A stretch of 56,595 bases of DNA from Clostridia bacterium (GTDB taxonomy: Bacteria; Bacillota; DSM-521; Neomoorellales; SLTJ01): assembly GCA_024653205.1 (NCBI GenBank), contig JANLFO010000017.1:1-56595 (forward strand), given 5' to 3'. Positions 1 through 56,595 of this stretch are shown here, piece after piece. Position 1 is the first letter of the stretch. Each line of letters starts with the position of its first letter. The notes under the pieces are model-generated. The model was not told where the DNA came from. It did not search any database and was given only the letters and a program-made list of their open reading frames with translations. The translations under genes were made by a program, and so were the position numbers.

Positions 1-124
1 CGGCCGCAGCGGCGCGGCGCCATGGACGGCGCCTGCGCCGGGAGCCCGCCGGAGCCCGTGGCCCGAGCCCTAGTTCGGTCGGCGAAGCGACCGGTACGAG
101 GGGGAACCGGGCCTGCCGCCGGCG
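1..124 (+). repeat. GTAC-hairpin repeat, copy A (5' part outside window)
   Basis: This is the 3' part of the long form of an interspersed hairpin element. It shows the GGCGCC hairpin with hexaloop ATGGAC (about 16-33), the conserved AGTTCGGTCGGC segment (72-83) and the terminal GGTACGAGGGGGAACC (93-108), followed by the 3' stem arm to about 124. The partner 5' arm lies before the window. The element sits upstream of hpt in the same orientation as the gene. Identity as a copy is clear from comparison with the copies at 5121, 6383, 13445 and 29524; its function is unknown. Confidence 0.8.
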
Positions 125-149
125 ACCCGGGACTGTAGGGCGGTTGGGG

Positions 150-184
150 TTGACAGGCACCCCGAATTGGCGGCAATATAGAAT
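150..184 (+). promoter_or_regulatory. possible promoter for hpt-guaA-pur
   Basis: A perfect -35 hexamer TTGACA is at 150-155. The -10 is less clear: CAATAT at 174-179 gives an 18-base spacer, while the better TATAGA at 177-182 gives a 21-base spacer. The site lies just after hairpin copy A and before hpt, where a promoter would be expected. Confidence 0.4.
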
Positions 185-200
185 GGTCTGGGGTAGAAGT

Positions 201-224
201 CGGGCCCGGCAGACGCCGGGCCCG
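201..224 (+). other. 10-bp perfect hairpin in hpt leader
   Basis: CGGGCCCGGC (201-210) and GCCGGGCCCG (215-224) form a perfect stem with an AGAC loop. No T-run follows, so it is not a standard terminator. It lies between the candidate promoter and an AAAGGAGGG sequence at 242-250. That Shine-Dalgarno-like sequence is more than 50 bases from the hpt ATG, with a second GC-rich stem (CGCCC 264-268 with GGGCG 273-277) in between. Confidence 0.5.
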
Positions 225-302
225 GCGAGTCCGTACCCGGCAAAGGAGGGAAGCGGTCCGGCTCGCCCCGGCGGGCGGGGCAGGCCTGGATGACAAGCGG
301 CG

Positions 303-842
303 ATGAAGGTTCTAATCTCTACCGAGCAACTCGCCCGGCGGGTGGAGGAACTGGCGCGCCAGATTGAGGCGGATTACCGCGGCCGGGAGCTGCTGGTGGT
401 GGGCATTCTCAAGGGCTCGGTGGTGTTTCTGGCCGATCTCATCCGGCACCTGAACCTGCCTCTGGAAGTGGACTTCATGGCCGTGGCCAGCTACGGCTCG
501 GCCACCACCAGTTCCGGGGTGGTAAGGGTGTTGAAGGATCTGGAAGGGCCGGTGCTCGGCCGCCACCTCCTGCTGGTAGAGGATATCGTGGACACGGGCC
601 TGACCCTCCGCTACCTGCGGGATCTGCTGATCGGGCGGGGCCCGGCCACCCTCCGCACCTGCGTTTTGCTGGACAAGCGGGAGCAGCGCCGGGTGGAGGT
701 AGCGGTGGAATACTGCGGCTTTGTCATCCCCAGCCTTTTCGTGGTGGGATACGGCCTGGACTACGCGGAGAAGTACCGGCATCTGCCCTACATTGCCGTG
801 CTGGACTCGGAGGTAAACTCCCGGGAGGAATCCCGCCCTTAA
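303..842 (+). CDS. hpt: hypoxanthine phosphoribosyltransferase
   Basis: This 179-residue type I phosphoribosyltransferase should salvage hypoxanthine (and perhaps guanine) to IMP/GMP with PRPP in the cytoplasm. It has the GILKGS loop near residue 34 and the PRPP-binding segment [13 protein letters not shown] at about residues 90-102, with the acidic pair expected for this family. The length is usual. ATG at 303 is the only good start, but no Shine-Dalgarno sequence is close to it; the AAAGGAGGG at 242-250 could only serve it if the intervening GC-rich hairpin is looped out. The gene begins the purine block, 118 bases before guaA, so salvage and de novo synthesis appear grouped. Confidence 0.93.
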
Positions 843-960
843 AGGCGAACTACACTGCGGAAGGCAAGCCTTAAACGGCCGGGCAACCCGCCCGAGGGGA
901 ATGGACGGCGGGCAGGGTGAACCCGGGTGGACCCAGGCAGGGGAGAGGGAGAGATGGGCG

Positions 961-2502
961 TTGAAGGTGCGAACGCGGGAAACGGTGGTGCTGCTGGATT
1001 TTGGTGCCCAGTATAACCAGCTTATTGCCCGACGGGTTCGGGAGTGCCGGGTCTTCTGCGAGGTGCTCCCCTATAACACTTCCTGGGAAGAGATCGCCCA
1101 GCGCCAGCCGCGGGGCCTTATTTTTTCCGGGGGACCGGCCAGTGTGTACCGGCCGGATGCTCCGCGCTGCGACCCGCGGGTTTTCCAAAGCGGTCTCCCC
1201 ATCCTGGGAATCTGTTACGGGATGCAGTTGATGACCCAGGAGTTGGGCGGGCAGGTTTCCCCCGCCCCCGGCCGGGAATTCGGACGGGCCCGGCTTAAGG
1301 TGCTGGTTCCGGACGATCCCTTGTTTTCCGGCCTGCCCGAGGAGCAGGAGGTGTGGATGAGCCACGGTGACCAGATCCACTCTCCTCCCCCGGGGTTCAT
1401 CGTCACGGCCAGCACCGAATACGCGCCGGTGGCGGCCATGAGCCACCCCGAACGCCGCTGGTACGGGCTGCAGTTTCACCCCGAGGTGAAGCATACCCCC
1501 CTGGGCACGGAGATACTCAGGCGGTTTCTTTACGACGTCTGCGGCTGTCAGGGTACCTGGACCATGCGCTCCTTCATCGAGGAGCAGGTGAAGCAGATCC
1601 GGACGGCCGTGGGCGACGGCCGGGTGATTTGCGCCCTGAGCGGCGGGGTAGACTCCACGGTAGCGGCGGTGCTGGTGCACCGGGCGGTGGGGGACCGGCT
1701 GACCTGCGTGTTCGTGGATCACGGTCTTCTGCGCCAGGGCGAGGGCGAGGCGGTTTACCGCCGGCTCACCGCCCGGGGCCTAAAGGTGGTCTACGTACAG
1801 GCGGCGGAGCGCTTCCTTTCCAAGCTGGCCGGAGTTGCCGATCCCGAAACCAAGCGGCGCATAATCGGCCACGAGTTCATCCGGGTCTTCGAGGAGGAGG
1901 CGCGTAAGCTGGGGCGGGTGGACTACCTGGTGCAGGGAACCCTCTACCCGGACGTGATCGAATCCGGCACGGGAGCGGCGGCCCTCATCAAGAGCCACCA
2001 CAACGTGGGCGGCCTGCCCCCGGACATGGAGCTCAAGCTCATCGAGCCCCTGCGCCTGCTATTCAAGGACGAGGTGCGCCAGGTGGGGCTGGAGCTGGGG
2101 TTGCCGGAAGAGGCGGTGTGGCGCCACCCCTTCCCCGGACCGGGCCTGGCGGTGCGCATCCTGGGCGAGGTAACTCAGGAGAAGCTGGAAATCCTGCGGC
2201 GGGCCGATGCCATCGTGATCGAAGAGATCCGGCGGGCCGGGCTGTACCGGCAGCTGTGGCAGGCCTTCGCCGTGCTGCCTTCGATCCGCAGCGTGGGGGT
2301 CATGGGCGACGAGCGCACCTACGCCTACCCCGTTATCCTTCGGGCGGTCACCAGCGAGGATGCCATGACCGCCGACTGGGCCCGCCTTCCCTATGAGGTA
2401 CTGGAGAGGATCGCCTCCCGGGTGGTGAACGAAGTGCCCCATGTGAACCGGGTGGTCTACGATATAACCTCCAAACCGCCGGCCACCATTGAGTGGGAGT
2501 GA
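961..2502 (+). CDS. guaA: GMP synthase (glutamine-hydrolysing)
   Basis: Converts XMP to GMP using ATP and glutamine. The order is an N-terminal class I glutamine amidotransferase domain with the nucleophile in GICYGMQL (Cys near residue 85) and FHPEV later, an ATP-pyrophosphatase domain with the LSGGVDST P-loop near residue 226, and the C-terminal dimerisation domain ending in PATIEWE. The frame is open from an ATG at 901, but TTG at 961 follows GGGAGAGGGAGAG at a good distance and gives 513 residues, the usual length, so I chose it. It lies in the purine block and is followed by purE after 11 bases. Confidence 0.93.
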
Positions 2503-2513
2503 GGAGGCCGATC

Positions 2514-3026
2514 ATGCCGAGCCCGGCCAAGGTAGCCCTAATCGTGGGCAGTCCCAACGACCTGCCCAAAGTACGGGCGGCCACCGAGGTGCTGGCCGAA
2601 CTGGAAGTCGGCTACGAGGTGGTGGTGGCCAGCGCCCACCGCACCCCGGAGAAAGCGGCCGTCTTTGCTTCTGGCGCTGCCGAGCAGGGCATAGAGGTGA
2701 TAATCGCCGGTGCGGGTCTGGCCGCCCACCTGCCCGGGGTGATCGCCGCCCGCACCACCCTGCCGGTGATCGGCGTGCCCTTAAGCGGGGGCAGCCTCGG
2801 GGGGCTGGATGCCTTGCTGTCGGTAGTGCAGATGCCTTCCGGCGTTCCGGTGGCCACGGTGGGCATCGACGCCTTTAAGAATGCCGCCCTGTTGGCCGCC
2901 TCCATCCTGGCCCTGAAAGACCGGGAACTCGCGGACCGCCTGCGGGATTACCGGCGGCGGACGGCGGAGAACGCGGAAGCGGAGGCGGAGCGCAAGATTC
3001 GGGAACTGTGGGGGGCTGAATCGTGA
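2514..3026 (+). CDS. purE: 5-(carboxyamino)imidazole ribonucleotide mutase
   Basis: Catalyses the carboxylation or rearrangement step that gives CAIR in purine synthesis. Of 170 residues, the N-terminal VGSPNDLP, the SAHRTP motif and AAHLPGVIA mark the PurE fold. ATG at 2514 follows GAGGAGG with a 6-base gap, so it is preferred over the upstream in-frame ATG at 2493, which overlaps guaA. The stop overlaps the purB start (GTGA), indicating translational coupling. No purK is seen in the window, so it either works with a PurK encoded elsewhere or uses AIR and CO2 directly; the sequence here does not decide this. Confidence 0.92.
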   Translation: MPSPAKVALIVGSPNDLPKVRAATEVLAELEVGYEVVVASAHRTPEKAAVFASGAAEQGIEVIIAGAGLAAHLPGVIAARTTLPVIGVPLSGGSLGGLDALLSVVQMPSGVPVATVGIDAFKNAALLAASILALKDRELADRLRDYRRRTAENAEAEAERKIRELWGAES

Positions 3027-4315
3027 TCTCCCGCTATACCTTGCCGGAGATGGGCCGGATATGGTCGGACAAGAACAAGTTCGACCTCTGGCTCACCATC
3101 GAGATTTACGCCTGCGAGGCGCAGGCCGAACTGGGTAACATTCCCCGGGAAGCCCTGGAGGAAATCAAGGCCCGGGCCGGGTACGAGATCGAGCGCGTGG
3201 CGGCTCTGGAGGAGACCACCCGGCACGATGTGCTGGCCTTCCTCACCGCGGTGGCGGAAAAGGTGGGCGAGGCCTCCAAGTACATCCACCTGGGCATGAC
3301 CTCTTCCGATCTCCTGGATACCACCCTGGCGGTGCAGATGCGCCAGGCGGCGGATCTTATTCTGGCCAAGCTTCGTCGGCTGCGGGAAGTGGTGGCGGAC
3401 CTGGCCCGCAAGCACAAGTACACGCCCATGATCGGCCGCACCCACGGTATTCACGCCGAGCCCGTAACCTTCGGCTTCAAGCTGGCCCTGTGGGTAAAGG
3501 AGATCGAGCGGCACATGGGGCGGCTGGAGAGGGCCAGGGAAGAAATCAGCGTGGGCAAGATCTCCGGAGCGGTAGGCACCTTTGCCCACGTGGACCCGCG
3601 GGTGGAAGCCTACGTGTGCGAAAAGCTGAGGCTCAAACCCGCCCCGGTTTCCAGCCAGATCATCCAGCGGGACCGTCACGCCCACTACCTGTGCGTGCTG
3701 GCCGGCATCGCCAGCTCCCTGGAGAAGTTTGCCACCGAGATCCGCAACCTCCAGCGCACCGACATCCTGGAGGTGGAGGAGCCATTCGCCAAGGGGCAGA
3801 AGGGGTCCTCGGCCATGCCCCACAAGCGGAACCCCATCCTCTGCGAGCGGGTGGCCGGGCTGGCCCGGGTGGTGCGGGCCAACGCCCTGGCGGGGCTGGA
3901 GAACGTGGCCCTGTGGCACGAGCGCGACCTGACCCATTCCTCGGTGGAACGGGTGATCATCCCGGACAGCACCATCCTGCTGGACTACATGCTGGCCAAG
4001 TTCATCCCCATCCTGGAGAACCTCCGGGTATATCCCGGGCGCATGCGGGCCAATCTGGACCGGACCGGCGGTCTCATCTACTCCCAGCGGCTGCTCCTGG
4101 CCCTGGTGGGCAAGGGAGTGGTCCGGGAGGAGGCCTACGCCTGGGTGCAGCGCCAGGCCATGCGCGCCTGGGAAGAAGGGCTCAACTTCCGGGAGCTGGT
4201 GGCCGCCGACCCGGACATCGGCCGCCACCTTACCCGGGAGGAACTGGACCAGCTTTTCGATTACGGCTATTACCTGCGCCGGATTGACGAGATTTTCGCC
4301 CGGGCGGGGCTATAG
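3023..4315 (+). CDS. purB: adenylosuccinate lyase
   Basis: Removes fumarate from SAICAR and from adenylosuccinate in the two arms of purine synthesis. This 430-residue protein of the fumarase/aspartase superfamily has the signature loop GSSAMPHKRNP at about residue 263, TSSDLLDT near residue 93 and GRTHGIHAEPVTFG near residue 138, all expected for PurB. It starts at a GTG that overlaps the purE stop codon. It is followed 29 bases later by purC. Length and motifs are normal. Confidence 0.95.
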   Translation: MISRYTLPEMGRIWSDKNKFDLWLTIEIYACEAQAELGNIPREALEEIKARAGYEIERVAALEETTRHDVLAFLTAVAEKVGEASKYIHLGMTSSDLLDTTLAVQMRQAADLILAKLRRLREVVADLARKHKYTPMIGRTHGIHAEPVTFGFKLALWVKEIERHMGRLERAREEISVGKISGAVGTFAHVDPRVEAYVCEKLRLKPAPVSSQIIQRDRHAHYLCVLAGIASSLEKFATEIRNLQRTDILEVEEPFAKGQKGSSAMPHKRNPILCERVAGLARVVRANALAGLENVALWHERDLTHSSVERVIIPDSTILLDYMLAKFIPILENLRVYPGRMRANLDRTGGLIYSQRLLLALVGKGVVREEAYAWVQRQAMRAWEEGLNFRELVAADPDIGRHLTREELDQLFDYGYYLRRIDEIFARAGL

Positions 4316-4344
4316 GGCCGGTGACCGGGGGGAAGGAGGCAGAT

Positions 4345-5055
4345 ATGGCAATCAAGGGCGAGCTGCTCTACGAGGGCAAGGCCAAGAAGATCTACCGCAC
4401 CGAGGACCCCGACCTCTTCTGGATGGAGTTCAAAGACGATGCCACCGCCTTCGACGGCACCAAGAGGGCGGTCATCGCCGGCAAGGGGTACTACAACGCC
4501 CAGATCAGCGCCTTCTTCTTCCGCCTGCTGGCGCAAAAGGGCGTGCCCTCGCACTTCGTGGAAATGGCCGGGGAAAGGGAGATGCTGGTGCGGGCCGGGG
4601 AGATCATCCCGGTGGAGGTAATAGTGCGCAACCTTGCCGCCGGGAGCATGTCGCAGAGGCTGGGGGTGGAGGAAGGCACGGAGCTCAGGCAGCCGGTGCT
4701 GGAGTTCTGCTACAAGTCCGACCCCCTGCACGACCCCCAGGTGAACGAATACCACATCCTGGCCCTGGGCTGGGCCACCGCCGAAGAAGTGGCGGCCATG
4801 AAGGAGCAGGCCCTCGAGGTCAACCGGGTGCTTTCCGCCTTCCTGCGCGAGGTGGGCATTATCCTGGTGGACTTCAAGCTGGAGTTCGCCCGTCACCGGG
4901 GCGGGGTGCTGCTGGCGGACGAGATTTCCCCGGACACCTGCCGCTTCTGGGACGCGCAGACGCGGGACCGGCTGGACAAGGACCGCTTCCGCCGGGACCT
5001 GGGCGACCTGGTGGAGGGCTACGCCGAGGTCTGGCGGCGCCTGCAGCGGCGCTAG
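4345..5055 (+). CDS. purC: phosphoribosylaminoimidazole-succinocarboxamide synthase
   Basis: ATP-dependent joining of CAIR and aspartate to SAICAR. The 236-residue protein has LYEGKAKKIY near the N terminus, the LVDFKLEFA segment near residue 176 and DEISPDTCRFWD near residue 195, the standard SAICAR synthetase motifs. ATG at 4345 is preceded by AAGGAGG with a 6-base gap; an upstream in-frame ATG at 4321 has no such site. It is followed by a 321-base gap holding hairpin repeat copy B. Confidence 0.95.
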   Translation: MAIKGELLYEGKAKKIYRTEDPDLFWMEFKDDATAFDGTKRAVIAGKGYYNAQISAFFFRLLAQKGVPSHFVEMAGEREMLVRAGEIIPVEVIVRNLAAGSMSQRLGVEEGTELRQPVLEFCYKSDPLHDPQVNEYHILALGWATAEEVAAMKEQALEVNRVLSAFLREVGIILVDFKLEFARHRGGVLLADEISPDTCRFWDAQTRDRLDKDRFRRDLGDLVEGYAEVWRRLQRR

Positions 5056-5120
5056 GGTTGGGTCGACATCCGGCCAGTTGCCGGTCATTTGGTATTAGGG
5101 GCATAAGGATCAACGTTGTA

Positions 5121-5333
5121 GGGCGGTTCCGGGTCTCCCCTGAGTACATTGGCACCTCGCCGGGCGCCGAACTTGGCGAGAGCGAGCACGGAGGCGGGCC
5201 GGAGGCCACGGACGGCCGAAGCGGCGGGGCGCCACGGACGGCGCCTCCGCCGGGTGCCCGCCGGAGCGCGAAGCTCGAGCCCCAGCTTGGCCGGCGAGGT
5301 GACGGTACGAACGGGGAGCACCCGGAACCGCCC
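5121..5333 (+). repeat. GTAC-hairpin repeat, copy B (long form)
   Basis: This 213-base element lies in the purC-purS gap (5056-5376). The outer arms GGGCGGTTCCGGGT (5121-5134) and ACCCGGAACCGCCC (5320-5333) pair perfectly, and CTCCCC (5135-5140) pairs with GGGGAG (5313-5318). Just inside are GAGTAC (5142-5147) and GTACGA (5305-5310). The interior contains two small hairpins, GGCC and GGCGCC, with the same hexaloop ACGGAC. The orientation is the same as purS. The rest of the gap shows nothing further except the purS ribosome binding region. Confidence 0.85.
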
Positions 5334-5376
5334 GAAGAGAACCAGGATCCGCCAGAAACGGAAAGAGTGGGTGAAA

Positions 5377-5637
5377 ATGTACCTGGTCAAAGTGCAGATC
5401 ATGCTCAAGCCGGGCGTGCTCGATCCCCAGGGAAACACCGTGCGCGAGGCCCTGCACAGCCTGAACTACTCCGGGGTGGAAGAGGTGCGCCTGGGCAAGT
5501 ACCTGGAGATCCGGCTGGCGGCGGACGGCGAGGAGGCGGCCCGGGAGCAGGTGGAAGAGATGTGCCGCCGTCTCCTGGCCAACCCGGTAATCGAGGAGTA
5601 CCGGCTGCTGGAAGTGTCCGCGACAGGGGGCCGGTAA
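5377..5637 (+). CDS. purS: phosphoribosylformylglycinamidine synthase subunit PurS
   Basis: Small 86-residue subunit that joins PurQ to PurL in the three-part FGAM synthase of Firmicutes and archaea. The sequence begins [19 protein letters not shown] and contains LGKYLEI, both typical of PurS. ATG at 5377 follows GAGTGGGTG; a GTG two codons earlier is possible. The stop is one base before the purQ GTG, so the two are probably coupled. Hairpin copy B ends 43 bases upstream. Confidence 0.93.
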
Positions 5638-5638
5638 G

Positions 5639-6349
5639 GTGCGCTTCGGAGTAGTGGTCTTCCCCGGCTCCAACTGTGACGCCGACGTCTATCACGTACT
5701 GGGGCAGGTGCTGGGCCAGGAGGCAGCCTACGTGTGGCACCGGGAGGAGAGGCTCTCCGGCTTCGACTGCGTGGTGCTGCCGGGCGGGTTTTCCTACGGC
5801 GACTACCTGCGCACGGGCGCCATCGCCCGCTTCTCGCCGGTAATGCAGGCGGTAACCGAGTTCGCCGAACAGGGCGGGCTGGTGCTGGGCATCTGCAACG
5901 GCTTCCAGATTCTCCTGGAGGCGGGCCTCCTGCCCGGAGCCATGCGGGTGAACAAGACCGTGCAGTTCATCTGCCGGGACGTCTGGGTGCGGGTGGAGAA
6001 CGCCGGCACTCCTTACACGTGTCTCGCCCGACCGGGACAGGTGCTGCGGCTGCCCATCGCCCACAAGGAGGGCAACTACTACTGCGACCCCCAAACCCTG
6101 GGGGAGCTGGAGGCCAACGGGCAGATAGCGTTCCGCTACTGCGAGCCCTCGGGGGGGATTACCGAGGAGGCCAACCCCAACGGCTCCCTGGCCAACATCG
6201 CCGGCATTGTCAACCGCCGGGGCAACGTACTGGGCCTCATGCCCCATCCCGAGCGCTGCGCCGAAGCGGTGCTGGGCAACCGGGACGGGCTGGTTATCTG
6301 GCAGTCAATCCTGGAGTGGTGGAAGAGCGGCAAGGCCCCGGCCGTGTGA
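5639..6349 (+). CDS. purQ: phosphoribosylformylglycinamidine synthase subunit PurQ (glutaminase)
   Basis: Supplies ammonia from glutamine to PurL. It is a 236-residue class I glutamine amidotransferase with the nucleophile in GICNGFQIL (Cys near residue 87) and the catalytic His in LMPHPERC near the C terminus. The N terminus [14 protein letters not shown] is typical. GTG start immediately after purS. It is separated from purL by a 293-base gap containing hairpin copy C. Confidence 0.95.
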
Positions 6350-6382
6350 GCCGGGCCGGCGTTCATCACCGGAATAGGCGTC

Positions 6383-6586
6383 GGTGGCCCTGGTTGCTCC
6401 GAGTACCTAAAGCGTGCCGGGTACCGAACTTGGTGAGAGCGAGCGTGCAGGCGGGCCGGAGGCCACGGATGGCCGAAGCGGCGGGGCGCCACGGACGGCG
6501 CCTCCGCCGGGTGCCCGCCGGAACGCGAAGCTCGAACCCTAGTTGGGTCGGCTAAGCGACCGGTACGAGGGGGAATCAGGGCCACC
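6383..6586 (+). repeat. GTAC-hairpin repeat, copy C (long form)
   Basis: This 204-base element lies in the purQ-purL gap. Outer arms GGTGGCCCTGGTT (6383-6395) and AATCAGGGCCACC (6574-6586) pair with one G.U wobble. The 5' part (GAGTACCTAAAGCG) matches the short copies at 13445 and 29524, while the middle matches the long copies, so this copy links the two forms. It has the same orientation as purL and ends 56 bases before its start. Confidence 0.85.
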
Positions 6587-6642
6587 GTAAGCGCCCGGCA
6601 GGATGAAACTAGCTAGCAGGAGAATGCCTCGTTTGGAGGTCA

Positions 6643-8862
6643 GTGCAGGTGGCTACTCAAGGAGCTCCGTGGCGCGAAATGGCTCTTAGCGACGAAGAGT
6701 ACGAGCGGATCTGTCAGCTTCTGGGCCGGGAGCCCACCTACGTGGAACTGGGCATGTTCGCGGTCATGTGGTCGGAGCACTGCGGCTACAAGAACTCGCG
6801 GCCGGTGTTGCGCCAGTTTCCCACCCGGGCGCCCTGGGTCCTCCAGGGGCCGGGGGAGAACGCCGGGGTGGTGGATATCGGCGACGGCCTGGCCGTGGCC
6901 TTCAAAATGGAGAGCCATAACCATCCCTCGGCGGTAGAGCCCTTCCAGGGCGCGGCCACCGGGGTGGGAGGCATTGTGCGCGACATCTTCGCCATGGGCG
7001 CGCGGCCCATAGCCCTGCTGGATTCTCTGCGGTTCGGCGAGCTTGCCTCCCCCCGCAACCGCTACCTGTTCAGCGGCGTGGTGGCCGGCATTGCCTGGTA
7101 CGGCAACTGCATCGGCGTGCCCACCGTGGGCGGCGAAGTCTACTTCGACGAATCGTACTCCGGCAATCCCCTGGTGAACGTCATGTGCGTGGGCCTGCTC
7201 CCCCGGGAGCACCTGCAGCGGGGAGCGGCCGCCGGTCCGGGCAACGCGGTGATGCTGGTGGGAGCGCGCACCGGCCGGGACGGCATCCACGGCGCTACCT
7301 TTGCCTCTGAGGAGCTGAGCGAGGCCTCGGAGCAGCGCCGGCCCTCGGTGCAGGTGGGCGACCCCTTCAAGGAGAAGCTGCTCATCGAGGCCTGCCTGGA
7401 GCTGGTGCAGCGGGATCTCCTGGTGGGCATCCAGGACCTGGGAGCGGCCGGTATCACCGGCGCCACCTCGGAGACCGCCGGCCGCGCGGGTACGGGCATG
7501 GAGCTGGACCTGGACCGGGTGCTGTTGCGGGAAACCGGTATGACGCCGTACGAGATCATGATTTCCGAGTCGCAGGAGCGGATGCTGGTGGTGCCCCGGC
7601 CGGGGCGGGAGGCAGAAGTGCGGGCGGTGCTGGAGAAGTGGGGCCTGGAGGCCAGCGTCATCGGCCGGGTCACGAACGACGGCATCCTGCGGGTGCGCCA
7701 CCGGGGTGAGACGGTGGCCGAGGTGCCGGTGTCCGCGCTCATCGACGAGTGCCCCGTGTACTACCCGCCCTCGCGGGTGCCCGACTACCTCGTAGAACTC
7801 TGGGAGCGGGAGGCCGGGCCGGTTCCCGAACCCCGCGACTACCGGGAGGTTTTCGCCCGGCTGCTGTCCCGTCCCACCATTGCCAGTAAGCAGTGGGTAT
7901 ACCGGCAGTACGACCACATGGTGCAGATCAACACCGTGGTACCCCCCGGGCTGGGCGCGGCCGTGCTGCGGGTAAAGGGCACCTGCAAAGGCCTTGCGCT
8001 CACTACCGACGGTAACGGCCGCTACTGCTACCTGGACCCCTACCGCGGCGGGGCTATTGCCGTGGCCGAGGCGGCGCGCAACGCGGCCTGCGTGGGCGCC
8101 AGGCCCCTGGCCATAACCGATTGCCTCAACTTCGGCAATCCCCAGAAGCCGGAGGTCTTCTGGCAGTTCACCCAGGCGGTGACCGGCATGGCCGAAGCCT
8201 GCCGGATCCTGGGCATACCGGTGGTCAGCGGGAACGTAAGCTTCTATAACGAGAGCAAGGCCGACGGCACCGCCGTGTATCCCACGCCGGTGGTGGGCCT
8301 GGTGGGCCTGCTGGAGGACGTGGAAAGGCGGGTGGTGCCGGGCTGGCGTATGGAGGGAGAGGTAGTGGCCCTGGTGGGCCCGCCGGCGGGAGAGCTTAAC
8401 GCCAGCGAATACCTCTGGGTGTGCCACCGCCGGCTGGGGCTGTCGGCGCCGCAAGTGGATCTGGAGCTGGAATCCCGCCTCGTCCGCTTCCTGCTGGAGG
8501 CCGCGGCTTCCGGATTGCTATCGTCTGCCCACGATTGCTCCGAAGGAGGGCTGGCCGTGACCCTGGCCGAGTGCTGCCTGGCCGCCGGTCTGGGGGCCGC
8601 GGTGGATCTGGCCCCGGACGACCGGCCCGACGTGCTGCTCTTCGGCGAGAGCCAGGGCCGGGTGGTGATTTCCTTCCCCGAGGAAAAGCGGCAGAGGGTA
8701 GAAGAACTGGCGGCCTCCCTGAACCTGCCCCTGGCGGTGCTGGGTCGTACCGGCGGTGCAGGCCTGGAGGTGAGGATCGGCGGCCGCACCTGCCTGGGGG
8801 TTTCCGTAGACGAGATGGAGCGGTGGTGGCGGGGAGGTCTGGTCAGGGCGCTTACGGCGTAG
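6643..8862 (+). CDS. purL: phosphoribosylformylglycinamidine synthase subunit PurL
   Basis: ATP-dependent FGAM synthase core of the small (739-residue) type that needs PurS and PurQ. It has the early segment [14 protein letters not shown], the substrate motif [16 protein letters not shown] near residue 90, and two AIRS-like halves, the second with the metal/ATP segment near [16 protein letters not shown] at 6643 follows GGAGGT with a 4-base gap. It is followed by purF after a short gap. Confidence 0.95.
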
Positions 8863-8902
8863 TACAATGCAGGTGGCGACCGGGAAAGCGAGGAACCGTC
8901 TC

Positions 8903-10324
8903 ATGCATCTGTTTGAGGACAAACCGCGGGAAGAGTGCGGGCTCTTCGGCATTTACGCTCCCGGGCAGGAGGTGGCGCGTCTCACCTTTTTCGGCCTTTT
9001 TGCCCTGCAGCACCGGGGAGAGGAGAGCGCGGGCATTGCCGTGGCCGACGGCCGGGAGGTGAGCCACTACAAGAACCTGGGGCTGGTCACCGAGGTGTTT
9101 AGCGACGAATTGCTGGCCCGCTACCAGGGGCACGCGGCGGTGGGACACGTCCGCTATTCTACCATGGGTTCTTCTACCGTGGTCAACGCCCAGCCCCTGG
9201 TTTTCCGGTACTTTCACGGCACGGTGGCCCTGGCCCACAACGGCAGCCTCACCAATGCCCTGGCGCTGCGGCAGATGCTGGCGGCCACGGGCTCGGTCTT
9301 TCAGTCCACTACCGACAGCGAGATAATTGTCAACCTCCTGGCCCGCTACGGTCAGAGTCCGCTGGAAGAGGCCTTGATGAAGTGCCTCATCGATCTCAAA
9401 GGCGCCTACTCGCTGTTGCTCATGACCGAGGATAAGCTGATCGGCCTCCGGGATCCCCACGGCATCCGTCCCCTGTGCCTGGGAGAGATCGCCGGCGGAT
9501 ACGTCCTGGCCTCGGAGTCCTGCGCCCTGGACACGGTGGGAGCCAGGATGGTGCGGGAGCTGGAGCCGGGAGAAATCGTTATAATCGACCGGGACGGCCT
9601 GCGCAGCATAAAGTCTCTGGCCGCACCCGAGCCGGCGTTTTGCATTTTCGAGTTCGTATATTTTGCCCGGCCGGACAGCGTGCTCTGCGGCCGCACCGTG
9701 AACCTGGTACGCTGGGAGATGGGCCGGCAGCTCGCGCGGGAGGCGGCGGCGGAGGCCGACATAGTCATGCCGGTCCCGGATTCGGGCACCGCCGCCGCCC
9801 TGGGCTACGCCGAGGCCAGCGGCGTCCCCTTTCAGCAGGCCCTGATCAAGAACCGCTACGTGGGCCGGACCTTCATCCAGCCCTCCCAGTCCCTGCGCGA
9901 CCTGGGGGTTAGGCTCAAGCTCAACCCCCTGCCGCAGGTGCTGACCGGCAAGAGCGTGGTCCTGGTGGACGATTCTATCGTGAGAGGCACCACCAGCCGG
10001 GCCATTGTGCAGATGCTTCGGGGAGCAGGGGCCAGGGAAGTCCATTTCCGGGTGAGCTCGCCGCCCGTACTCTATCCCTGCTTCTACGGCATCGACACCT
10101 CCAACCGGGGAGAGTTGATCGCCGCCAGCCACGAGATTGAGGAGATCCGGCGCTACATTGGTGCCGACACCCTCCATTACCTGAGCCTGGAAGGCCTGCT
10201 GGCGGCGGTGGGGGGGCAGCAGGGGTTCTGTACCGCCTGCTTCAGCGGTTCGTATCCCACCCCCATTCCTAACGGCGAGGAAGGCTCGAAGGACATCCTG
10301 GAACGGGCGACGGGTTCGTGGTAA
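8903..10324 (+). CDS. purF: amidophosphoribosyltransferase
   Basis: Makes phosphoribosylamine from PRPP and glutamine, the committed purine step. The N-terminal Ntn-hydrolase nucleophile is the Cys in EECGLFG. ATG at 8903 follows GAGGAAC at a good distance and leaves exactly eleven residues before this Cys, the propeptide length of the Bacillus enzyme; an upstream ATG at 8867 has no ribosome binding site. The PRPP motif VVLVDDSIVRGTTS is present, as are the cysteines LCGRT, YPCFYG and CTACFSG that bind the 4Fe-4S cluster in the Bacillus type. That cluster makes the enzyme oxygen-sensitive, in keeping with an anaerobe. Confidence 0.95.
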   Translation: MHLFEDKPREECGLFGIYAPGQEVARLTFFGLFALQHRGEESAGIAVADGREVSHYKNLGLVTEVFSDELLARYQGHAAVGHVRYSTMGSSTVVNAQPLVFRYFHGTVALAHNGSLTNALALRQMLAATGSVFQSTTDSEIIVNLLARYGQSPLEEALMKCLIDLKGAYSLLLMTEDKLIGLRDPHGIRPLCLGEIAGGYVLASESCALDTVGARMVRELEPGEIVIIDRDGLRSIKSLAAPEPAFCIFEFVYFARPDSVLCGRTVNLVRWEMGRQLAREAAAEADIVMPVPDSGTAAALGYAEASGVPFQQALIKNRYVGRTFIQPSQSLRDLGVRLKLNPLPQVLTGKSVVLVDDSIVRGTTSRAIVQMLRGAGAREVHFRVSSPPVLYPCFYGIDTSNRGELIAASHEIEEIRRYIGADTLHYLSLEGLLAAVGGQQGFCTACFSGSYPTPIPNGEEGSKDILERATGSW

Positions 10325-10360
10325 GAGGGAGCGGGCGCGGCCCGGCCGTCGGGGGGTGGA

Positions 10361-11380
10361 GTGGTGGAGGGCCCGGAAGTTGTGGGGCTGGGGTCCCTTA
10401 ACCTGGACCGGTTTTACCGTGTCTCCGATCCCCGCCTGCTGGTAGAAGCGGGATGGCCGGTGGTGCCGGGCGGAGAAGTTTTCCTGCCCGACGATAAGAT
10501 GCCGGAGCTGGAGGAATTCCTGCGGCGGCACGGCGAGTATCTGGGCGCCAGCGGCGGAGGTTCCGCGGCCAATACCCTGTACGCCCTCGCGCGCCTGGGG
10601 TTTCGCTCTGCCCTCCTGGGGGTGGTGGGCGAGGACGAGACCGGCGACTGCCTGCGGCGTACCCTTGCCCCCGTTGACACGCGGGGAATCAGAACCGTTG
10701 CCGGCCGCAGCGGTACGGCCTTCATCCTGCTGGACGAGGCCGGGGATAGGACCATCCTGGTTTTTCCCCAGGCCAACGCCCGCGTGGCCGAGGCCGGTCT
10801 AGACCGGGAATTGCCGGGCCTGGGGCCGGGCGGGGGTTACCGGCCGCGCTTCCTGCACCTCTCCTCCTTTGTCTGCGCCGAGGCCCGGGCGGTCCAGGAA
10901 CGGATGGTGGCCTCCCTGCCGGCCGGGGTAGAGGTGAGCCTGGACCCCGGAGAAATCTACGCCCGGGAAGGCCCGGCCGCCCTGGAAAGACTGCTCCGGC
11001 GCTCCCGGATAGTCTTTCTCACCCGGGCCGAGCTCGAGCTGCTCTTCCCGAGGGAACGCAGCGCGGTCGCGGCGCGAAGGCTCCTGGACCTGGGCCCGGA
11101 AGTGGTAGTGGTGAAGCGCGGAGCCCGGGGATCGGCAGTTTTTGCCGCCGAGCAGGAAATAGAGGTGCCGGCGGTGCCGGTCAGGGCGCTGGACACCACC
11201 GGTGCCGGGGACGTATACGATGCCGGCTTTCTGGCCGGGCTGCTGCTGGGACTTCCCTTGGAGGCCTGCGGCCGCCTGGCCTCGGCGGCGGCGGCGCAGA
11301 GCATCACCGGCCGGGGGCGGGAGGCCTACCCGGACGTGAGTTTCCTGCGCCGCTGGCTGGCCGGGGAAGGAGTGGGTTAG
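10361..11380 (+). CDS. PfkB-family carbohydrate/nucleoside kinase
   Basis: This 339-residue ribokinase-fold protein should transfer phosphate from ATP to a sugar, nucleoside or similar substrate. The N-terminal GLGSLNLDRFY strand, the GGGSAANTLYALARLG segment near residue 65 and the C-terminal DTTGAGDVYDAGFLAGLL motif with the catalytic Asp are all present. GTG at 10361 follows GGGGGTGGA. It lies 36 bases after purF and 2 bases before the next gene, so it is in the purine operon; adenosine, inosine or ribose kinase activity would fit, but the substrate cannot be read from the sequence. Confidence 0.8.
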   Translation: MVEGPEVVGLGSLNLDRFYRVSDPRLLVEAGWPVVPGGEVFLPDDKMPELEEFLRRHGEYLGASGGGSAANTLYALARLGFRSALLGVVGEDETGDCLRRTLAPVDTRGIRTVAGRSGTAFILLDEAGDRTILVFPQANARVAEAGLDRELPGLGPGGGYRPRFLHLSSFVCAEARAVQERMVASLPAGVEVSLDPGEIYAREGPAALERLLRRSRIVFLTRAELELLFPRERSAVAARRLLDLGPEVVVVKRGARGSAVFAAEQEIEVPAVPVRALDTTGAGDVYDAGFLAGLLLGLPLEACGRLASAAAAQSITGRGREAYPDVSFLRRWLAGEGVG

Positions 11381-11382
11381 GC

Positions 11383-12252
11383 TTGCTGGATCTGGGCTGG
11401 TTTTCCACCGGCCGCGACCGGGCGGCGGCGGACCTTCTGGAGGTGGTGGCCGGCGAGATCGAGTCCGGCCGGCTGGCCTGCCGCCTGCGCTACGTATTCT
11501 GCAACCGGGCGCCGGGGGAAAGCCCGCCTAGCGACGCCTTCCAGGCCCTGGTACACCGCCTGGGACTTCCCCTGCTTACCCTGAGTTCCCGTGCCTTTGC
11601 CCCGGAGTTGTGGGACGAGGGCCGCCGTGAGCCCGAGGCGCGGCGGCGCTGGCGTCTGGCCTACGACCGCGAGGTGGAGCGTCTGATCGCTCCCTTTTCC
11701 TGCCCGGTGGTGGTGCTGGCCGGCTACATGCTGGTCCTGGGGGAGGAGCTGTGCCGGAGTCATCACTTCCTCAACCTCCACCCCGCCATGCCGGGCGGCC
11801 CGGTGGGCACCTGGCAGGAGGTGATCTGGGAGCTTCTCCTGACCCGGGCGGAGGAGGCCGGCGCCATGATGCATCTGGTCACGCCCGAGCTTGACCGGGG
11901 CCCGGCGGTGAGCTACTTCTCCTTCTCCCTCCGCGGCCCCGAGTGGGACGGGCTCTGGCGGGAATGGGAAGCGGACGAGGAGCGTACCCGGGCCTGGCTT
12001 GCCGTCCACGGTCGCGGGGCCACGCCGGGGCCGGAAGAGAGACTCTTCTGGGCGGTGCGGGAGCACCAGACCCGGCGGGAACTGCCCCTGCTGGTCCTCA
12101 CGCTGGATTCCCTTGCCCGGGGAGAAGTGCGGCTGGAGAACGGCCGGGTGCTGGATCGCGGCGGCCGGGAACTCGCGCGGGGACGCTGCCTCAACCGGGA
12201 AGTGGAGGCCTGGCTGGCGCAGAGGGCTCCGACGGCGAGGCCCGAGCCGTAG
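11383..12252 (+). CDS. PurN-like formyltransferase
   Basis: A 289-residue protein with the formyltransferase core. FLNLHPAMPGG near residue 131 carries the Asn and His of the NxHP catalytic motif, and LDRGPAVSY near residue 170 carries the catalytic Asp, each in the order seen in GAR transformylase. It differs from ordinary PurN in the N-terminal GSGxN loop (here WFSTGRDRAA) and in a C-terminal extension of about 80 residues. TTG start after AAGGAGTGGG. As no other purN is present in an otherwise full purine operon, GAR formylation is the most likely job; another formyl acceptor is possible. Confidence 0.65.
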   Translation: MLDLGWFSTGRDRAAADLLEVVAGEIESGRLACRLRYVFCNRAPGESPPSDAFQALVHRLGLPLLTLSSRAFAPELWDEGRREPEARRRWRLAYDREVERLIAPFSCPVVVLAGYMLVLGEELCRSHHFLNLHPAMPGGPVGTWQEVIWELLLTRAEEAGAMMHLVTPELDRGPAVSYFSFSLRGPEWDGLWREWEADEERTRAWLAVHGRGATPGPEERLFWAVREHQTRRELPLLVLTLDSLARGEVRLENGRVLDRGGRELARGRCLNREVEAWLAQRAPTARPEP

Positions 12253-12257
12253 CGCGG

Positions 12258-12276
12258 CCAGTATGAGGGCAAAACC
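12258..12276 (+). repeat. possible degraded remnant of GTAC-hairpin repeat
   Basis: CCAGTATGAGGGCAAAACC matches the 3' end of the hairpin family (CCGGTACGAGGGGGAACC) at most positions. No 5' arm is recognisable because a gene ends directly upstream. It lies in the 102-base gap before the HAD gene. Confidence 0.35.
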
Positions 12277-12354
12277 GGGAGTGGCCCGGGGGTAAACTCA
12301 GGCGGCGGAACCGGGCGGGAAGTTCGCAGTAGGTGAAACCAGGAGGTGAAACCG

Positions 12355-13416
12355 GTGCCTAAATGGTGGCTGGCCACGGATTGCGAAGGCCCCCTTGCCC
12401 TGAACGACAACGCCTTTGAGCTCTGTACCGCCTACCTTCCCGCCGGGGAGCGGATTTTCAGGGTCCTGAGCCGGTACGACGACTACCTGGTAGAGGTGGA
12501 GCGGCGGGCCGGTCACCCCGCGGGTTCCACCCTGCGGTGGGTGGCCCCGTTTCTCAGGGCCTTCGGCCTCACCGAGGCCAGGGCCCGGGACTTTGCCGCC
12601 CGCACCCTGCTCTTCCTGCCCGAGGTGCCGCCCGTCCTCCGGGCGGTCAAGGACTTGCTGCCGGCCTTCGTGATCAGCACCAGCTATCGCCCTTACATAG
12701 AGGCCCTCTGCGACCGAGTCGGGCTTCCCGCCGACTGCACCTTTTCCACCCCCTTCCCTCTGGACGCCCACTCCCTGGCGCCTGGGGAGGCGGAGCGGCT
12801 TGCCGCCCTGGCCGCGGACCTGGCCGGGCTCTCTCCGCCGGAGTGGCCGGAGGGGGCGGCCGGGCCGGAGGACCTCGAGCCGGAGCACCGGGCAACCATC
12901 CGGGTGCTGGCGCGGGCCGTGGCCGAGCTGGAGGGACTTTCCCTTGCGCCCCTGCTGCGGGCGGTTGCGGTGGTGGGCGGGCCGGCCAAGGCCCGGGCAC
13001 TGCGCGAGGCGGCGCAGCGCCTCTCCGCCTTGGTAGGCGAAGCCCTGTACCTGGGAGACAGCATCACCGACGCGGAGGCGCTCTCCCTGGTGCGGACGGC
13101 CGGTGGGGTGGCGGTGGCCTTCAACGGCAACCGTTACGCCCTGGCGGCGGCGGAAATAGCCGTTCTTTCCCCTCACGCCGGCCCCATCCTGGCCCTGGCC
13201 GCCGTGCACGCCCGGGGCGGGCCCCAGGCGGTGCGGGATCTGGTGGCCTCCTGGCCGGAAGCGGCCCGGGATCGAAATTTCGCTCCCGGGTGGAAACCGG
13301 AATACGCCCGGGCGGAAATGCTGTTTGTAGAGGAGCAGGATTTTGAAACCCTGGTAGCCCGCAGCGAAGCCGTGCGCCGCCGGGTGCGGGGCGAGGCCGT
13401 GGGCAGCCTGGGCTGA
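12355..13416 (+). CDS. HAD-superfamily protein related to archaeal EhaR
   Basis: A 353-residue haloacid-dehalogenase-like protein. Motif I is ATDCEGPLALNDNAFEL, motif II is the VISTSYRPYI segment near residue 104, and motif IV is GDSITDAEAL near residue 234. The DCEGPL...NDNAFEL beginning is like the archaeal proteins named energy-converting hydrogenase A subunit R, which are HAD proteins with no proven hydrogenase role. GTG at 12355 has AGGAGG 8 bases upstream; the GTG at 12346 overlaps that site and is rejected. Within the purine operon it could be a phosphatase on a nucleotide or pathway by-product; this is inference. Confidence 0.65.
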   Translation: MPKWWLATDCEGPLALNDNAFELCTAYLPAGERIFRVLSRYDDYLVEVERRAGHPAGSTLRWVAPFLRAFGLTEARARDFAARTLLFLPEVPPVLRAVKDLLPAFVISTSYRPYIEALCDRVGLPADCTFSTPFPLDAHSLAPGEAERLAALAADLAGLSPPEWPEGAAGPEDLEPEHRATIRVLARAVAELEGLSLAPLLRAVAVVGGPAKARALREAAQRLSALVGEALYLGDSITDAEALSLVRTAGGVAVAFNGNRYALAAAEIAVLSPHAGPILALAAVHARGGPQAVRDLVASWPEAARDRNFAPGWKPEYARAEMLFVEEQDFETLVARSEAVRRRVRGEAVGSLG

Positions 13417-13444
13417 GCCCATTGGGTCTCTATCCCAGCTCGGG

Positions 13445-13553
13445 CCGGCTGTCCTGGTTTCCGCGAGTACCTAAAGCGTGCCGGGTACCGAACTCCGCCA
13501 ACCCCAGTTCGGTCGGCTAAGCGACCGGTACGAGGGGGAACCAGGACAGCCGG
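13445..13553 (+). repeat. GTAC-hairpin repeat, copy D (short form)
   Basis: This 109-base element lies upstream of purH. Perfect 15-bp outer stem: CCGGCTGTCCTGGTT (13445-13459) with AACCAGGACAGCCGG (13539-13553). Inside are GAGTAC, a CCGAACT/AGTTCGG stem, a CGGTCG/CGACCG stem with loop GCTAAG, then GGTACGAGGGGG. It lacks the roughly 100-base middle section of the long copies. Same orientation as purH. Confidence 0.88.
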
Positions 13554-13609
13554 CGCCGGCCGGGACAAACCCGAGGTGAATCGAATCGATTAAGGAAGGG
13601 GAGAACAAA

Positions 13610-15139
13610 GTGGCCAGACGAGCTCTGATCAGCGTTTCGGACAAGCGGGGCCTGGACGTTTTCGCCCGGGGATTAAAGGAGCTGGGATTCGAGATCATCT
13701 CCACCGGCGGCACGGCCAGGTCCCTGGAAGGCTGGGGAGTCGCGGTTACGCCGGTAAGCCGGGTCACCGGTTTCCCCGAAATCCTCGAGGGCCGGCTCAA
13801 GACCCTTCATCCCCTGATCCACGGCGGCATTCTGGCCAAACGGGTGCCGGAGCACCTGGAGCAACTCGCGGTCCAGGGCATCGAGCTTATCGACCTGGTG
13901 GTGGTGAACCTCTATCCCTTCCGCGAGACGGTAAGCCGGCCGGGGGTAACCCTGGAGGAGGCCATAGAGAACATCGACATCGGCGGGCCCAGCCTGGTCC
14001 GCGCCGCGGCCAAGAACCACGCCTACGTTACCGTGGTGGTAAACCCGGAGCGCTATCCCCTGGTGCTGGAGCAGTTACGCAGCAAGGGCGAGGTGGATGC
14101 CGAGACCCGTTTCGCGCTGGCGGTGGAGGCCTTTGCCCACACCGCCGCCTACGACGCCGCCATCGCCCAGTACCTCTCCAACGTCCGGGTGGGCTCTCCC
14201 TTCCCGCCCGTGGTGGCCCTGGTGGGCGAGAAGGTGCAGGATCTGCGGTACGGCGAGAACCCCCACCAGCGGGCGGCCTTCTACCGCGAGGTGGGCGCCA
14301 CCGGAGGGCTGGCCTTTGCCCGGCAGCTTCAGGGCAAGGAGCTGTCCTTCAACAACCTGATGGATACCCAGGCCGCCTGGGCCCTGGTGCGCGAGCTTCC
14401 CGCTCCGGCCGCGGTGGTGATCAAACACAACAATCCCTGCGGGGCGGCCGTGGCCGGCTCCCTGAGCGAGGCCTACCGCAAGGCCTTCGAGGCCGATCCC
14501 ACCTCGGCCTTCGGCGGCATCGTGGGGCTGAACGCGCCCGTAGATGAGGCCACGGCCCGGGAACTGGCCAAGATCTTCCTGGAAGTGGTGGTGGCTCCGG
14601 GTTACAGCCCCGAGGCCCTGGAGGTGCTCCGCCAGAAGGAGGCGCTGCGGCTGCTGGAAATCCCGGCCGCGCCCGAAGGCCGGCAGTGGGACGTAAAGGC
14701 CCTGGGCGGAGGCTTCCTGGTACAGGAGGCCGACGTGGTAGACGCCGCTCCGGAAGAGTGGCGGGTGGTAACCAGGCGGGCCCCCACCGAGGCGGAAAAG
14801 CAGGAGCTGGCCTTTGCCTGGAAGGTGGTCAAGCACGTCAAGTCCAACGCCATCGTGGTCACCAAGAACCGGGTCACCCTGGGTGTGGGTGCCGGCCAGA
14901 TGAACCGGGTGGGCGCGGCCAAGATCGCCCTGGAGCAGGCGGGAGAGGCGGCCAGGGGCGCGGTGCTGGGCTCGGACGCCTTCTTCCCCTTCCCGGACAC
15001 GGTGGAAGTGGCGGCCAAGGCGGGAATCACGGCCATCATCCAGCCCGGCGGTTCGGTGCGGGACCAGGAGTCCATCGACGCCTGCGACCGCTACGGCCTG
15101 GCCATGGTTTTCACCGGCAAGCGCCATTTCAAGCACTAA
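13610..15139 (+). CDS. purH: bifunctional AICAR transformylase / IMP cyclohydrolase
   Basis: Performs the last two steps to IMP. The N-terminal methylglyoxal-synthase-like cyclohydrolase domain shows [18 protein letters not shown] and [12 protein letters not shown]. The C-terminal transformylase domain shows KHNNPCGAA near residue 272, [11 protein letters not shown], and ends in TGKRHFKH. The length of 509 residues is usual. GTG at 13610 follows AAGGGGAG. Hairpin copy D ends 56 bases upstream; purM follows 22 bases downstream. Confidence 0.96.
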
Positions 15140-15161
15140 AAGAAAGATCGAGGTGCCGAGC

Positions 15162-16214
15162 GTGGAGGAGCCTAAACCGGCCTGGACCTATCGCGACGCC
15201 GGCGTGGACATCGACGCCGGCGAGCGGGCGGTGGAACTGATGCGGCCGGCGGTGGAGAGCACCCGGCGGCCGGAGGTGCTGGGAGGTATCGGCGGGTTCG
15301 GCGGCTTCTTCGCCCTGGAGATCGGCCGCTACCGGCGGCCGGTGCTGGTGGCCGGAACGGACGGGGTGGGCACCAAGCTGCGCCTGGCCATTGAACTCGG
15401 CCGGCACCGCAGCGTGGGCGTAGACGTGGTGGCCATGTGCGTCAACGACATCCTGGTGCACGGCGCCGAACCCCTGTTCTTCCTCGATTATTTGGCCATG
15501 GGCCGGCTGGTGCCCGAGAAGGCGGCGGAGATCGTGGCCGGGGTGGCCGAAGGCTGCCGCCTGGCCGGGTGTGCCCTTCTGGGCGGGGAGACGGCGGAGA
15601 TGCCCGGCTTCTACCCGGCCGAGGACTACGACCTGGCCGGCTTTGCCGTGGGCATCGTGGAGCGGGAGGCTCTGATCGACGGCTCGGCCATCCGGCCGGG
15701 TGACCGGCTGCTGGGCCTGGCCTCCAGCGGCCTGCATTCCAACGGGTTCTCCCTGGCCCGCAAGGTGCTGCTGGAGGTGGCCGGATACTCCCTGCGGGAC
15801 CGCGTGCCCGCCCTGGGGTGCGAGCTGGGCGAGGAACTGCTGCGGCCCACCCGCATCTACGTGCGCTCCGTGCTGCCCCTGGCCCGGGAAGGCCGCCTCC
15901 GGGGGATGGCCCACATTACCGGCGGCGGCCTGCTGGACAACCTGGCCCGCATCCTTCCGCCCGGAACCAAGGCGGTGCTGGAGCCGGGAAGCTGGCCGGT
16001 GCCGCCCATCTTCGAGCTCATCCGGGAGGCGGGCAACGTGCCGCCTCGGGAAATGGCCCGCACCTTTAACCTGGGCCTGGGCCTGGTGCTGGCAGTGGCT
16101 CCCGAGGAGGCGGAGACCGTACGCCAGAGGCTCATGGCCGCCGGCGAGCAGTGCTACCTGGTGGGCCGGGTCGAGGCGGGCAACCGCGAAGTAGAGGTGG
16201 TTACGGCTCGGTAG
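15162..16214 (+). CDS. purM: phosphoribosylformylglycinamidine cyclo-ligase
   Basis: ATP-dependent ring closure of FGAM to AIR. The 350-residue protein of the AIRS superfamily has [13 protein letters not shown] at the N terminus, [12 protein letters not shown] near residue 65, and [13 protein letters not shown] near residue 140. GTG at 15162 is 6 bases after GAGGTG and gives the usual N terminus; GTG at 15153 is an alternative. It follows purH closely, an order different from the purM-purN-purH of Bacillus. Confidence 0.94.
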
Positions 16215-16251
16215 CGCACCGGGCCGCTTCAGGCCATATTTCCTTGGTCCC

Positions 16252-16466
16252 GGGCGGTCGCGGGTTCTTCCCGTTCGTACTGTCACCTCGCCGGCCTAAC
16301 TAAGGCTTGGGCTTCGCGCTCCGGCGGGCTGCCGGCGCAGGCGCCATCCATGGCGCCGCGCCGCTCCGGCCGTCCTGAGGCCTGGCGCCCGCCTCCGCGC
16401 TCGCCCTCGCCAAGTTCGGCGCCCGGCGAGGTGCCAATGTACTCAGGGAAGAACTCGCGACCGCCC
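16252..16466 (-). repeat. GTAC-hairpin repeat, copy E (long form, reversed)
   Basis: This 215-base element fills most of the purM-purD gap in the orientation opposite to purD. The 21-base arms at 16252-16272 and 16446-16466 are complementary with one mismatch. Reverse-complement GTACGA is at 16274-16279 and GAGTAC at 16438-16443. The interior hairpin loops are slightly diverged (ATGGAT in place of ACGGAC). Confidence 0.85.
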
Positions 16467-16505
16467 GCCAACTACTTGTATTGACGCGGGAGCGGAGGAT
16501 AGATT

Positions 16506-17819
16506 ATGAAGGTACTGGTAGTAGGAAGCGGCGGCCGGGAGCACGCCCTGGCCTGGAAACTGGCTCAGAGCCCGGAGGTTACGGAGCTCTTCTGCGCCCC
16601 GGGCAACGCCGGCATCGCCGAGATCGCCCGCTGCGTGCCCCTCAAGGCCGAGGACGTGGAAGGTCTGGCGGCCTTCGTGCGGCAGGAGGCAATCGACTTA
16701 ACCGTGGTGGGCCCGGAGGCACCCCTGGTGGCCGGGCTGGCGGATGCCCTATCGGCGGCCGGCAAGGCGGTATTCGGCCCCACCCGGGCGGCCGCGGCGA
16801 TCGAGGGGAGCAAGGTCTGGGCCAAGCGCCTCATGGCCAGGCACGGCCTGCCCACCGCCCGCTTTGAGGTCTTTTCGGACCTGGCGGCGGCGCGGGGCTA
16901 CCTGTCCGCCACTTCCGGGCCCTGGGTGATCAAGGCCGACGGGCTGGCCGCCGGCAAGGGAGTGGTGGTGGCCGAGGAAAGGGACGAGGCGGAGCGGGCG
17001 CTGGTGTCCCTCATGTCCGAGCGGGTCTTCGGGTCCGCGGGAGAGCGGGTGGTGATCGAGGAAAGGCTCGAGGGCGAGGAGGTAAGCGTGCTGGCCGTAA
17101 CCGACGGCCGGGAGCTGCTGGTACTTCCCTCCGCCCAGGACCACAAGCGCGCCTTCGACGGTGATGCCGGCCCCAACACCGGCGGCATGGGCGCCTACGC
17201 CCCCTGTCCCTTCCTCACCCCCGAGGCGGCCCGTCAGGTAGAAGAGAGAATCCTGCGGCCGCTTCTGGCCGGCCTGGAGGCGGAAGGCATCACCTACCGG
17301 GGCGTTATCTACGCCGGGCTGATGCTCACCTCCCGGGGGCCGCAGGTGCTGGAGTTCAACTGCCGCTTCGGCGACCCCGAGGCCCAGCCCCTGCTGCTGG
17401 GCCTGGAAGGCGATTTCCTGGGGGCGCTTTACGGCGCGGCCCGGGGCCGGCTGGAACGAGTGAACTTGCGCTGGCGCGGAGGCAGCGCCGCCTGCGTGGT
17501 GCTGGCCTCGGAGGGCTATCCCGGGTCGTACCGGACCGGCGAGGAGATCACGCTGCCCTCCGGGTTGCCCCCGGAAACGGTCATCTTTCACGCCGGGACC
17601 GCCCGGCGGGACGGGAAGCTGGTTACCTCGGGCGGACGGGTCATGGGAGTTACCGCCCGGGGGGAGACCCTGCCGGCCGCCCTGGAAAAGTGCTACCGGG
17701 TGGCGGAGGAAGTGCGTTTTTCCGGCAAGTTCTACCGCCGGGACATCGGCCGCCGGGCCCTGGCCCGCAGCGAGGCGTTAAGAACCTCTTGTCATGGGAG
17801 CCAAAAGGCACTAGAATAA
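16506..17819 (+). CDS. purD: phosphoribosylamine-glycine ligase
   Basis: ATP-dependent synthesis of GAR from phosphoribosylamine and glycine. The 437-residue ATP-grasp protein begins MKVLVVGSGGREHALAW, has the glycine-rich GLAAGKGVVVA segment near residue 147, PNTGGMGAYAP near residue 223, and the metal-binding LEFNCRFGDPEAQ near residue 284. ATG at 16506. The 3' end of the gene contains the promoter for the following trp genes (17789-17817), so the purine transcript and the trp transcript overlap here. Confidence 0.95.
   Translation: MKVLVVGSGGREHALAWKLAQSPEVTELFCAPGNAGIAEIARCVPLKAEDVEGLAAFVRQEAIDLTVVGPEAPLVAGLADALSAAGKAVFGPTRAAAAIEGSKVWAKRLMARHGLPTARFEVFSDLAAARGYLSATSGPWVIKADGLAAGKGVVVAEERDEAERALVSLMSERVFGSAGERVVIEERLEGEEVSVLAVTDGRELLVLPSAQDHKRAFDGDAGPNTGGMGAYAPCPFLTPEAARQVEERILRPLLAGLEAEGITYRGVIYAGLMLTSRGPQVLEFNCRFGDPEAQPLLLGLEGDFLGALYGAARGRLERVNLRWRGGSAACVVLASEGYPGSYRTGEEITLPSGLPPETVIFHAGTARRDGKLVTSGGRVMGVTARGETLPAALEKCYRVAEEVRFSGKFYRRDIGRRALARSEALRTSCHGSQKALE
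17789..17817 (+). promoter_or_regulatory. promoter of trpDCF
   Basis: TTGTCA (17789-17794), a 17-base spacer and TAGAAT (17812-17817) make a good vegetative promoter inside the 3' end of purD. Transcription from about 17824 would begin directly before the NAG-triplet leader. Confidence 0.65.
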
Positions 17820-17843
17820 TACCCAGAATTGACCACAACCGAA

Positions 17844-17896
17844 CAGGGCAGTCGAGCAGAGACGAGGGGAGTTCGAGCCAGAAGAGCTGAGACGAG
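17844..17896 (+). promoter_or_regulatory. candidate TRAP-binding leader (11 NAG triplets)
   Basis: Eleven triplets occur with 1-3 base spacers: CAG at 17844 and 17849; GAG at 17854, 17859, 17864, 17869 and 17875; CAG at 17879; GAG at 17884, 17889 and 17894. Eight are GAG, the triplet preferred by the trp RNA-binding attenuation protein (TRAP, MtrB), whose ring has eleven subunits. The last triplets overlap the 5' arm of the antiterminator stem. No mtrB is in the window. Confidence 0.75.
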
Positions 17897-17923
17897 GCTG
17901 GTCATTGCCGGCGCTCGGTCTGG
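17878..17923 (+). promoter_or_regulatory. candidate antiterminator stem of trp leader
   Basis: CCAGA (17878-17882) and GAGC (17884-17887) can pair with GCTC (17913-17916) and TCTGG (17919-17923), nine pairs with a small internal loop. This uses bases of the terminator 5' arm and loop, and its own 5' arm contains NAG triplets. Protein bound to the triplets would therefore block it and favour termination, as in the Bacillus trp leader. Confidence 0.6.
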
Positions 17924-17940
17924 GCGCCGGTTTAATTTTT
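17907..17940 (+). terminator. intrinsic terminator / attenuator before trpD
   Basis: CCGGCGC (17908-17914) pairs with GCGCCGG (17924-17930), with an added G.U pair, a 9-base loop, and a following T-rich run TTTAATTTTT (17931-17940). It lies between the trp promoter and the trpD ribosome binding site, so it can act only as an attenuator. Confidence 0.8.
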
Positions 17941-17960
17941 CCGGGAAGGGGAAGCAGGAC

Positions 17961-18992
17961 GTGAAAGAAGTCCTCCGCAAGCTTAGCCAGAGGCAGGAAC
18001 TGAGCCAGGAAGATATCGACGGGGTGGTTGACGGCCTTCTGGAAGACCGTTTCACCTCCGCGCAGGTGGCGGGCTTTCTCATGGGTCTGCTCATGAAGGG
18101 GCCGACCACGGCGGAAATAGCCGCCATTGCCCGGGCCATGCGGCGGGTGTGCGTGGTGATCCGGCCCCGGGTGGAGGGAGAACTGACCGACACCTGCGGG
18201 ACCGGCGGCGGGCTCACCACCTTCAACGTGAGCACGGCCAACGCCCTGCTCTCGGCCGCCGCCGGGGTGAGAATTGCCAAGCACGGCTCGCGATCCATAT
18301 CCGCCTCCTCGGGAAGCGCCGACGTTCTGGAAGCCCTGGGCATACCGGTGGAGCTAGAACCGCACCAGGCGGAACGGCTCATCGAAGACGTGGGCTTTTC
18401 CTTTCTCTACGCTCCCAACTTTCACCCGGTAATGATGAAGGTCTTCGGGCCCGAGAGCGACCTGGGGATCAAGACCGTGTTCTTCACCGTCATCGGCCCT
18501 CTGATCAACCCGGCCGGGGCCAGGTGTCACGTGCTGGGCGTGTACCGGCCGGATCTGGTGGAGCAGGTGGCAGAGGTGGCGCTGGAGGTGGGACTGAGCC
18601 ACGCCATGGTGGTGCACGGCCTGGACGGGGTGGACGAGATTTCGCTGCTGGGCGAAACCCGGGTGGCGGAGGTCAGGAACGGGCGGATAGAGCACTATAC
18701 CGTGTGCCCCGAGGACTTCGGGTTCTCCCGCTGCCACCTGGATGAAGTTCGCGGCGGCCCGCCGGAGTACAACGCCCGGGTTATCCTGGACGTGTTCACC
18801 GGCCGGGATTCCGGTCCCAGGCGGGACATGATACTGCTCAACGCCGCCGCCACCCTGGTGGTGGCGGGCAAGGCGGAATCCCTGGAGAAAGGCGTGGCCC
18901 TGGCGCGCCGGACGCTGGAGTCGGGCGAGGCCCTGGCCAAGCTGGAGGAGATAAGAGCCCGGGCCCAGGAACTGAGGAGAGATGCGGCTTGA
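17961..18992 (+). CDS. trpD: anthranilate phosphoribosyltransferase (variant)
   Basis: A 343-residue glycosyltransferase family 3 protein, expected to join anthranilate and PRPP. It has CGTGG near residue 78, FNVSTANA, KHGSRSISASSGSADVLEAL near residue 105, and the metal pair in GVDEIS. Unusual points: KHGN is KHGS, the Asp after CGTGG is missing, and the HPxMKxVxxxRxxLGxRT stretch reads KVFGPESDLGIKT, so the Arg that binds the anthranilate carboxylate in studied TrpD enzymes aligns with Glu. GTG at 17961 follows GGGAAGGGGAAG; longer reading upstream would run through the attenuator. The Trp-type leader supports a tryptophan link. Confidence 0.75.
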   Translation: MKEVLRKLSQRQELSQEDIDGVVDGLLEDRFTSAQVAGFLMGLLMKGPTTAEIAAIARAMRRVCVVIRPRVEGELTDTCGTGGGLTTFNVSTANALLSAAAGVRIAKHGSRSISASSGSADVLEALGIPVELEPHQAERLIEDVGFSFLYAPNFHPVMMKVFGPESDLGIKTVFFTVIGPLINPAGARCHVLGVYRPDLVEQVAEVALEVGLSHAMVVHGLDGVDEISLLGETRVAEVRNGRIEHYTVCPEDFGFSRCHLDEVRGGPPEYNARVILDVFTGRDSGPRRDMILLNAAATLVVAGKAESLEKGVALARRTLESGEALAKLEEIRARAQELRRDAA

Positions 18993-19747
18993 ACCTGCCC
19001 GACGCCATTCTGCGTACCCGGGGACGGGGAGCGGTGCCGGTAATCGCCGAGGTCAAGCGGCTGATACCCAAGCTGGCCGCCGAGGCCGGGCGGGGCCCGG
19101 ACGGGCGGGACGCCGGCCGTCTTGCGGAATGTTACCGCCGGGGCGGGGCCTGCGGGATCTCCCTGGTCACCGAGCGCCGCCACTTCGGAGGCCGGCCGGA
19201 AGAGGACGTTCCTTTGGTTCTCCGGTCCACGCCCCTGCCGCTCCTGATTAAGGACTTCATCTCCGAAGCCGCGCAGGTAGACTGCTATGCCCGCCTGGTG
19301 ACCTCGGTCGACCCGGCCTGCCTGGGCCGGGTGAGCCTGCTGCTCATAGCCCACCGGGTGGGAGACGATTTGCCGGAACTGCTGGAGCGCGTCCACTCCT
19401 GGGGCATGCTGGCCCTGGTGGAAACCAGGGGGCCGGAAGACCTGCCCCTGATTGCCGGCGCCGAACCGTGGCTGGTGGGGATAAACAACAAGGACATAGA
19501 CCGGTTGGAGGTGGGAGAAGACGGGGTGCGGATCGACAGGGAGATGCTGGCTCCCTACCGGGAACTCCTGCCTCGAAGTTTGATCGTGAGCGAGAGCGGT
19601 CACCGCACTCCGGAGGACGTGCGGTGCTCCCTGAAAGCCGGGGCGGATGCGGTGCTGGCCGGCACCGCCTTCATGCTGGCCGAAGACCCGGCGGAGGCGG
19701 TGGCCGCCTTTGTGACCGCCGGGGAGGTGGCGCCGTGGTCCGGGTGA
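18989..19747 (+). CDS. trpC: indole-3-glycerol-phosphate synthase (variant)
   Basis: A 252-residue TIM-barrel protein. The catalytic positions of the family are visible: VIAEVKR (Glu, Lys), LLIKDFI (Lys), LVETRG (Glu), GINNKD (Asn) and VSESG (Ser). The usual SPSKG loop after VIAEVKR is replaced by LIPKLAAEAG, and the common RKDF is IKDF, so it is a divergent member. TTG at 18989 overlaps the trpD stop by four bases. It overlaps trpF by 13 bases. Ring closure of CdRP to indoleglycerol phosphate is the expected role; the altered loop makes a changed substrate possible. Confidence 0.72.
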   Translation: MNLPDAILRTRGRGAVPVIAEVKRLIPKLAAEAGRGPDGRDAGRLAECYRRGGACGISLVTERRHFGGRPEEDVPLVLRSTPLPLLIKDFISEAAQVDCYARLVTSVDPACLGRVSLLLIAHRVGDDLPELLERVHSWGMLALVETRGPEDLPLIAGAEPWLVGINNKDIDRLEVGEDGVRIDREMLAPYRELLPRSLIVSESGHRTPEDVRCSLKAGADAVLAGTAFMLAEDPAEAVAAFVTAGEVAPWSG

Positions 19748-20397
19748 TGGTGTGCGGCCCGCGCACCGAGGCCGAAATAGACATGCTGGCGGAGGCCGGG
19801 GTAGACGCCGTGGGGCTGATCACCGAGGTGTGGCAGCCCCTGGCCTGTAACCTGAGCCGGGAGGAGGCCCGCCGGCTGGCTGCGCGCCTGCCGCCTTTTG
19901 TGGCCGCGATCCTGGTCCTTACCGAGGAGCGGCCGGACGAGGTATGCCGGCTGGTGGAGCGCGTGCGCCCCGCCGCGGTCCAGCTCCACGGGTTCAATTC
20001 GCCCTCCCAGGTGGCGTTGCTCCGCGAGAGGCTGCCGGTGAAGATCATCAAGACCCTGCACCTCGACGGAGACCGCCTGCTGGGCGACAAGCCTCCGGAG
20101 CAGGCGGCGGCCGAGTACCTGGAGGCCGGTGCGGATGCCCTGCTCCTGGACCGCTTTCACCGGGGAAAGGTCGGCGCCACGGGTTTGGTGGTGGATTTCG
20201 TCCTGGCCCGGCGGCTGCGGCAGGCGGCGCAGCCCCGGCCCCTCATTCTCGCCGGAGGCCTGAACGCCGCCAACGTCGCCCGCGCCGTCCGCACCGTGCG
20301 CCCCTTTGGCGTAGACGTCTTCAGCGGCGTCACCACCGCGGGCCGGCTCAATCCGCGCAAGGTGCGTGCCTTCCTGCAGGCTGCCCGGCGCGCCTGA
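19735..20397 (+). CDS. trpF: phosphoribosylanthranilate isomerase (variant)
   Basis: A 220-residue TIM-barrel protein. The N-terminal VMVCG has the catalytic Cys, LLLDRFHRGKVGATG has the catalytic Asp, and LAGGLNAANV and GVDVFSGV form the C-terminal phosphate site. The usual KSPR loop after the second strand is replaced by TEVWQPLACNLS. GTG at 19735 lies 4 bases after GGGGAGGTGG inside the trpC end. It closes the three-gene trp unit; trpE, trpG, trpB and trpA are not in the window. Confidence 0.72.
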   Translation: MVRVMVCGPRTEAEIDMLAEAGVDAVGLITEVWQPLACNLSREEARRLAARLPPFVAAILVLTEERPDEVCRLVERVRPAAVQLHGFNSPSQVALLRERLPVKIIKTLHLDGDRLLGDKPPEQAAAEYLEAGADALLLDRFHRGKVGATGLVVDFVLARRLRQAAQPRPLILAGGLNAANVARAVRTVRPFGVDVFSGVTTAGRLNPRKVRAFLQAARRA

Positions 20398-20422
20398 TGC
20401 CCGCCCGGCCGGCAGAGCCATC

Positions 20423-20440
20423 GGCACGAGGGGGAACCGG
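20423..20440 (+). repeat. remnant of GTAC-hairpin repeat, copy F
   Basis: GGCACGAGGGGGAACCGG matches the conserved 3' end of the family, with one change in GTAC. No full 5' half is present. It lies between the convergent trpF and ABC permease genes. Confidence 0.55.
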
Positions 20441-20475
20441 AAGCCGAACGGCGCCGGAGCGAGCCATGGCCGCCG

Positions 20476-21606
20476 CTAGTCAAGGGTTTTTCGGAAGCGC
20501 AGTGCGGCCAGGAGGAGGGTGCCGCAGCCGAAGACCACCAGCACGGTCGCCTGGGTAAGGAGCAAGTCCAGGCCGGCGCCCTTGAGGATGATGCCGCGCA
20601 GGATCTCAAGGAAATAGGTTAGCGGTATGAGATTGCCCAGCCATCGGATCACCGCAGGCATGGCCTCCCGGGGAAAGACAAAGCCCGAGAGGAGCACGCT
20701 GGGCAGGACCAGAGCCATGGTGGCCTGCATTGCCTGGAGTTGGGTGCGCGCCACCGTGGAAATGAGCAGGCCCAACCCCAAGGCCCCCAGGAGAAAGAAA
20801 AGTGATAGTGCGGCCAGGAGGCTGACGCTGCCGGCCATTCCCATTCCGAACCAAAAGGCGCCCACCAGAAAGATCAGGGTGACGTCCACGAAGGCTATGA
20901 CCACGTAGGGGATGAGCTTGCCGATCACCAGCTCCGCGGGCCGCACCGGGGTCACGATCAGCTGCTCGAGCGTGCCCCGCTCCCGCTCGCGCACCATGGC
21001 GAAGGCGGTCAGCATCACGGTAATGTTCTGCATGATCAGGCCGATGAGCCCGGGAATGAAGAACCGGGCGCTCTCCATGTTCGGGTTGTACCAGACCTGA
21101 GGCCGCAACTCCAGGCCGCCGAGGGGGAGGCTCTTCCCGCTCCGCTCGAGCGCGGCCGCTATCGCCTTGGTCGAATGGACTCGGGCAATGAGTTCTCCGG
21201 CCTGCAGCGCGGCGCGCGCGGTGGTGGGGTCGGTTCCGTCCACGATGAACTGCACGACCGCCGTCTCCCCTCTGGCCAGGGCGCGGCCGTAGCCGGGCGG
21301 AACGACCAGGGCCGCCTTGACCTCTCCGCCGATAATCAGCCGCTCCAGTTCCGGCCGGCTTAGAGGATAGGCGGTAAAATGGAAGTACCCGGAGGCCGCG
21401 AAGGCAGAGACCAGTTCCCGGCTGGCCCGGGTCCGGTCGCCGTCCAGTACCGCGGTTTGAATCTCGTCCACGTCCATGGTCACGGTGTAGCCGAAGACAA
21501 GGAGCATCAACAGCGGGAGGGCAAAGCTGATCACCAGGCTCGGGCGGTCCCTTCTGATGTGCAGGACCTCTTTTTTGATCACCGCCCACAGTCGCGTGAC
21601 CCGCAT
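20476..21606 (-). CDS. ABC-2 type exporter permease
   Basis: A 376-residue integral membrane protein of the YbhR/YhhJ type. It has an N-terminal segment (LVISFALPLLMLLVFGYTV) near residue 23, a long extracytoplasmic domain to about residue 175, and then five hydrophobic segments including the ABC-2 block PGLIGLIMQNITVML and VRERERGTLEQLIVTPV. The start ATG overlaps the stop of the ATPase gene. With the ATPase and HlyD-like protein it should form a drug or lipophile exporter; the substrate is unknown. Confidence 0.88.
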   Translation of the reverse strand: MRVTRLWAVIKKEVLHIRRDRPSLVISFALPLLMLLVFGYTVTMDVDEIQTAVLDGDRTRASRELVSAFAASGYFHFTAYPLSRPELERLIIGGEVKAALVVPPGYGRALARGETAVVQFIVDGTDPTTARAALQAGELIARVHSTKAIAAALERSGKSLPLGGLELRPQVWYNPNMESARFFIPGLIGLIMQNITVMLTAFAMVRERERGTLEQLIVTPVRPAELVIGKLIPYVVIAFVDVTLIFLVGAFWFGMGMAGSVSLLAALSLFFLLGALGLGLLISTVARTQLQAMQATMALVLPSVLLSGFVFPREAMPAVIRWLGNLIPLTYFLEILRGIILKGAGLDLLLTQATVLVVFGCGTLLLAALRFRKTLD

Positions 21607-22364
21607 TATTCTCCGCCTCCGTGGGTCCCGAGCTCCATGGCCCTGCCCCGCCGGGTCAGTGCGATGAAAACGTCTTCCAGCAACAGTACGCCTTCGGCGG
21701 CCTTGAGTTCCCGGGGAGGCCCCGCGGCCAGGAATCGCCCGCGGTACATGAAGGCCACCCGGCTACATTGTTCCGCCTCGTCCATGTAGTGGGTGGTCAC
21801 CACTACCGTAACCCCTTGCGCCGCCAGGCCGTGAAGGATTGCCCAGAACTCGCGCCTGGAAACCGGATCTACACCCGCGGTCGGTTCGTCCAGAAAGAGC
21901 AGCGGCGGGCGGTGCACCAGCGCGCAGGCCAGGGCCACCCGCTGTTTCCAGCCGCCGGAAAGAGTATGGACCGGGGTGCGGGTTTGCGGTTCCAGACCGG
22001 TGGCGGTGACGGCCGAGGCAATCGCCTCCCCCCGCGCCTTTACGGGAACACCGTAAGCGGCGGCGTAGAACTCCAGATTCTCCCTTACCGTTAGGTCCTC
22101 ATAAAGGCTGAAACGCTGTGAGACGTACCCGATGCTTTCCTTTATGCGCTCCGGCTCCCGGGCAATGTCGTAGCCCAGTACCTCGCCCCTTCCGGCGGAG
22201 GGGCGGAGGAGGCCGCACAGCATCCTGACGGTGGTGGACTTGCCCGAGCCGTTCGGCCCGAGAAGGCCGAATATCTCGCCCTCGTCCACCCGGAAGCTGA
22301 TGTTATCTACCGCCGTCAAGTTGCCGAACCGCCGCGTCAGGCCCTCAACTACAATGGCCGCCAT
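21606..22364 (-). CDS. ABC transporter ATP-binding protein
   Basis: A 252-residue nucleotide-binding protein with Walker A GPNGSGKST near residue 36, Q-loop YVSQRFSLYEDLTV, signature LSGGWKQR near residue 137 and Walker B LLFLDEPTAGVDP. It resembles the CcmA/YbhF class that powers ABC-2 exporters. It is 5 bases after the HlyD-like gene and overlaps the permease start, so all are in one transcript. Confidence 0.93.
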   Translation of the reverse strand: MAAIVVEGLTRRFGNLTAVDNISFRVDEGEIFGLLGPNGSGKSTTVRMLCGLLRPSAGRGEVLGYDIAREPERIKESIGYVSQRFSLYEDLTVRENLEFYAAAYGVPVKARGEAIASAVTATGLEPQTRTPVHTLSGGWKQRVALACALVHRPPLLFLDEPTAGVDPVSRREFWAILHGLAAQGVTVVVTTHYMDEAEQCSRVAFMYRGRFLAAGPPRELKAAEGVLLLEDVFIALTRRGRAMELGTHGGGE

Positions 22365-22369
22365 ATCCG

Positions 22370-23404
22370 CTACTCCTCGAGCCTCACGTCTGCGGGCATG
22401 CCCGGCTTCAGCAGGCCCGCGCCTTCCTCCACCGCCACCCGCACGGCGAAGACGGTCTCGGCCCTCCCCTCGGGAGTCTGGACGTTGCGGGGGGTGAACT
22501 CCGCCTCCGCCGCGATGTGCACCACCCGTCCGGAAAACTCCTTGTCCGGGAAGGAGTCAACGGCGATTGCCGCACGTTGGTCCAGGCGGACCCGGCCGAT
22601 ATCCGGCTCGGGCACAAAGATCCTGACCCACAGGTCGTCCAGCCGGGAAATGGTGAAGGCCGGAGTTCCCTGGGCCACCGTTTCGCCCTGCTCAACCAGT
22701 CGTCCGGTTACCGTGCCCTCAACCGGCGCCCGGAGCACCGTTCGGTCCAGGTTAAGCTGCGCCAGATCCCGCGCCGCCCTCGCCTGGGCCACGGCGGCTT
22801 CCAGACTGCGTATGGTTTCTCCGGTCGTGCCGGCCCTTATCAGGTCAAGGTTGGCGCGGGCGGCTTCCGTGGCCGCCTGCCGCGCCGCCAGTTGCTCGGC
22901 CGCGCCGTCCCGCGCGTCTCGGGCGGTGTCAACCTGCTGCTGCGGAACCGCTCCCTGGGCGTGAAGCTCTTCCAGGCGCCTCAACTCCCGTTCCGCCGCG
23001 GCCAGCGCCACTTCCGCCTGCTTCTCCGCCGCCTCTGCCTGCTTCACGGCGGCCTCCGCCGCCCGAATCTGCTGCTCGCGCGATCCGGCCCGCGCCTCCG
23101 CCAGTCGGGCCTCGGCCGCCTTCAGCGCGGCCTCGGCCTGGGCCAGTTGCAGGCGGGCAGTGGAAGCGTCCAGCCGTGCCAGCACCGTACCGGGCTTTAC
23201 GCGCTCCCCCTCCGCCACCGCGACGTGCTCCACCCGGCCTGCCGCCTCAAAGGCTACCCGGACCTCGGTGGCCTCAATGTAGCCCGAAAACGTCAGCTGC
23301 CGGTGGTCGCGGCCGCCGATCGAACGGTAAAAATGGCCGAGGGCGGCGACCGCCGCCAGTACCAGGACGATCAGGACCGTCCGCGTTACCTTCCTACCGG
23401 CCAC
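22370..23404 (-). CDS. HlyD-family adaptor (membrane fusion) protein
   Basis: A 344-residue protein with one N-terminal membrane segment (VLIVLVLAAVAALGHFY), a lipoyl-like half motif (VAEGERVKPGTVLARLDAS near residue 62), a long Ala/Glu-rich alpha-helical hairpin at about residues 78-200, and the second half (LRAPVEGTVTGRLVEQGETV near residue 218). It resembles the YbhG/EmrA adaptors that link ABC-2 exporters to an outer layer. The TolC-like gene at 54766 suggests such a layer may exist in this organism. It overlaps the tetR end by 11 bases. Confidence 0.88.
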   Translation of the reverse strand: MAGRKVTRTVLIVLVLAAVAALGHFYRSIGGRDHRQLTFSGYIEATEVRVAFEAAGRVEHVAVAEGERVKPGTVLARLDASTARLQLAQAEAALKAAEARLAEARAGSREQQIRAAEAAVKQAEAAEKQAEVALAAAERELRRLEELHAQGAVPQQQVDTARDARDGAAEQLAARQAATEAARANLDLIRAGTTGETIRSLEAAVAQARAARDLAQLNLDRTVLRAPVEGTVTGRLVEQGETVAQGTPAFTISRLDDLWVRIFVPEPDIGRVRLDQRAAIAVDSFPDKEFSGRVVHIAAEAEFTPRNVQTPEGRAETVFAVRVAVEEGAGLLKPGMPADVRLEE

Positions 23405-24002
23405 GGTTTCTCACCCCGTCCAGGAAGATGGTGGTGATGGTCTCCAGCACTTCCTCTTCATCAAATCGGACGTATCTATCCCCGTCCAGAAACTCTTTCC
23501 AGATGACGAAAATGCCCAGCATGCCCACCAGACACCGCACGGCAATCTGGGGGTTCAGGGGACGCAGGCGGCCCTGTTCCTGCTGCTGACGGTAGAAGGC
23601 CTCGGCCTGGGCCGTGGCCCGCAGAATTATCTCCCTGATGAACTGGTCGCGCAGGTCGTCCCGAAAAAGCGCCTCGGCGAGGAAGACCTTCAGAAGCGGC
23701 GCGCTCTTCTTGATTACGTCCAGACGGTCGCGAAGGGCGTCCTTGAGGGCGTCCTCCTGGCTTTTGCCTTCGATACGCTCCAGAAGTGGGGGCAGCGTCT
23801 CCATTACCAGGGAGACGACGAGATTGAGCAGCAGCTCCTTCTTGGTGGGAAAGTAGCGGAAGATCGTGCCCTCGGCCACCCCCGCCTCCCGGGCGATTTC
23901 TGCGGTAGTGCTTCGCTCAAAACCCTTGCGGGCAAAGACCCGCCCCGCCGCAGCCAGGATTTCCGCACGGCGATCGGTGGACGGCTTCCTGGGGACCACC
24001 AT
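23394..24002 (-). CDS. TetR-family transcriptional regulator
   Basis: A 202-residue regulator with an N-terminal helix-turn-helix (STTAEIAREAGVAEGTIFRYF at about residues 33-53, then the conserved FPTKKELL) and a ligand-binding C-terminal domain. ATG at 24002 follows AAAGAGGG; a GTG at 24029 is in frame but lies in the operator, so it is less likely. It is the first gene of the exporter operon and probably represses it, released by a transported compound. Confidence 0.88.
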   Translation of the reverse strand: MVVPRKPSTDRRAEILAAAGRVFARKGFERSTTAEIAREAGVAEGTIFRYFPTKKELLLNLVVSLVMETLPPLLERIEGKSQEDALKDALRDRLDVIKKSAPLLKVFLAEALFRDDLRDQFIREIILRATAQAEAFYRQQQEQGRLRPLNPQIAVRCLVGMLGIFVIWKEFLDGDRYVRFDEEEVLETITTIFLDGVRNRGR

Positions 24003-24016
24003 TATACCCTCTTTCA

Positions 24017-24030
24017 AGTGAGTACTCACT
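24017..24030. promoter_or_regulatory. TetR operator (perfect 14-base palindrome)
   Basis: AGTGAGTACTCACT is its own reverse complement. It sits at the predicted transcription start of the tetR-exporter operon, a position that would block initiation. Confidence 0.75.
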
Positions 24031-24037
24031 CATCAAT

Positions 24038-24066
24038 ACTATAGAGCACTCCTCCCGGCCCGTCAA
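24038..24066 (-). promoter_or_regulatory. promoter of tetR-exporter operon
   Basis: Read on the - strand: -35 TTGACG (24066-24061), a 17-base spacer, and -10 TATAGT (24043-24038). The start of transcription would be near 24031, next to the palindrome, leaving a leader of about 30 bases. Confidence 0.75.
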
Positions 24067-24174
24067 GACCGATTCGGGTCGAATCGGGATCCACGTCGCA
24101 TTCTACGCGCTGGCAATAGCATTGTTACTGTCTTCCCTTTTTGTATCAGCTGGTACGCATTTCCGGCTTCTTCA

Positions 24175-24303
24175 ATGGTATTGGTCTTGCCGGGTATTGG
24201 TCTGCTGCTGTTTCTAATACTGAACATGCGCCGCCTGCTTGGGCCTGACACCGACCCGGTTGCCGTAGGCCTTGCGGTGAGCGCCGGCTTGGTGTTATCA
24301 TAA
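24175..24303 (+). CDS. possible small membrane peptide or gene remnant
   Basis: An open frame of 42 codons begins MVLVLPGIGLLLFLILNM, a clear membrane segment, but has no Shine-Dalgarno sequence. Just upstream (about 24098-24209) another frame encodes a second hydrophobic stretch (FYALAIALLLSSLFVSAG) that stops in the overlap. Together they look like a two-segment membrane protein broken by a frameshift. The sequence is AT-richer than its surroundings. Weak evidence. Confidence 0.25.
   Translation: MVLVLPGIGLLLFLILNMRRLLGPDTDPVAVGLAVSAGLVLS
24272..24301 (+). promoter_or_regulatory. possible promoter of his operon
   Basis: TTGCGG (24272-24277), an 18-base spacer and TATCAT (24296-24301) lie 36 bases before hisZ. 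The gap from tetR to hisZ (24003-24337) otherwise holds the tetR control region and the possible small membrane frame. Confidence 0.35.
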
Positions 24304-24337
24304 GTAAGAATTCCTACGAGAGGAAGCCGTTTCTGCC

Positions 24338-25480
24338 ATGAGCACGGAGCTCTTCTGTCGCCTGCCGGCCGGCATGAGGGACTGCCTCCCTCCCGAGGCG
24401 GAGCGGCGCCGCCGCCTTACCCAGCTTCTGGCCGACCTCTTCGACCGCTGGGCCTATCAGGAGATACTTACCCCCACTCTCGAGCGCCAGGAAGTGTTCG
24501 CCGAGGAAGGGAGACGGGTTTTCCAATTCGCCGACGAGGGCGAGCTGGTGGTCCTGCGGCCGGAGATAACCGCCGCCGTGGCCCGGGTAGTGGCCACCTA
24601 TTACCGCGATGCACCCAGACCCCTGCGCTTTTTTTATGCCGGCAACGTTTTTCGCCGGGACCCGCCCCAGGCGGGCCGCCTGCGGGAATTCGGTCAGGCC
24701 GGAGTGGAACTCCTGGGAGTGCGCAACCCCTGGGCCGACGCCGAGGTCATAGCCCTGGCCATCGAGGCCCTGCGGGAGAGCGGGCTTAAGGAATTCCGGC
24801 TGGGCATGGGTCAGGTTCAGGTTACCCTGGGAATGCTGAAGGAGTTGGGCCTGAGCCCCGAAGCGGAGGAGGAGCTGAAGCAGGCCCTGGCCGCACGGGA
24901 CTATGTGGCTCTGGAGACCTCGGCCTCCCGCTACCGTGTCGTGGATAAGGTGGAAGCTCTGATGGCCCTGCGCGGGGGCCGCGAGGTGCTGGAGCGGGCG
25001 CGCTCCCTGGCCGCGAGTTCCGAGGCGAGGTTTGGCCTGGAGGGCCTGGCCCAGGTGTGGGAGGCCCTGGAGGCCGCCGGGCTGGCCGAGTATCTCTTCC
25101 TGGACCTGGCACTGCTCCGGGACTTCCAGTATTATACGGGTGTGGTCTTCGAAGGCTACGCCGCCGGTCTGGGCTTCCCGGTTCTGGGCGGGGGCCGCTA
25201 CGACCAGCTCCTGTACCGCTACGGGCTGGACCTGCCGGCCACGGGTTTTGCCCTGGGGCTGGAACGGCTGCTGAGCGCCCTGCCCGAAGCGGCCGGACCC
25301 GGCCCCCAGGATCAAGCGGTGCTGGTGGCGGGCCGGAGGCTGGACCTGGTTCTGGCCCGGGCGCAGGAACTGCGCCGGGAGGGCCGGCGGGTGGAGATGG
25401 ACCTGGAGCACCGCACCCGGGAAGAGGCGGAGGCTTACGCCGCCGGCCGGGGACGGTTGCCGCTTGAATGGGTAGGATGA
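24338..25480 (+). CDS. hisZ: ATP phosphoribosyltransferase regulatory subunit
   Basis: A 380-residue protein related to histidyl-tRNA synthetase but lacking its anticodon domain. It contains RLPAGMRDCLPPEA, VLRPEITAAVARVVA (motif 2 region) and GGRYDQLLYRYG. HisZ is needed by short-form HisG, which is encoded next door, and carries histidine feedback control. ATG at 24338 follows GAGAGGAAG. First gene of the his operon. Confidence 0.9.
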   Translation: MSTELFCRLPAGMRDCLPPEAERRRRLTQLLADLFDRWAYQEILTPTLERQEVFAEEGRRVFQFADEGELVVLRPEITAAVARVVATYYRDAPRPLRFFYAGNVFRRDPPQAGRLREFGQAGVELLGVRNPWADAEVIALAIEALRESGLKEFRLGMGQVQVTLGMLKELGLSPEAEEELKQALAARDYVALETSASRYRVVDKVEALMALRGGREVLERARSLAASSEARFGLEGLAQVWEALEAAGLAEYLFLDLALLRDFQYYTGVVFEGYAAGLGFPVLGGGRYDQLLYRYGLDLPATGFALGLERLLSALPEAAGPGPQDQAVLVAGRRLDLVLARAQELRREGRRVEMDLEHRTREEAEAYAAGRGRLPLEWVG

Positions 25481-25520
25481 AGCCGGCCGGGGTGCCGAAT
25501 ACCCTGGCATGTGGGAAGGG

Positions 25521-26183
25521 ATGATATTGCTTACCATTGCTCTATCCAAGGGCCGCCTGGCCCCGGAAACCCTGGCGCTTCTGGCCCGGGCCGGGCTGCC
25601 GGTGGGGGACCTCTCGGAGGACGACCGCCGGCTGCTCATCGAGTACCCGGGCGCCGGCATCCGCTATCTCTGGTGCCGGCCGACGGACGTGCCGGTTTAC
25701 GTGGAGTACGGGGCCGCCGACCTGGGCGTCGCCGGAAAGGACAGTCTCCTGGAAAGCGGAGCGGAGGTAGTGGAACTGGCCGACCTGCGGTTCGGCTTCT
25801 GCCGCCTGGTGGTGGCCGTGCCGCGGCGGCTGTGGGAAGAAGCCGGGGGAGAAGAGGGGTTCAGCCTGCGCCTGCTGCAGGGGCGGCGGGCGGCCACCAA
25901 GTTCCCGCGGGTGGCGGAAACCTACTTTCGTTCTCTGGGCCTGCAGGTAGAGATCATACGGCTGCACGGCAACATAGAGCTGGCTCCCCAGGTGGGCCTG
26001 GCGGACCTGATCGTGGATCTGGTATCCTCGGGCAAGACCCTGGCCGCCAACGACCTCCTGGCCGTGGCCGAGATAGCCGCCTGCACGGCCAGGCTGGTGG
26101 CCAACCGGGCCAGCTTCCACCTGCAGCACGAGCAGCTTCGGCAGGTGGTGGCCGGCCTCAAGGCGAGTACCCAAACAGGGTAA
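25521..26183 (+). CDS. hisG: ATP phosphoribosyltransferase, short form
   Basis: First step of histidine synthesis, joining ATP and PRPP. About 220 residues, so without the C-terminal regulatory domain of long HisG, which agrees with an adjacent hisZ. It has ALSKGRL at the N terminus, YGAADLGVAGKD near residue 63 and the PRPP motif DLIVDLVSSGKTLAANDL near residue 160. The start may be ATG 25521 or TTG 25527: GGGAAGGG touches the ATG but is 6 bases from the TTG. Confidence 0.93.
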   Translation: MILLTIALSKGRLAPETLALLARAGLPVGDLSEDDRRLLIEYPGAGIRYLWCRPTDVPVYVEYGAADLGVAGKDSLLESGAEVVELADLRFGFCRLVVAVPRRLWEEAGGEEGFSLRLLQGRRAATKFPRVAETYFRSLGLQVEIIRLHGNIELAPQVGLADLIVDLVSSGKTLAANDLLAVAEIAACTARLVANRASFHLQHEQLRQVVAGLKASTQTG

Positions 26184-26269
26184 CCGGTCCGCAGTTCTTG
26201 AAGGGTGTGCTGGTTTTCCCCGAGTTTAAGGTTGCACCTCGCGGCCAGGAGCAGGGAGGAAGCGGCGTC

Positions 26270-27580
26270 ATGAAGATAATCGAGGCCGGGGCCAGAGAGG
26301 CGCTGCAGGAAGTGGCGGCGGGCCGCCGTCTGGTTCTGGAGCAGTACGAAGATGAGGTCAGGCCTATATTGGCCGCGGTCCGGACCGAGGGAGACGCGGC
26401 CCTGTGCCGCTTCACCGCCCGCTTCGACGGGGTGGAGCTCGAGCCCTCGCGCCTGCGGGTCACGGAGGAAGAGGTTCGGCAGGCCTGCGAGCGGGTCGAC
26501 GAGGGCTTTCTGGCCGCGCTGCTCGAAGCCAAGAAGAACATAGAAACGTACCAGCGCGCCCGCCTGCCCCGGGGAGGGCTGGAGGTAGTGGGCGCCGGCA
26601 ACCTGGTGGGCCACCTGGTACGGCCCCTGTCGCGGGTGGGCATCTACGTGCCCGGCGGAACCGCCGCCTACCCCTCTTCGGTGCTCATGAACGCCCTGCC
26701 GGCGCGGGTGGCCGGGGTAAGGGAGGTCGCCATGGTGACCCCCCCGGCCCCGGACGGAAGCGTCAATCCCTACACCCTGGTGGCCGCGGCCGAAGCCGGG
26801 GTCACGGAGATCTACCGGGTGGGCGGGGCCCAGGCCGTGGCCGCCCTGGCCTACGGGACCGAAACGGTGCCGGCGGTGAACAAGATCACCGGGCCGGGCA
26901 ACGCCTACGTGGCCGCGGCCAAGCGGCTGGTATACGGCCGGGTGGACATCGACATGGTGGCCGGCCCCAGTGAGATCGTCGTAATAGCCGACGGCTCGGC
27001 ACCGGCGGCGTACGTGGCGGCCGACCTCCTGTCACAGGCCGAGCACGACGCCCGGGCTCTGGCGGTGCTGCTGACTCCCGAGCCGGATCTGGCCCGGGCC
27101 GTAGCCCGCGAGGTCGAGGTCCAGTTGGCCGAACTGCCGCGGGAGGCCATCGCCCGGCGGGCGGTGGAGGAGAACGGCTGGCTCATGGTCACCGCCGACC
27201 TGGAAGAAGCCCTGGAGCTGGCCAACCTCCTGGCGCCCGAGCACCTGGAACTCCTGGTGGCCGAACCGTGGCGCTGGCTGGACCGGGTGCAGAACGCCGG
27301 CGCCGTATTCCTGGGCCCTTACAGCCCCGAACCGGTGGGGGACTACTGGGCCGGCCCCAATCATGTGCTGCCCACGGGCGGAGCCGCCCGGTACGCCTCG
27401 GCGCTGGGGGTGGAGGACTTCGTGAAGCGGATCAGCGTCATCGGCTACTCGGCGGCGGGACTGGCGCAGGCCGGGCCGGGGATAGTGAGGCTGGCCGAGG
27501 CCGAGGGCTTGGGCGCCCACGCGCGGGCGGTGAGAAAGCGGTTGGAGGGAGGAGACCGATGGAACGCCGGGCCACGGTGA
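26270..27580 (+). CDS. hisD: histidinol dehydrogenase
   Basis: NAD-linked oxidation of histidinol to histidine, the last steps of the pathway. Of 436 residues, it shows RVGIYVPGGTAAYPSSVLMN near residue 122, KITGPGNAYVAAAK, DMVAGPSEIVV near residue 227, and QAEHDARA. ATG at 26270 follows AGGGAGGAAG; the frame is open upstream into hisG but that part is not coding. Its end overlaps hisB by 22 bases. Confidence 0.95.
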   Translation: MKIIEAGAREALQEVAAGRRLVLEQYEDEVRPILAAVRTEGDAALCRFTARFDGVELEPSRLRVTEEEVRQACERVDEGFLAALLEAKKNIETYQRARLPRGGLEVVGAGNLVGHLVRPLSRVGIYVPGGTAAYPSSVLMNALPARVAGVREVAMVTPPAPDGSVNPYTLVAAAEAGVTEIYRVGGAQAVAALAYGTETVPAVNKITGPGNAYVAAAKRLVYGRVDIDMVAGPSEIVVIADGSAPAAYVAADLLSQAEHDARALAVLLTPEPDLARAVAREVEVQLAELPREAIARRAVEENGWLMVTADLEEALELANLLAPEHLELLVAEPWRWLDRVQNAGAVFLGPYSPEPVGDYWAGPNHVLPTGGAARYASALGVEDFVKRISVIGYSAAGLAQAGPGIVRLAEAEGLGAHARAVRKRLEGGDRWNAGPR

Positions 27581-28152
27581 GCCGCACCACGGCCGAAACC
27601 GACATCGCCGTTACCCTGAACCTGGACGGTCAGGGCAGATTTCAGGGCACCAGTTCCCTGGGCTTTCTCGATCACATGCTCCACCTCTGGACGGTGCACG
27701 GCGGCTTCGATCTGGAGCTCTTTGTGCAGGGAGACCTGAAGGTGGACGCCCACCACACGGTGGAGGATCTGGGCCTCTGCCTGGGCCGGGCCTGGCGGCA
27801 GGCTCTGGGCGAAGCCCGGGGAATCCGGCGCTACGGAAGCATCGTGCTGCCCATGGACGAAGCCCTGGTACTGGCGGCGGTGGATCTCAGCGGCCGCCCC
27901 TACCTGGCCTACGAGGTGGACGTGCCTGCCTGCCGCCTGGGAGACCTGGACGCCGAGCTGATCCCCGAGTTCCTCCGCGCCTTCGTGCAGGAGGCGGGTC
28001 TCACCCTGCACCTGCGCCGGCTGGCGGGGAAAAACGGGCACCACCTGATCGAGGCGGTGTTCAAGGGCCTGGCCCGGGCCCTGGCCGAGGCCGCCGAACC
28101 GGACCCGCGCCGAACGGACGTGCCCTCTACTAAAGGCCGGCTGGGGTGGTAG
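27559..28152 (+). CDS. hisB: imidazoleglycerol-phosphate dehydratase
   Basis: Dehydrates IGP to imidazole acetol phosphate. The 197-residue monofunctional form has FLDHMLHLW near residue 35, DAHHTVEDLGLCLG near residue 64 and, in the C-terminal half, the second metal site with GHHLIEAVFKGLARAL. No HisN phosphatase domain is attached. ATG at 27559 follows GGAGGGAGGAG inside the end of hisD. Confidence 0.95.
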   Translation: MERRATVSRTTAETDIAVTLNLDGQGRFQGTSSLGFLDHMLHLWTVHGGFDLELFVQGDLKVDAHHTVEDLGLCLGRAWRQALGEARGIRRYGSIVLPMDEALVLAAVDLSGRPYLAYEVDVPACRLGDLDAELIPEFLRAFVQEAGLTLHLRRLAGKNGHHLIEAVFKGLARALAEAAEPDPRRTDVPSTKGRLGW

Positions 28153-28154
28153 GA

Positions 28155-28769
28155 GTGCTGGCGGTAGTCGACTACGGCATGGGCAACCTGCGCAGCGTAC
28201 ATAAGGCTCTGGAGAAGCTGGGCTACGCCGCGGCCGTCACTTCCGATCCCCGCACCGTTGAGCGGGCGCAGGGTATTGTGCTTCCCGGCGTGGGGGCCTT
28301 CGCCGACGCCGCCCGCCGTCTGCGAGAACTGGGCCTGGACGAGGTTATCCGCCGGGCGGTGGCCGCGGGCCGGCCCTTCCTGGGCATCTGCCTGGGCCTC
28401 CAGCTTCTGTTTGAGGTCAGCGAGGAAAACGGCCCGCATCAGGGCCTGGGGATCTTCCCCGGCCGGGTGCGGCGGCTGGGCCCGGAGCTCAAGGTGCCCC
28501 ACATGGGCTGGAACCAGGTGGAGCGGGTGCGGCCCTCGCCCCTGTTTTCCGGCGTTCCCGACGGCGTGCCCTTCTACTTCGTTCACTCCTACTACGCCGA
28601 TCCCGCCGACCCGGAGCTGGTGCTGGCCGCCACCGATTACGGCCGGTCCTTTCCCTGCGTGGTGGGCAGGGGAGTGGTTTTCGGCGTGCAGTTCCACCCT
28701 GAAAAAAGCAGCCGCTGGGGGCTGAAGCTCCTATCTAACTTCGGGGAGATGGTGGCCCGATGCTGGTGA
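28155..28769 (+). CDS. hisH: imidazole glycerol phosphate synthase glutaminase subunit
   Basis: Provides ammonia to HisF. It is a class I glutamine amidotransferase with VVDYGMGNLRSV at the N terminus, FLGICLGLQLLFE with the nucleophile Cys near residue 79, and GVQFHPEKS with the catalytic His and Glu. GTG at 28155 lies 5 bases after a GGGGTGG sequence and gives the normal N terminus; GTG at 28146 is an alternative. Ends overlapping hisA by 10 bases. Confidence 0.95.
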   Translation: MLAVVDYGMGNLRSVHKALEKLGYAAAVTSDPRTVERAQGIVLPGVGAFADAARRLRELGLDEVIRRAVAAGRPFLGICLGLQLLFEVSEENGPHQGLGIFPGRVRRLGPELKVPHMGWNQVERVRPSPLFSGVPDGVPFYFVHSYYADPADPELVLAATDYGRSFPCVVGRGVVFGVQFHPEKSSRWGLKLLSNFGEMVARCW

Positions 28770-29485
28770 TACCGGCCATCGACCTGCGTTCCGGCCGCTG
28801 CGTGCGCCTGTTTCAGGGCCGTGCCGACCGGGAAACCGTATACTCGGACGACCCCGTGGCCGTGGCCCGGCGCTGGGAGGCTCTGGGCGCGGCCTGGCTC
28901 CACGTGGTGGATCTGGACGGTGCCTTTGCCGGCCGGCCGCAGAACCGGGAGATAGTGCGCCGAATCGTAGGGGCGGTAAGCATTCCGGTGCAGCTCGGCG
29001 GTGGCATCCGCACCTGGGAGGACCTGGAGTCGACCCTGGACCTGGGAGTGAAGCGGGTCATCCTGGGCACGGCGGCGGTCACCCGGCCGGATCTGGTCAG
29101 GCGGGCCTGCGCGGTTTTCGGCGAGGCCGTGGCGGTGAGCCTGGACGCCAGGGAAGGCCGGGCGGCGGTTGCCGGGTGGGAAGCGGCCGCCGAAGCCTCG
29201 GTGTTGGACCTGGCCGCCTCCCTGCGGGAGTGGGGCCTGGCCCGCATAATCTATACCGACGTGTGGCGGGACGGCACCCTGGCCGGTCCCAATCTGGAGG
29301 CCACCCGCGAGGTGGCCCGGGCCAGCGGCCTCAAGGTAATCGCCGCGGGCGGGGTATCTTCTCTAGAGGACATCCAGGCCCTCAAGGAGCTCGAGCCCTT
29401 GGGCGTGGAGGGCGTGATCGTGGGCCAGGCCCTGTACACCGGGGCGGTGGATCTAAAGGCGGCCTTGACCCTGGCCGCCGGCTAA
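28760..29485 (+). CDS. hisA: ProFAR isomerase
   Basis: Isomerises ProFAR to PRFAR. This TIM barrel of 241 residues has MLVIPAIDLRSGRCVRLFQG at the N terminus (Asp 8), QLGGGIRTWEDLE near residue 79 and the second half Asp in IIYTDVWRDGTLAGPN. ATG at 28760 lies inside the end of hisH. It is followed by a 197-base gap holding hairpin copy G. Confidence 0.95.
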   Translation: MLVIPAIDLRSGRCVRLFQGRADRETVYSDDPVAVARRWEALGAAWLHVVDLDGAFAGRPQNREIVRRIVGAVSIPVQLGGGIRTWEDLESTLDLGVKRVILGTAAVTRPDLVRRACAVFGEAVAVSLDAREGRAAVAGWEAAAEASVLDLAASLREWGLARIIYTDVWRDGTLAGPNLEATREVARASGLKVIAAGGVSSLEDIQALKELEPLGVEGVIVGQALYTGAVDLKAALTLAAG

Positions 29486-29523
29486 GCGAGCAACCTACGC
29501 CTGAGCTATCCTCAGTCGCCGGC

Positions 29524-29628
29524 GGCAGTCACGGTTGGGCCGAGTAACTAAAGCGTGCCGGGCACCGAACTCCCCTTTCCTTAGTTCGGTCGGCTAAGCG
29601 GTCGGTACGAGGGGGAACCGGGACTGCC
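29524..29628 (+). repeat. GTAC-hairpin repeat, copy G (short form)
   Basis: This 105-base element lies between hisA and hisF. Arms GGCAGTCACGGTT (29524-29536) and AACCGGGACTGCC (29616-29628) pair at 12 of 13 positions. The internal GCCGGGCACCGAACT, AGTTCGGTCGGC and GGTACGAGGGGG blocks match copy D, and the GGTCG...CGACC stem of copy D is here GGTCG...CGGTC, still pairable with wobble pairs. Same orientation as hisF. Confidence 0.88.
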
Positions 29629-29682
29629 GGCGTGAAAGTGAAGACCCGTCATACCTGACGTGAGAGGAGGCCTGCCCGGGCC

Positions 29683-30447
29683 ATGCTTACCAAGCGTATA
29701 ATCCCCTGCCTCGACGTGCACCGCGGCCGGGTGGTGAAGGGTACCCGGTTTGTGAACCTCCGGGACGCCGGCGACCCGGTAGAGCTGGCCGCCTACTACG
29801 ACCGCGAAGGCGCGGACGAGCTGGTGTTCCTGGACATCAGCGCCTCCGCCGAAGACCGGCCCATCTTGCGGGACCTGGTGTGGCGCACCGCCGGAGAGGT
29901 GTTCATCCCCTTCACCGTGGGCGGAGGCCTGCGGAGCCTGGAGGACATCCGCATGATCCTGGAGGCGGGAGCGGACAAGGTTTCCCTTAACACCGCCGCG
30001 GTGCAGAACCCCGACCTGGTGGCCGAGGCGGCGCGCCGCTTCGGGACCCAGTGCATCGTGGTGGCGATTGATGCCCGCCGCTGCGGGCCCGACCGCTGGG
30101 AAGTATACACCCACGGCGGCCGCCAGCCGACCGGCCTCGACGCCGTGGAGTGGGCCCGGCGGGTGGAAGACTTGGGCGCGGGTGAAATCCTGCTGACCAG
30201 CATGGACCGGGACGGCACCAAGGACGGCTACGACCTGGAGCTGACCCGGGCCATCAGCCGGGCGGTGAAGATCCCGGTAATCGCCTCCGGCGGCGCGGGC
30301 ACCCTGGAGCACCTGTGGGAGGGCCTGGTGCTGGGAGAGGCAGACGCGGTCCTGGCCGCCTCCATCTTCCACTACGGCGAGTACACCATCCGCCAGGCCA
30401 AGGAATACCTGGCCCAGAAAGGGGTGCCGGTGCGGCCGTGGGAGTAG
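29683..30447 (+). CDS. hisF: imidazole glycerol phosphate synthase cyclase subunit
   Basis: Makes IGP and AICAR from PRFAR with ammonia from HisH; the AICAR feeds purH. This TIM barrel of 254 residues has [16 protein letters not shown] at the N terminus (catalytic Asp 11), [12 protein letters not shown] near residue 79, and [15 protein letters not shown] near residue 170 (second catalytic Asp). ATG at 29683 follows GAGAGGAGG. It overlaps hisIE by 10 bases. Confidence 0.96.
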
Positions 30448-31076
30448 ACCTTTCTGTCCTCAAGTTCGACGAGCGCGGGCTCATCCCCGCCGTAATACAG
30501 GACGAGAACGGCCGGGTGCTCATGCTGGCCTACATGAACCGGGAAGCGCTGGAGAAAACCCTGGCCGAAGGCCGCACCTGGTTCTTCAGCCGCAGCCGGG
30601 GCCGGCTGTGGCTTAAGGGCGAGACCTCCGGCCACTACCAGTACGTTCGCTCCATCGCCTACGACTGCGACGCCGACGCCCTCCTGGTCCGGGTGCGGCA
30701 GGAAGGGGTGGCCTGCCACGAGGGCCGCTACTCCTGCTTCCACAACTCCCTGAGCCGGGAAGGAAAGGAGCCGGAAGGGGGGCACCCCAATCCCCTGGCC
30801 CGGGCCCTGGAGGAACTGGTGGCGGTAATCGCCGAGCGGGACGAGCACCGGCCCGAAGGCGCCTACACCACCTACCTCTTCGAGCGCGGGGTGGACAAGA
30901 TCGGCAAGAAGGTGGTCGAAGAGGCGGCGGAAACCATCATCGCCGCCAAGAACGCCGACCGGGAAGAAGTCGCCAGTGAAGCGGCCGACCTTCTCTACCA
31001 CCTGCTGGTGCTGCTCAGGGCTTCGGGCGTGAGCCCGTCGGAAGTGGGGGAGGAACTATTAAGGCGTCGGCGGTGA
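30438..31076 (+). CDS. hisI: phosphoribosyl-AMP cyclohydrolase / phosphoribosyl-ATP pyrophosphatase
   Basis: Fused HisI-HisE protein of 212 residues that performs steps two and three of histidine synthesis. The N-terminal HisI domain has [11 protein letters not shown] and the metal ligands in [12 protein letters not shown] and [10 protein letters not shown]. The C-terminal HisE domain has [16 protein letters not shown] and [14 protein letters not shown] at 30438 lies inside the end of hisF. Its stop overlaps the pcrA start, so a helicase gene is coupled to the his operon. Confidence 0.94.
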
Positions 31077-33208
31077 AGGGCATGGACCCCGCGGACGATC
31101 TCCTGCGCGGCCTTAACCCCCGCCAGCGCGAGGCGGTAGAACACCCCGGCGGGCCGGTGCTGGTGCTGGCCGGAGCCGGCAGCGGCAAGACGCGGGTGCT
31201 CACCCACCGGGTGGCCTACCTGATACGCCGCCACCGGGTTCCTGCCGGCCGCATCCTGGCCATCACCTTCACCAATAAGGCGGCCAACGAAATGAAGGAG
31301 AGGCTCGAGGTCCTGCTGGGGGGCCAGGTGCGGGACCTGTGGGTCAGCACCTTTCACGCGGCCTGCGTGCGCATCCTGCGGCGGGACATTCCCGCCCTGG
31401 GCTATCCGAGGAGTTTTGTCATCTACGACGAGGCCGACCAGCAGGCGCTTCTGCGCCGGGGTCTCAAGGAGCTGAACCTGGACGAAAAGCGCTACCCGCC
31501 GCGCAGCCTGGCTGCAGCCATCGGCCAGCTCAAGAACCAGCTGTGGACCCCGGAGCGGGCGCAGCACGAGGCCCGCGACCTCTACGCCCGCCAGGTGGCC
31601 CGGGTCTACGCCTGGTACCAGGAGAAGCTGAAAGAGAACTTCGCCCTGGATTTCGACGACCTCATCATGCAGACCGTCATCCTTTTCCGGGAGCATCCGG
31701 AAATCCTCCGCTACTACCAGGAAAAGTTCCTGCACATACTGGTAGACGAGTACCAGGACACCAACCACGCCCAGTACGTGCTGGTCAGCCTCCTGGGGGC
31801 CCGGCACCGGAACGTCTACGTGGTGGGCGATCCCGACCAGTCCATTTACCGCTGGCGGGGGGCAGACATAAGAAACATCCTGGAATTCGAGCGCGACTAC
31901 CCCGAGGCCCGGGTCATTCTTCTGGAGCAGAACTACCGCTCCACCCAGGCCATCCTGGAGGCGGCCAACGCCCTGATCCGTCAGAACCGGGAGCGGCCGG
32001 ACAAGGCCCTGTGGACGGAAAACGACTACGGGCTGCCTCCGGTGGGCTACGAGGCGCTGGACGAGAGCGACGAGGCGCGGTTCGTGGCCCGGGAGATACT
32101 CCGGCTGCGCCAGGAAGAGGGCCGGCCCTTCAGCCATTTCGCCGTGCTCTACCGCACCCACGCCCAGTCCCGGGTCCTGGAAGAGTGCTTCCTCCGGCTG
32201 GGGCTGCCCTACGAGGTCTTCGGGGGGGTGCGCTTCTACGAGCGCAAGGAGATCAAGGACCTTCTGGCCTACCTCCGGGTGCTGGTCAACCCCGCGGACA
32301 CGGTAAGCCTGGAGCGGATAATCAACGTGCCCCGGCGCGGGGTGGGAGACGTGACCTGGAGCCGCATCCTGGCCGAGGCGGCGGCGGGCGGCCGCACCGC
32401 CTGGGAGGTTCTGGCGGACGCCGGCCGCCTGGAAGGGGTGAGCCGGCGGGTGAAGAACAACCTTTCCCGGCTGGTGGAATTCATGGAGGCCCTGCGGGCG
32501 GAGAAAGACGCCCTTCCCGTAACCCGCTTGGTGGAAAGGCTGCTGGAGGACAGCGGCTATTTGGCCGAACTGCGGGCGGACGCCACTCCCGAGGGCCAGG
32601 CGCGGCTGGAAAACGTGGAGGAGTTCCTCTCCGTGGCCCTGGCCTACGACCGCGAGCCCGAACCGGAAAAGAGCCTGGAGGACTTCCTGGCCCGGCTGTC
32701 CCTGGTAACCGATATCGACCAGTTGCGGGAGGCCGACCGGGTGGTGCTGCTCACCCTGCACATGGCCAAAGGGCTGGAGTTTCCGGTAGTCTTCCTGGTG
32801 GGGCTGGAAGAAGGGGTCTTCCCCCACGTCCGCTCCCTGGGCGAGCGGGCGGAACTGGAGGAGGAGCGCCGCCTCTGCTACGTGGGCATGACCCGCGCGC
32901 GCGAGCGGCTCTACCTCACCTGGGCGCGGGTGCGGACCCTCTACGGCTACACCGAGGCCCACCCGGTCTCGCGCTTCGTGCAGGAGATCCCTCCCTCGCT
33001 TATAATGCTGGAGGAAGCGGTGGAAGCGGAGCCGTCCCCGCCCGCCGCCGACGGGTTCCGCCTGGGCGAGGTGGTGGAGCACGCCCGCTGGGGCCGGGGC
33101 GTGGTGGTGCAGGTGTCGCCCGGCCAGGTGACCGTGGCCTTCCCCGAGGCCGGGATCAAGCACCTGCTGCTGGAGTACGCGCCCCTGCGCAAGGTGGAGG
33201 ACGGCTGA
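31073..33208 (+). CDS. pcrA: UvrD/PcrA-type ATP-dependent DNA helicase
   Basis: A 711-residue superfamily 1A 3'-5' helicase for repair and replication restart. Motifs in order: Q-motif [11 protein letters not shown], Walker [15 protein letters not shown] near residue 33, motif [14 protein letters not shown] near residue 224, [29 protein letters not shown], and [15 protein letters not shown]. The C terminus ([15 protein letters not shown]-like) is the Tudor-like PcrA tail. GTG at 31073 overlaps the hisIE stop; ATG at 31082 is an alternative and neither has a strong ribosome binding site. Next to ligA as in many Firmicutes. Confidence 0.94.
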
Positions 33209-35692
<2,484 letters not shown>

Positions 35693-35720
35693 GCTTGGGC
35701 AACTCGCCTGCTCGCCTGGA

Positions 35721-35931
35721 GGTGATCCCGGGTCTTCCCTGAGTACATTGGCACCTCGCCGGGTGCCGAGCCTGGCGAGGACGAGCCCGCAGGCGGGCCG
35801 GAGGCCATGGACGGCCGAAGCGGCGGGGCGCCACGGACGGCGCCTCCGCCGTGTGCCCGCCGGAGGGCGAAGCCCGAGCCCTAGCTCGGCCGGCGAAGGT
35901 GACAGTACGAACGGGAAGACCCGGGATCACC
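35721..35931 (+). repeat. GTAC-hairpin repeat, copy I (long form)
   Basis: This 211-base element lies in the ligA-gatC gap (35693-36032). Perfect 19-bp outer stem, GGTGATCCCGGGTCTTCCC (35721-35739) with its complement at 35913-35931, then GAGTAC and GTACGA inside. The CTTCCC/GGGAAG part corresponds to CTCCCC/GGGGAG in copy B, a paired change. Both inner hairpins have loop ACGGAC. About 100 bases after the element show nothing recognisable except the gatC ribosome binding site. Confidence 0.88.
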
Positions 35932-36032
35932 CGGGACAGACATGCATATTTAGCCACAGGCTCAAGGGGAATAGGGCTGGTTGGAGAAAGCGAAGGCTGT
36001 GACAATGCTAAACGGTAAAGGAGTGGACGGTA

Positions 36033-36317
36033 GTGATACTTTCCCGCGAAGAAGTGGAGCACGTGGCCTACCTGGCCCGGCTGGAGCTGAGCGAGGAGGA
36101 AAAGGAGGCCTACACCCGCCAGCTCAACAGCATCCTGGACTTCATGCAGCAGCTGAACGAGCTGGACACGCGAGAAGTGGAGCCCATGGCCCACGTCCTG
36201 CCCCTGGTGAACGTGCTGCGGGAGGACGAGGCGCGTCCCGGGCTTTCCCGGGAAGAGGCCCTCTCCGGCGCCCCGGACCGGGACCAGGGCCAGTTCCGCG
36301 TGCCGAAGATCGTATAG
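36033..36317 (+). CDS. gatC: Asp-tRNA(Asn)/Glu-tRNA(Gln) amidotransferase subunit C
   Basis: Small 94-residue subunit that stabilises the GatA-GatB pair. It has REEVEHVAYLARLELSEEE at the N terminus and the DxREVEPMAHVLPLVNVLRED stretch typical of GatC. GTG at 36033 is 9 bases after AAAGGAG. First gene of gatCAB. Confidence 0.94.
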   Translation: MILSREEVEHVAYLARLELSEEEKEAYTRQLNSILDFMQQLNELDTREVEPMAHVLPLVNVLREDEARPGLSREEALSGAPDRDQGQFRVPKIV

Positions 36318-36366
36318 TGCCGACATGTGGCGCACATCTGGGTTGTCCGTGATTCTGCATTGGCGG

Positions 36367-36382
36367 GCGGTCCCGGGACCGC
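36367..36382. other. 16-base palindrome in gatC-gatA gap
   Basis: GCGGTCCCGGGACCGC is a perfect palindrome in the 90-base gap between gatC and gatA. A second small hairpin, ATGTG-GCG-CACAT, is at 36325-36337. Neither has a T-run, so a terminator is unlikely. Confidence 0.4.
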
Positions 36383-36407
36383 GCGGAGCAAATTGGCGTA
36401 AAGGCAG

Positions 36408-37892
36408 GTGTCGGGTTTGGATCTTCTCTACCGGCCGGCGCACGAGCTGCACCGGCTCCTGACCGAGAGAGAAATAAGCGCCCGCGAGCTGGCGGAAGCC
36501 TTCCTGGCCCGCCTGGAGGCGGTGGAAGGGCAGGTGAAGGCCTTCGTCACCATCACCCGCAAGCTGGCGCTGGAGCAGGCGAAAGCGGTGGACGAGAAGC
36601 TGGCCCGGGGGGAAAAGATCGGCCCCCTGGAAGGAATACCCGCCGCCCTGAAGGACAACCTCTGCACCCGCGGCCTGCGCACCACCTGCTCTTCCCGTAT
36701 GCTGGCGGAGTGGGTGCCGCCCTATTCGGCCACGGTGGTGGAGAGGCTGGAGCGCGCCGGCCTGGTGCTGGTGGGCAAGACCAACATGGACGAGTTCGCC
36801 ATGGGCTCCTCTACGGAGAACTCCGCCTTCTTCCCCACCCGCAATCCCTGGGACCCGGAGCGGGTGCCGGGCGGTTCCAGCGGCGGCTCGGCGGCGGCGG
36901 TGGCGGCGGCCGAGGCGGTCTACGCCCTGGGCTCGGACACCGGCGGCTCCATAAGGCAGCCGGCCGCCTTCTGCGGCGTGGTGGGCCTGAAGCCCACTTA
37001 CGGCCGGGTCTCCCGCTACGGGCTGGTGGCCTTCGCCTCCTCCCTGGACCAGATCGGCCCCCTCACCCGGGACGTGACCGACTGCGCCCTGGTGCTGGCG
37101 GCCATAGCCGGCCACGACCTCCGGGACAGCACCTCGGCGCCGGTGGAGGTGCCGGACTACCTCGCCGGCCTGGGCGACGGCCGGCTGGAGGGCCTCAGGA
37201 TCGGCGTGCCCCGGGAGTACTTCGGCCCCGGCATAGAGGAAGGGGTCAAGGAGGCGGTGCAGAACGCCCTGAACCGGCTGGAGGAGGCCGGAGCCCGCTG
37301 CGAGGAAACCTCCCTGCCCCACACCGCCTACGCCCTTCCCGCCTACTACCTGGTGGCTCCGGCCGAGGCCAGCTCCAACCTGGCCCGCTACGACGGGGTC
37401 CAGTACGGCTTCCGCAGCCAGGCGGACAACGTGGTGGACATGTACCGCCGGACCCGGCGGCTGGGCTTCGGCCCGGAGGTAAAGCGCCGCATCATGCTGG
37501 GCACCTACGCCCTGAGCGCCGGCTACTACGACGCCTACTACCTCAAGGCCCTCAAGGTGCGCCGGCTCATCAAGGAGGACTTCGACCGGGCCTTTTCCCG
37601 CTACGACGTGCTCGTCACCCCCACCGCCCCCACCGTGGCCTTCCGCCTGGGAGAGAAGGTGGGCGACCCCCTGGCCATGTACCTCTCCGACCTCTGCACC
37701 ATCCCGGTGAACATGGCCGGGCTCCCCGGGCTCTCCCTGCCCTGCGGGCTGAGCAACGGCCTGCCGGTGGGCCTGCAGATAATCGGGCCGCCCTTCAGCG
37801 AGGGGCTCCTGCTCAGGGTGGGCTACGCGGTGGAAAAAGCCTGCAATCCGGGGCCGCTGGTTCCGGCGCTGGAGGTGAAAGCCGTTGGCTGA
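36408..37892 (+). CDS. gatA: Asp-tRNA(Asn)/Glu-tRNA(Gln) amidotransferase subunit A
   Basis: Amidase subunit of 494 residues that releases ammonia from glutamine. The Ser-cisSer-Lys triad is visible: Lys in [10 protein letters not shown] near residue 81, [17 protein letters not shown] near residue 160 and [15 protein letters not shown] near residue 178. GTG at 36408 follows AAAGGCAG. It overlaps gatB by 8 bases. Confidence 0.96.
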
Positions 37893-39342
37893 TCATGCCG
37901 ACTACGAAGCGGTAATCGGGCTGGAGGTGCACGTGGAGCTCAAGACCGCCTCCAAGGCCTTTTGCTCCTGCTCCACCGCCTTCGGGGCCGAGCCCAATAC
38001 CCAGGTCTGCCCGGTCTGCCTGGGCCTGCCCGGCGTGCTGCCGGTGATAAACCGCAGGATGGTGGACTACGCCCTCAAGGTGGCCCTGGCCCTCAACTGC
38101 AGCATTGCTCCCCGCTGCAAGTTCGACCGCAAGAACTACTACTACCCGGACCTGCCCAAGAACTACCAGATCTCCCAGTACGACCTGCCCCTGGCCGCCG
38201 GCGGGTACCTGGAAATCGAGGTGGACGGTCAGGCCCGGCGCATCGGCATCACCCGGGTGCACATGGAGGAGGACGCGGGCAAGCTCATCCACCAAGGCGA
38301 GGCCCTGGGGCCCGGTGCCTACTCCCTGGTGGACCTGAACCGCACGGGCGTGCCCCTCCTGGAGATCGTCTCCGAGCCGGACCTGCGCTCGCCCGAGGAG
38401 GCCTACGCCTACCTCACCGCGCTTAAGGCCGTGCTCCAGTACCTGGACGTCTCCGACTGCAAGATGGAAGAGGGCTCGCTGCGCTGCGACGCCAATGTTT
38501 CCGTCCGGCCCCGGGGCAGTACGGCCTTCGGCACCAAGACCGAGCTCAAGAACATGAACTCTTTCCGGGCCCTGCAGCGGGCCCTGGCCTACGAGATCGG
38601 GCGCCAGATTGAGGTGTTGCTCCACGGCGGGGAGGTGGACCAGGAGACCCGGATGTGGGACGAGGCCCGGGGCGTGACCGTCACCATGCGGGGCAAGGAG
38701 GAGGCGCACGACTACCGCTACTTCCCCGACCCGGACCTGGTGCCCCTGGAGATCGACCCCGCCTGGATCGAGCGCGTCCGCGCCGAGCTGCCGGAGCTGC
38801 CGGCCGAGCGGCGCCGCCGCTTCGCGGAGCAGTACGGCCTTCCCGCCTACGACGCCGGCGTGCTTACCGCCACCCGGGCCATGGCCGATTACTTCGAGGC
38901 CTGCGTGGCCCTCTATCCCCAGGCCAAGACGGTGAGCAACTGGCTCATGGGCGACTTCTCCCGGCTGCTGAACGCTTCGGGCCTGGAGGTGGAGCAGGCG
39001 CCGATCAGGCCCGAGGGCCTGGTGGAGCTGCTGAAGCTCATCGACGAGGGCACCATCAGCGGCAAGATCGCCAAGACCGTCTTCGAGGAGATGTTCGCCA
39101 CCGGCCGCCCCGCCCGGGCCATAGTGGAGGAAAAGGGCCTGGTGCAGATCAGCGACGAGGCCGCCCTGGCGGCGATAGTGGACAGGGTGCTGGCCGAGCA
39201 CCCGGGCCCGGCGGCGGACTTCCGTGCCGGCAAGGAAAAGGCCCTGGGCTTCCTGGTGGGCCAGGTAATGAAGGCCACCCGTGGCCAGGCCAACCCCGCC
39301 CTGGTGAACCGGCTGCTGCGGGAGCGGCTGCAAGGCCCGTAG
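37885..39342 (+). CDS. gatB: Asp-tRNA(Asn)/Glu-tRNA(Gln) amidotransferase subunit B
   Basis: The 485-residue subunit binds mischarged tRNA and activates and amidates it. It has [12 protein letters not shown] near the N terminus, the [13 protein letters not shown]...CPVCLGLPG cysteines (residues about 30-50), [17 protein letters not shown], and a C-terminal YqeY-like tail. TTG at 37885 is 6 bases after GGAGGTGA. Its presence suggests tRNA-Gln and/or tRNA-Asn are charged by the indirect route. Confidence 0.96.
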
Positions 39343-39383
39343 GAGTGGCCTCCTGCGGCTCTGCCCGGGGTGGCCCTGGTGTC

Positions 39384-39400
39384 ACCGCGTTGCCTAGGGC
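39384..39400 (+). repeat. 17-base direct repeat, copy 1
   Basis: ACCGCGTTGCCTAGGGC here is repeated exactly at 42214-42230, about 2.8 kb away, where it overlaps the parA stop codon. It lies in the 198-base gap between gatB and the Re-citrate-synthase-like gene. Confidence 0.7.
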
Positions 39401-39437
39401 AGAAAGCGTTGGCGCGCACCCCACTCGGCGACGGCTG

Positions 39438-39457
39438 GAGTGTGTATACACACACTC
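39438..39457. promoter_or_regulatory. AT-rich inverted repeat upstream of citrate-synthase-like gene
   Basis: GAGTGTGT (39438-39445) and ACACACTC (39450-39457) flank ATAC and could form an operator or hairpin. It stands out in GC-rich surroundings and lies about 80 bases before the gene. An extra AGGAGGTGA at 39488 is followed by an early in-frame GTG, so the leader is unusual. Confidence 0.4.
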
Positions 39458-39540
39458 ATCCCGGGTTTGAGCAGGAGATAGGGGGAGAGGAGGTGAACTT
39501 TGTACTTTTAAGTTTCGCACGCAGGGGAGGGACGACCGAA

Positions 39541-40710
39541 ATGACCAACCCGGTCTACATCTGCGACACCACGCTGCGCGACGGCGAACAGACCGCAGGG
39601 GTGGTCTTCTCCAATCACGAGAAAATCCGCATTGCCCGCATGCTGGCCGAAGTCGGGGTGCACCAGATAGAGGCCGGTATACCGGTCATGGGCGGGGACG
39701 AGAAAGAGGCCATAAAGCAGATAGTGGATGCGGGCCTCAACGCCAGCATCATGGGGTGGAACCGGCCGGTAATCGAGGACATCAAGCATTCGCTGGACTG
39801 CGGTGTGGACGCGGTGGCCATCTCCATCTCCACCTCGGACATCCACATTGAGCACAAGCTGCGCAGCACGCGCGAGCGGGTCCTGTCGGACATGGCTGCG
39901 GCCTGCGAGTTTGCCAAAAAGCACAACCTGTACGTTTCCGTGAACGCCGAGGACGCCTCCCGCTCGGACATGGACTTCCTGCTCAAATTTGCCCGCATGG
40001 CCAAGGAAGCCGGCGCCGACCGGCTGCGTTTCTGCGACACCGTGGGGTGTCTGGAGCCCTTCACCAGCTACGAGAAAGTCAAGGCCATCATCGACGAGGT
40101 AGGCATCGAAATCGAGATGCACATGCACAACGACTTCGGCATGGCCACGGCCAACACCCTGGCGGGGCTAAAAGCGGGCGCCACCTACGCCGGGGTCACG
40201 GTCATGGGCCTGGGCGAGCGGGCGGGCAACGCCGCCCTGGAGGAAGTGGTCATGGCCCTGAAGCACCTGTATGGCGTCGATCTGGGCTTCAAGACCGAGC
40301 GTTTTAGGGAGATCGCCGAATACGTGGCCATGGCCTCCGGCCGCGAGCTGCCGGCCTGGAAGGCCATCGTGGGCACCAACATGTTCGCCCACGAGTCCGG
40401 CATCCACGCCGACGGGGCCCTCAAGGATCCGCGCACCTACGAAGTCTTCTCGCCCGAAGAAGTGGGCCTGGAGCGCCAGATCGTCATCGGCAAGCACTCG
40501 GGCACTGCGGCCCTAAAAGCCAAGTTTACCGAGTACGGCATCACCCTTACCGATGAGGACGCCGCCGCCCTGCTGCAGCGTGTGCGGGAGGCGGCGGTGG
40601 AGCTCAAGCGCTCGCTGTTCGACAAGGAGCTGATCTACATCTACGAAGACTACCTCCTGCACCTGGCCCGCAAGGGCGCGCTGAAGAGCGCCGGCCGGTC
40701 GGAGGTTTAG
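39541..40710 (+). CDS. homocitrate-synthase-like protein, probable Re-citrate synthase
   Basis: A 389-residue DRE-TIM metallolyase of the NifV type. It has [18 protein letters not shown] at the N terminus with catalytic Arg and metal Asp, [25 protein letters not shown] with two metal His near residue 197, and [14 protein letters not shown]. The next gene is an NAD-type isocitrate dehydrogenase. In clostridia the same pairing belongs to Re-citrate synthase, which is related to homocitrate rather than ordinary citrate synthase. That reaction (acetyl-CoA plus oxaloacetate) is my preferred call; homocitrate or citramalate synthase remain possible. ATG at 39541 follows GGGGAGGG. Confidence 0.65.
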
Positions 40711-40733
40711 AAAACCCGAAAGGGAGGTGCGGA

Positions 40734-40759
40734 GCCGGCCGTTTCGACAGGCGGCCGGC
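40734..40759 (+). promoter_or_regulatory. hairpin between ribosome binding site and start of idh
   Basis: GCCGGCCG (40734-40741) and CGGCCGGC (40752-40759) form an 8-bp stem with a 10-base loop. GGGAGGTG lies upstream (40722-40729) and the TTG start is at 40767. If the hairpin is folded, the site is brought to about 11 bases from the start; unfolded, it is too far. Confidence 0.5.
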
Positions 40760-40766
40760 CTTAACT

Positions 40767-41768
40767 TTGCCCACGGTAACGCTGATTCCCGGAGACGGCA
40801 TCGGCCCGGAGGTAACCGAGGCGGCCCGGAGGGTCATCGAGGCCGCCGGCGCGGACATCACCTGGGAAGTGGTGGAGGCGGGAGAGAAGACCCTGGCCGC
40901 CCGGGGCACGGTCCTGCCGCCGGAAGTCCTGGAATCCATTCGCAAGAACCGCGTGGCCCTGAAGGGCCCGCTCACCACCCCGGTGGGCACGGGCTTCAGG
41001 AGCGTGAACGTGGCCCTGCGCCAGGAGCTGGGGCTTTACGCCAACCTCAGGCCCGCCCGCACCTGGCCCGGCGTGCCCTCCCGCTACCAGAACGTGGACC
41101 TGGTGGTGGTGCGGGAGAACACCGAGGACCTGTACGCCGGCGTGGAGCACATGGTGGGCGAGGACGCGGCGGAGAGCATCAAGATCATCACCCGGCGGGC
41201 CTCGGAGCGCATCGTGCGCTTTGCCTTCGAGTACGCCCGCGCCCACGGCCGCCGCAAGGTGACCGCCGTGCACAAGGCCAACATCATGAAGTGCACCGAC
41301 GGGCTCTTCCTGAACTGCGCGCGCCGGGTGGCCCAGGACTACCCGGACGTGGAGTTCGAGGAGCGCATCGTGGACAACATGTGCATGCAGCTGGTGCAGA
41401 AGCCGGAGCTTTACGACGTGCTGGTCATGCCCAACCTCTACGGGGACATAATCTCCGACCTTTGCGCCGGGCTGGTGGGCGGCCTGGGCCTGGCGCCCAG
41501 CGCCAACCTGGGAGATGAGGCGGCGGTGTTCGAGCCGGTGCACGGCAGCGCGCCCAAGTACGCCGGCCAGAACAAGGTGAACCCCCTGGCCTGCATCCTC
41601 TCCGGGGTAATGATGCTCGAGCACCTGGGGCGGAAGGAGCCGGCGGAGCGCATCCGCCGCGCGGTGGAGCGGGTGCTGGCCGAGGGCCGCCACCTCACCT
41701 ACGACCTGGGGGGCCAGGCAGGGACGCAGGAAACGGCCGAGGCCATCATCGCCGCGCTCGGACCATGA
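40767..41768 (+). CDS. isocitrate dehydrogenase (NAD type)
   Basis: A 333-residue beta-decarboxylating dehydrogenase. It begins [15 protein letters not shown], has [15 protein letters not shown] near residue 71 (substrate Ser), [16 protein letters not shown] near residue 113, [10 protein letters not shown], and [16 protein letters not shown] with the metal Asp residues. The SVNVALR and [12 protein letters not shown] forms are those of NAD isocitrate dehydrogenases; isopropylmalate or homoisocitrate dehydrogenase is less likely. With the preceding gene it would run citrate (via an aconitase elsewhere) to 2-oxoglutarate. TTG at 40767 is the only start giving the right N terminus. Confidence 0.8.
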
Positions 41769-41786
41769 TCTTTTTCAACGTGGTGG

Positions 41787-42038
41787 CTAGCGCTCCCACG
41801 AGTCTCTTTCCCCCCGGACGTAGGAATCCGGGTCAACCCCGGCCCAGACGTCACGGTGCAGGCCCATGAGCCGGTCGGCGTAGCTTTTCGGCTTGGGCAC
41901 CACGACCACGGCGTTGCCGCTCACCGTCACCAACACTTCGTCGCCTTCCGAAAGGGAGAGGGCCTTCCTGATCTTGGCCGGCAGGACCATCTGACACCGG
42001 GAGCCGAGCTTCACCGTGGTGATGATGGCGTCTGTCAT
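41787..42038 (-). CDS. AbrB/MazE-like DNA-binding protein
   Basis: An 83-residue protein with a SpoVT-AbrB fold sequence, KLGSRCQMVLPAKIRKALSL, GDEVLVTVSG and AVVVVPKP. ATG at 42038 is 10 bases after GGAGGT. Such proteins are either antitoxins or transcription regulators. No PIN or MazF-type toxin gene is next to it, so it may be an orphan antitoxin or a free regulator. It is convergent with idh, only 18 bases away. Confidence 0.75.
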   Translation of the reverse strand: MTDAIITTVKLGSRCQMVLPAKIRKALSLSEGDEVLVTVSGNAVVVVPKPKSYADRLMGLHRDVWAGVDPDSYVRGERDSWER

Positions 42039-42078
42039 TTTCGACCGACCTCCGATGTAAGGGTGATCCTGCATACAC

Positions 42079-42084
42079 ATTATA
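42079..42084 (-). promoter_or_regulatory. -10 element for abrB-like gene
   Basis: A perfect TATAAT is read on the - strand 41 bases upstream of the start. The -35 at 17 bases (TGGCTG) is poor, so another factor or an activator may be used. Confidence 0.4.
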
Positions 42085-42213
42085 CCCTAACGTCGTGAGA
42101 TCAGCCAGACGGCAGAAAACCCTGCCACGCTTCAGGGAAGCCCAGACGCGGGTTGCCAGCGCTGCCCTGTTTCCCGCTTGTACCGGCTGGGGGAGCGCAA
42201 CGCAGATCGGTAG

Positions 42214-42230
42214 ACCGCGTTGCCTAGGGC
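42214..42230 (+). repeat. 17-base direct repeat, copy 2
   Basis: Exact repeat of ACCGCGTTGCCTAGGGC at 39384-39400. The stop codon of the parA-like gene (CTA on this strand, 42224-42226) lies within it. Confidence 0.7.
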
Positions 42231-43213
42231 CCCGCTTGAGTTCTGGACATGACCTTAGTTGCTAGGTGCTGATAGATTTCTCTTGCCTTGCTAACGGTGT
42301 ATTGGTGTTGCCCTAAGGCCTCCGTGGCGTCGAGCTCGAAGATAGCCTTATGATTCCGCTGGGCGTTGGGAGCGAGGCTGTGGAAGTTTTGTATATCAGC
42401 TAGCTTTAGATCAGTTGCGTCACCAACTTCGACAAGTCCGACGGCGCCTAGTGGGGCCGTGATCCCTTCCTGTATGGCGGGTTCAAGCCGATCATGCCAA
42501 TGGCGATACGCGGATGCGGGCCGCCCCCCGTAAATGCCAAACTGTTGAATAATGTAGCCTAGGAATCGGGGCGACCCGTGAGGTATCTCGAACGGGAGGC
42601 TACGGGGGACGCCTTGCCTGGCTCTAAGCCATTCATTGTGCCAAAGGACTATTGACTGCCCTACAGTATCGATGGCTCGCAAAGAGAACAAATCTGAGCT
42701 AACGGGAACGATAAGGTAGTCCGTACTTGTAATGATCGCGCGATTAAGAGCACCGATATTAGGACCTACGTCACAGATGGTATACCTACACTCTTTGGAG
42801 GAGGAGGCTTCTTTCAATAACCTGTAGATAGCTGACGTAATTCGGAATCCTCTCTCCTGGCCTGCCAAAGACTCGGTCCAGGAAACTGGCAGTAAACTTT
42901 CAAACTCTGCTAATCGAATGTCGCCAGGTATCAGATAGACGTTATCTCTGATCTTTACCGGCTCTCTGGCTTCATAATCCCCGCTACCGGATACCAGCGG
43001 TCTAAATGCCGCAGCAATAGTCCATGCCTCATCCCGAGTATAAAGTGATTCGAACCTCTGCTCGTCAAGTGCTAGAGCGGTCAGATTGGCCTGCGGATCA
43101 AGATCTACCAGCAATACCTTATTTTGTAGTTCTCCAAGCATAAGTCCAAGGTTAAACGCTACCGTCGTTTTCCCTACTCCACCCTTGTGATTGAATACGG
43201 TAACGATAGCCAT
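42224..43213 (-). CDS. orphan ParA-like ATPase
   Basis: A 329-residue P-loop ATPase with the deviant Walker A FNHKGGVGKTTVAFNLGLM at residues 7-25, LVDLDPQANLT, and Walker B-like CDVGPNIGALN near residue 146. Plasmid-type ParA proteins of this sort partition DNA or position complexes. No parB gene or centromere-like repeats are nearby. Base composition and codon use are clearly AT-richer than all neighbours, suggesting recent transfer. The start ATG follows GGAGGG. The C-terminal half, with many aromatic residues, is not familiar to me. The role is unknown. Confidence 0.8.
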   Translation of the reverse strand: MAIVTVFNHKGGVGKTTVAFNLGLMLGELQNKVLLVDLDPQANLTALALDEQRFESLYTRDEAWTIAAAFRPLVSGSGDYEAREPVKIRDNVYLIPGDIRLAEFESLLPVSWTESLAGQERGFRITSAIYRLLKEASSSKECRYTICDVGPNIGALNRAIITSTDYLIVPVSSDLFSLRAIDTVGQSIVLWHNEWLRARQGVPRSLPFEIPHGSPRFLGYIIQQFGIYGGRPASAYRHWHDRLEPAIQEGITAPLGAVGLVEVGDATDLKLADIQNFHSLAPNAQRNHKAIFELDATEALGQHQYTVSKAREIYQHLATKVMSRTQAGP

Positions 43214-43626
43214 ATGTGTCCCTCCTTGCTTTTGAAACGCCCGAGAACCTCATTGGTAGTCTTATCCATTATGAACACCAATACCCACCCTAAACAGGTT
43301 ATATTAAATTTTTCTGCATATGTCCCTCGTTTTCCTGCCATCGTAAGCCAGTTTTCCGGCCATTGATATTGACTGGCCCCGCGGTTACAGCCCGCAGGTG
43401 CCAACCGTACCCCAAAGGCGCAAGGATCGGAGGAAGAGGTCGCACTCTAACGGGCAAACCATGGGAAGCTACGCGTTAGCTGCCTGATGCAACGTGCAAC
43501 AGTGAGGAGGGCGCCAGTGTTCCGGGTAGGTGGAGGGTGAAACGGCACGACGACTAAGAAACGAGGCTACACCCTTTGCGTCGTTGGTGGTCCGCTGGTC
43601 CAGCCGGGGCGGCGGGCCGCCACCGC
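43214..43626. other. 413-base gap with tmRNA-like tag sequence
   Basis: The part near parA is AT-rich and should contain the parA promoter, though I could not fix it. On the + strand, GGGCAAACC at 43452-43460 is followed by TACGCGTTAGCTGCCTGA at 43470-43487, which reads Tyr-Ala-Leu-Ala-Ala-stop, like the end of a tmRNA peptide tag in its usual context. The acceptor ends and the T-arm of tmRNA were not found, so it is at most a fragment. The remaining sequence up to glgA has no feature I recognise. Confidence 0.3.
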
Positions 43627-45090
43627 CTACAGCGCCATCCGCCTCCGCTTCACGGCTAGGCGGTAAAGGCGCAGGTACTCCTCCGCCGAGCGCTCCCAGG
43701 AGAAGTCGGCGCGCATGGCGTTCTCCTGCAGGCGCCGCCACAGGGCCGGATCCCGCTGCCACACCTCCAGGGCGCGCCGCAGGGCCTCCCAGAAAGCCTC
43801 GGCCTCGTAGGGGCCGAAAACGAAGCCCGTGGCCCGCTCGGGCCCGGCGGCCAGGTCCACCACCGTGTCCTCGAGGCCCCCGGTAGCCCGCACCAGGGGC
43901 AGGGTGCCGTAGCGCATGCTGATGAGCTGGCCCAGGCCGCAGGGCTCAAAGCGCGAGGGCATAAGGAACAGGTCGGCGGCGGCGTAGATGCGCTGGGCCA
44001 GCACCGGGTCGAAGCCGATCTTCACCGATACCCTGTCCCGGCGGGCGAGCTGCAGCTCGGAAAAGAAGCGCTGGTAGCGGTCCTCGCCGCTGCCCAGGAT
44101 CACCAGCTGCACCTCTTCGGCCAGAAGCCGCGGGGCCACTTCGGACAGGAGGTCGAACCCCTTCTGGTCCACCAGCCGGCTCACCACGCCCAGGAGCAGC
44201 GCATCCCTCACCGGCAGCCCCAGCTCCTTCTGCAGGGCGGCCTTGTTTTCCTTCTTGCGGTCCAGGCTTTCCCGGTTGTAGTTTACATAAATCGCCGGGT
44301 CGGTGGCCGGATCGAACTGCTGATAGTCCACGCCGTTGGGTACGCCGAACAGGTCCGAGGCCCGGCGCCGCAAAAGCCCGTCCAGCCCCTCCCCCAGCTC
44401 CGGGGTCTGGATCTCCAGGGCGTACTTCTTGCTCACGGTGCTGATCAGGTCGGCGTAGACCAGCCCGCCTTTGAGGAAGTTCACCCTGCCCCAGAATTCC
44501 AGCTCGTCGGGGTTGAAGTGCTTGGTATCCAGGCCCAGAAGCCGCATGGCCTCGGGCGGGAACAGGCCCTGGTACTGCAGGTTGTGCACGGTCATGAGAG
44601 TGGCCATGCAGCGGTAGTAGGGGTCATCGGCGAACTTGAGCTTCAGGAACACGGGCACCAGGGCGGTTTGCCAGTCGTTGCAGTGGATCACCTGGGGCCG
44701 GAAGTTGAGCCGCGGCAGCATGGTGAGCACCGCCTTGCAGAAGAAGTTGAAGCGGGCGCCGTCGTCGGCAAAGCCGTAGAGGGCGTCGCGGTAGAAGTAG
44801 CGGTAGTTGTCGATGAGGTAAACGGGCAGGCCGCTTTCTCCCTCCGCCTGCGGGGCGAGCGCGGTTTTGCGGACGATGGCGGTCTCCAGCTGCCCGTCCA
44901 TCTCCACCGGCAGGTCGGCCAGGTAGTCGCCGGAGTGCACGCACTTGTAGCGGGGCATGGCCACCCGCACGTCGTGCCCCCGCGCCGCCAGCACCCGGGG
45001 GAGGCTGCCGGAAACGTCCGCCAGGCCACCGGTCTTGGCCAGGGGCGCCACCTCGGAGGATAGGAACAGCACCGCCAGTTTTTCCTTCAT
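43627..45090 (-). CDS. glgA: glycogen synthase (ADP-glucose, GT5)
   Basis: Extends alpha-1,4-glucan from ADP-glucose. The 487-residue protein has the KTGGLADV motif near residue 19, VIHCNDWQTALVP near residue 135, SRLVDQKGFDLL near residue 301, and the C-terminal RFEPCGLGQLISMRYGTLPLVRATGGLEDTV region (two parts near residue 385) with the conserved Glu. GT-B fold, usual length. It lies 13 bases after galT in a - strand pair. Confidence 0.95.
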   Translation of the reverse strand: MKEKLAVLFLSSEVAPLAKTGGLADVSGSLPRVLAARGHDVRVAMPRYKCVHSGDYLADLPVEMDGQLETAIVRKTALAPQAEGESGLPVYLIDNYRYFYRDALYGFADDGARFNFFCKAVLTMLPRLNFRPQVIHCNDWQTALVPVFLKLKFADDPYYRCMATLMTVHNLQYQGLFPPEAMRLLGLDTKHFNPDELEFWGRVNFLKGGLVYADLISTVSKKYALEIQTPELGEGLDGLLRRRASDLFGVPNGVDYQQFDPATDPAIYVNYNRESLDRKKENKAALQKELGLPVRDALLLGVVSRLVDQKGFDLLSEVAPRLLAEEVQLVILGSGEDRYQRFFSELQLARRDRVSVKIGFDPVLAQRIYAAADLFLMPSRFEPCGLGQLISMRYGTLPLVRATGGLEDTVVDLAAGPERATGFVFGPYEAEAFWEALRRALEVWQRDPALWRRLQENAMRADFSWERSAEEYLRLYRLAVKRRRMAL

Positions 45091-45103
45091 GGCTGCCTCC
45101 CGA

Positions 45104-46099
45104 TCAGGCCCGGTAGAACTCCGCCGCCATCTCCGGCGGCGTGGGATTGATGAACATGCCCGCGCCCAGCTCGAACCCCGCCAGCACGGTAAGGCGGGGG
45201 GCTAGCTCCAGGTGCCAGTGAAAGCTGTCCCTGTAGCCGGTCTCGCGGTAGGGAAGGGAGTGAAGCATGAGGTTGAAGGGCGGGTCCCGCATCCCCTCCA
45301 GGAGGCGGCGGGCCACCGCCTTAAGGGCTCCGGCCAGGGAGCGCAGCTCCCCGCGGTCGGCCTCGGCGAAGCTCGCCGCATGCCGCCGGGGCACCAGCCA
45401 CACCTCCAGGGGAAAGCGCGAGGCGAAGGGGCAGAAGGCGAGCAGGCTCCCGTCTGCGTAGACCACCCGGTCTGCCTCGCGCTCCTCGGCGGCCAGGGTA
45501 TCGCAGTAGTAGCAGCGGCCGCGCTCCCGGTGGTAGGCGCGGGTGCTCTCCAGCCTGCTCCTCACCGCCGCCGGCACCAGAGGAGTGGCGATGAGCTGGG
45601 AGTGAGGGTGCTCCAGCGACGCCCCCGCCACCACGCCGTGGTTCTTGAAGATCTGGGTGTGGGCGATCCCCGGATCCTGCCCCAGCCGGCGGTAGCGCTC
45701 CTGCCAGGCCGCCAGCGCCAGCAGGATCTCCTCCGGTTCCTGCCGGGCCAGGGACCGGTCGTGGTCGGGAGTCTCTATTATTACCTCGTGCCTGCCCGCC
45801 GCCGGCCCGGAAAGAAAAAAATCGCGCCGGGGCGGATCCGCAGCGGCGTCGTCCAGGGCCGGGTACTTGTTGGGCACCACCCGCACCTGCCAGCCGGGCG
45901 TGTCGGGCGCCGATCCTCCCGGCCGGTAGGCCATCACCTCCGGCGGGGTCTGGTCCTCGTTACCCGGGCAGAAGGGGCAGTTCTGGCCCTCCTTCTTGGC
46001 GGCCATTACCAGGGGAACGAAGTCCTTGGGCCGCTTGGCCCTCTCGGTGGCGATAATCACCCAGGTATCGGTGACCGGTTCGTAGCGCAGCTCGGGCAT
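45104..46099 (-). CDS. galT: galactose-1-phosphate uridylyltransferase
   Basis: A 331-residue HIT-superfamily nucleotidyltransferase. It has ELRYEPVTDTWVIIATERAKRP, the Zn cysteines NCPFCPGNE near residue 41, FKNHGVVAGASLEHPHSQL with the HPHxQ nucleophile His near residue 163, and SFHWHLELAPRL near the C terminus. UDP-glucose/galactose-1-phosphate exchange is the usual role; a related sugar-1-phosphate adenylyltransferase or phosphorylase activity is possible because it is paired with glgA rather than galK or galE. Confidence 0.85.
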   Translation of the reverse strand: MPELRYEPVTDTWVIIATERAKRPKDFVPLVMAAKKEGQNCPFCPGNEDQTPPEVMAYRPGGSAPDTPGWQVRVVPNKYPALDDAAADPPRRDFFLSGPAAGRHEVIIETPDHDRSLARQEPEEILLALAAWQERYRRLGQDPGIAHTQIFKNHGVVAGASLEHPHSQLIATPLVPAAVRSRLESTRAYHRERGRCYYCDTLAAEEREADRVVYADGSLLAFCPFASRFPLEVWLVPRRHAASFAEADRGELRSLAGALKAVARRLLEGMRDPPFNLMLHSLPYRETGYRDSFHWHLELAPRLTVLAGFELGAGMFINPTPPEMAAEFYRA

Positions 46100-46252
46100 G
46101 CTCTCGGCTCCTCGCGCGAACTAGCATTCATAGCGTGGCCGGGCGCCGGGGCCTATATGTCCGCCATGTTTTTCCTCACCCCGGGGGCATAAAGCCCCGA
46201 GGGCTCTCAAAGACTAAGCCCGGAGTAAAATTTGACCAGGGAGTGAGGGCCT

Positions 46253-47542
46253 TTGCGCGTACTGGTGCTTACCTGGGAATACCCCCCGCACCAGGTAGGC
46301 GGCCTGGGGAGGCACGTGGCCGGCTTGAGCCGGGCCCTGGCCGACCTGGGCCCGGAGGTGCACGTGCTCACCCGGGGGGAGGACGGCGAGGAGCGGGACG
46401 GCAAGGTGTGGGTGCACCGGGTGCGGCCTTACGACGTGGAAAGCCTGGACTTCCCCACCTGGGTGCTGCACATGAACCTGGCCCTGCTGGAGCGGGCGAT
46501 TCGGCTGTGGCCCCGGCAGGGGCACTTCGACCTGCTGCACGCCCACGACTGGCTGGTGGCCTTCTGCGCCCGGGCCCTGAAGCACGCCTGGCGCCGGCCC
46601 CTGGTGGCCACCGTCCACGCCACCGAGGCGGGCCGCAACCAGGGCCTGCACAACCCGCTGCAGCGGTACATCTCCGGCGTGGAGTGGTGGCTCACCTACG
46701 AGGCCTGGCGGGTCATCGTCTGCAGCCGGCACATGCGGCGGGAGGTGCAGGGCCTGTTCCAGCTTCCGGAGGACAAGATCAAGGTCATACCCAACGCCGT
46801 GGAGGAGGAAACCCCGCCGGCGGTAGGGCCCGGCTTTAAGGCGCGCTTCGCCCACCCGGCGGAAGACATAGTGTTCTTCGTGGGCCGCCTGGTGCGGGAA
46901 AAGGGAGCCCAGGTGCTGCTGGAAGCGGCCCCCCAGGTGCTCTCCGCCTGCCCCCAGGCCAAGTTCGTGCTGGCCGGCGAGGGGCCGCTCAAGGACGAGC
47001 TGGCCCGCCAGGCCCAGGGCCTGGGCATCGGTCCCAAGGTCTACCTTACCGGCTACATCGACGACGAGACCCTGCGCAAGCTCTACGCCTGCGCCGCGGC
47101 AAGCGTGTTCCCCAGCCTTTACGAGCCCTTCGGCATCGTGGCTCTGGAGGCCATGGCCGCGGGCTGCCCGGTGGTGGTGAGCGACACCGGCGGCCTGGGA
47201 GAGATCGTGCGCCACTGCGAAACCGGGCTCAAGGCCCTTCCGGGCAACGCCTTCTCCCTGGCCAACCAGATCACCTACCTCCTGCAGCACCCGGACCGGG
47301 CGCGGGAGATGGCCGCCCGGGCCCGGGAGACCGTGCGCCGCCTCTACAACTGGCCCCTGGTGGCCGGCCTCACCCTGCAGGTCTACCGGGAGGTCCTGCG
47401 CTCCTACCGGGCCAGCGATTGGGGCCGCGCGGCGGCTCGGCCGGCGCCGGCCCCCCTGCGCCGGTTCTCGAGCCCCGTGGCCGCCCGCCTGGCCCTGGCG
47501 GGAGGCCGCTACGCCTCCACCGGGAGGGAAAGCGGGCTGTGA
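46253..47542 (+). CDS. GT4-family glycosyltransferase
   Basis: A 429-residue GT-B glycosyltransferase. The N terminus [35 protein letters not shown] near residue 95, [17 protein letters not shown] near residue 210, and [24 protein letters not shown] region (two parts near residue 285) with the EX7E motif are clear. It resembles proteins annotated as glycogen synthase or alpha-glucan glycosyltransferase in Firmicutes and archaea. TTG at 46253 follows AGGGAGTGAGGG. Divergent from galT-glgA; its stop overlaps the next gene. Confidence 0.85.
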
Positions 47543-48303
47543 AGGCGGTGATCATGGCCGGGGGCGAGGGAACGCGGCTGCGTCCCCTCACCTGCACCCG
47601 GCCCAAGCCCATGGTGCCGGTGGCCAACCGGCCGGTCATGGCCTACGCGCTCGAGCTGCTCTCCCGGCACGGCCTGCGCGAGGCCGCGGTTACCCTGCAG
47701 TACCTCCCCCGGCACATCACCGACTACTTCGGGGAGGGCGAGGACTGGGGCATCAGGCTCCACTACTTCCTGGAGAGTTCCCCCCTGGGCACCGCCGGCA
47801 GCGTCAAGAACGCCGCCGCCTTTCTCGATGAGACCTTCCTGGTGGTGAGCGGCGATGCCCTCACCGACTTCTCCCTGGAGGAAGCGGTGCGCTTCCACCG
47901 GGAGCGCAAGGCCCTGGCCACCCTGGTGCTCACCACCGTGGACAATCCGCTGGAATACGGGGTGGTCATCACCGATTCCGACGGCCGCATCCGCCGCTTC
48001 CTGGAAAAGCCCGGGTGGGGCGAGGTGTTCAGCGACCGGGTCAACACCGGCATCTACGTGCTGGAGCCGGAGGTGCTGCAGTACGTCCCCTCCGACCGGC
48101 CCTTCGACTTCAGCAGGGACCTCTTCCCGCTCCTGCTGCGCGAGGGCCTGCCTCTCTACGGATGCCTCCTGCGCGGTTTCTGGTGCGACATCGGCAGGTT
48201 GAAAACAGATCTTCTCGGGCCGCAGCGTCTTGCCTCCAGCCTGGGCAAGGTGGATCTGGCCCTCGACGACGCTACCCTTGACGAGCTGCGCCGGGATAAA
48301 TGA
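47539..48303 (+). CDS. NDP-sugar pyrophosphorylase, short
   Basis: A 254-residue nucleotidyltransferase with [16 protein letters not shown] at the N terminus, [24 protein letters not shown] near residue 111, [20 protein letters not shown] and FWCDIG near residue 214. It would make a nucleotide sugar from sugar-1-phosphate and NTP. Homologs in this group often continue with a left-handed beta-helix and sometimes a phosphomannomutase domain; here the protein ends about 35 residues after CDIG in atypical sequence. A truncation of the 3' end is likely. GTG start overlaps the GT4 stop. Confidence 0.8.
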
Positions 48304-48339
48304 CCCAACCGCCAAGGCGGGCCGCGTAGGGAGTCGGTC

Positions 48340-48368
48340 TTGACTTTCCGTAACATTATTCATATTAT
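48340..48368 (+). promoter_or_regulatory. promoter of phd-relE toxin-antitoxin pair
   Basis: TTGACT (48340-48345), a 17-base spacer and TATTAT (48363-48368), in an AT-rich stretch. Transcription would begin about 20 bases before the antitoxin ATG. Confidence 0.7.
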
Positions 48369-48393
48369 CTTCCATAGAAGGAGGTATCGCCCT

Positions 48394-48663
48394 ATGGAGG
48401 TAAGCCTCGAGAACCTGGCCAGCGCCACGGCGGTTTCCAAGTCTTTTGGTCGCTTTCTGTCGCGCTCCAAGAAGGAGCCGGTTTTTATCCTCAGGAACAA
48501 TGAGGTGGAGGCGGTCTTGGTGGGCATCAAACACTACCGGCGGCTGGCCGAGGCTTACGAAGTTCTGCAGGACCTGAGCCTGGCTCGGGAAGTCTTTGAG
48601 CAGCCCACCGATAACCCCGAGGGCAAGACCGTCTTTGACATCCTGGCCGAATTCGAAAGCTAG
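48394..48663 (+). CDS. Phd/YefM-type antitoxin
   Basis: An 89-residue protein with the Phd/YefM pattern: SATAVSKSFGRFLSRSKKEPVFILRNNEVEAVLVGIKHY in parts, then a C-terminal tail that would bind the toxin. ATG at 48394 is 8 bases after AAGGAGGT. It should neutralise the RelE-like protein encoded 13 bases downstream and probably represses its own promoter. Confidence 0.8.
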   Translation: MEVSLENLASATAVSKSFGRFLSRSKKEPVFILRNNEVEAVLVGIKHYRRLAEAYEVLQDLSLAREVFEQPTDNPEGKTVFDILAEFES

Positions 48664-48676
48664 GGAGCCACGAGGG

Positions 48677-48955
48677 GTGTACGAGGTTCGGCCTAAGAAC
48701 GCGAACCGTCTTCGGCACGATATTGCCCGGTTAACCCCCGATGAGCGTGAGCGCGTACGAGAGGCCCTTCTGGCCCTGGCCGAAAACCCGCGGCCCCGAG
48801 GGGCCCTGTGTCTAGAGAAGAACTACTATCGGATCAGAGTTGGCCCCATGCGGATCCTATACCAGGTTCTCGACGAGGAACGTCTGATCCTGGTAGGCGC
48901 AATCGTCAGGCGTAGCGAAGCTACCTACAGGCGCTGGCGGTCGCTTTTCAAGTAA
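48677..48955 (+). CDS. RelE/ParE-family toxin
   Basis: A 92-residue protein with features of RelE mRNA interferases: PKNANRLRHDIARLTPDERERVREALLAL, then NYYRIRVGPMRILYQV and the closing RRSEATYRRW. GTG at 48677 follows GAGGGG. Paired with the antitoxin before it. The basic residues of RelE (Arg in RIRVGPMRILY) are present. Confidence 0.82.
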   Translation: MYEVRPKNANRLRHDIARLTPDERERVREALLALAENPRPRGALCLEKNYYRIRVGPMRILYQVLDEERLILVGAIVRRSEATYRRWRSLFK

Positions 48956-49190
48956 GGTCCTAAGATCAATCCTGAGGCAAGCCGGTGTGACCGCGGAAGA
49001 GTTCAGCAAACTTCTGTTGTAGTCCTTTTCGATGGCGCACGGTACTACCTGCCCGCTTTTACCCGCCGGCAGGTAAGCGCCGCCCCCGCGTCGAACATAG
49101 GATAGACAGACGGAAGCGGCACCCACCGTAACCGGGCCGGCCGCAAACCGGCCGGGCCCGAGTGGTGCCCGGCGCGAGGGGGCGTCCCGC

Positions 49191-49772
49191 ATGGCCGACC
49201 CGTCCGACCTCATGGACCGCCTGCGGCAGGGCGACGCCTCGGCCTTCGAGGAGTTCGCCGCCGCTTATTGGCGCAAAATCTACGCCCTGGCCCTGAGCCT
49301 TTCCGGCAACCGCGCCGACGCCGAAGACCTCACCCAGGAAGTGCTGCTCAAGGTCTACCAGGGCTTCTCCCAATACGTGCAGAAGGCCGGAAACCTGGAG
49401 GCCTTCGTGCACCGCATGACCGTCAACCTCTGGATCGACTGGGTGCGCCGCCGCCGGCGCGCCCCGGAGTTTTCCCTGGACGGCGCCCTGGACCGGCAGG
49501 AAGGCAGCGCCGGTCTGGACCTGCCCGACCCGGAGGCGGGTGTGGAAGAGGTGCACCGGAAGGAGTTCTGGTCGGCGGTCTGGCAGGCCTTCGGCGAGCT
49601 GCCGGAATCCTACCGGGTGCTGCTCAAGCTGCGGGCCGTGGACCGGATGTCCTACAAGGAAATCGCCGCCGCCCTGGGCGAGAGCGAGGCGGCGGTTAGG
49701 GCCAAGCTCAACCGCAGCCGGGCCCTGCTCCGGGAGAAGCTGCGCCGCCGCGGCTTCGACCCCCGGCAGTGA
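49191..49772 (+). CDS. ECF-type RNA polymerase sigma factor
   Basis: A 193-residue group IV sigma factor. Region 2 contains DAEDLTQEVLLKVYQGFS (about residues 43-60), region 4 contains FGELPESYRVLLKLRAVDRMSYKEIAAALGES in parts, with the helix-turn-helix at about residues 156-178 and RAKLNRSRALLREKL. No region 1 or 3. ATG at 49191. The probable anti-sigma gene is at 51063, separated by other genes. A GC-rich hairpin (GGCCGG 49135-49140 with CCGGCC 49148-49153) is about 40 bases upstream. Confidence 0.9.
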   Translation: MADPSDLMDRLRQGDASAFEEFAAAYWRKIYALALSLSGNRADAEDLTQEVLLKVYQGFSQYVQKAGNLEAFVHRMTVNLWIDWVRRRRRAPEFSLDGALDRQEGSAGLDLPDPEAGVEEVHRKEFWSAVWQAFGELPESYRVLLKLRAVDRMSYKEIAAALGESEAAVRAKLNRSRALLREKLRRRGFDPRQ

Positions 49773-49814
49773 CCCCGTGCCGACCGGTATTCTGTCTCTT
49801 TTCGCCTGGGAGTC

Positions 49815-49823
49815 TGCTATAAT
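49815..49823 (+). promoter_or_regulatory. extended -10 promoter of DUF433 gene
   Basis: TGCTATAAT is a full extended -10 element. No good -35 is seen at 17 bases, as is common for extended -10 promoters. It lies 58 bases before the DUF433 start. Confidence 0.55.
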
Positions 49824-49880
49824 GTTACCGGCAGACCGCGCCAGAAGGACCATACGCGGTCCCGGAAGGAAGGTGCAGCC

Positions 49881-50108
49881 GTGAACCTCGATCGCATCAC
49901 GGTGGACCCCCAGGTGTGTATGGGTCAGCCCACCATTCGCGGCACGCGAATAACCGTCGCCTTTGTCCTGAAGCTCCTGGCCTCGGGCATGGACGTGCCC
50001 TCGCTGCTTTCCGCCTACCCCGAACTGGCGGAGGAAGATGTGTGCCAGGCTCTGGCGTACGCCGCCTGGCTGGCCGCCGAGCAGACCCGTACGGTTCCCC
50101 GTATTTAG
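49881..50108 (+). CDS. DUF433 protein (VapB-like antitoxin family)
   Basis: A 75-residue protein with the DUF433 pattern: ITVDPQVCMGQPTIRGTRITVAFVLKLLASG, then YPELAEEDVCQALAYAAWL. The family has a helix-turn-helix and is often found as the antitoxin of a DUF5615 PIN-like toxin. No such toxin gene follows here (only 42 bases before the end of vapC). GTG at 49881 follows GGAAGG. Confidence 0.8.
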   Translation: MNLDRITVDPQVCMGQPTIRGTRITVAFVLKLLASGMDVPSLLSAYPELAEEDVCQALAYAAWLAAEQTRTVPRI

Positions 50109-50150
50109 TCCTGCGGAATGGGCGTGCCCGCGTGCCAGCGCGCCCACAGG

Positions 50151-50582
50151 TTACCGGCCCGGCAACACTTCCAGGTCCACGGCGCGCAAGGCTTCCCAGA
50201 GCCGCTCGTCGAAACAACCCGCCACTACCCGGTCCTTTACCCGCACCTTCAAGGTTAGCGCCGATGCAAGGTGAATGGCGTCAAAGCCCCTCAAGCGGTG
50301 TTTTTCTGCCAGCTCGCCGGCGAACCTGGCAAGGGAGTCTGACACTTCCAGGGCCAGATACCGCGGCCAATCGCTTTCCAGTGCCGCCACTACCTGGCGG
50401 TAGTCCTTCTCGTCCAAAAGACCGTCTCGTAAGCCCCGGGCCAGCGCAGCCCGCGCCTCGGGATAGGCCACTATGCTGGTGGCCGCAACCGCAGCTTCGC
50501 CCACCAACCGGCGGACCGCCTCCGAGCCCGGCTCCAGGACGTAGAGCTTCACCAGGGCGCTGGTGTCCAGGTAGCAGATCAC
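50151..50582 (-). CDS. VapC-type PIN-domain toxin
   Basis: A 143-residue PIN ribonuclease with the acidic site YLDTSALVKLYV (Asp 6), SIVAYPEARAAL (Glu) and RGFDAIHLASALTL (Asp) as in VapC. The GTG start overlaps the stop of the antitoxin gene, so it is coupled to it. It should cleave RNA when freed of antitoxin. Confidence 0.88.
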   Translation of the reverse strand: MICYLDTSALVKLYVLEPGSEAVRRLVGEAAVAATSIVAYPEARAALARGLRDGLLDEKDYRQVVAALESDWPRYLALEVSDSLARFAGELAEKHRLRGFDAIHLASALTLKVRVKDRVVAGCFDERLWEALRAVDLEVLPGR

Positions 50583-50845
50583 CGGCGGTCCTCCGCGACC
50601 AGCGACGCGATTGACGCCTCGCCGCGGACCGGTGCCGGCGCTGCCATACCCTGCGGTTTCCCCCCGCGCCAGGAGGCCATCCCCTGCTCCACTAGGGCCA
50701 GGACGGGGAGTTGCTCGTTTCCCGGAACCGGCACCAGCTTGGCAACCGGGACGTTGCGCTCCGTAATTAGGACCGTCTCCCCCTGTTTGACGCGCCTCAG
50801 ATACATGCTGAAGCGGTTTTTGACTTCTCTGATACCCGCCTCCAC
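50579..50845 (-). CDS. Phd/YefM-like antitoxin of VapC
   Basis: An 88-residue protein with AGIREVKNRFSMYLRRVKQGETVLITERNVPVAKLVPV in parts, typical of antitoxins that accompany VapC. GTG at 50845 is 5 bases after GGAGGTGG, preferred over an earlier in-frame ATG that would overlap the promoter. The C-terminal half is rich in Ala, Pro and Gly. Confidence 0.82.
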   Translation of the reverse strand: MEAGIREVKNRFSMYLRRVKQGETVLITERNVPVAKLVPVPGNEQLPVLALVEQGMASWRGGKPQGMAAPAPVRGEASIASLVAEDRR

Positions 50846-50866
50846 AGAACCACCTCCAGTGGCTAC

Positions 50867-50895
50867 ATTATAGCCCGTAAGAGGCCACATTTCAA
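50867..50895 (-). promoter_or_regulatory. promoter of vapBC-like operon
   Basis: On the - strand: TTGAAA (50895-50890), a 17-base spacer and TATAAT (50872-50867), about 22 bases before the antitoxin start. Confidence 0.75.
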
Positions 50896-50965
50896 CAGGC
50901 CCCAACCTTTCGAGGGCACGGCTGGTCCTGTGCGAGCACCTAAGATGCCGTGACCAAACCTCCCC

Positions 50966-50977
50966 AAGAAATTTCTT
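50966..50977. promoter_or_regulatory. 12-base palindrome upstream of anti-sigma gene
   Basis: AAGAAATTTCTT is a perfect palindrome, AT-rich in a GC-rich region, 11 bases before a possible ECF-type -35. It may be an operator. Confidence 0.35.
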
Positions 50978-50987
50978 AGTGCCCCGC

Positions 50988-51013
50988 GAAACTTTTCCCC
51001 GTTTCCATCGTGA
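50988..51013 (+). promoter_or_regulatory. possible ECF-type promoter of anti-sigma gene
   Basis: GAAAC (50988-50992), a 16-base spacer and CGTGA (51009-51013) resemble the GAAC/CGT promoters of ECF sigma factors. The site is 49 bases before the GTG of the anti-sigma gene. Confidence 0.3.
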
Positions 51014-51062
51014 TTCCTAACAGAGCCCGCAAAGCGCCGGGCTGCGGAGAGGAGTCAGTACC

Positions 51063-52178
51063 GTGAACTGCCGGCAGGCCGAAAACCTAATATCCGCCTA
51101 CCTGGACGGGGAGCTTGAAGGCGGGTACCGCGCCGAGATCGAGGCACACCTGGCCTCCTGCCCGGCCTGCCGCCAATACGCGGAGGAGCTGGAGGCGGCC
51201 CAGGCCGCCCTGGCCGGCATCTTCGCCGCGGCCGAGCCCCCGGCGGACCTGCTGGAGCGGGTGATGGCCCGTGTCCGCAGCGCCGGGGCCGAAACCCCGG
51301 TATCCCGGCAGGCGGCCGCTTTTTCGGGCTGGCGCCGGACCTTCGCGGTCGCGGGCCTGGCGGCCGCCGTGGTGCTGGCCTGCCTGCAGTTCGGCGAGGC
51401 GCGGCTGAACCCGTTCTCGCGGCCCGTGGCCCCGGTGCCCCAGGTGGCGGTGAACGAGCCGGCCCAGCCGCAGCCGGTCGGGCCGGGCAGGCCCGCAGCT
51501 CCGGAGGTCGATACCTCCCCTGAGGTTGAGACCTCCACGCCGGCGGCGGAAAGTCCCGCGCCGGAGGCGGGCGCTCCCGAAGCGTCCCCCTCCGGGGAGA
51601 CGGCCACGCCTGAGGCCATTCAAGGCGGCGAGGCTCCGGCGGCCGGGGAGAAGCGGGGCGAACCGTCCGGCAGCATCCTCACGGACAAAGAGGTCCGGGC
51701 CGCGGCCGGCGAAGTGCGGGTGGCGTTAGCCGATACCGCCGCCGGGCCGGCCAAGACCTTCCTCAGCCATGCCCGGCACCTGCGAACCACCGTGGTGCGG
51801 CTGGGCGTGGAGGACCTTGAGGCGGCGCGGGCCGGGGTAACGGAGACGGCGGTTGCGTGCGGCGCGGTTTCGGTCGACGAGGCCTGGACCTACCAGGACC
51901 GCCAGATGATCCTGAGGGTGCTCCTGCCCGTGGGCAGCGCGGCCCGATTCGCGGCCCAGGTTTCCACCCTGGGCGAGGTCCTGGGCCGGAGCACGGAAAC
52001 CGCGAACGTAACCAACGAGTTCGAGCGGCGCCTGGCCGAATACCGGGAACTCTCGGCCAAAGAGGATCCGCAGAGCAAAACGCTGGCCGAGGCGGCCGAA
52101 AAGGTCCTGGAGGCCCTGGACCGGGAGAGCCTGGAGGCGGGCCGGGAAGTGGTCAACGTGTGGCTCCAACTCCGCTAG
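51063..52178 (+). CDS. zinc-finger anti-sigma factor, membrane bound
   Basis: A 371-residue protein with an N-terminal anti-sigma zinc motif (HLASCPACRQY, the H-x3-C-x2-C form, near residue 29), one membrane segment (TFAVAGLAAAVVLACLQF near residue 97), a Pro/Glu/Ala-rich linker (about 125-205), and an outer domain of about 165 residues with a final coiled-coil-like stretch. The zinc finger would hold an ECF sigma factor inside while the outer part senses a signal. The partner is probably the sigma gene at 49191. GTG at 51063 follows GAGAGGAG. Confidence 0.82.
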   Translation: MNCRQAENLISAYLDGELEGGYRAEIEAHLASCPACRQYAEELEAAQAALAGIFAAAEPPADLLERVMARVRSAGAETPVSRQAAAFSGWRRTFAVAGLAAAVVLACLQFGEARLNPFSRPVAPVPQVAVNEPAQPQPVGPGRPAAPEVDTSPEVETSTPAAESPAPEAGAPEASPSGETATPEAIQGGEAPAAGEKRGEPSGSILTDKEVRAAAGEVRVALADTAAGPAKTFLSHARHLRTTVVRLGVEDLEAARAGVTETAVACGAVSVDEAWTYQDRQMILRVLLPVGSAARFAAQVSTLGEVLGRSTETANVTNEFERRLAEYRELSAKEDPQSKTLAEAAEKVLEALDRESLEAGREVVNVWLQLR

Positions 52179-52444
52179 CCCCATCGGGCGGGCGGGGTGG
52201 GCATAGAACTTTCCGGAAAAGGGGGTATGCGGTCCCGGAGGGCGCGGGCAGGCGCAGCTCCGCCGGCGGTGGGCGCCTACATAGGAGCCGCCGGACGGGA
52301 GGCGCGGGCGGCGCGGTCCGGGAAAAAGGGAAGTGAAACGCGGAGGAATTCTCAGCCTGCAATGTGGACGCAGCTCGAGGGGTGAAGAGGGCCGCAAGGC
52401 TCGGAGCAAACCGATCAATTCCAAATTTCGGGAGGGAGAATTGA

Positions 52445-54604
52445 GTGAGGAAGACGCGCAGTAAAGCGGTATCCATCCTGGTCGCGCTGACCTTCCTGCT
52501 GACCATGGTCTTCGCCTTCGCCGGCCCGGCCGCGGCGGGCACGACCTACTCCGTTAGCAGCGCGCCGACGGTGTCGGACACGACTAACCAGCAGGCCGGT
52601 ACCATTTATGTTAACATGTCTCCCCTTGCTGAATACAGTACGGCGCTGCTGTCGTTGCCTACAGGCGTCACGCTTGACAATGTCAACGACGTTCAAGTAG
52701 CGACGAGCAGTTCCGTAGTAGCCAATGTATATCCCGTGGCGACCACACCAACCGGCGCCATTAAGAGCGTGAGGCTTGAGGTCGCCCCAAGTTCTGGTAT
52801 TGTAGACACGGCATGGGTTACCTTGGCATTTGCCGATGTAGATGTGGACACGGGCTACACCGGAGACATCACCGTGACCATCACAGGCCTTAGCGGCCAA
52901 CTTCCGGATGGGGACGTCGTGATAGCCACGGTCGGGCCGGGCCAGGTGACGCTTGCCGCGGATGGCATGCCCACCCTTGGCGAGAGCGGAGGTACGGTCA
53001 AGATCAAGCTTCGGGAGAGCACCGCAGGTGCTCTGGTAACGGGCGCTTCCCTGAAGTTGAAGCTACCAGCGGGATTCGAGTGGGATGATACGACACTGGT
53101 GGTCAAGGACGTGACCACCGAGAATTCCGTATCAACCATTACAGGTACAGCCTCTGGCCGGGACCTGACCCTTAACGTTAGCGACACTAGTGGTAAAGGG
53201 TACTACCGTGTCGAGGTGAAGGTAGTTCCCACCTCGACCGCCAAACAGGGCGACATCACCGTGACCGTGCTAGCGGGTACCACTAAGAACTTCTCGCCCT
53301 CCTCCCTGGTGGTGGCCAAATACGGCGACTACGGCGTGACCGTCAGCGTTGACAGCACGCCGGAGCTCATCGCCGGCCGGTACGCGGCGAAGATCGGCAC
53401 CTTTACTATTCAGGAGACCCTCGACGGCAGCCTGGTTGCTGGTCGTGCCGTCACCATGACCCTGCCGGAGGGCGCCAAGTGGGTAGGCTCCAGCCCCGCG
53501 AGTGCATACTCCAGCACCAACGGACTCAGCCTGATCCCGAGTTCTATATCTAAGGATGGCCGCACCGCGAAGTACACGGTCGCCCAAGGCACGGACACCA
53601 GGGCCGGCAAGGTGACCTTTAAGGACGTAGAGGTAGCGCTTGCAGTAGACTTTGCCGGCGATCTCACGATCGAATTCGGCGGCAGCGCGGGTCTGGACGA
53701 GGTGACCGCGACGGTAGCGAAGGTGATTGCGCCCATCAGCGCATCCTGCCCCGACAAGCCGGCCGAACTAATCATCGGGTTGGCGGACCAGCCGGCGGGA
53801 GAAATCCTGATCAAGGAGAGCAAGGCCGGAGCCCTTCTGTATAACAAGAGACTCGTGGTCGATCCGGGCGAAGACGTGAGGTTTGATGGGAAGCCCACGG
53901 TTACGGTCACCGAGGGCGATCTCGAGGTCAAGGCCGTCGAGGTGAGCGGCGGCGTTTTAAGCTTCACGATTTCCAGCGATAGCAGCGAGCCGAGCACCAT
54001 TCGCATCAGCAACATTAAGTACAAGGTGGACCGCACGGTGGTCTACGGGGATGTCGAGGTAGCAATCAAGGGAGACGCGCTGGACGAGGTCAATGACCTA
54101 GACGTGGTTGGTGACACAAACGGCGACGGCACAACCGACGAAGACGACATGCTATTCCCGGACAATACCAAGGCTGCTACTGTAGTGAACGCTACGGTGG
54201 TTACGCCCGCGCCCACCGAGGCCGCAGTAGCCTCCACCTTCACCGTGGGTAGCACCGGCTACACCGTGGGCGGCGAGACCAAGACCATGGATGTGGCTCC
54301 GTTCATCGAGAACGGCCGCACCTACCTGCCGGTCCGCTACGCGGCCTACGCCGTGGGCGTATCGGAGGACCAGATTCTGTGGGATGCCGCCACCGCTACC
54401 GCGACCTTCATGAAGGGCGACCGGGTGGTGCAGTTCGTGGCCAACACCAACAAGATGATCGTGAACGGCTCGGCGATCACCATCGACGTGCCCATCAAGT
54501 CGGTGAGCGGCCGCCTGGTGGTGCCCATTCGCTGGGTCGGCGTGGCCTTCGGCTGCACGGTTGACTGGAACGCGGAGACTCAGACGGTGACCGTAACGCA
54601 GTAG
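52445..54604 (+). CDS. secreted repeat protein with copper-amine-oxidase-N domain
   Basis: A 719-residue exported protein. The signal peptide spans about residues 1-31 (basic start, VALTFLLTMVFAFAG, then AAAG). Three related segments start near residues 179, 315 and 451, each with a pattern like I-x-E-S-x-A-G-A-L followed by L-x-L-P-x-G, giving a period of about 136 residues. DTNGDGTTDEDD near residue 559 resembles a dockerin-type calcium loop. The last 120 residues form a copper-amine-oxidase N-terminal (stalk) domain, MDVAPFIENGRTYLPVRY. No SLH domain is seen. GTG at 52445 follows GGGAGGGAG. It is probably an abundant surface or S-layer protein; its own terminator follows. Confidence 0.78.
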   Translation: MRKTRSKAVSILVALTFLLTMVFAFAGPAAAGTTYSVSSAPTVSDTTNQQAGTIYVNMSPLAEYSTALLSLPTGVTLDNVNDVQVATSSSVVANVYPVATTPTGAIKSVRLEVAPSSGIVDTAWVTLAFADVDVDTGYTGDITVTITGLSGQLPDGDVVIATVGPGQVTLAADGMPTLGESGGTVKIKLRESTAGALVTGASLKLKLPAGFEWDDTTLVVKDVTTENSVSTITGTASGRDLTLNVSDTSGKGYYRVEVKVVPTSTAKQGDITVTVLAGTTKNFSPSSLVVAKYGDYGVTVSVDSTPELIAGRYAAKIGTFTIQETLDGSLVAGRAVTMTLPEGAKWVGSSPASAYSSTNGLSLIPSSISKDGRTAKYTVAQGTDTRAGKVTFKDVEVALAVDFAGDLTIEFGGSAGLDEVTATVAKVIAPISASCPDKPAELIIGLADQPAGEILIKESKAGALLYNKRLVVDPGEDVRFDGKPTVTVTEGDLEVKAVEVSGGVLSFTISSDSSEPSTIRISNIKYKVDRTVVYGDVEVAIKGDALDEVNDLDVVGDTNGDGTTDEDDMLFPDNTKAATVVNATVVTPAPTEAAVASTFTVGSTGYTVGGETKTMDVAPFIENGRTYLPVRYAAYAVGVSEDQILWDAATATATFMKGDRVVQFVANTNKMIVNGSAITIDVPIKSVSGRLVVPIRWVGVAFGCTVDWNAETQTVTVTQ

Positions 54605-54625
54605 GTTGCAAGGCAGTTTTGGGGT

Positions 54626-54657
54626 ACCGGGCCCGGGAGGCTCCTCCCGGGCCCGGT
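54626..54657 (+). terminator. strong hairpin after the surface-protein gene
   Basis: A perfect 15-bp stem: ACCGGGCCCGGGAGG (54626-54640) and its complement at 54643-54657, with a two-base formal loop. No immediate T-run; a weaker T-rich stretch starts about 20 bases later. Likely terminates or stabilises the mRNA end. Confidence 0.65.
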
Positions 54658-54765
54658 CCGCGTTATGCAGTTCTCATCTTCTTTTCAGCCGGAGCAGGTA
54701 GAATACAGTGAGACTCAGGTTGTGCGGCGCGGGCAACTCCCGCAGCCGCGAGGGGGGGAGCGCGG

Positions 54766-55905
54766 TTGGTCAACAGGGCGCGCAGCATCACCCGCCGGGC
54801 GGGCGCGCTGACGGCGGTAGTCCTGTGGGTCGCACTGGCGGTCCTGGGGCAGGGGCCCGGCATGGCCCGGGCGGAGGAAGCAGCAGAGCGGGAACTCCGG
54901 CTGGAGGAAGCCATCACCAGGGCGCTGCAGGTGGATCTGGCGCTGCGATCGGCAGAGCTGTCGGTAGAGGAGAACGAACTGGCGAGGGAGGATGCGGCGG
55001 AGGCAGTGACATTCACCCCAGTGCTGGGCGAGAGTTATAGCCCCGCCTACGAAACCGCCTGGTACGGGTTGCTAACCGCCGACCTGCAGTGGCAGATGAG
55101 CAAGAAGAGCTATGCTGCTCAGGAGGACGCGGTGGTGCTGGAGACCTGCCAGAAGTACTGGGCGGTGCAGGGCGCAGAGGAAGCGGTGGAGGCAGCCAGA
55201 TTGGGCCTGGAGGCGGCGGAGCTTGGTCTGCGGCGCGCCCGGGCTATGCAGGCGGTCGGGCTCATCACCGATGCGGATCTCCAGGCGGCGGAGTCCCAGG
55301 CCAAACAGGCCGAGGCTGGACGGGCCGCGGCGGAGCGGGCTCTGGAGGCGGCCTGGGAGGAACTGGCGGAGCAGGTGGGCCTGGGGTCGGGCGAGCGGCC
55401 GGTGCTGGTGGACCGTCCGGAATTCGCGCCACTGGGTGAGGTATCCCTGGGGCACGAGATCAGCCGGGTGCTGGAAACCAGCCCCCAGGTGTGGCAGGCC
55501 GAGCAGGCCCGCACCCTGGCCGAGTGGAGCCTCTCCATGGCCTACGCCACCGGCGGCTACGAGTCCTACGAAGCCCGGCAGATACAGCAGGAGCAGGTGG
55601 AACTGACCATCCAGACCACCCGCCAGGCGGTAGAGAGCGGGGTGCGGAACCTCTACCGCGCCATCCGGGCCCTGGAGGACCAGTACGCCCAGCAGGAGCG
55701 CGAGGTGGCGGCGGCTGAGGCCAGTCTGAAGGTCGCGGAGGCCAAGTTCTCTGTAGGGATGATAACCCGGTCTGAGCTGCTGGCTGCAGAGCTGGAGCTG
55801 GCCCAGGCGCGGGTGAACCTGGCGGCCACGGTGCGCCAGCACGCCTACTACCGCCTGGCCTTCCAGAAGCCCTGGGCGGTCAGCAGTTCGGGGGGCGGAT
55901 CGTGA
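54766..55905 (+). CDS. TolC-like outer-layer efflux protein
   Basis: A 379-residue protein with a signal peptide (AGALTAVVLWVALAVLG near residue 12, cleavage near ARAEEA) and two long alpha-helical halves. LRLEEAITRALQ near residue 44 and the repeated AEASLKVAEAKFSVGMITRSELLAAELELAQARVNL pattern (in parts, near residue 320) are those of the outer membrane efflux protein family. It is shorter than TolC of Proteobacteria. TTG at 54766 follows GGGGGGAG. Presence in a Firmicute-like genome points to an outer layer or an envelope-spanning role. Confidence 0.75.
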   Translation: MVNRARSITRRAGALTAVVLWVALAVLGQGPGMARAEEAAERELRLEEAITRALQVDLALRSAELSVEENELAREDAAEAVTFTPVLGESYSPAYETAWYGLLTADLQWQMSKKSYAAQEDAVVLETCQKYWAVQGAEEAVEAARLGLEAAELGLRRARAMQAVGLITDADLQAAESQAKQAEAGRAAAERALEAAWEELAEQVGLGSGERPVLVDRPEFAPLGEVSLGHEISRVLETSPQVWQAEQARTLAEWSLSMAYATGGYESYEARQIQQEQVELTIQTTRQAVESGVRNLYRAIRALEDQYAQQEREVAAAEASLKVAEAKFSVGMITRSELLAAELELAQARVNLAATVRQHAYYRLAFQKPWAVSSSGGGS

Positions 55906-56089
55906 CCCGATGGTGCCGGCCCGGCGGTCATGGGTGGCCGTGGCCACGCGGAGGCACCATGACGGCGCGAGAACGGTGCGGGCCGGGAAACAGAGCGAGT
56001 TAGGGGAGTCATATCGAGGCGACCATGTCCGGGTCTGGTCCCCAGCCGTACCGACGAGGGGACGGCCCTGGCAGAAGGGAGGCGCTGAA

Positions 56090-56595
56090 GTGCAGCGGTG
56101 GTGTCGGAACCTCGTGAGCTGGATTGCGTTGCTTGCCCTGGTTGTACCGGCGGGATGGGGCGGGGCACGCGCGGCCGTGGCCGCGGACGCGGACGTGAGC
56201 GCGTACATAACCTCGCCCACCCGGTCCGACCCGGCAAGCGTGGAGCCCGGCGACTCGGTGAGAGTCACCTTCCGCTACGAGGCGGACGAGGACGCCTGGG
56301 TGGAGGTGGCGCTGATAGACGCCGAGGGCGAGGAACTGGCGGTGGAGGAGCTGGAGTTAGTGGAAACCAGTACCACCCGCTCCAAGTCCGTGACGCTGGA
56401 GGTGCCTTCCTACGCGGAGCCGGGCGCCTGCCGGGTGGTTCTGCGTCTGGCCGACGGCACGGTGCTGGACACCGAGAGGAACGCCGTGCTGGTGACCGAG
56501 GACGTTTCCGTGCGCATAGTTTCGCCTACCGAGGACGACCCGGCCGCGGTTGAGGCGGGCGACGTGCTGGAAGTGGAGCTGCGCTACACCGCGGG
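56090..56595 (+). CDS. secreted repeat protein (C-terminal part beyond window)
   Basis: An open frame from GTG at 56090 (after GGGAGG) to the window end, at least 168 residues. The signal peptide covers about residues 1-35 (LVSWIALLALVVPAGWGG, then ARAAVAADA). Two similar segments follow: YITSPTRSDPASVEPGDSV near residue 44 and VRIVSPTEDDPAAVEAGDV near residue 142, so an Ig-like or filamin-like repeat of about 98 residues is probable. Function unknown; it is next to the surface-protein and TolC-like genes. The 184-base gap before it holds no other feature I recognise. Confidence 0.65.
   Translation, partial: MQRWCRNLVSWIALLALVVPAGWGGARAAVAADADVSAYITSPTRSDPASVEPGDSVRVTFRYEADEDAWVEVALIDAEGEELAVEELELVETSTTRSKSVTLEVPSYAEPGACRVVLRLADGTVLDTERNAVLVTEDVSVRIVSPTEDDPAAVEAGDVLEVELRYTA

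Follow-up and report, generated by a model that had tools for sequence, protein, structure and literature searches.

The window, by which we mean the whole 56,595-nucleotide stretch of clostridial DNA that was analysed, carries three overlapping genes on its forward strand. The first, trpD' (17961-18992, +), starts with GTG and encodes a variant homologue of anthranilate phosphoribosyltransferase. The second, trpC' (18989-19747, +), has a TTG start and encodes a variant indole-3-glycerol-phosphate synthase (IGPS) homologue, and the third, trpF' (19738-20397, +), again with a GTG start, encodes a variant homologue of phosphoribosylanthranilate isomerase (PRAI). By their open reading frame coordinates trpD' and trpC' overlap by 4 bases, trpC' and trpF' by 10. 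TrpD' scores 371.9 bits against the NCBIfam profile for trpD (TIGR01245, cut-off 199). TrpC' and TrpF' pass the Pfam cut-offs for IGPS (102 bits) and PRAI (86 bits) and lie below all NCBIfam equivalog cut-offs. These matches agree with the families assigned in an initial annotation of the sequence, which also remarked that trpE, trpG, trpB and trpA are missing. They are indeed absent from the trio itself, and in relatives trpBA usually adjoins it. Further upstream in the window is a pur cluster whose segment at 10361-13416 (+), between purF (8867-10324) and purH (13610-15139), encodes a kinase of the PfkB family, a divergent protein resembling formyltransferases (42.8 bits to the PurN model, cut-off 150) and a HAD-like protein for which NCBIfam has no match.

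Upstream of the trio, inside the 3' end of purD, a consensus scan finds a putative sigma-70-like promoter (TTGTCA-17-TAGAAT, 17789-17817, +) agreeing at 10 of 12 positions. Next comes a predicted TRAP-binding array, located by script, of 8 (G/U)AG triplets most of which are 2-3 bases apart (17854-17896, +). It is followed by an intrinsic terminator with an 11-pair stem and then TTAATTTTT (17907-17941, +), identified by a scan and by folding 17895-17945. When the longer leader is folded (17845-17945), an antiterminator forms that competes with this terminator. The array is the only one of its kind in the window and was equalled in none of 200 simulated windows of the same composition. The same genome has a TRAP gene at C10 (PF02081, E 3e-39); a search of the window against Rfam returned no match. 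With the array, the overlapping antiterminator and terminator and the TRAP gene all in place, we regard the leader as a predicted TRAP attenuator. The initial annotation had spoken of a trp-type leader; the tie to tryptophan stands, and in the window it takes the form of an attenuator of this type and not of a leader peptide. The arrangement resembles the TRAP-controlled trp leader of Bacillus subtilis in having a (G/U)AG array ahead of competing antiterminator and terminator, with an mtrB gene in the genome. It differs in having 8 clear triplets instead of 11, and in governing trpD'C'F' only, as the second leader of this type in a genome whose trpE operon has its own. The array at that ordinary trpE operon has 10 triplets (12018-12067, -, of locus L003), so both trp transcription units would be under the control of one TRAP protein.

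Trios that share the features of the one in the window were collected and are called V here. There are 15 of them including the window's own, all from one phylum, and they fall into two subgroups, V1 (n=9, the type found in the window) and V2 (n=6). For comparison we used ordinary homologues: 34 TrpD, 32-33 TrpC and 31-32 TrpF sequences. V1 and V2 together form a single clade in the TrpD tree (100/100), where TrpD' of the window is a member, and in the TrpF tree (100/98). The TrpC tree puts the two subgroups outside the set of ordinary sequences (branch 95/84), and V1 and V2 are each monophyletic for all three proteins. The V genes have dN/dS values of 0.07-0.30; synonymous changes far outnumber nonsynonymous ones, as expected under purifying selection. 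A contig scan with TrpC' returned mostly ordinary TrpC, largely haloarchaeal, and no V members; exact peptide patterns miss 60% relatives.

The residues that separate TrpD' from ordinary TrpD do so without exception. The Asp of the GTGGD motif is missing (GTGG-G, 18210-18211, +), an alignment gap in 15/15 V where all 34 ordinary sequences have Asp. KHGN has become KHGS (residues 107-110), with the codon for Ser110 at 18288-18290 (+); the residue is Ser in every V protein and Asn in 34/34 ordinary ones. At the position of the Arg that holds the anthranilate carboxylate there is Glu165 (18453-18455, +), again Glu in 15/15 V and Arg in 34/34 ordinary. All three changes had been listed in the initial annotation. 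To these we add a V-specific Lys five residues before the Glu, Lys160 in the window (18438-18440, +), which is found in all 15 V and in 0/34 ordinary sequences, where His or Tyr is usual. The DE metal-binding motif is present in 15/15 V. In structures of TrpD from M. tuberculosis the anthranilate carboxylate is held by Arg193 and Asn138 (PMC9835598), and changes at these residues raise the Km for anthranilate (PMC9835598; also PMC5537072). Glu165 aligns with that Arg193 (PMC9835598), the Arg of helix 8.

TrpC' of the window keeps Glu21, Lys23, Lys88, Glu145, Asn166, Glu202 and Ser203, which bears out the claim that its catalytic residues are intact while the SPSKG loop is not: in beta-alpha loop 1 it has IPKLA instead. 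It also has NNK for NNR, with Lys168 encoded at 19490-19492 (+). This Lys is common to 9/9 V1 proteins; the residue is Arg in 6/6 V2 and in 32/32 ordinary sequences. In IGPS of P. aeruginosa the Arg of NNR is Arg196 of loop 6, which contacts the carboxylate (PMC7681013). V2 TrpC retains both NNR and SP, but Asp replaces its first catalytic Glu. An insertion of 3 residues after NN(K/R) is common to the two subgroups. Six V1 TrpC' proteins (L157, L194, L195, L197, L198 and L199) have Gln for the catalytic-site Glu of the (S/A)ES motif; the window protein keeps the Glu.

The picture for TrpF' is similar. The window protein keeps Cys6 and Asp138, and 15/15 V have the Cys that acts as general base and the Asp that acts as general acid. 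The loop is lost, as had been proposed, TEVWQPLACNL standing in place of (S)P(R)R. Cys37 (19846-19848, +) stands where T. maritima TrpF has Arg36; the residue is Cys in 9/9 V1, Trp in 6/6 V2 and Arg in 31/31 ordinary sequences, so Arg36 is replaced throughout V. In ordinary TrpF this Arg forms a pair with Glu184, and simulations suggest that it shields the carboxylate without contacting it directly (PMC9088769). The Glu184 position is Thr199 in the window (20332-20334, +); it is Thr, Asn or Ile in 9/9 V1 and Glu in 32/32 ordinary sequences. V2 retains Glu184, and V1 is without both members of the salt bridge. One TrpF' (genome G131; L158 5149-5997, +) is divided into two well-conserved halves by an in-frame insert of about 60 residues, in which Asn, Asp and His are abundant.

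Chance does not account for these substitutions, given their recurrence in 15 trios, that of the window among them, and their absence from every ordinary homologue used for comparison (34 TrpD and 31-32 TrpF sequences). Those of the window trio are real, and with the residue changes fixed together, one V clade for TrpD and TrpF and monophyletic subgroups in all three trees, the suggestion of a co-evolved subtype has become an observation.

Tryptophan-linked control is predicted across the whole set. The upstream region of the trio in G479 runs off its contig, which leaves 14 V loci that can be examined, and all 14 have a predicted TRAP-type or T-box (UGG) control region. Seven V trios have (G/U)AG arrays upstream. 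In the other lineage a T-box above the Rfam gathering score lies upstream of the V operon (G272, G448, G453, G456, G463 and G465), and in G467 a T-box precedes trpB. Read from the alignment, the specifier position is UGG in these seven T-boxes. Together with the adjacency to trpBA, the TRAP arrays and T-boxes confirm the proposed link to tryptophan. In the stretch that separates the T-box from trpD', six loci (L157, L194, L195, L197, L198 and L199) also have a small open reading frame, which starts about 115-150 bases ahead of that gene. Its ribosome-binding site is strong, it encodes a W-x-W-P-type motif, and it coincides with a GGCCC-loop-GGGCC hairpin. It is possible that this is a second tryptophan sensor, of the leader-peptide type, in tandem with the T-box.

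In the genome of the window (2.46 Mb, 98.8% complete), contig C3 carries an ordinary trpE-G-D-C-F operon and, separate from it, trpBA. The window trio is thus a paralogous second set; the idea that it could be the only trpDCF of its genome is ruled out by this operon. The initial annotation had advised looking for a second trp operon and building trees with the altered residues marked. It would have given up its reading had the proteins fallen among ordinary TrpD, TrpC and TrpF in a genome with no other trpDCF. We find that the trees separate the two sets and that another trpDCF is present, so neither ground for giving it up exists.

Across the V genomes, 11 of 15 have trpBA next to the trio (trpA alone if the contig stops there), in the order D'C'F'BA or BA-D'C'F', and each genome has one full-length TrpA. 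Because a single TrpBA must also serve the ordinary pathway where both sets are present (e.g. G001 and G463), the product of the variant trio is likely indole-3-glycerol phosphate. A chorismate-binding enzyme of the TrpE/PabB family occurs in 9 of the 15 genomes, and all nine have an ordinary trpC. In the other six neither TrpE/PabB nor an ordinary trpC was detected: G272 (96% complete), G456 (94%), G102 (93%), G479 (93%), G467 (90%) and G131 (78%). Chorismate synthase is found in 6/6 of these, as partial matches in G102 and G131. No genome of the 15 combines TrpE with the variant trio alone. Such a distribution is expected of a trio whose substrate is not TrpE's anthranilate, but it is not proof. 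The joint absence of the ordinary E-G-D-C-F genes may reflect one loss event, as they usually form one operon, and the TrpE-negative genomes are drafts. TrpE-negative relatives without V also exist (G077, G464, G466 and G451). G102 has in addition a partial extra TrpF match (32 bits, G102:C152:541-879) that is possibly a remnant of an ordinary gene.

We are confident that the trio is a paralogous set, controlled by tryptophan, that feeds TrpBA. What it feeds on is a harder matter. From the residues, the substrate is most likely an arylamine without an ortho-carboxylate, or else an arylamine not made by TrpE. Since the contacts to the anthranilate carboxylate are replaced together, it would probably have no carboxylate ortho to the amine, or some other ortho group. 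When the non-anthranilate substrate is added to the tryptophan-controlled trio feeding TrpBA, we see the complete statement as evenly poised between right and wrong. The most far-reaching version is that D'C'F' are an entry to tryptophan that bypasses anthranilate, building indole-3-glycerol phosphate from an arylamine without an ortho-carboxylate, and that some bacteria with a shikimate pathway and no anthranilate synthase depend on it. We offer this only tentatively and would sooner bet against it than for it. The initial annotation had left the choice between a distinct tryptophan lineage and a pathway on another arylamine. We also leave both standing, with the TrpE-less genomes leaning to the other arylamine.

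If the non-anthranilate reading is right, TrpD' would join the arylamine to PRPP, TrpF' would then carry out the Amadori rearrangement and TrpC' would close the pyrrole ring to give indole-3-glycerol phosphate. Tryptophan would be finished by the cell's single TrpBA, which in the genome of the window is encoded on C3. If the substrate has no ortho-carboxylate, a proton and not CO2 would leave at ring closure; another ortho group is the alternative. When tryptophan is plentiful, TRAP would bind the array at 17854-17896 and let the terminator at 17907-17931 form, and expression of the trio would fall. Such a route is chemically possible, because TrpD of Acinetobacter accepts aniline and IGPS of P. 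aeruginosa closes the ring of a decarboxylated substrate, 41,000-fold less efficiently than that of its normal one (PMC7681013). In the latter case the activity is weak and incidental to an ordinary enzyme, not a dedicated pathway (PMC7681013).

Several observations count against a non-anthranilate substrate. That 41,000-fold loss (PMC7681013) means that the decarboxylated compound is poorly used by the P. aeruginosa enzyme. For the binding of plain aniline, a conserved Glu in the pocket would be odd. NNR and SP persist in V2 TrpC, and in simulations Arg36 of TrpF acts as a shield more than as a direct contact (PMC9088769). The possible remnant of an ordinary TrpF in G102 points the same way. 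Neither the V operons nor their surroundings yielded a gene that would supply an alternative arylamine.

The strongest competing explanation is that the trio still uses anthranilate in a rebuilt pocket, as a divergent set of isozymes that salvages anthranilate from outside or serves under other conditions, such as low anthranilate or high temperature. In the TrpE-less genomes tryptophan would then come from anthranilate that neighbours release. We consider this a real possibility that falls somewhat short of probable. There is a precedent in Chlamydia caviae, whose trpDCFBA operon reportedly makes tryptophan from anthranilate derived from host kynurenine. That operon is said to lack trpE and trpG, and to add kynureninase and PRPP synthase. 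Many V relatives have the same D-C-F-B-A order without E and G, which fits salvage, as do the score of TrpD' far above its family cut-off, the acid-base residues kept in TrpC', the V2 residues just named and the draft state of the TrpE-less genomes. By eye, we recognised no kynureninase, PRPP synthase or other anthranilate source among the neighbours read in V loci. Salvage has difficulty with the replacement of carboxylate-linked residues in both TrpD and TrpF of all 15 V, and a change from Arg to Glu should repel anthranilate. In nine V genomes, moreover, an ordinary DCF that could use external anthranilate is already present, and V is nonetheless kept there under purifying selection with its own tryptophan-responsive leader.

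It is also conceivable, but in our opinion unlikely, that the trio makes a tryptophan analogue or other indole-type metabolite and is merely tuned to the tryptophan level. A paralogous set with pockets altered in all three enzymes is what such a pathway might look like. The tryptophan-specific control predicted at every locus that could be examined argues otherwise, as do the neighbouring trpBA in 11/15 and the one full-length TrpA per genome, which must also serve ordinary synthesis where both sets are present; no tailoring genes were recognised near V loci. That the trio is a functionless decaying duplicate is scarcely credible despite the strong divergence of TrpC' and TrpF' and their scores below the NCBIfam cut-offs, and it is refuted by the selection values and by conservation over several families, besides the intact and overlapping frames, the kept catalytic residues and the intact attenuator.

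It is important to separate what is new here from what is not. None of the enzyme families is new, nor is TRAP or the T-box. V shares with canonical TrpD, TrpC and TrpF (TIGR01245, PF00218 and PF00697) the fold families and the gene order, the DE metal motif and KHG-R of TrpD, the Lys/Lys/Glu/Asn of IGPS and the Cys and Asp of PRAI. It differs in lacking the GTGGD Asp, in having KHGS, in Glu for the carboxylate Arg, in the loss of the SPSKG loop (V1) and in Cys or Trp for Arg36 of TrpF. It is also a separate clade in a separate operon without E and G. A literature search found no description of the co-altered trio as a clade, of its distribution, of its presence without TrpE or of its role as a second trpDCF; most subscription papers lie outside the coverage of that search, so we cannot be certain of novelty.

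Even if the substrate turns out to be anthranilate, the signature residues of these enzymes (GTGGD, KHGN, the helix-8 Arg and Arg36) are all exchangeable together, which bears on annotation and on how enzyme specificity is understood. To our knowledge, textbooks describe anthranilate as the way into the indole ring for every tryptophan-making organism. A conserved, tryptophan-regulated set of enzymes in which the carboxylate contacts are replaced in several members, and which is kept in genomes without a detectable anthranilate synthase, makes the assumption that anthranilate is universal directly testable.
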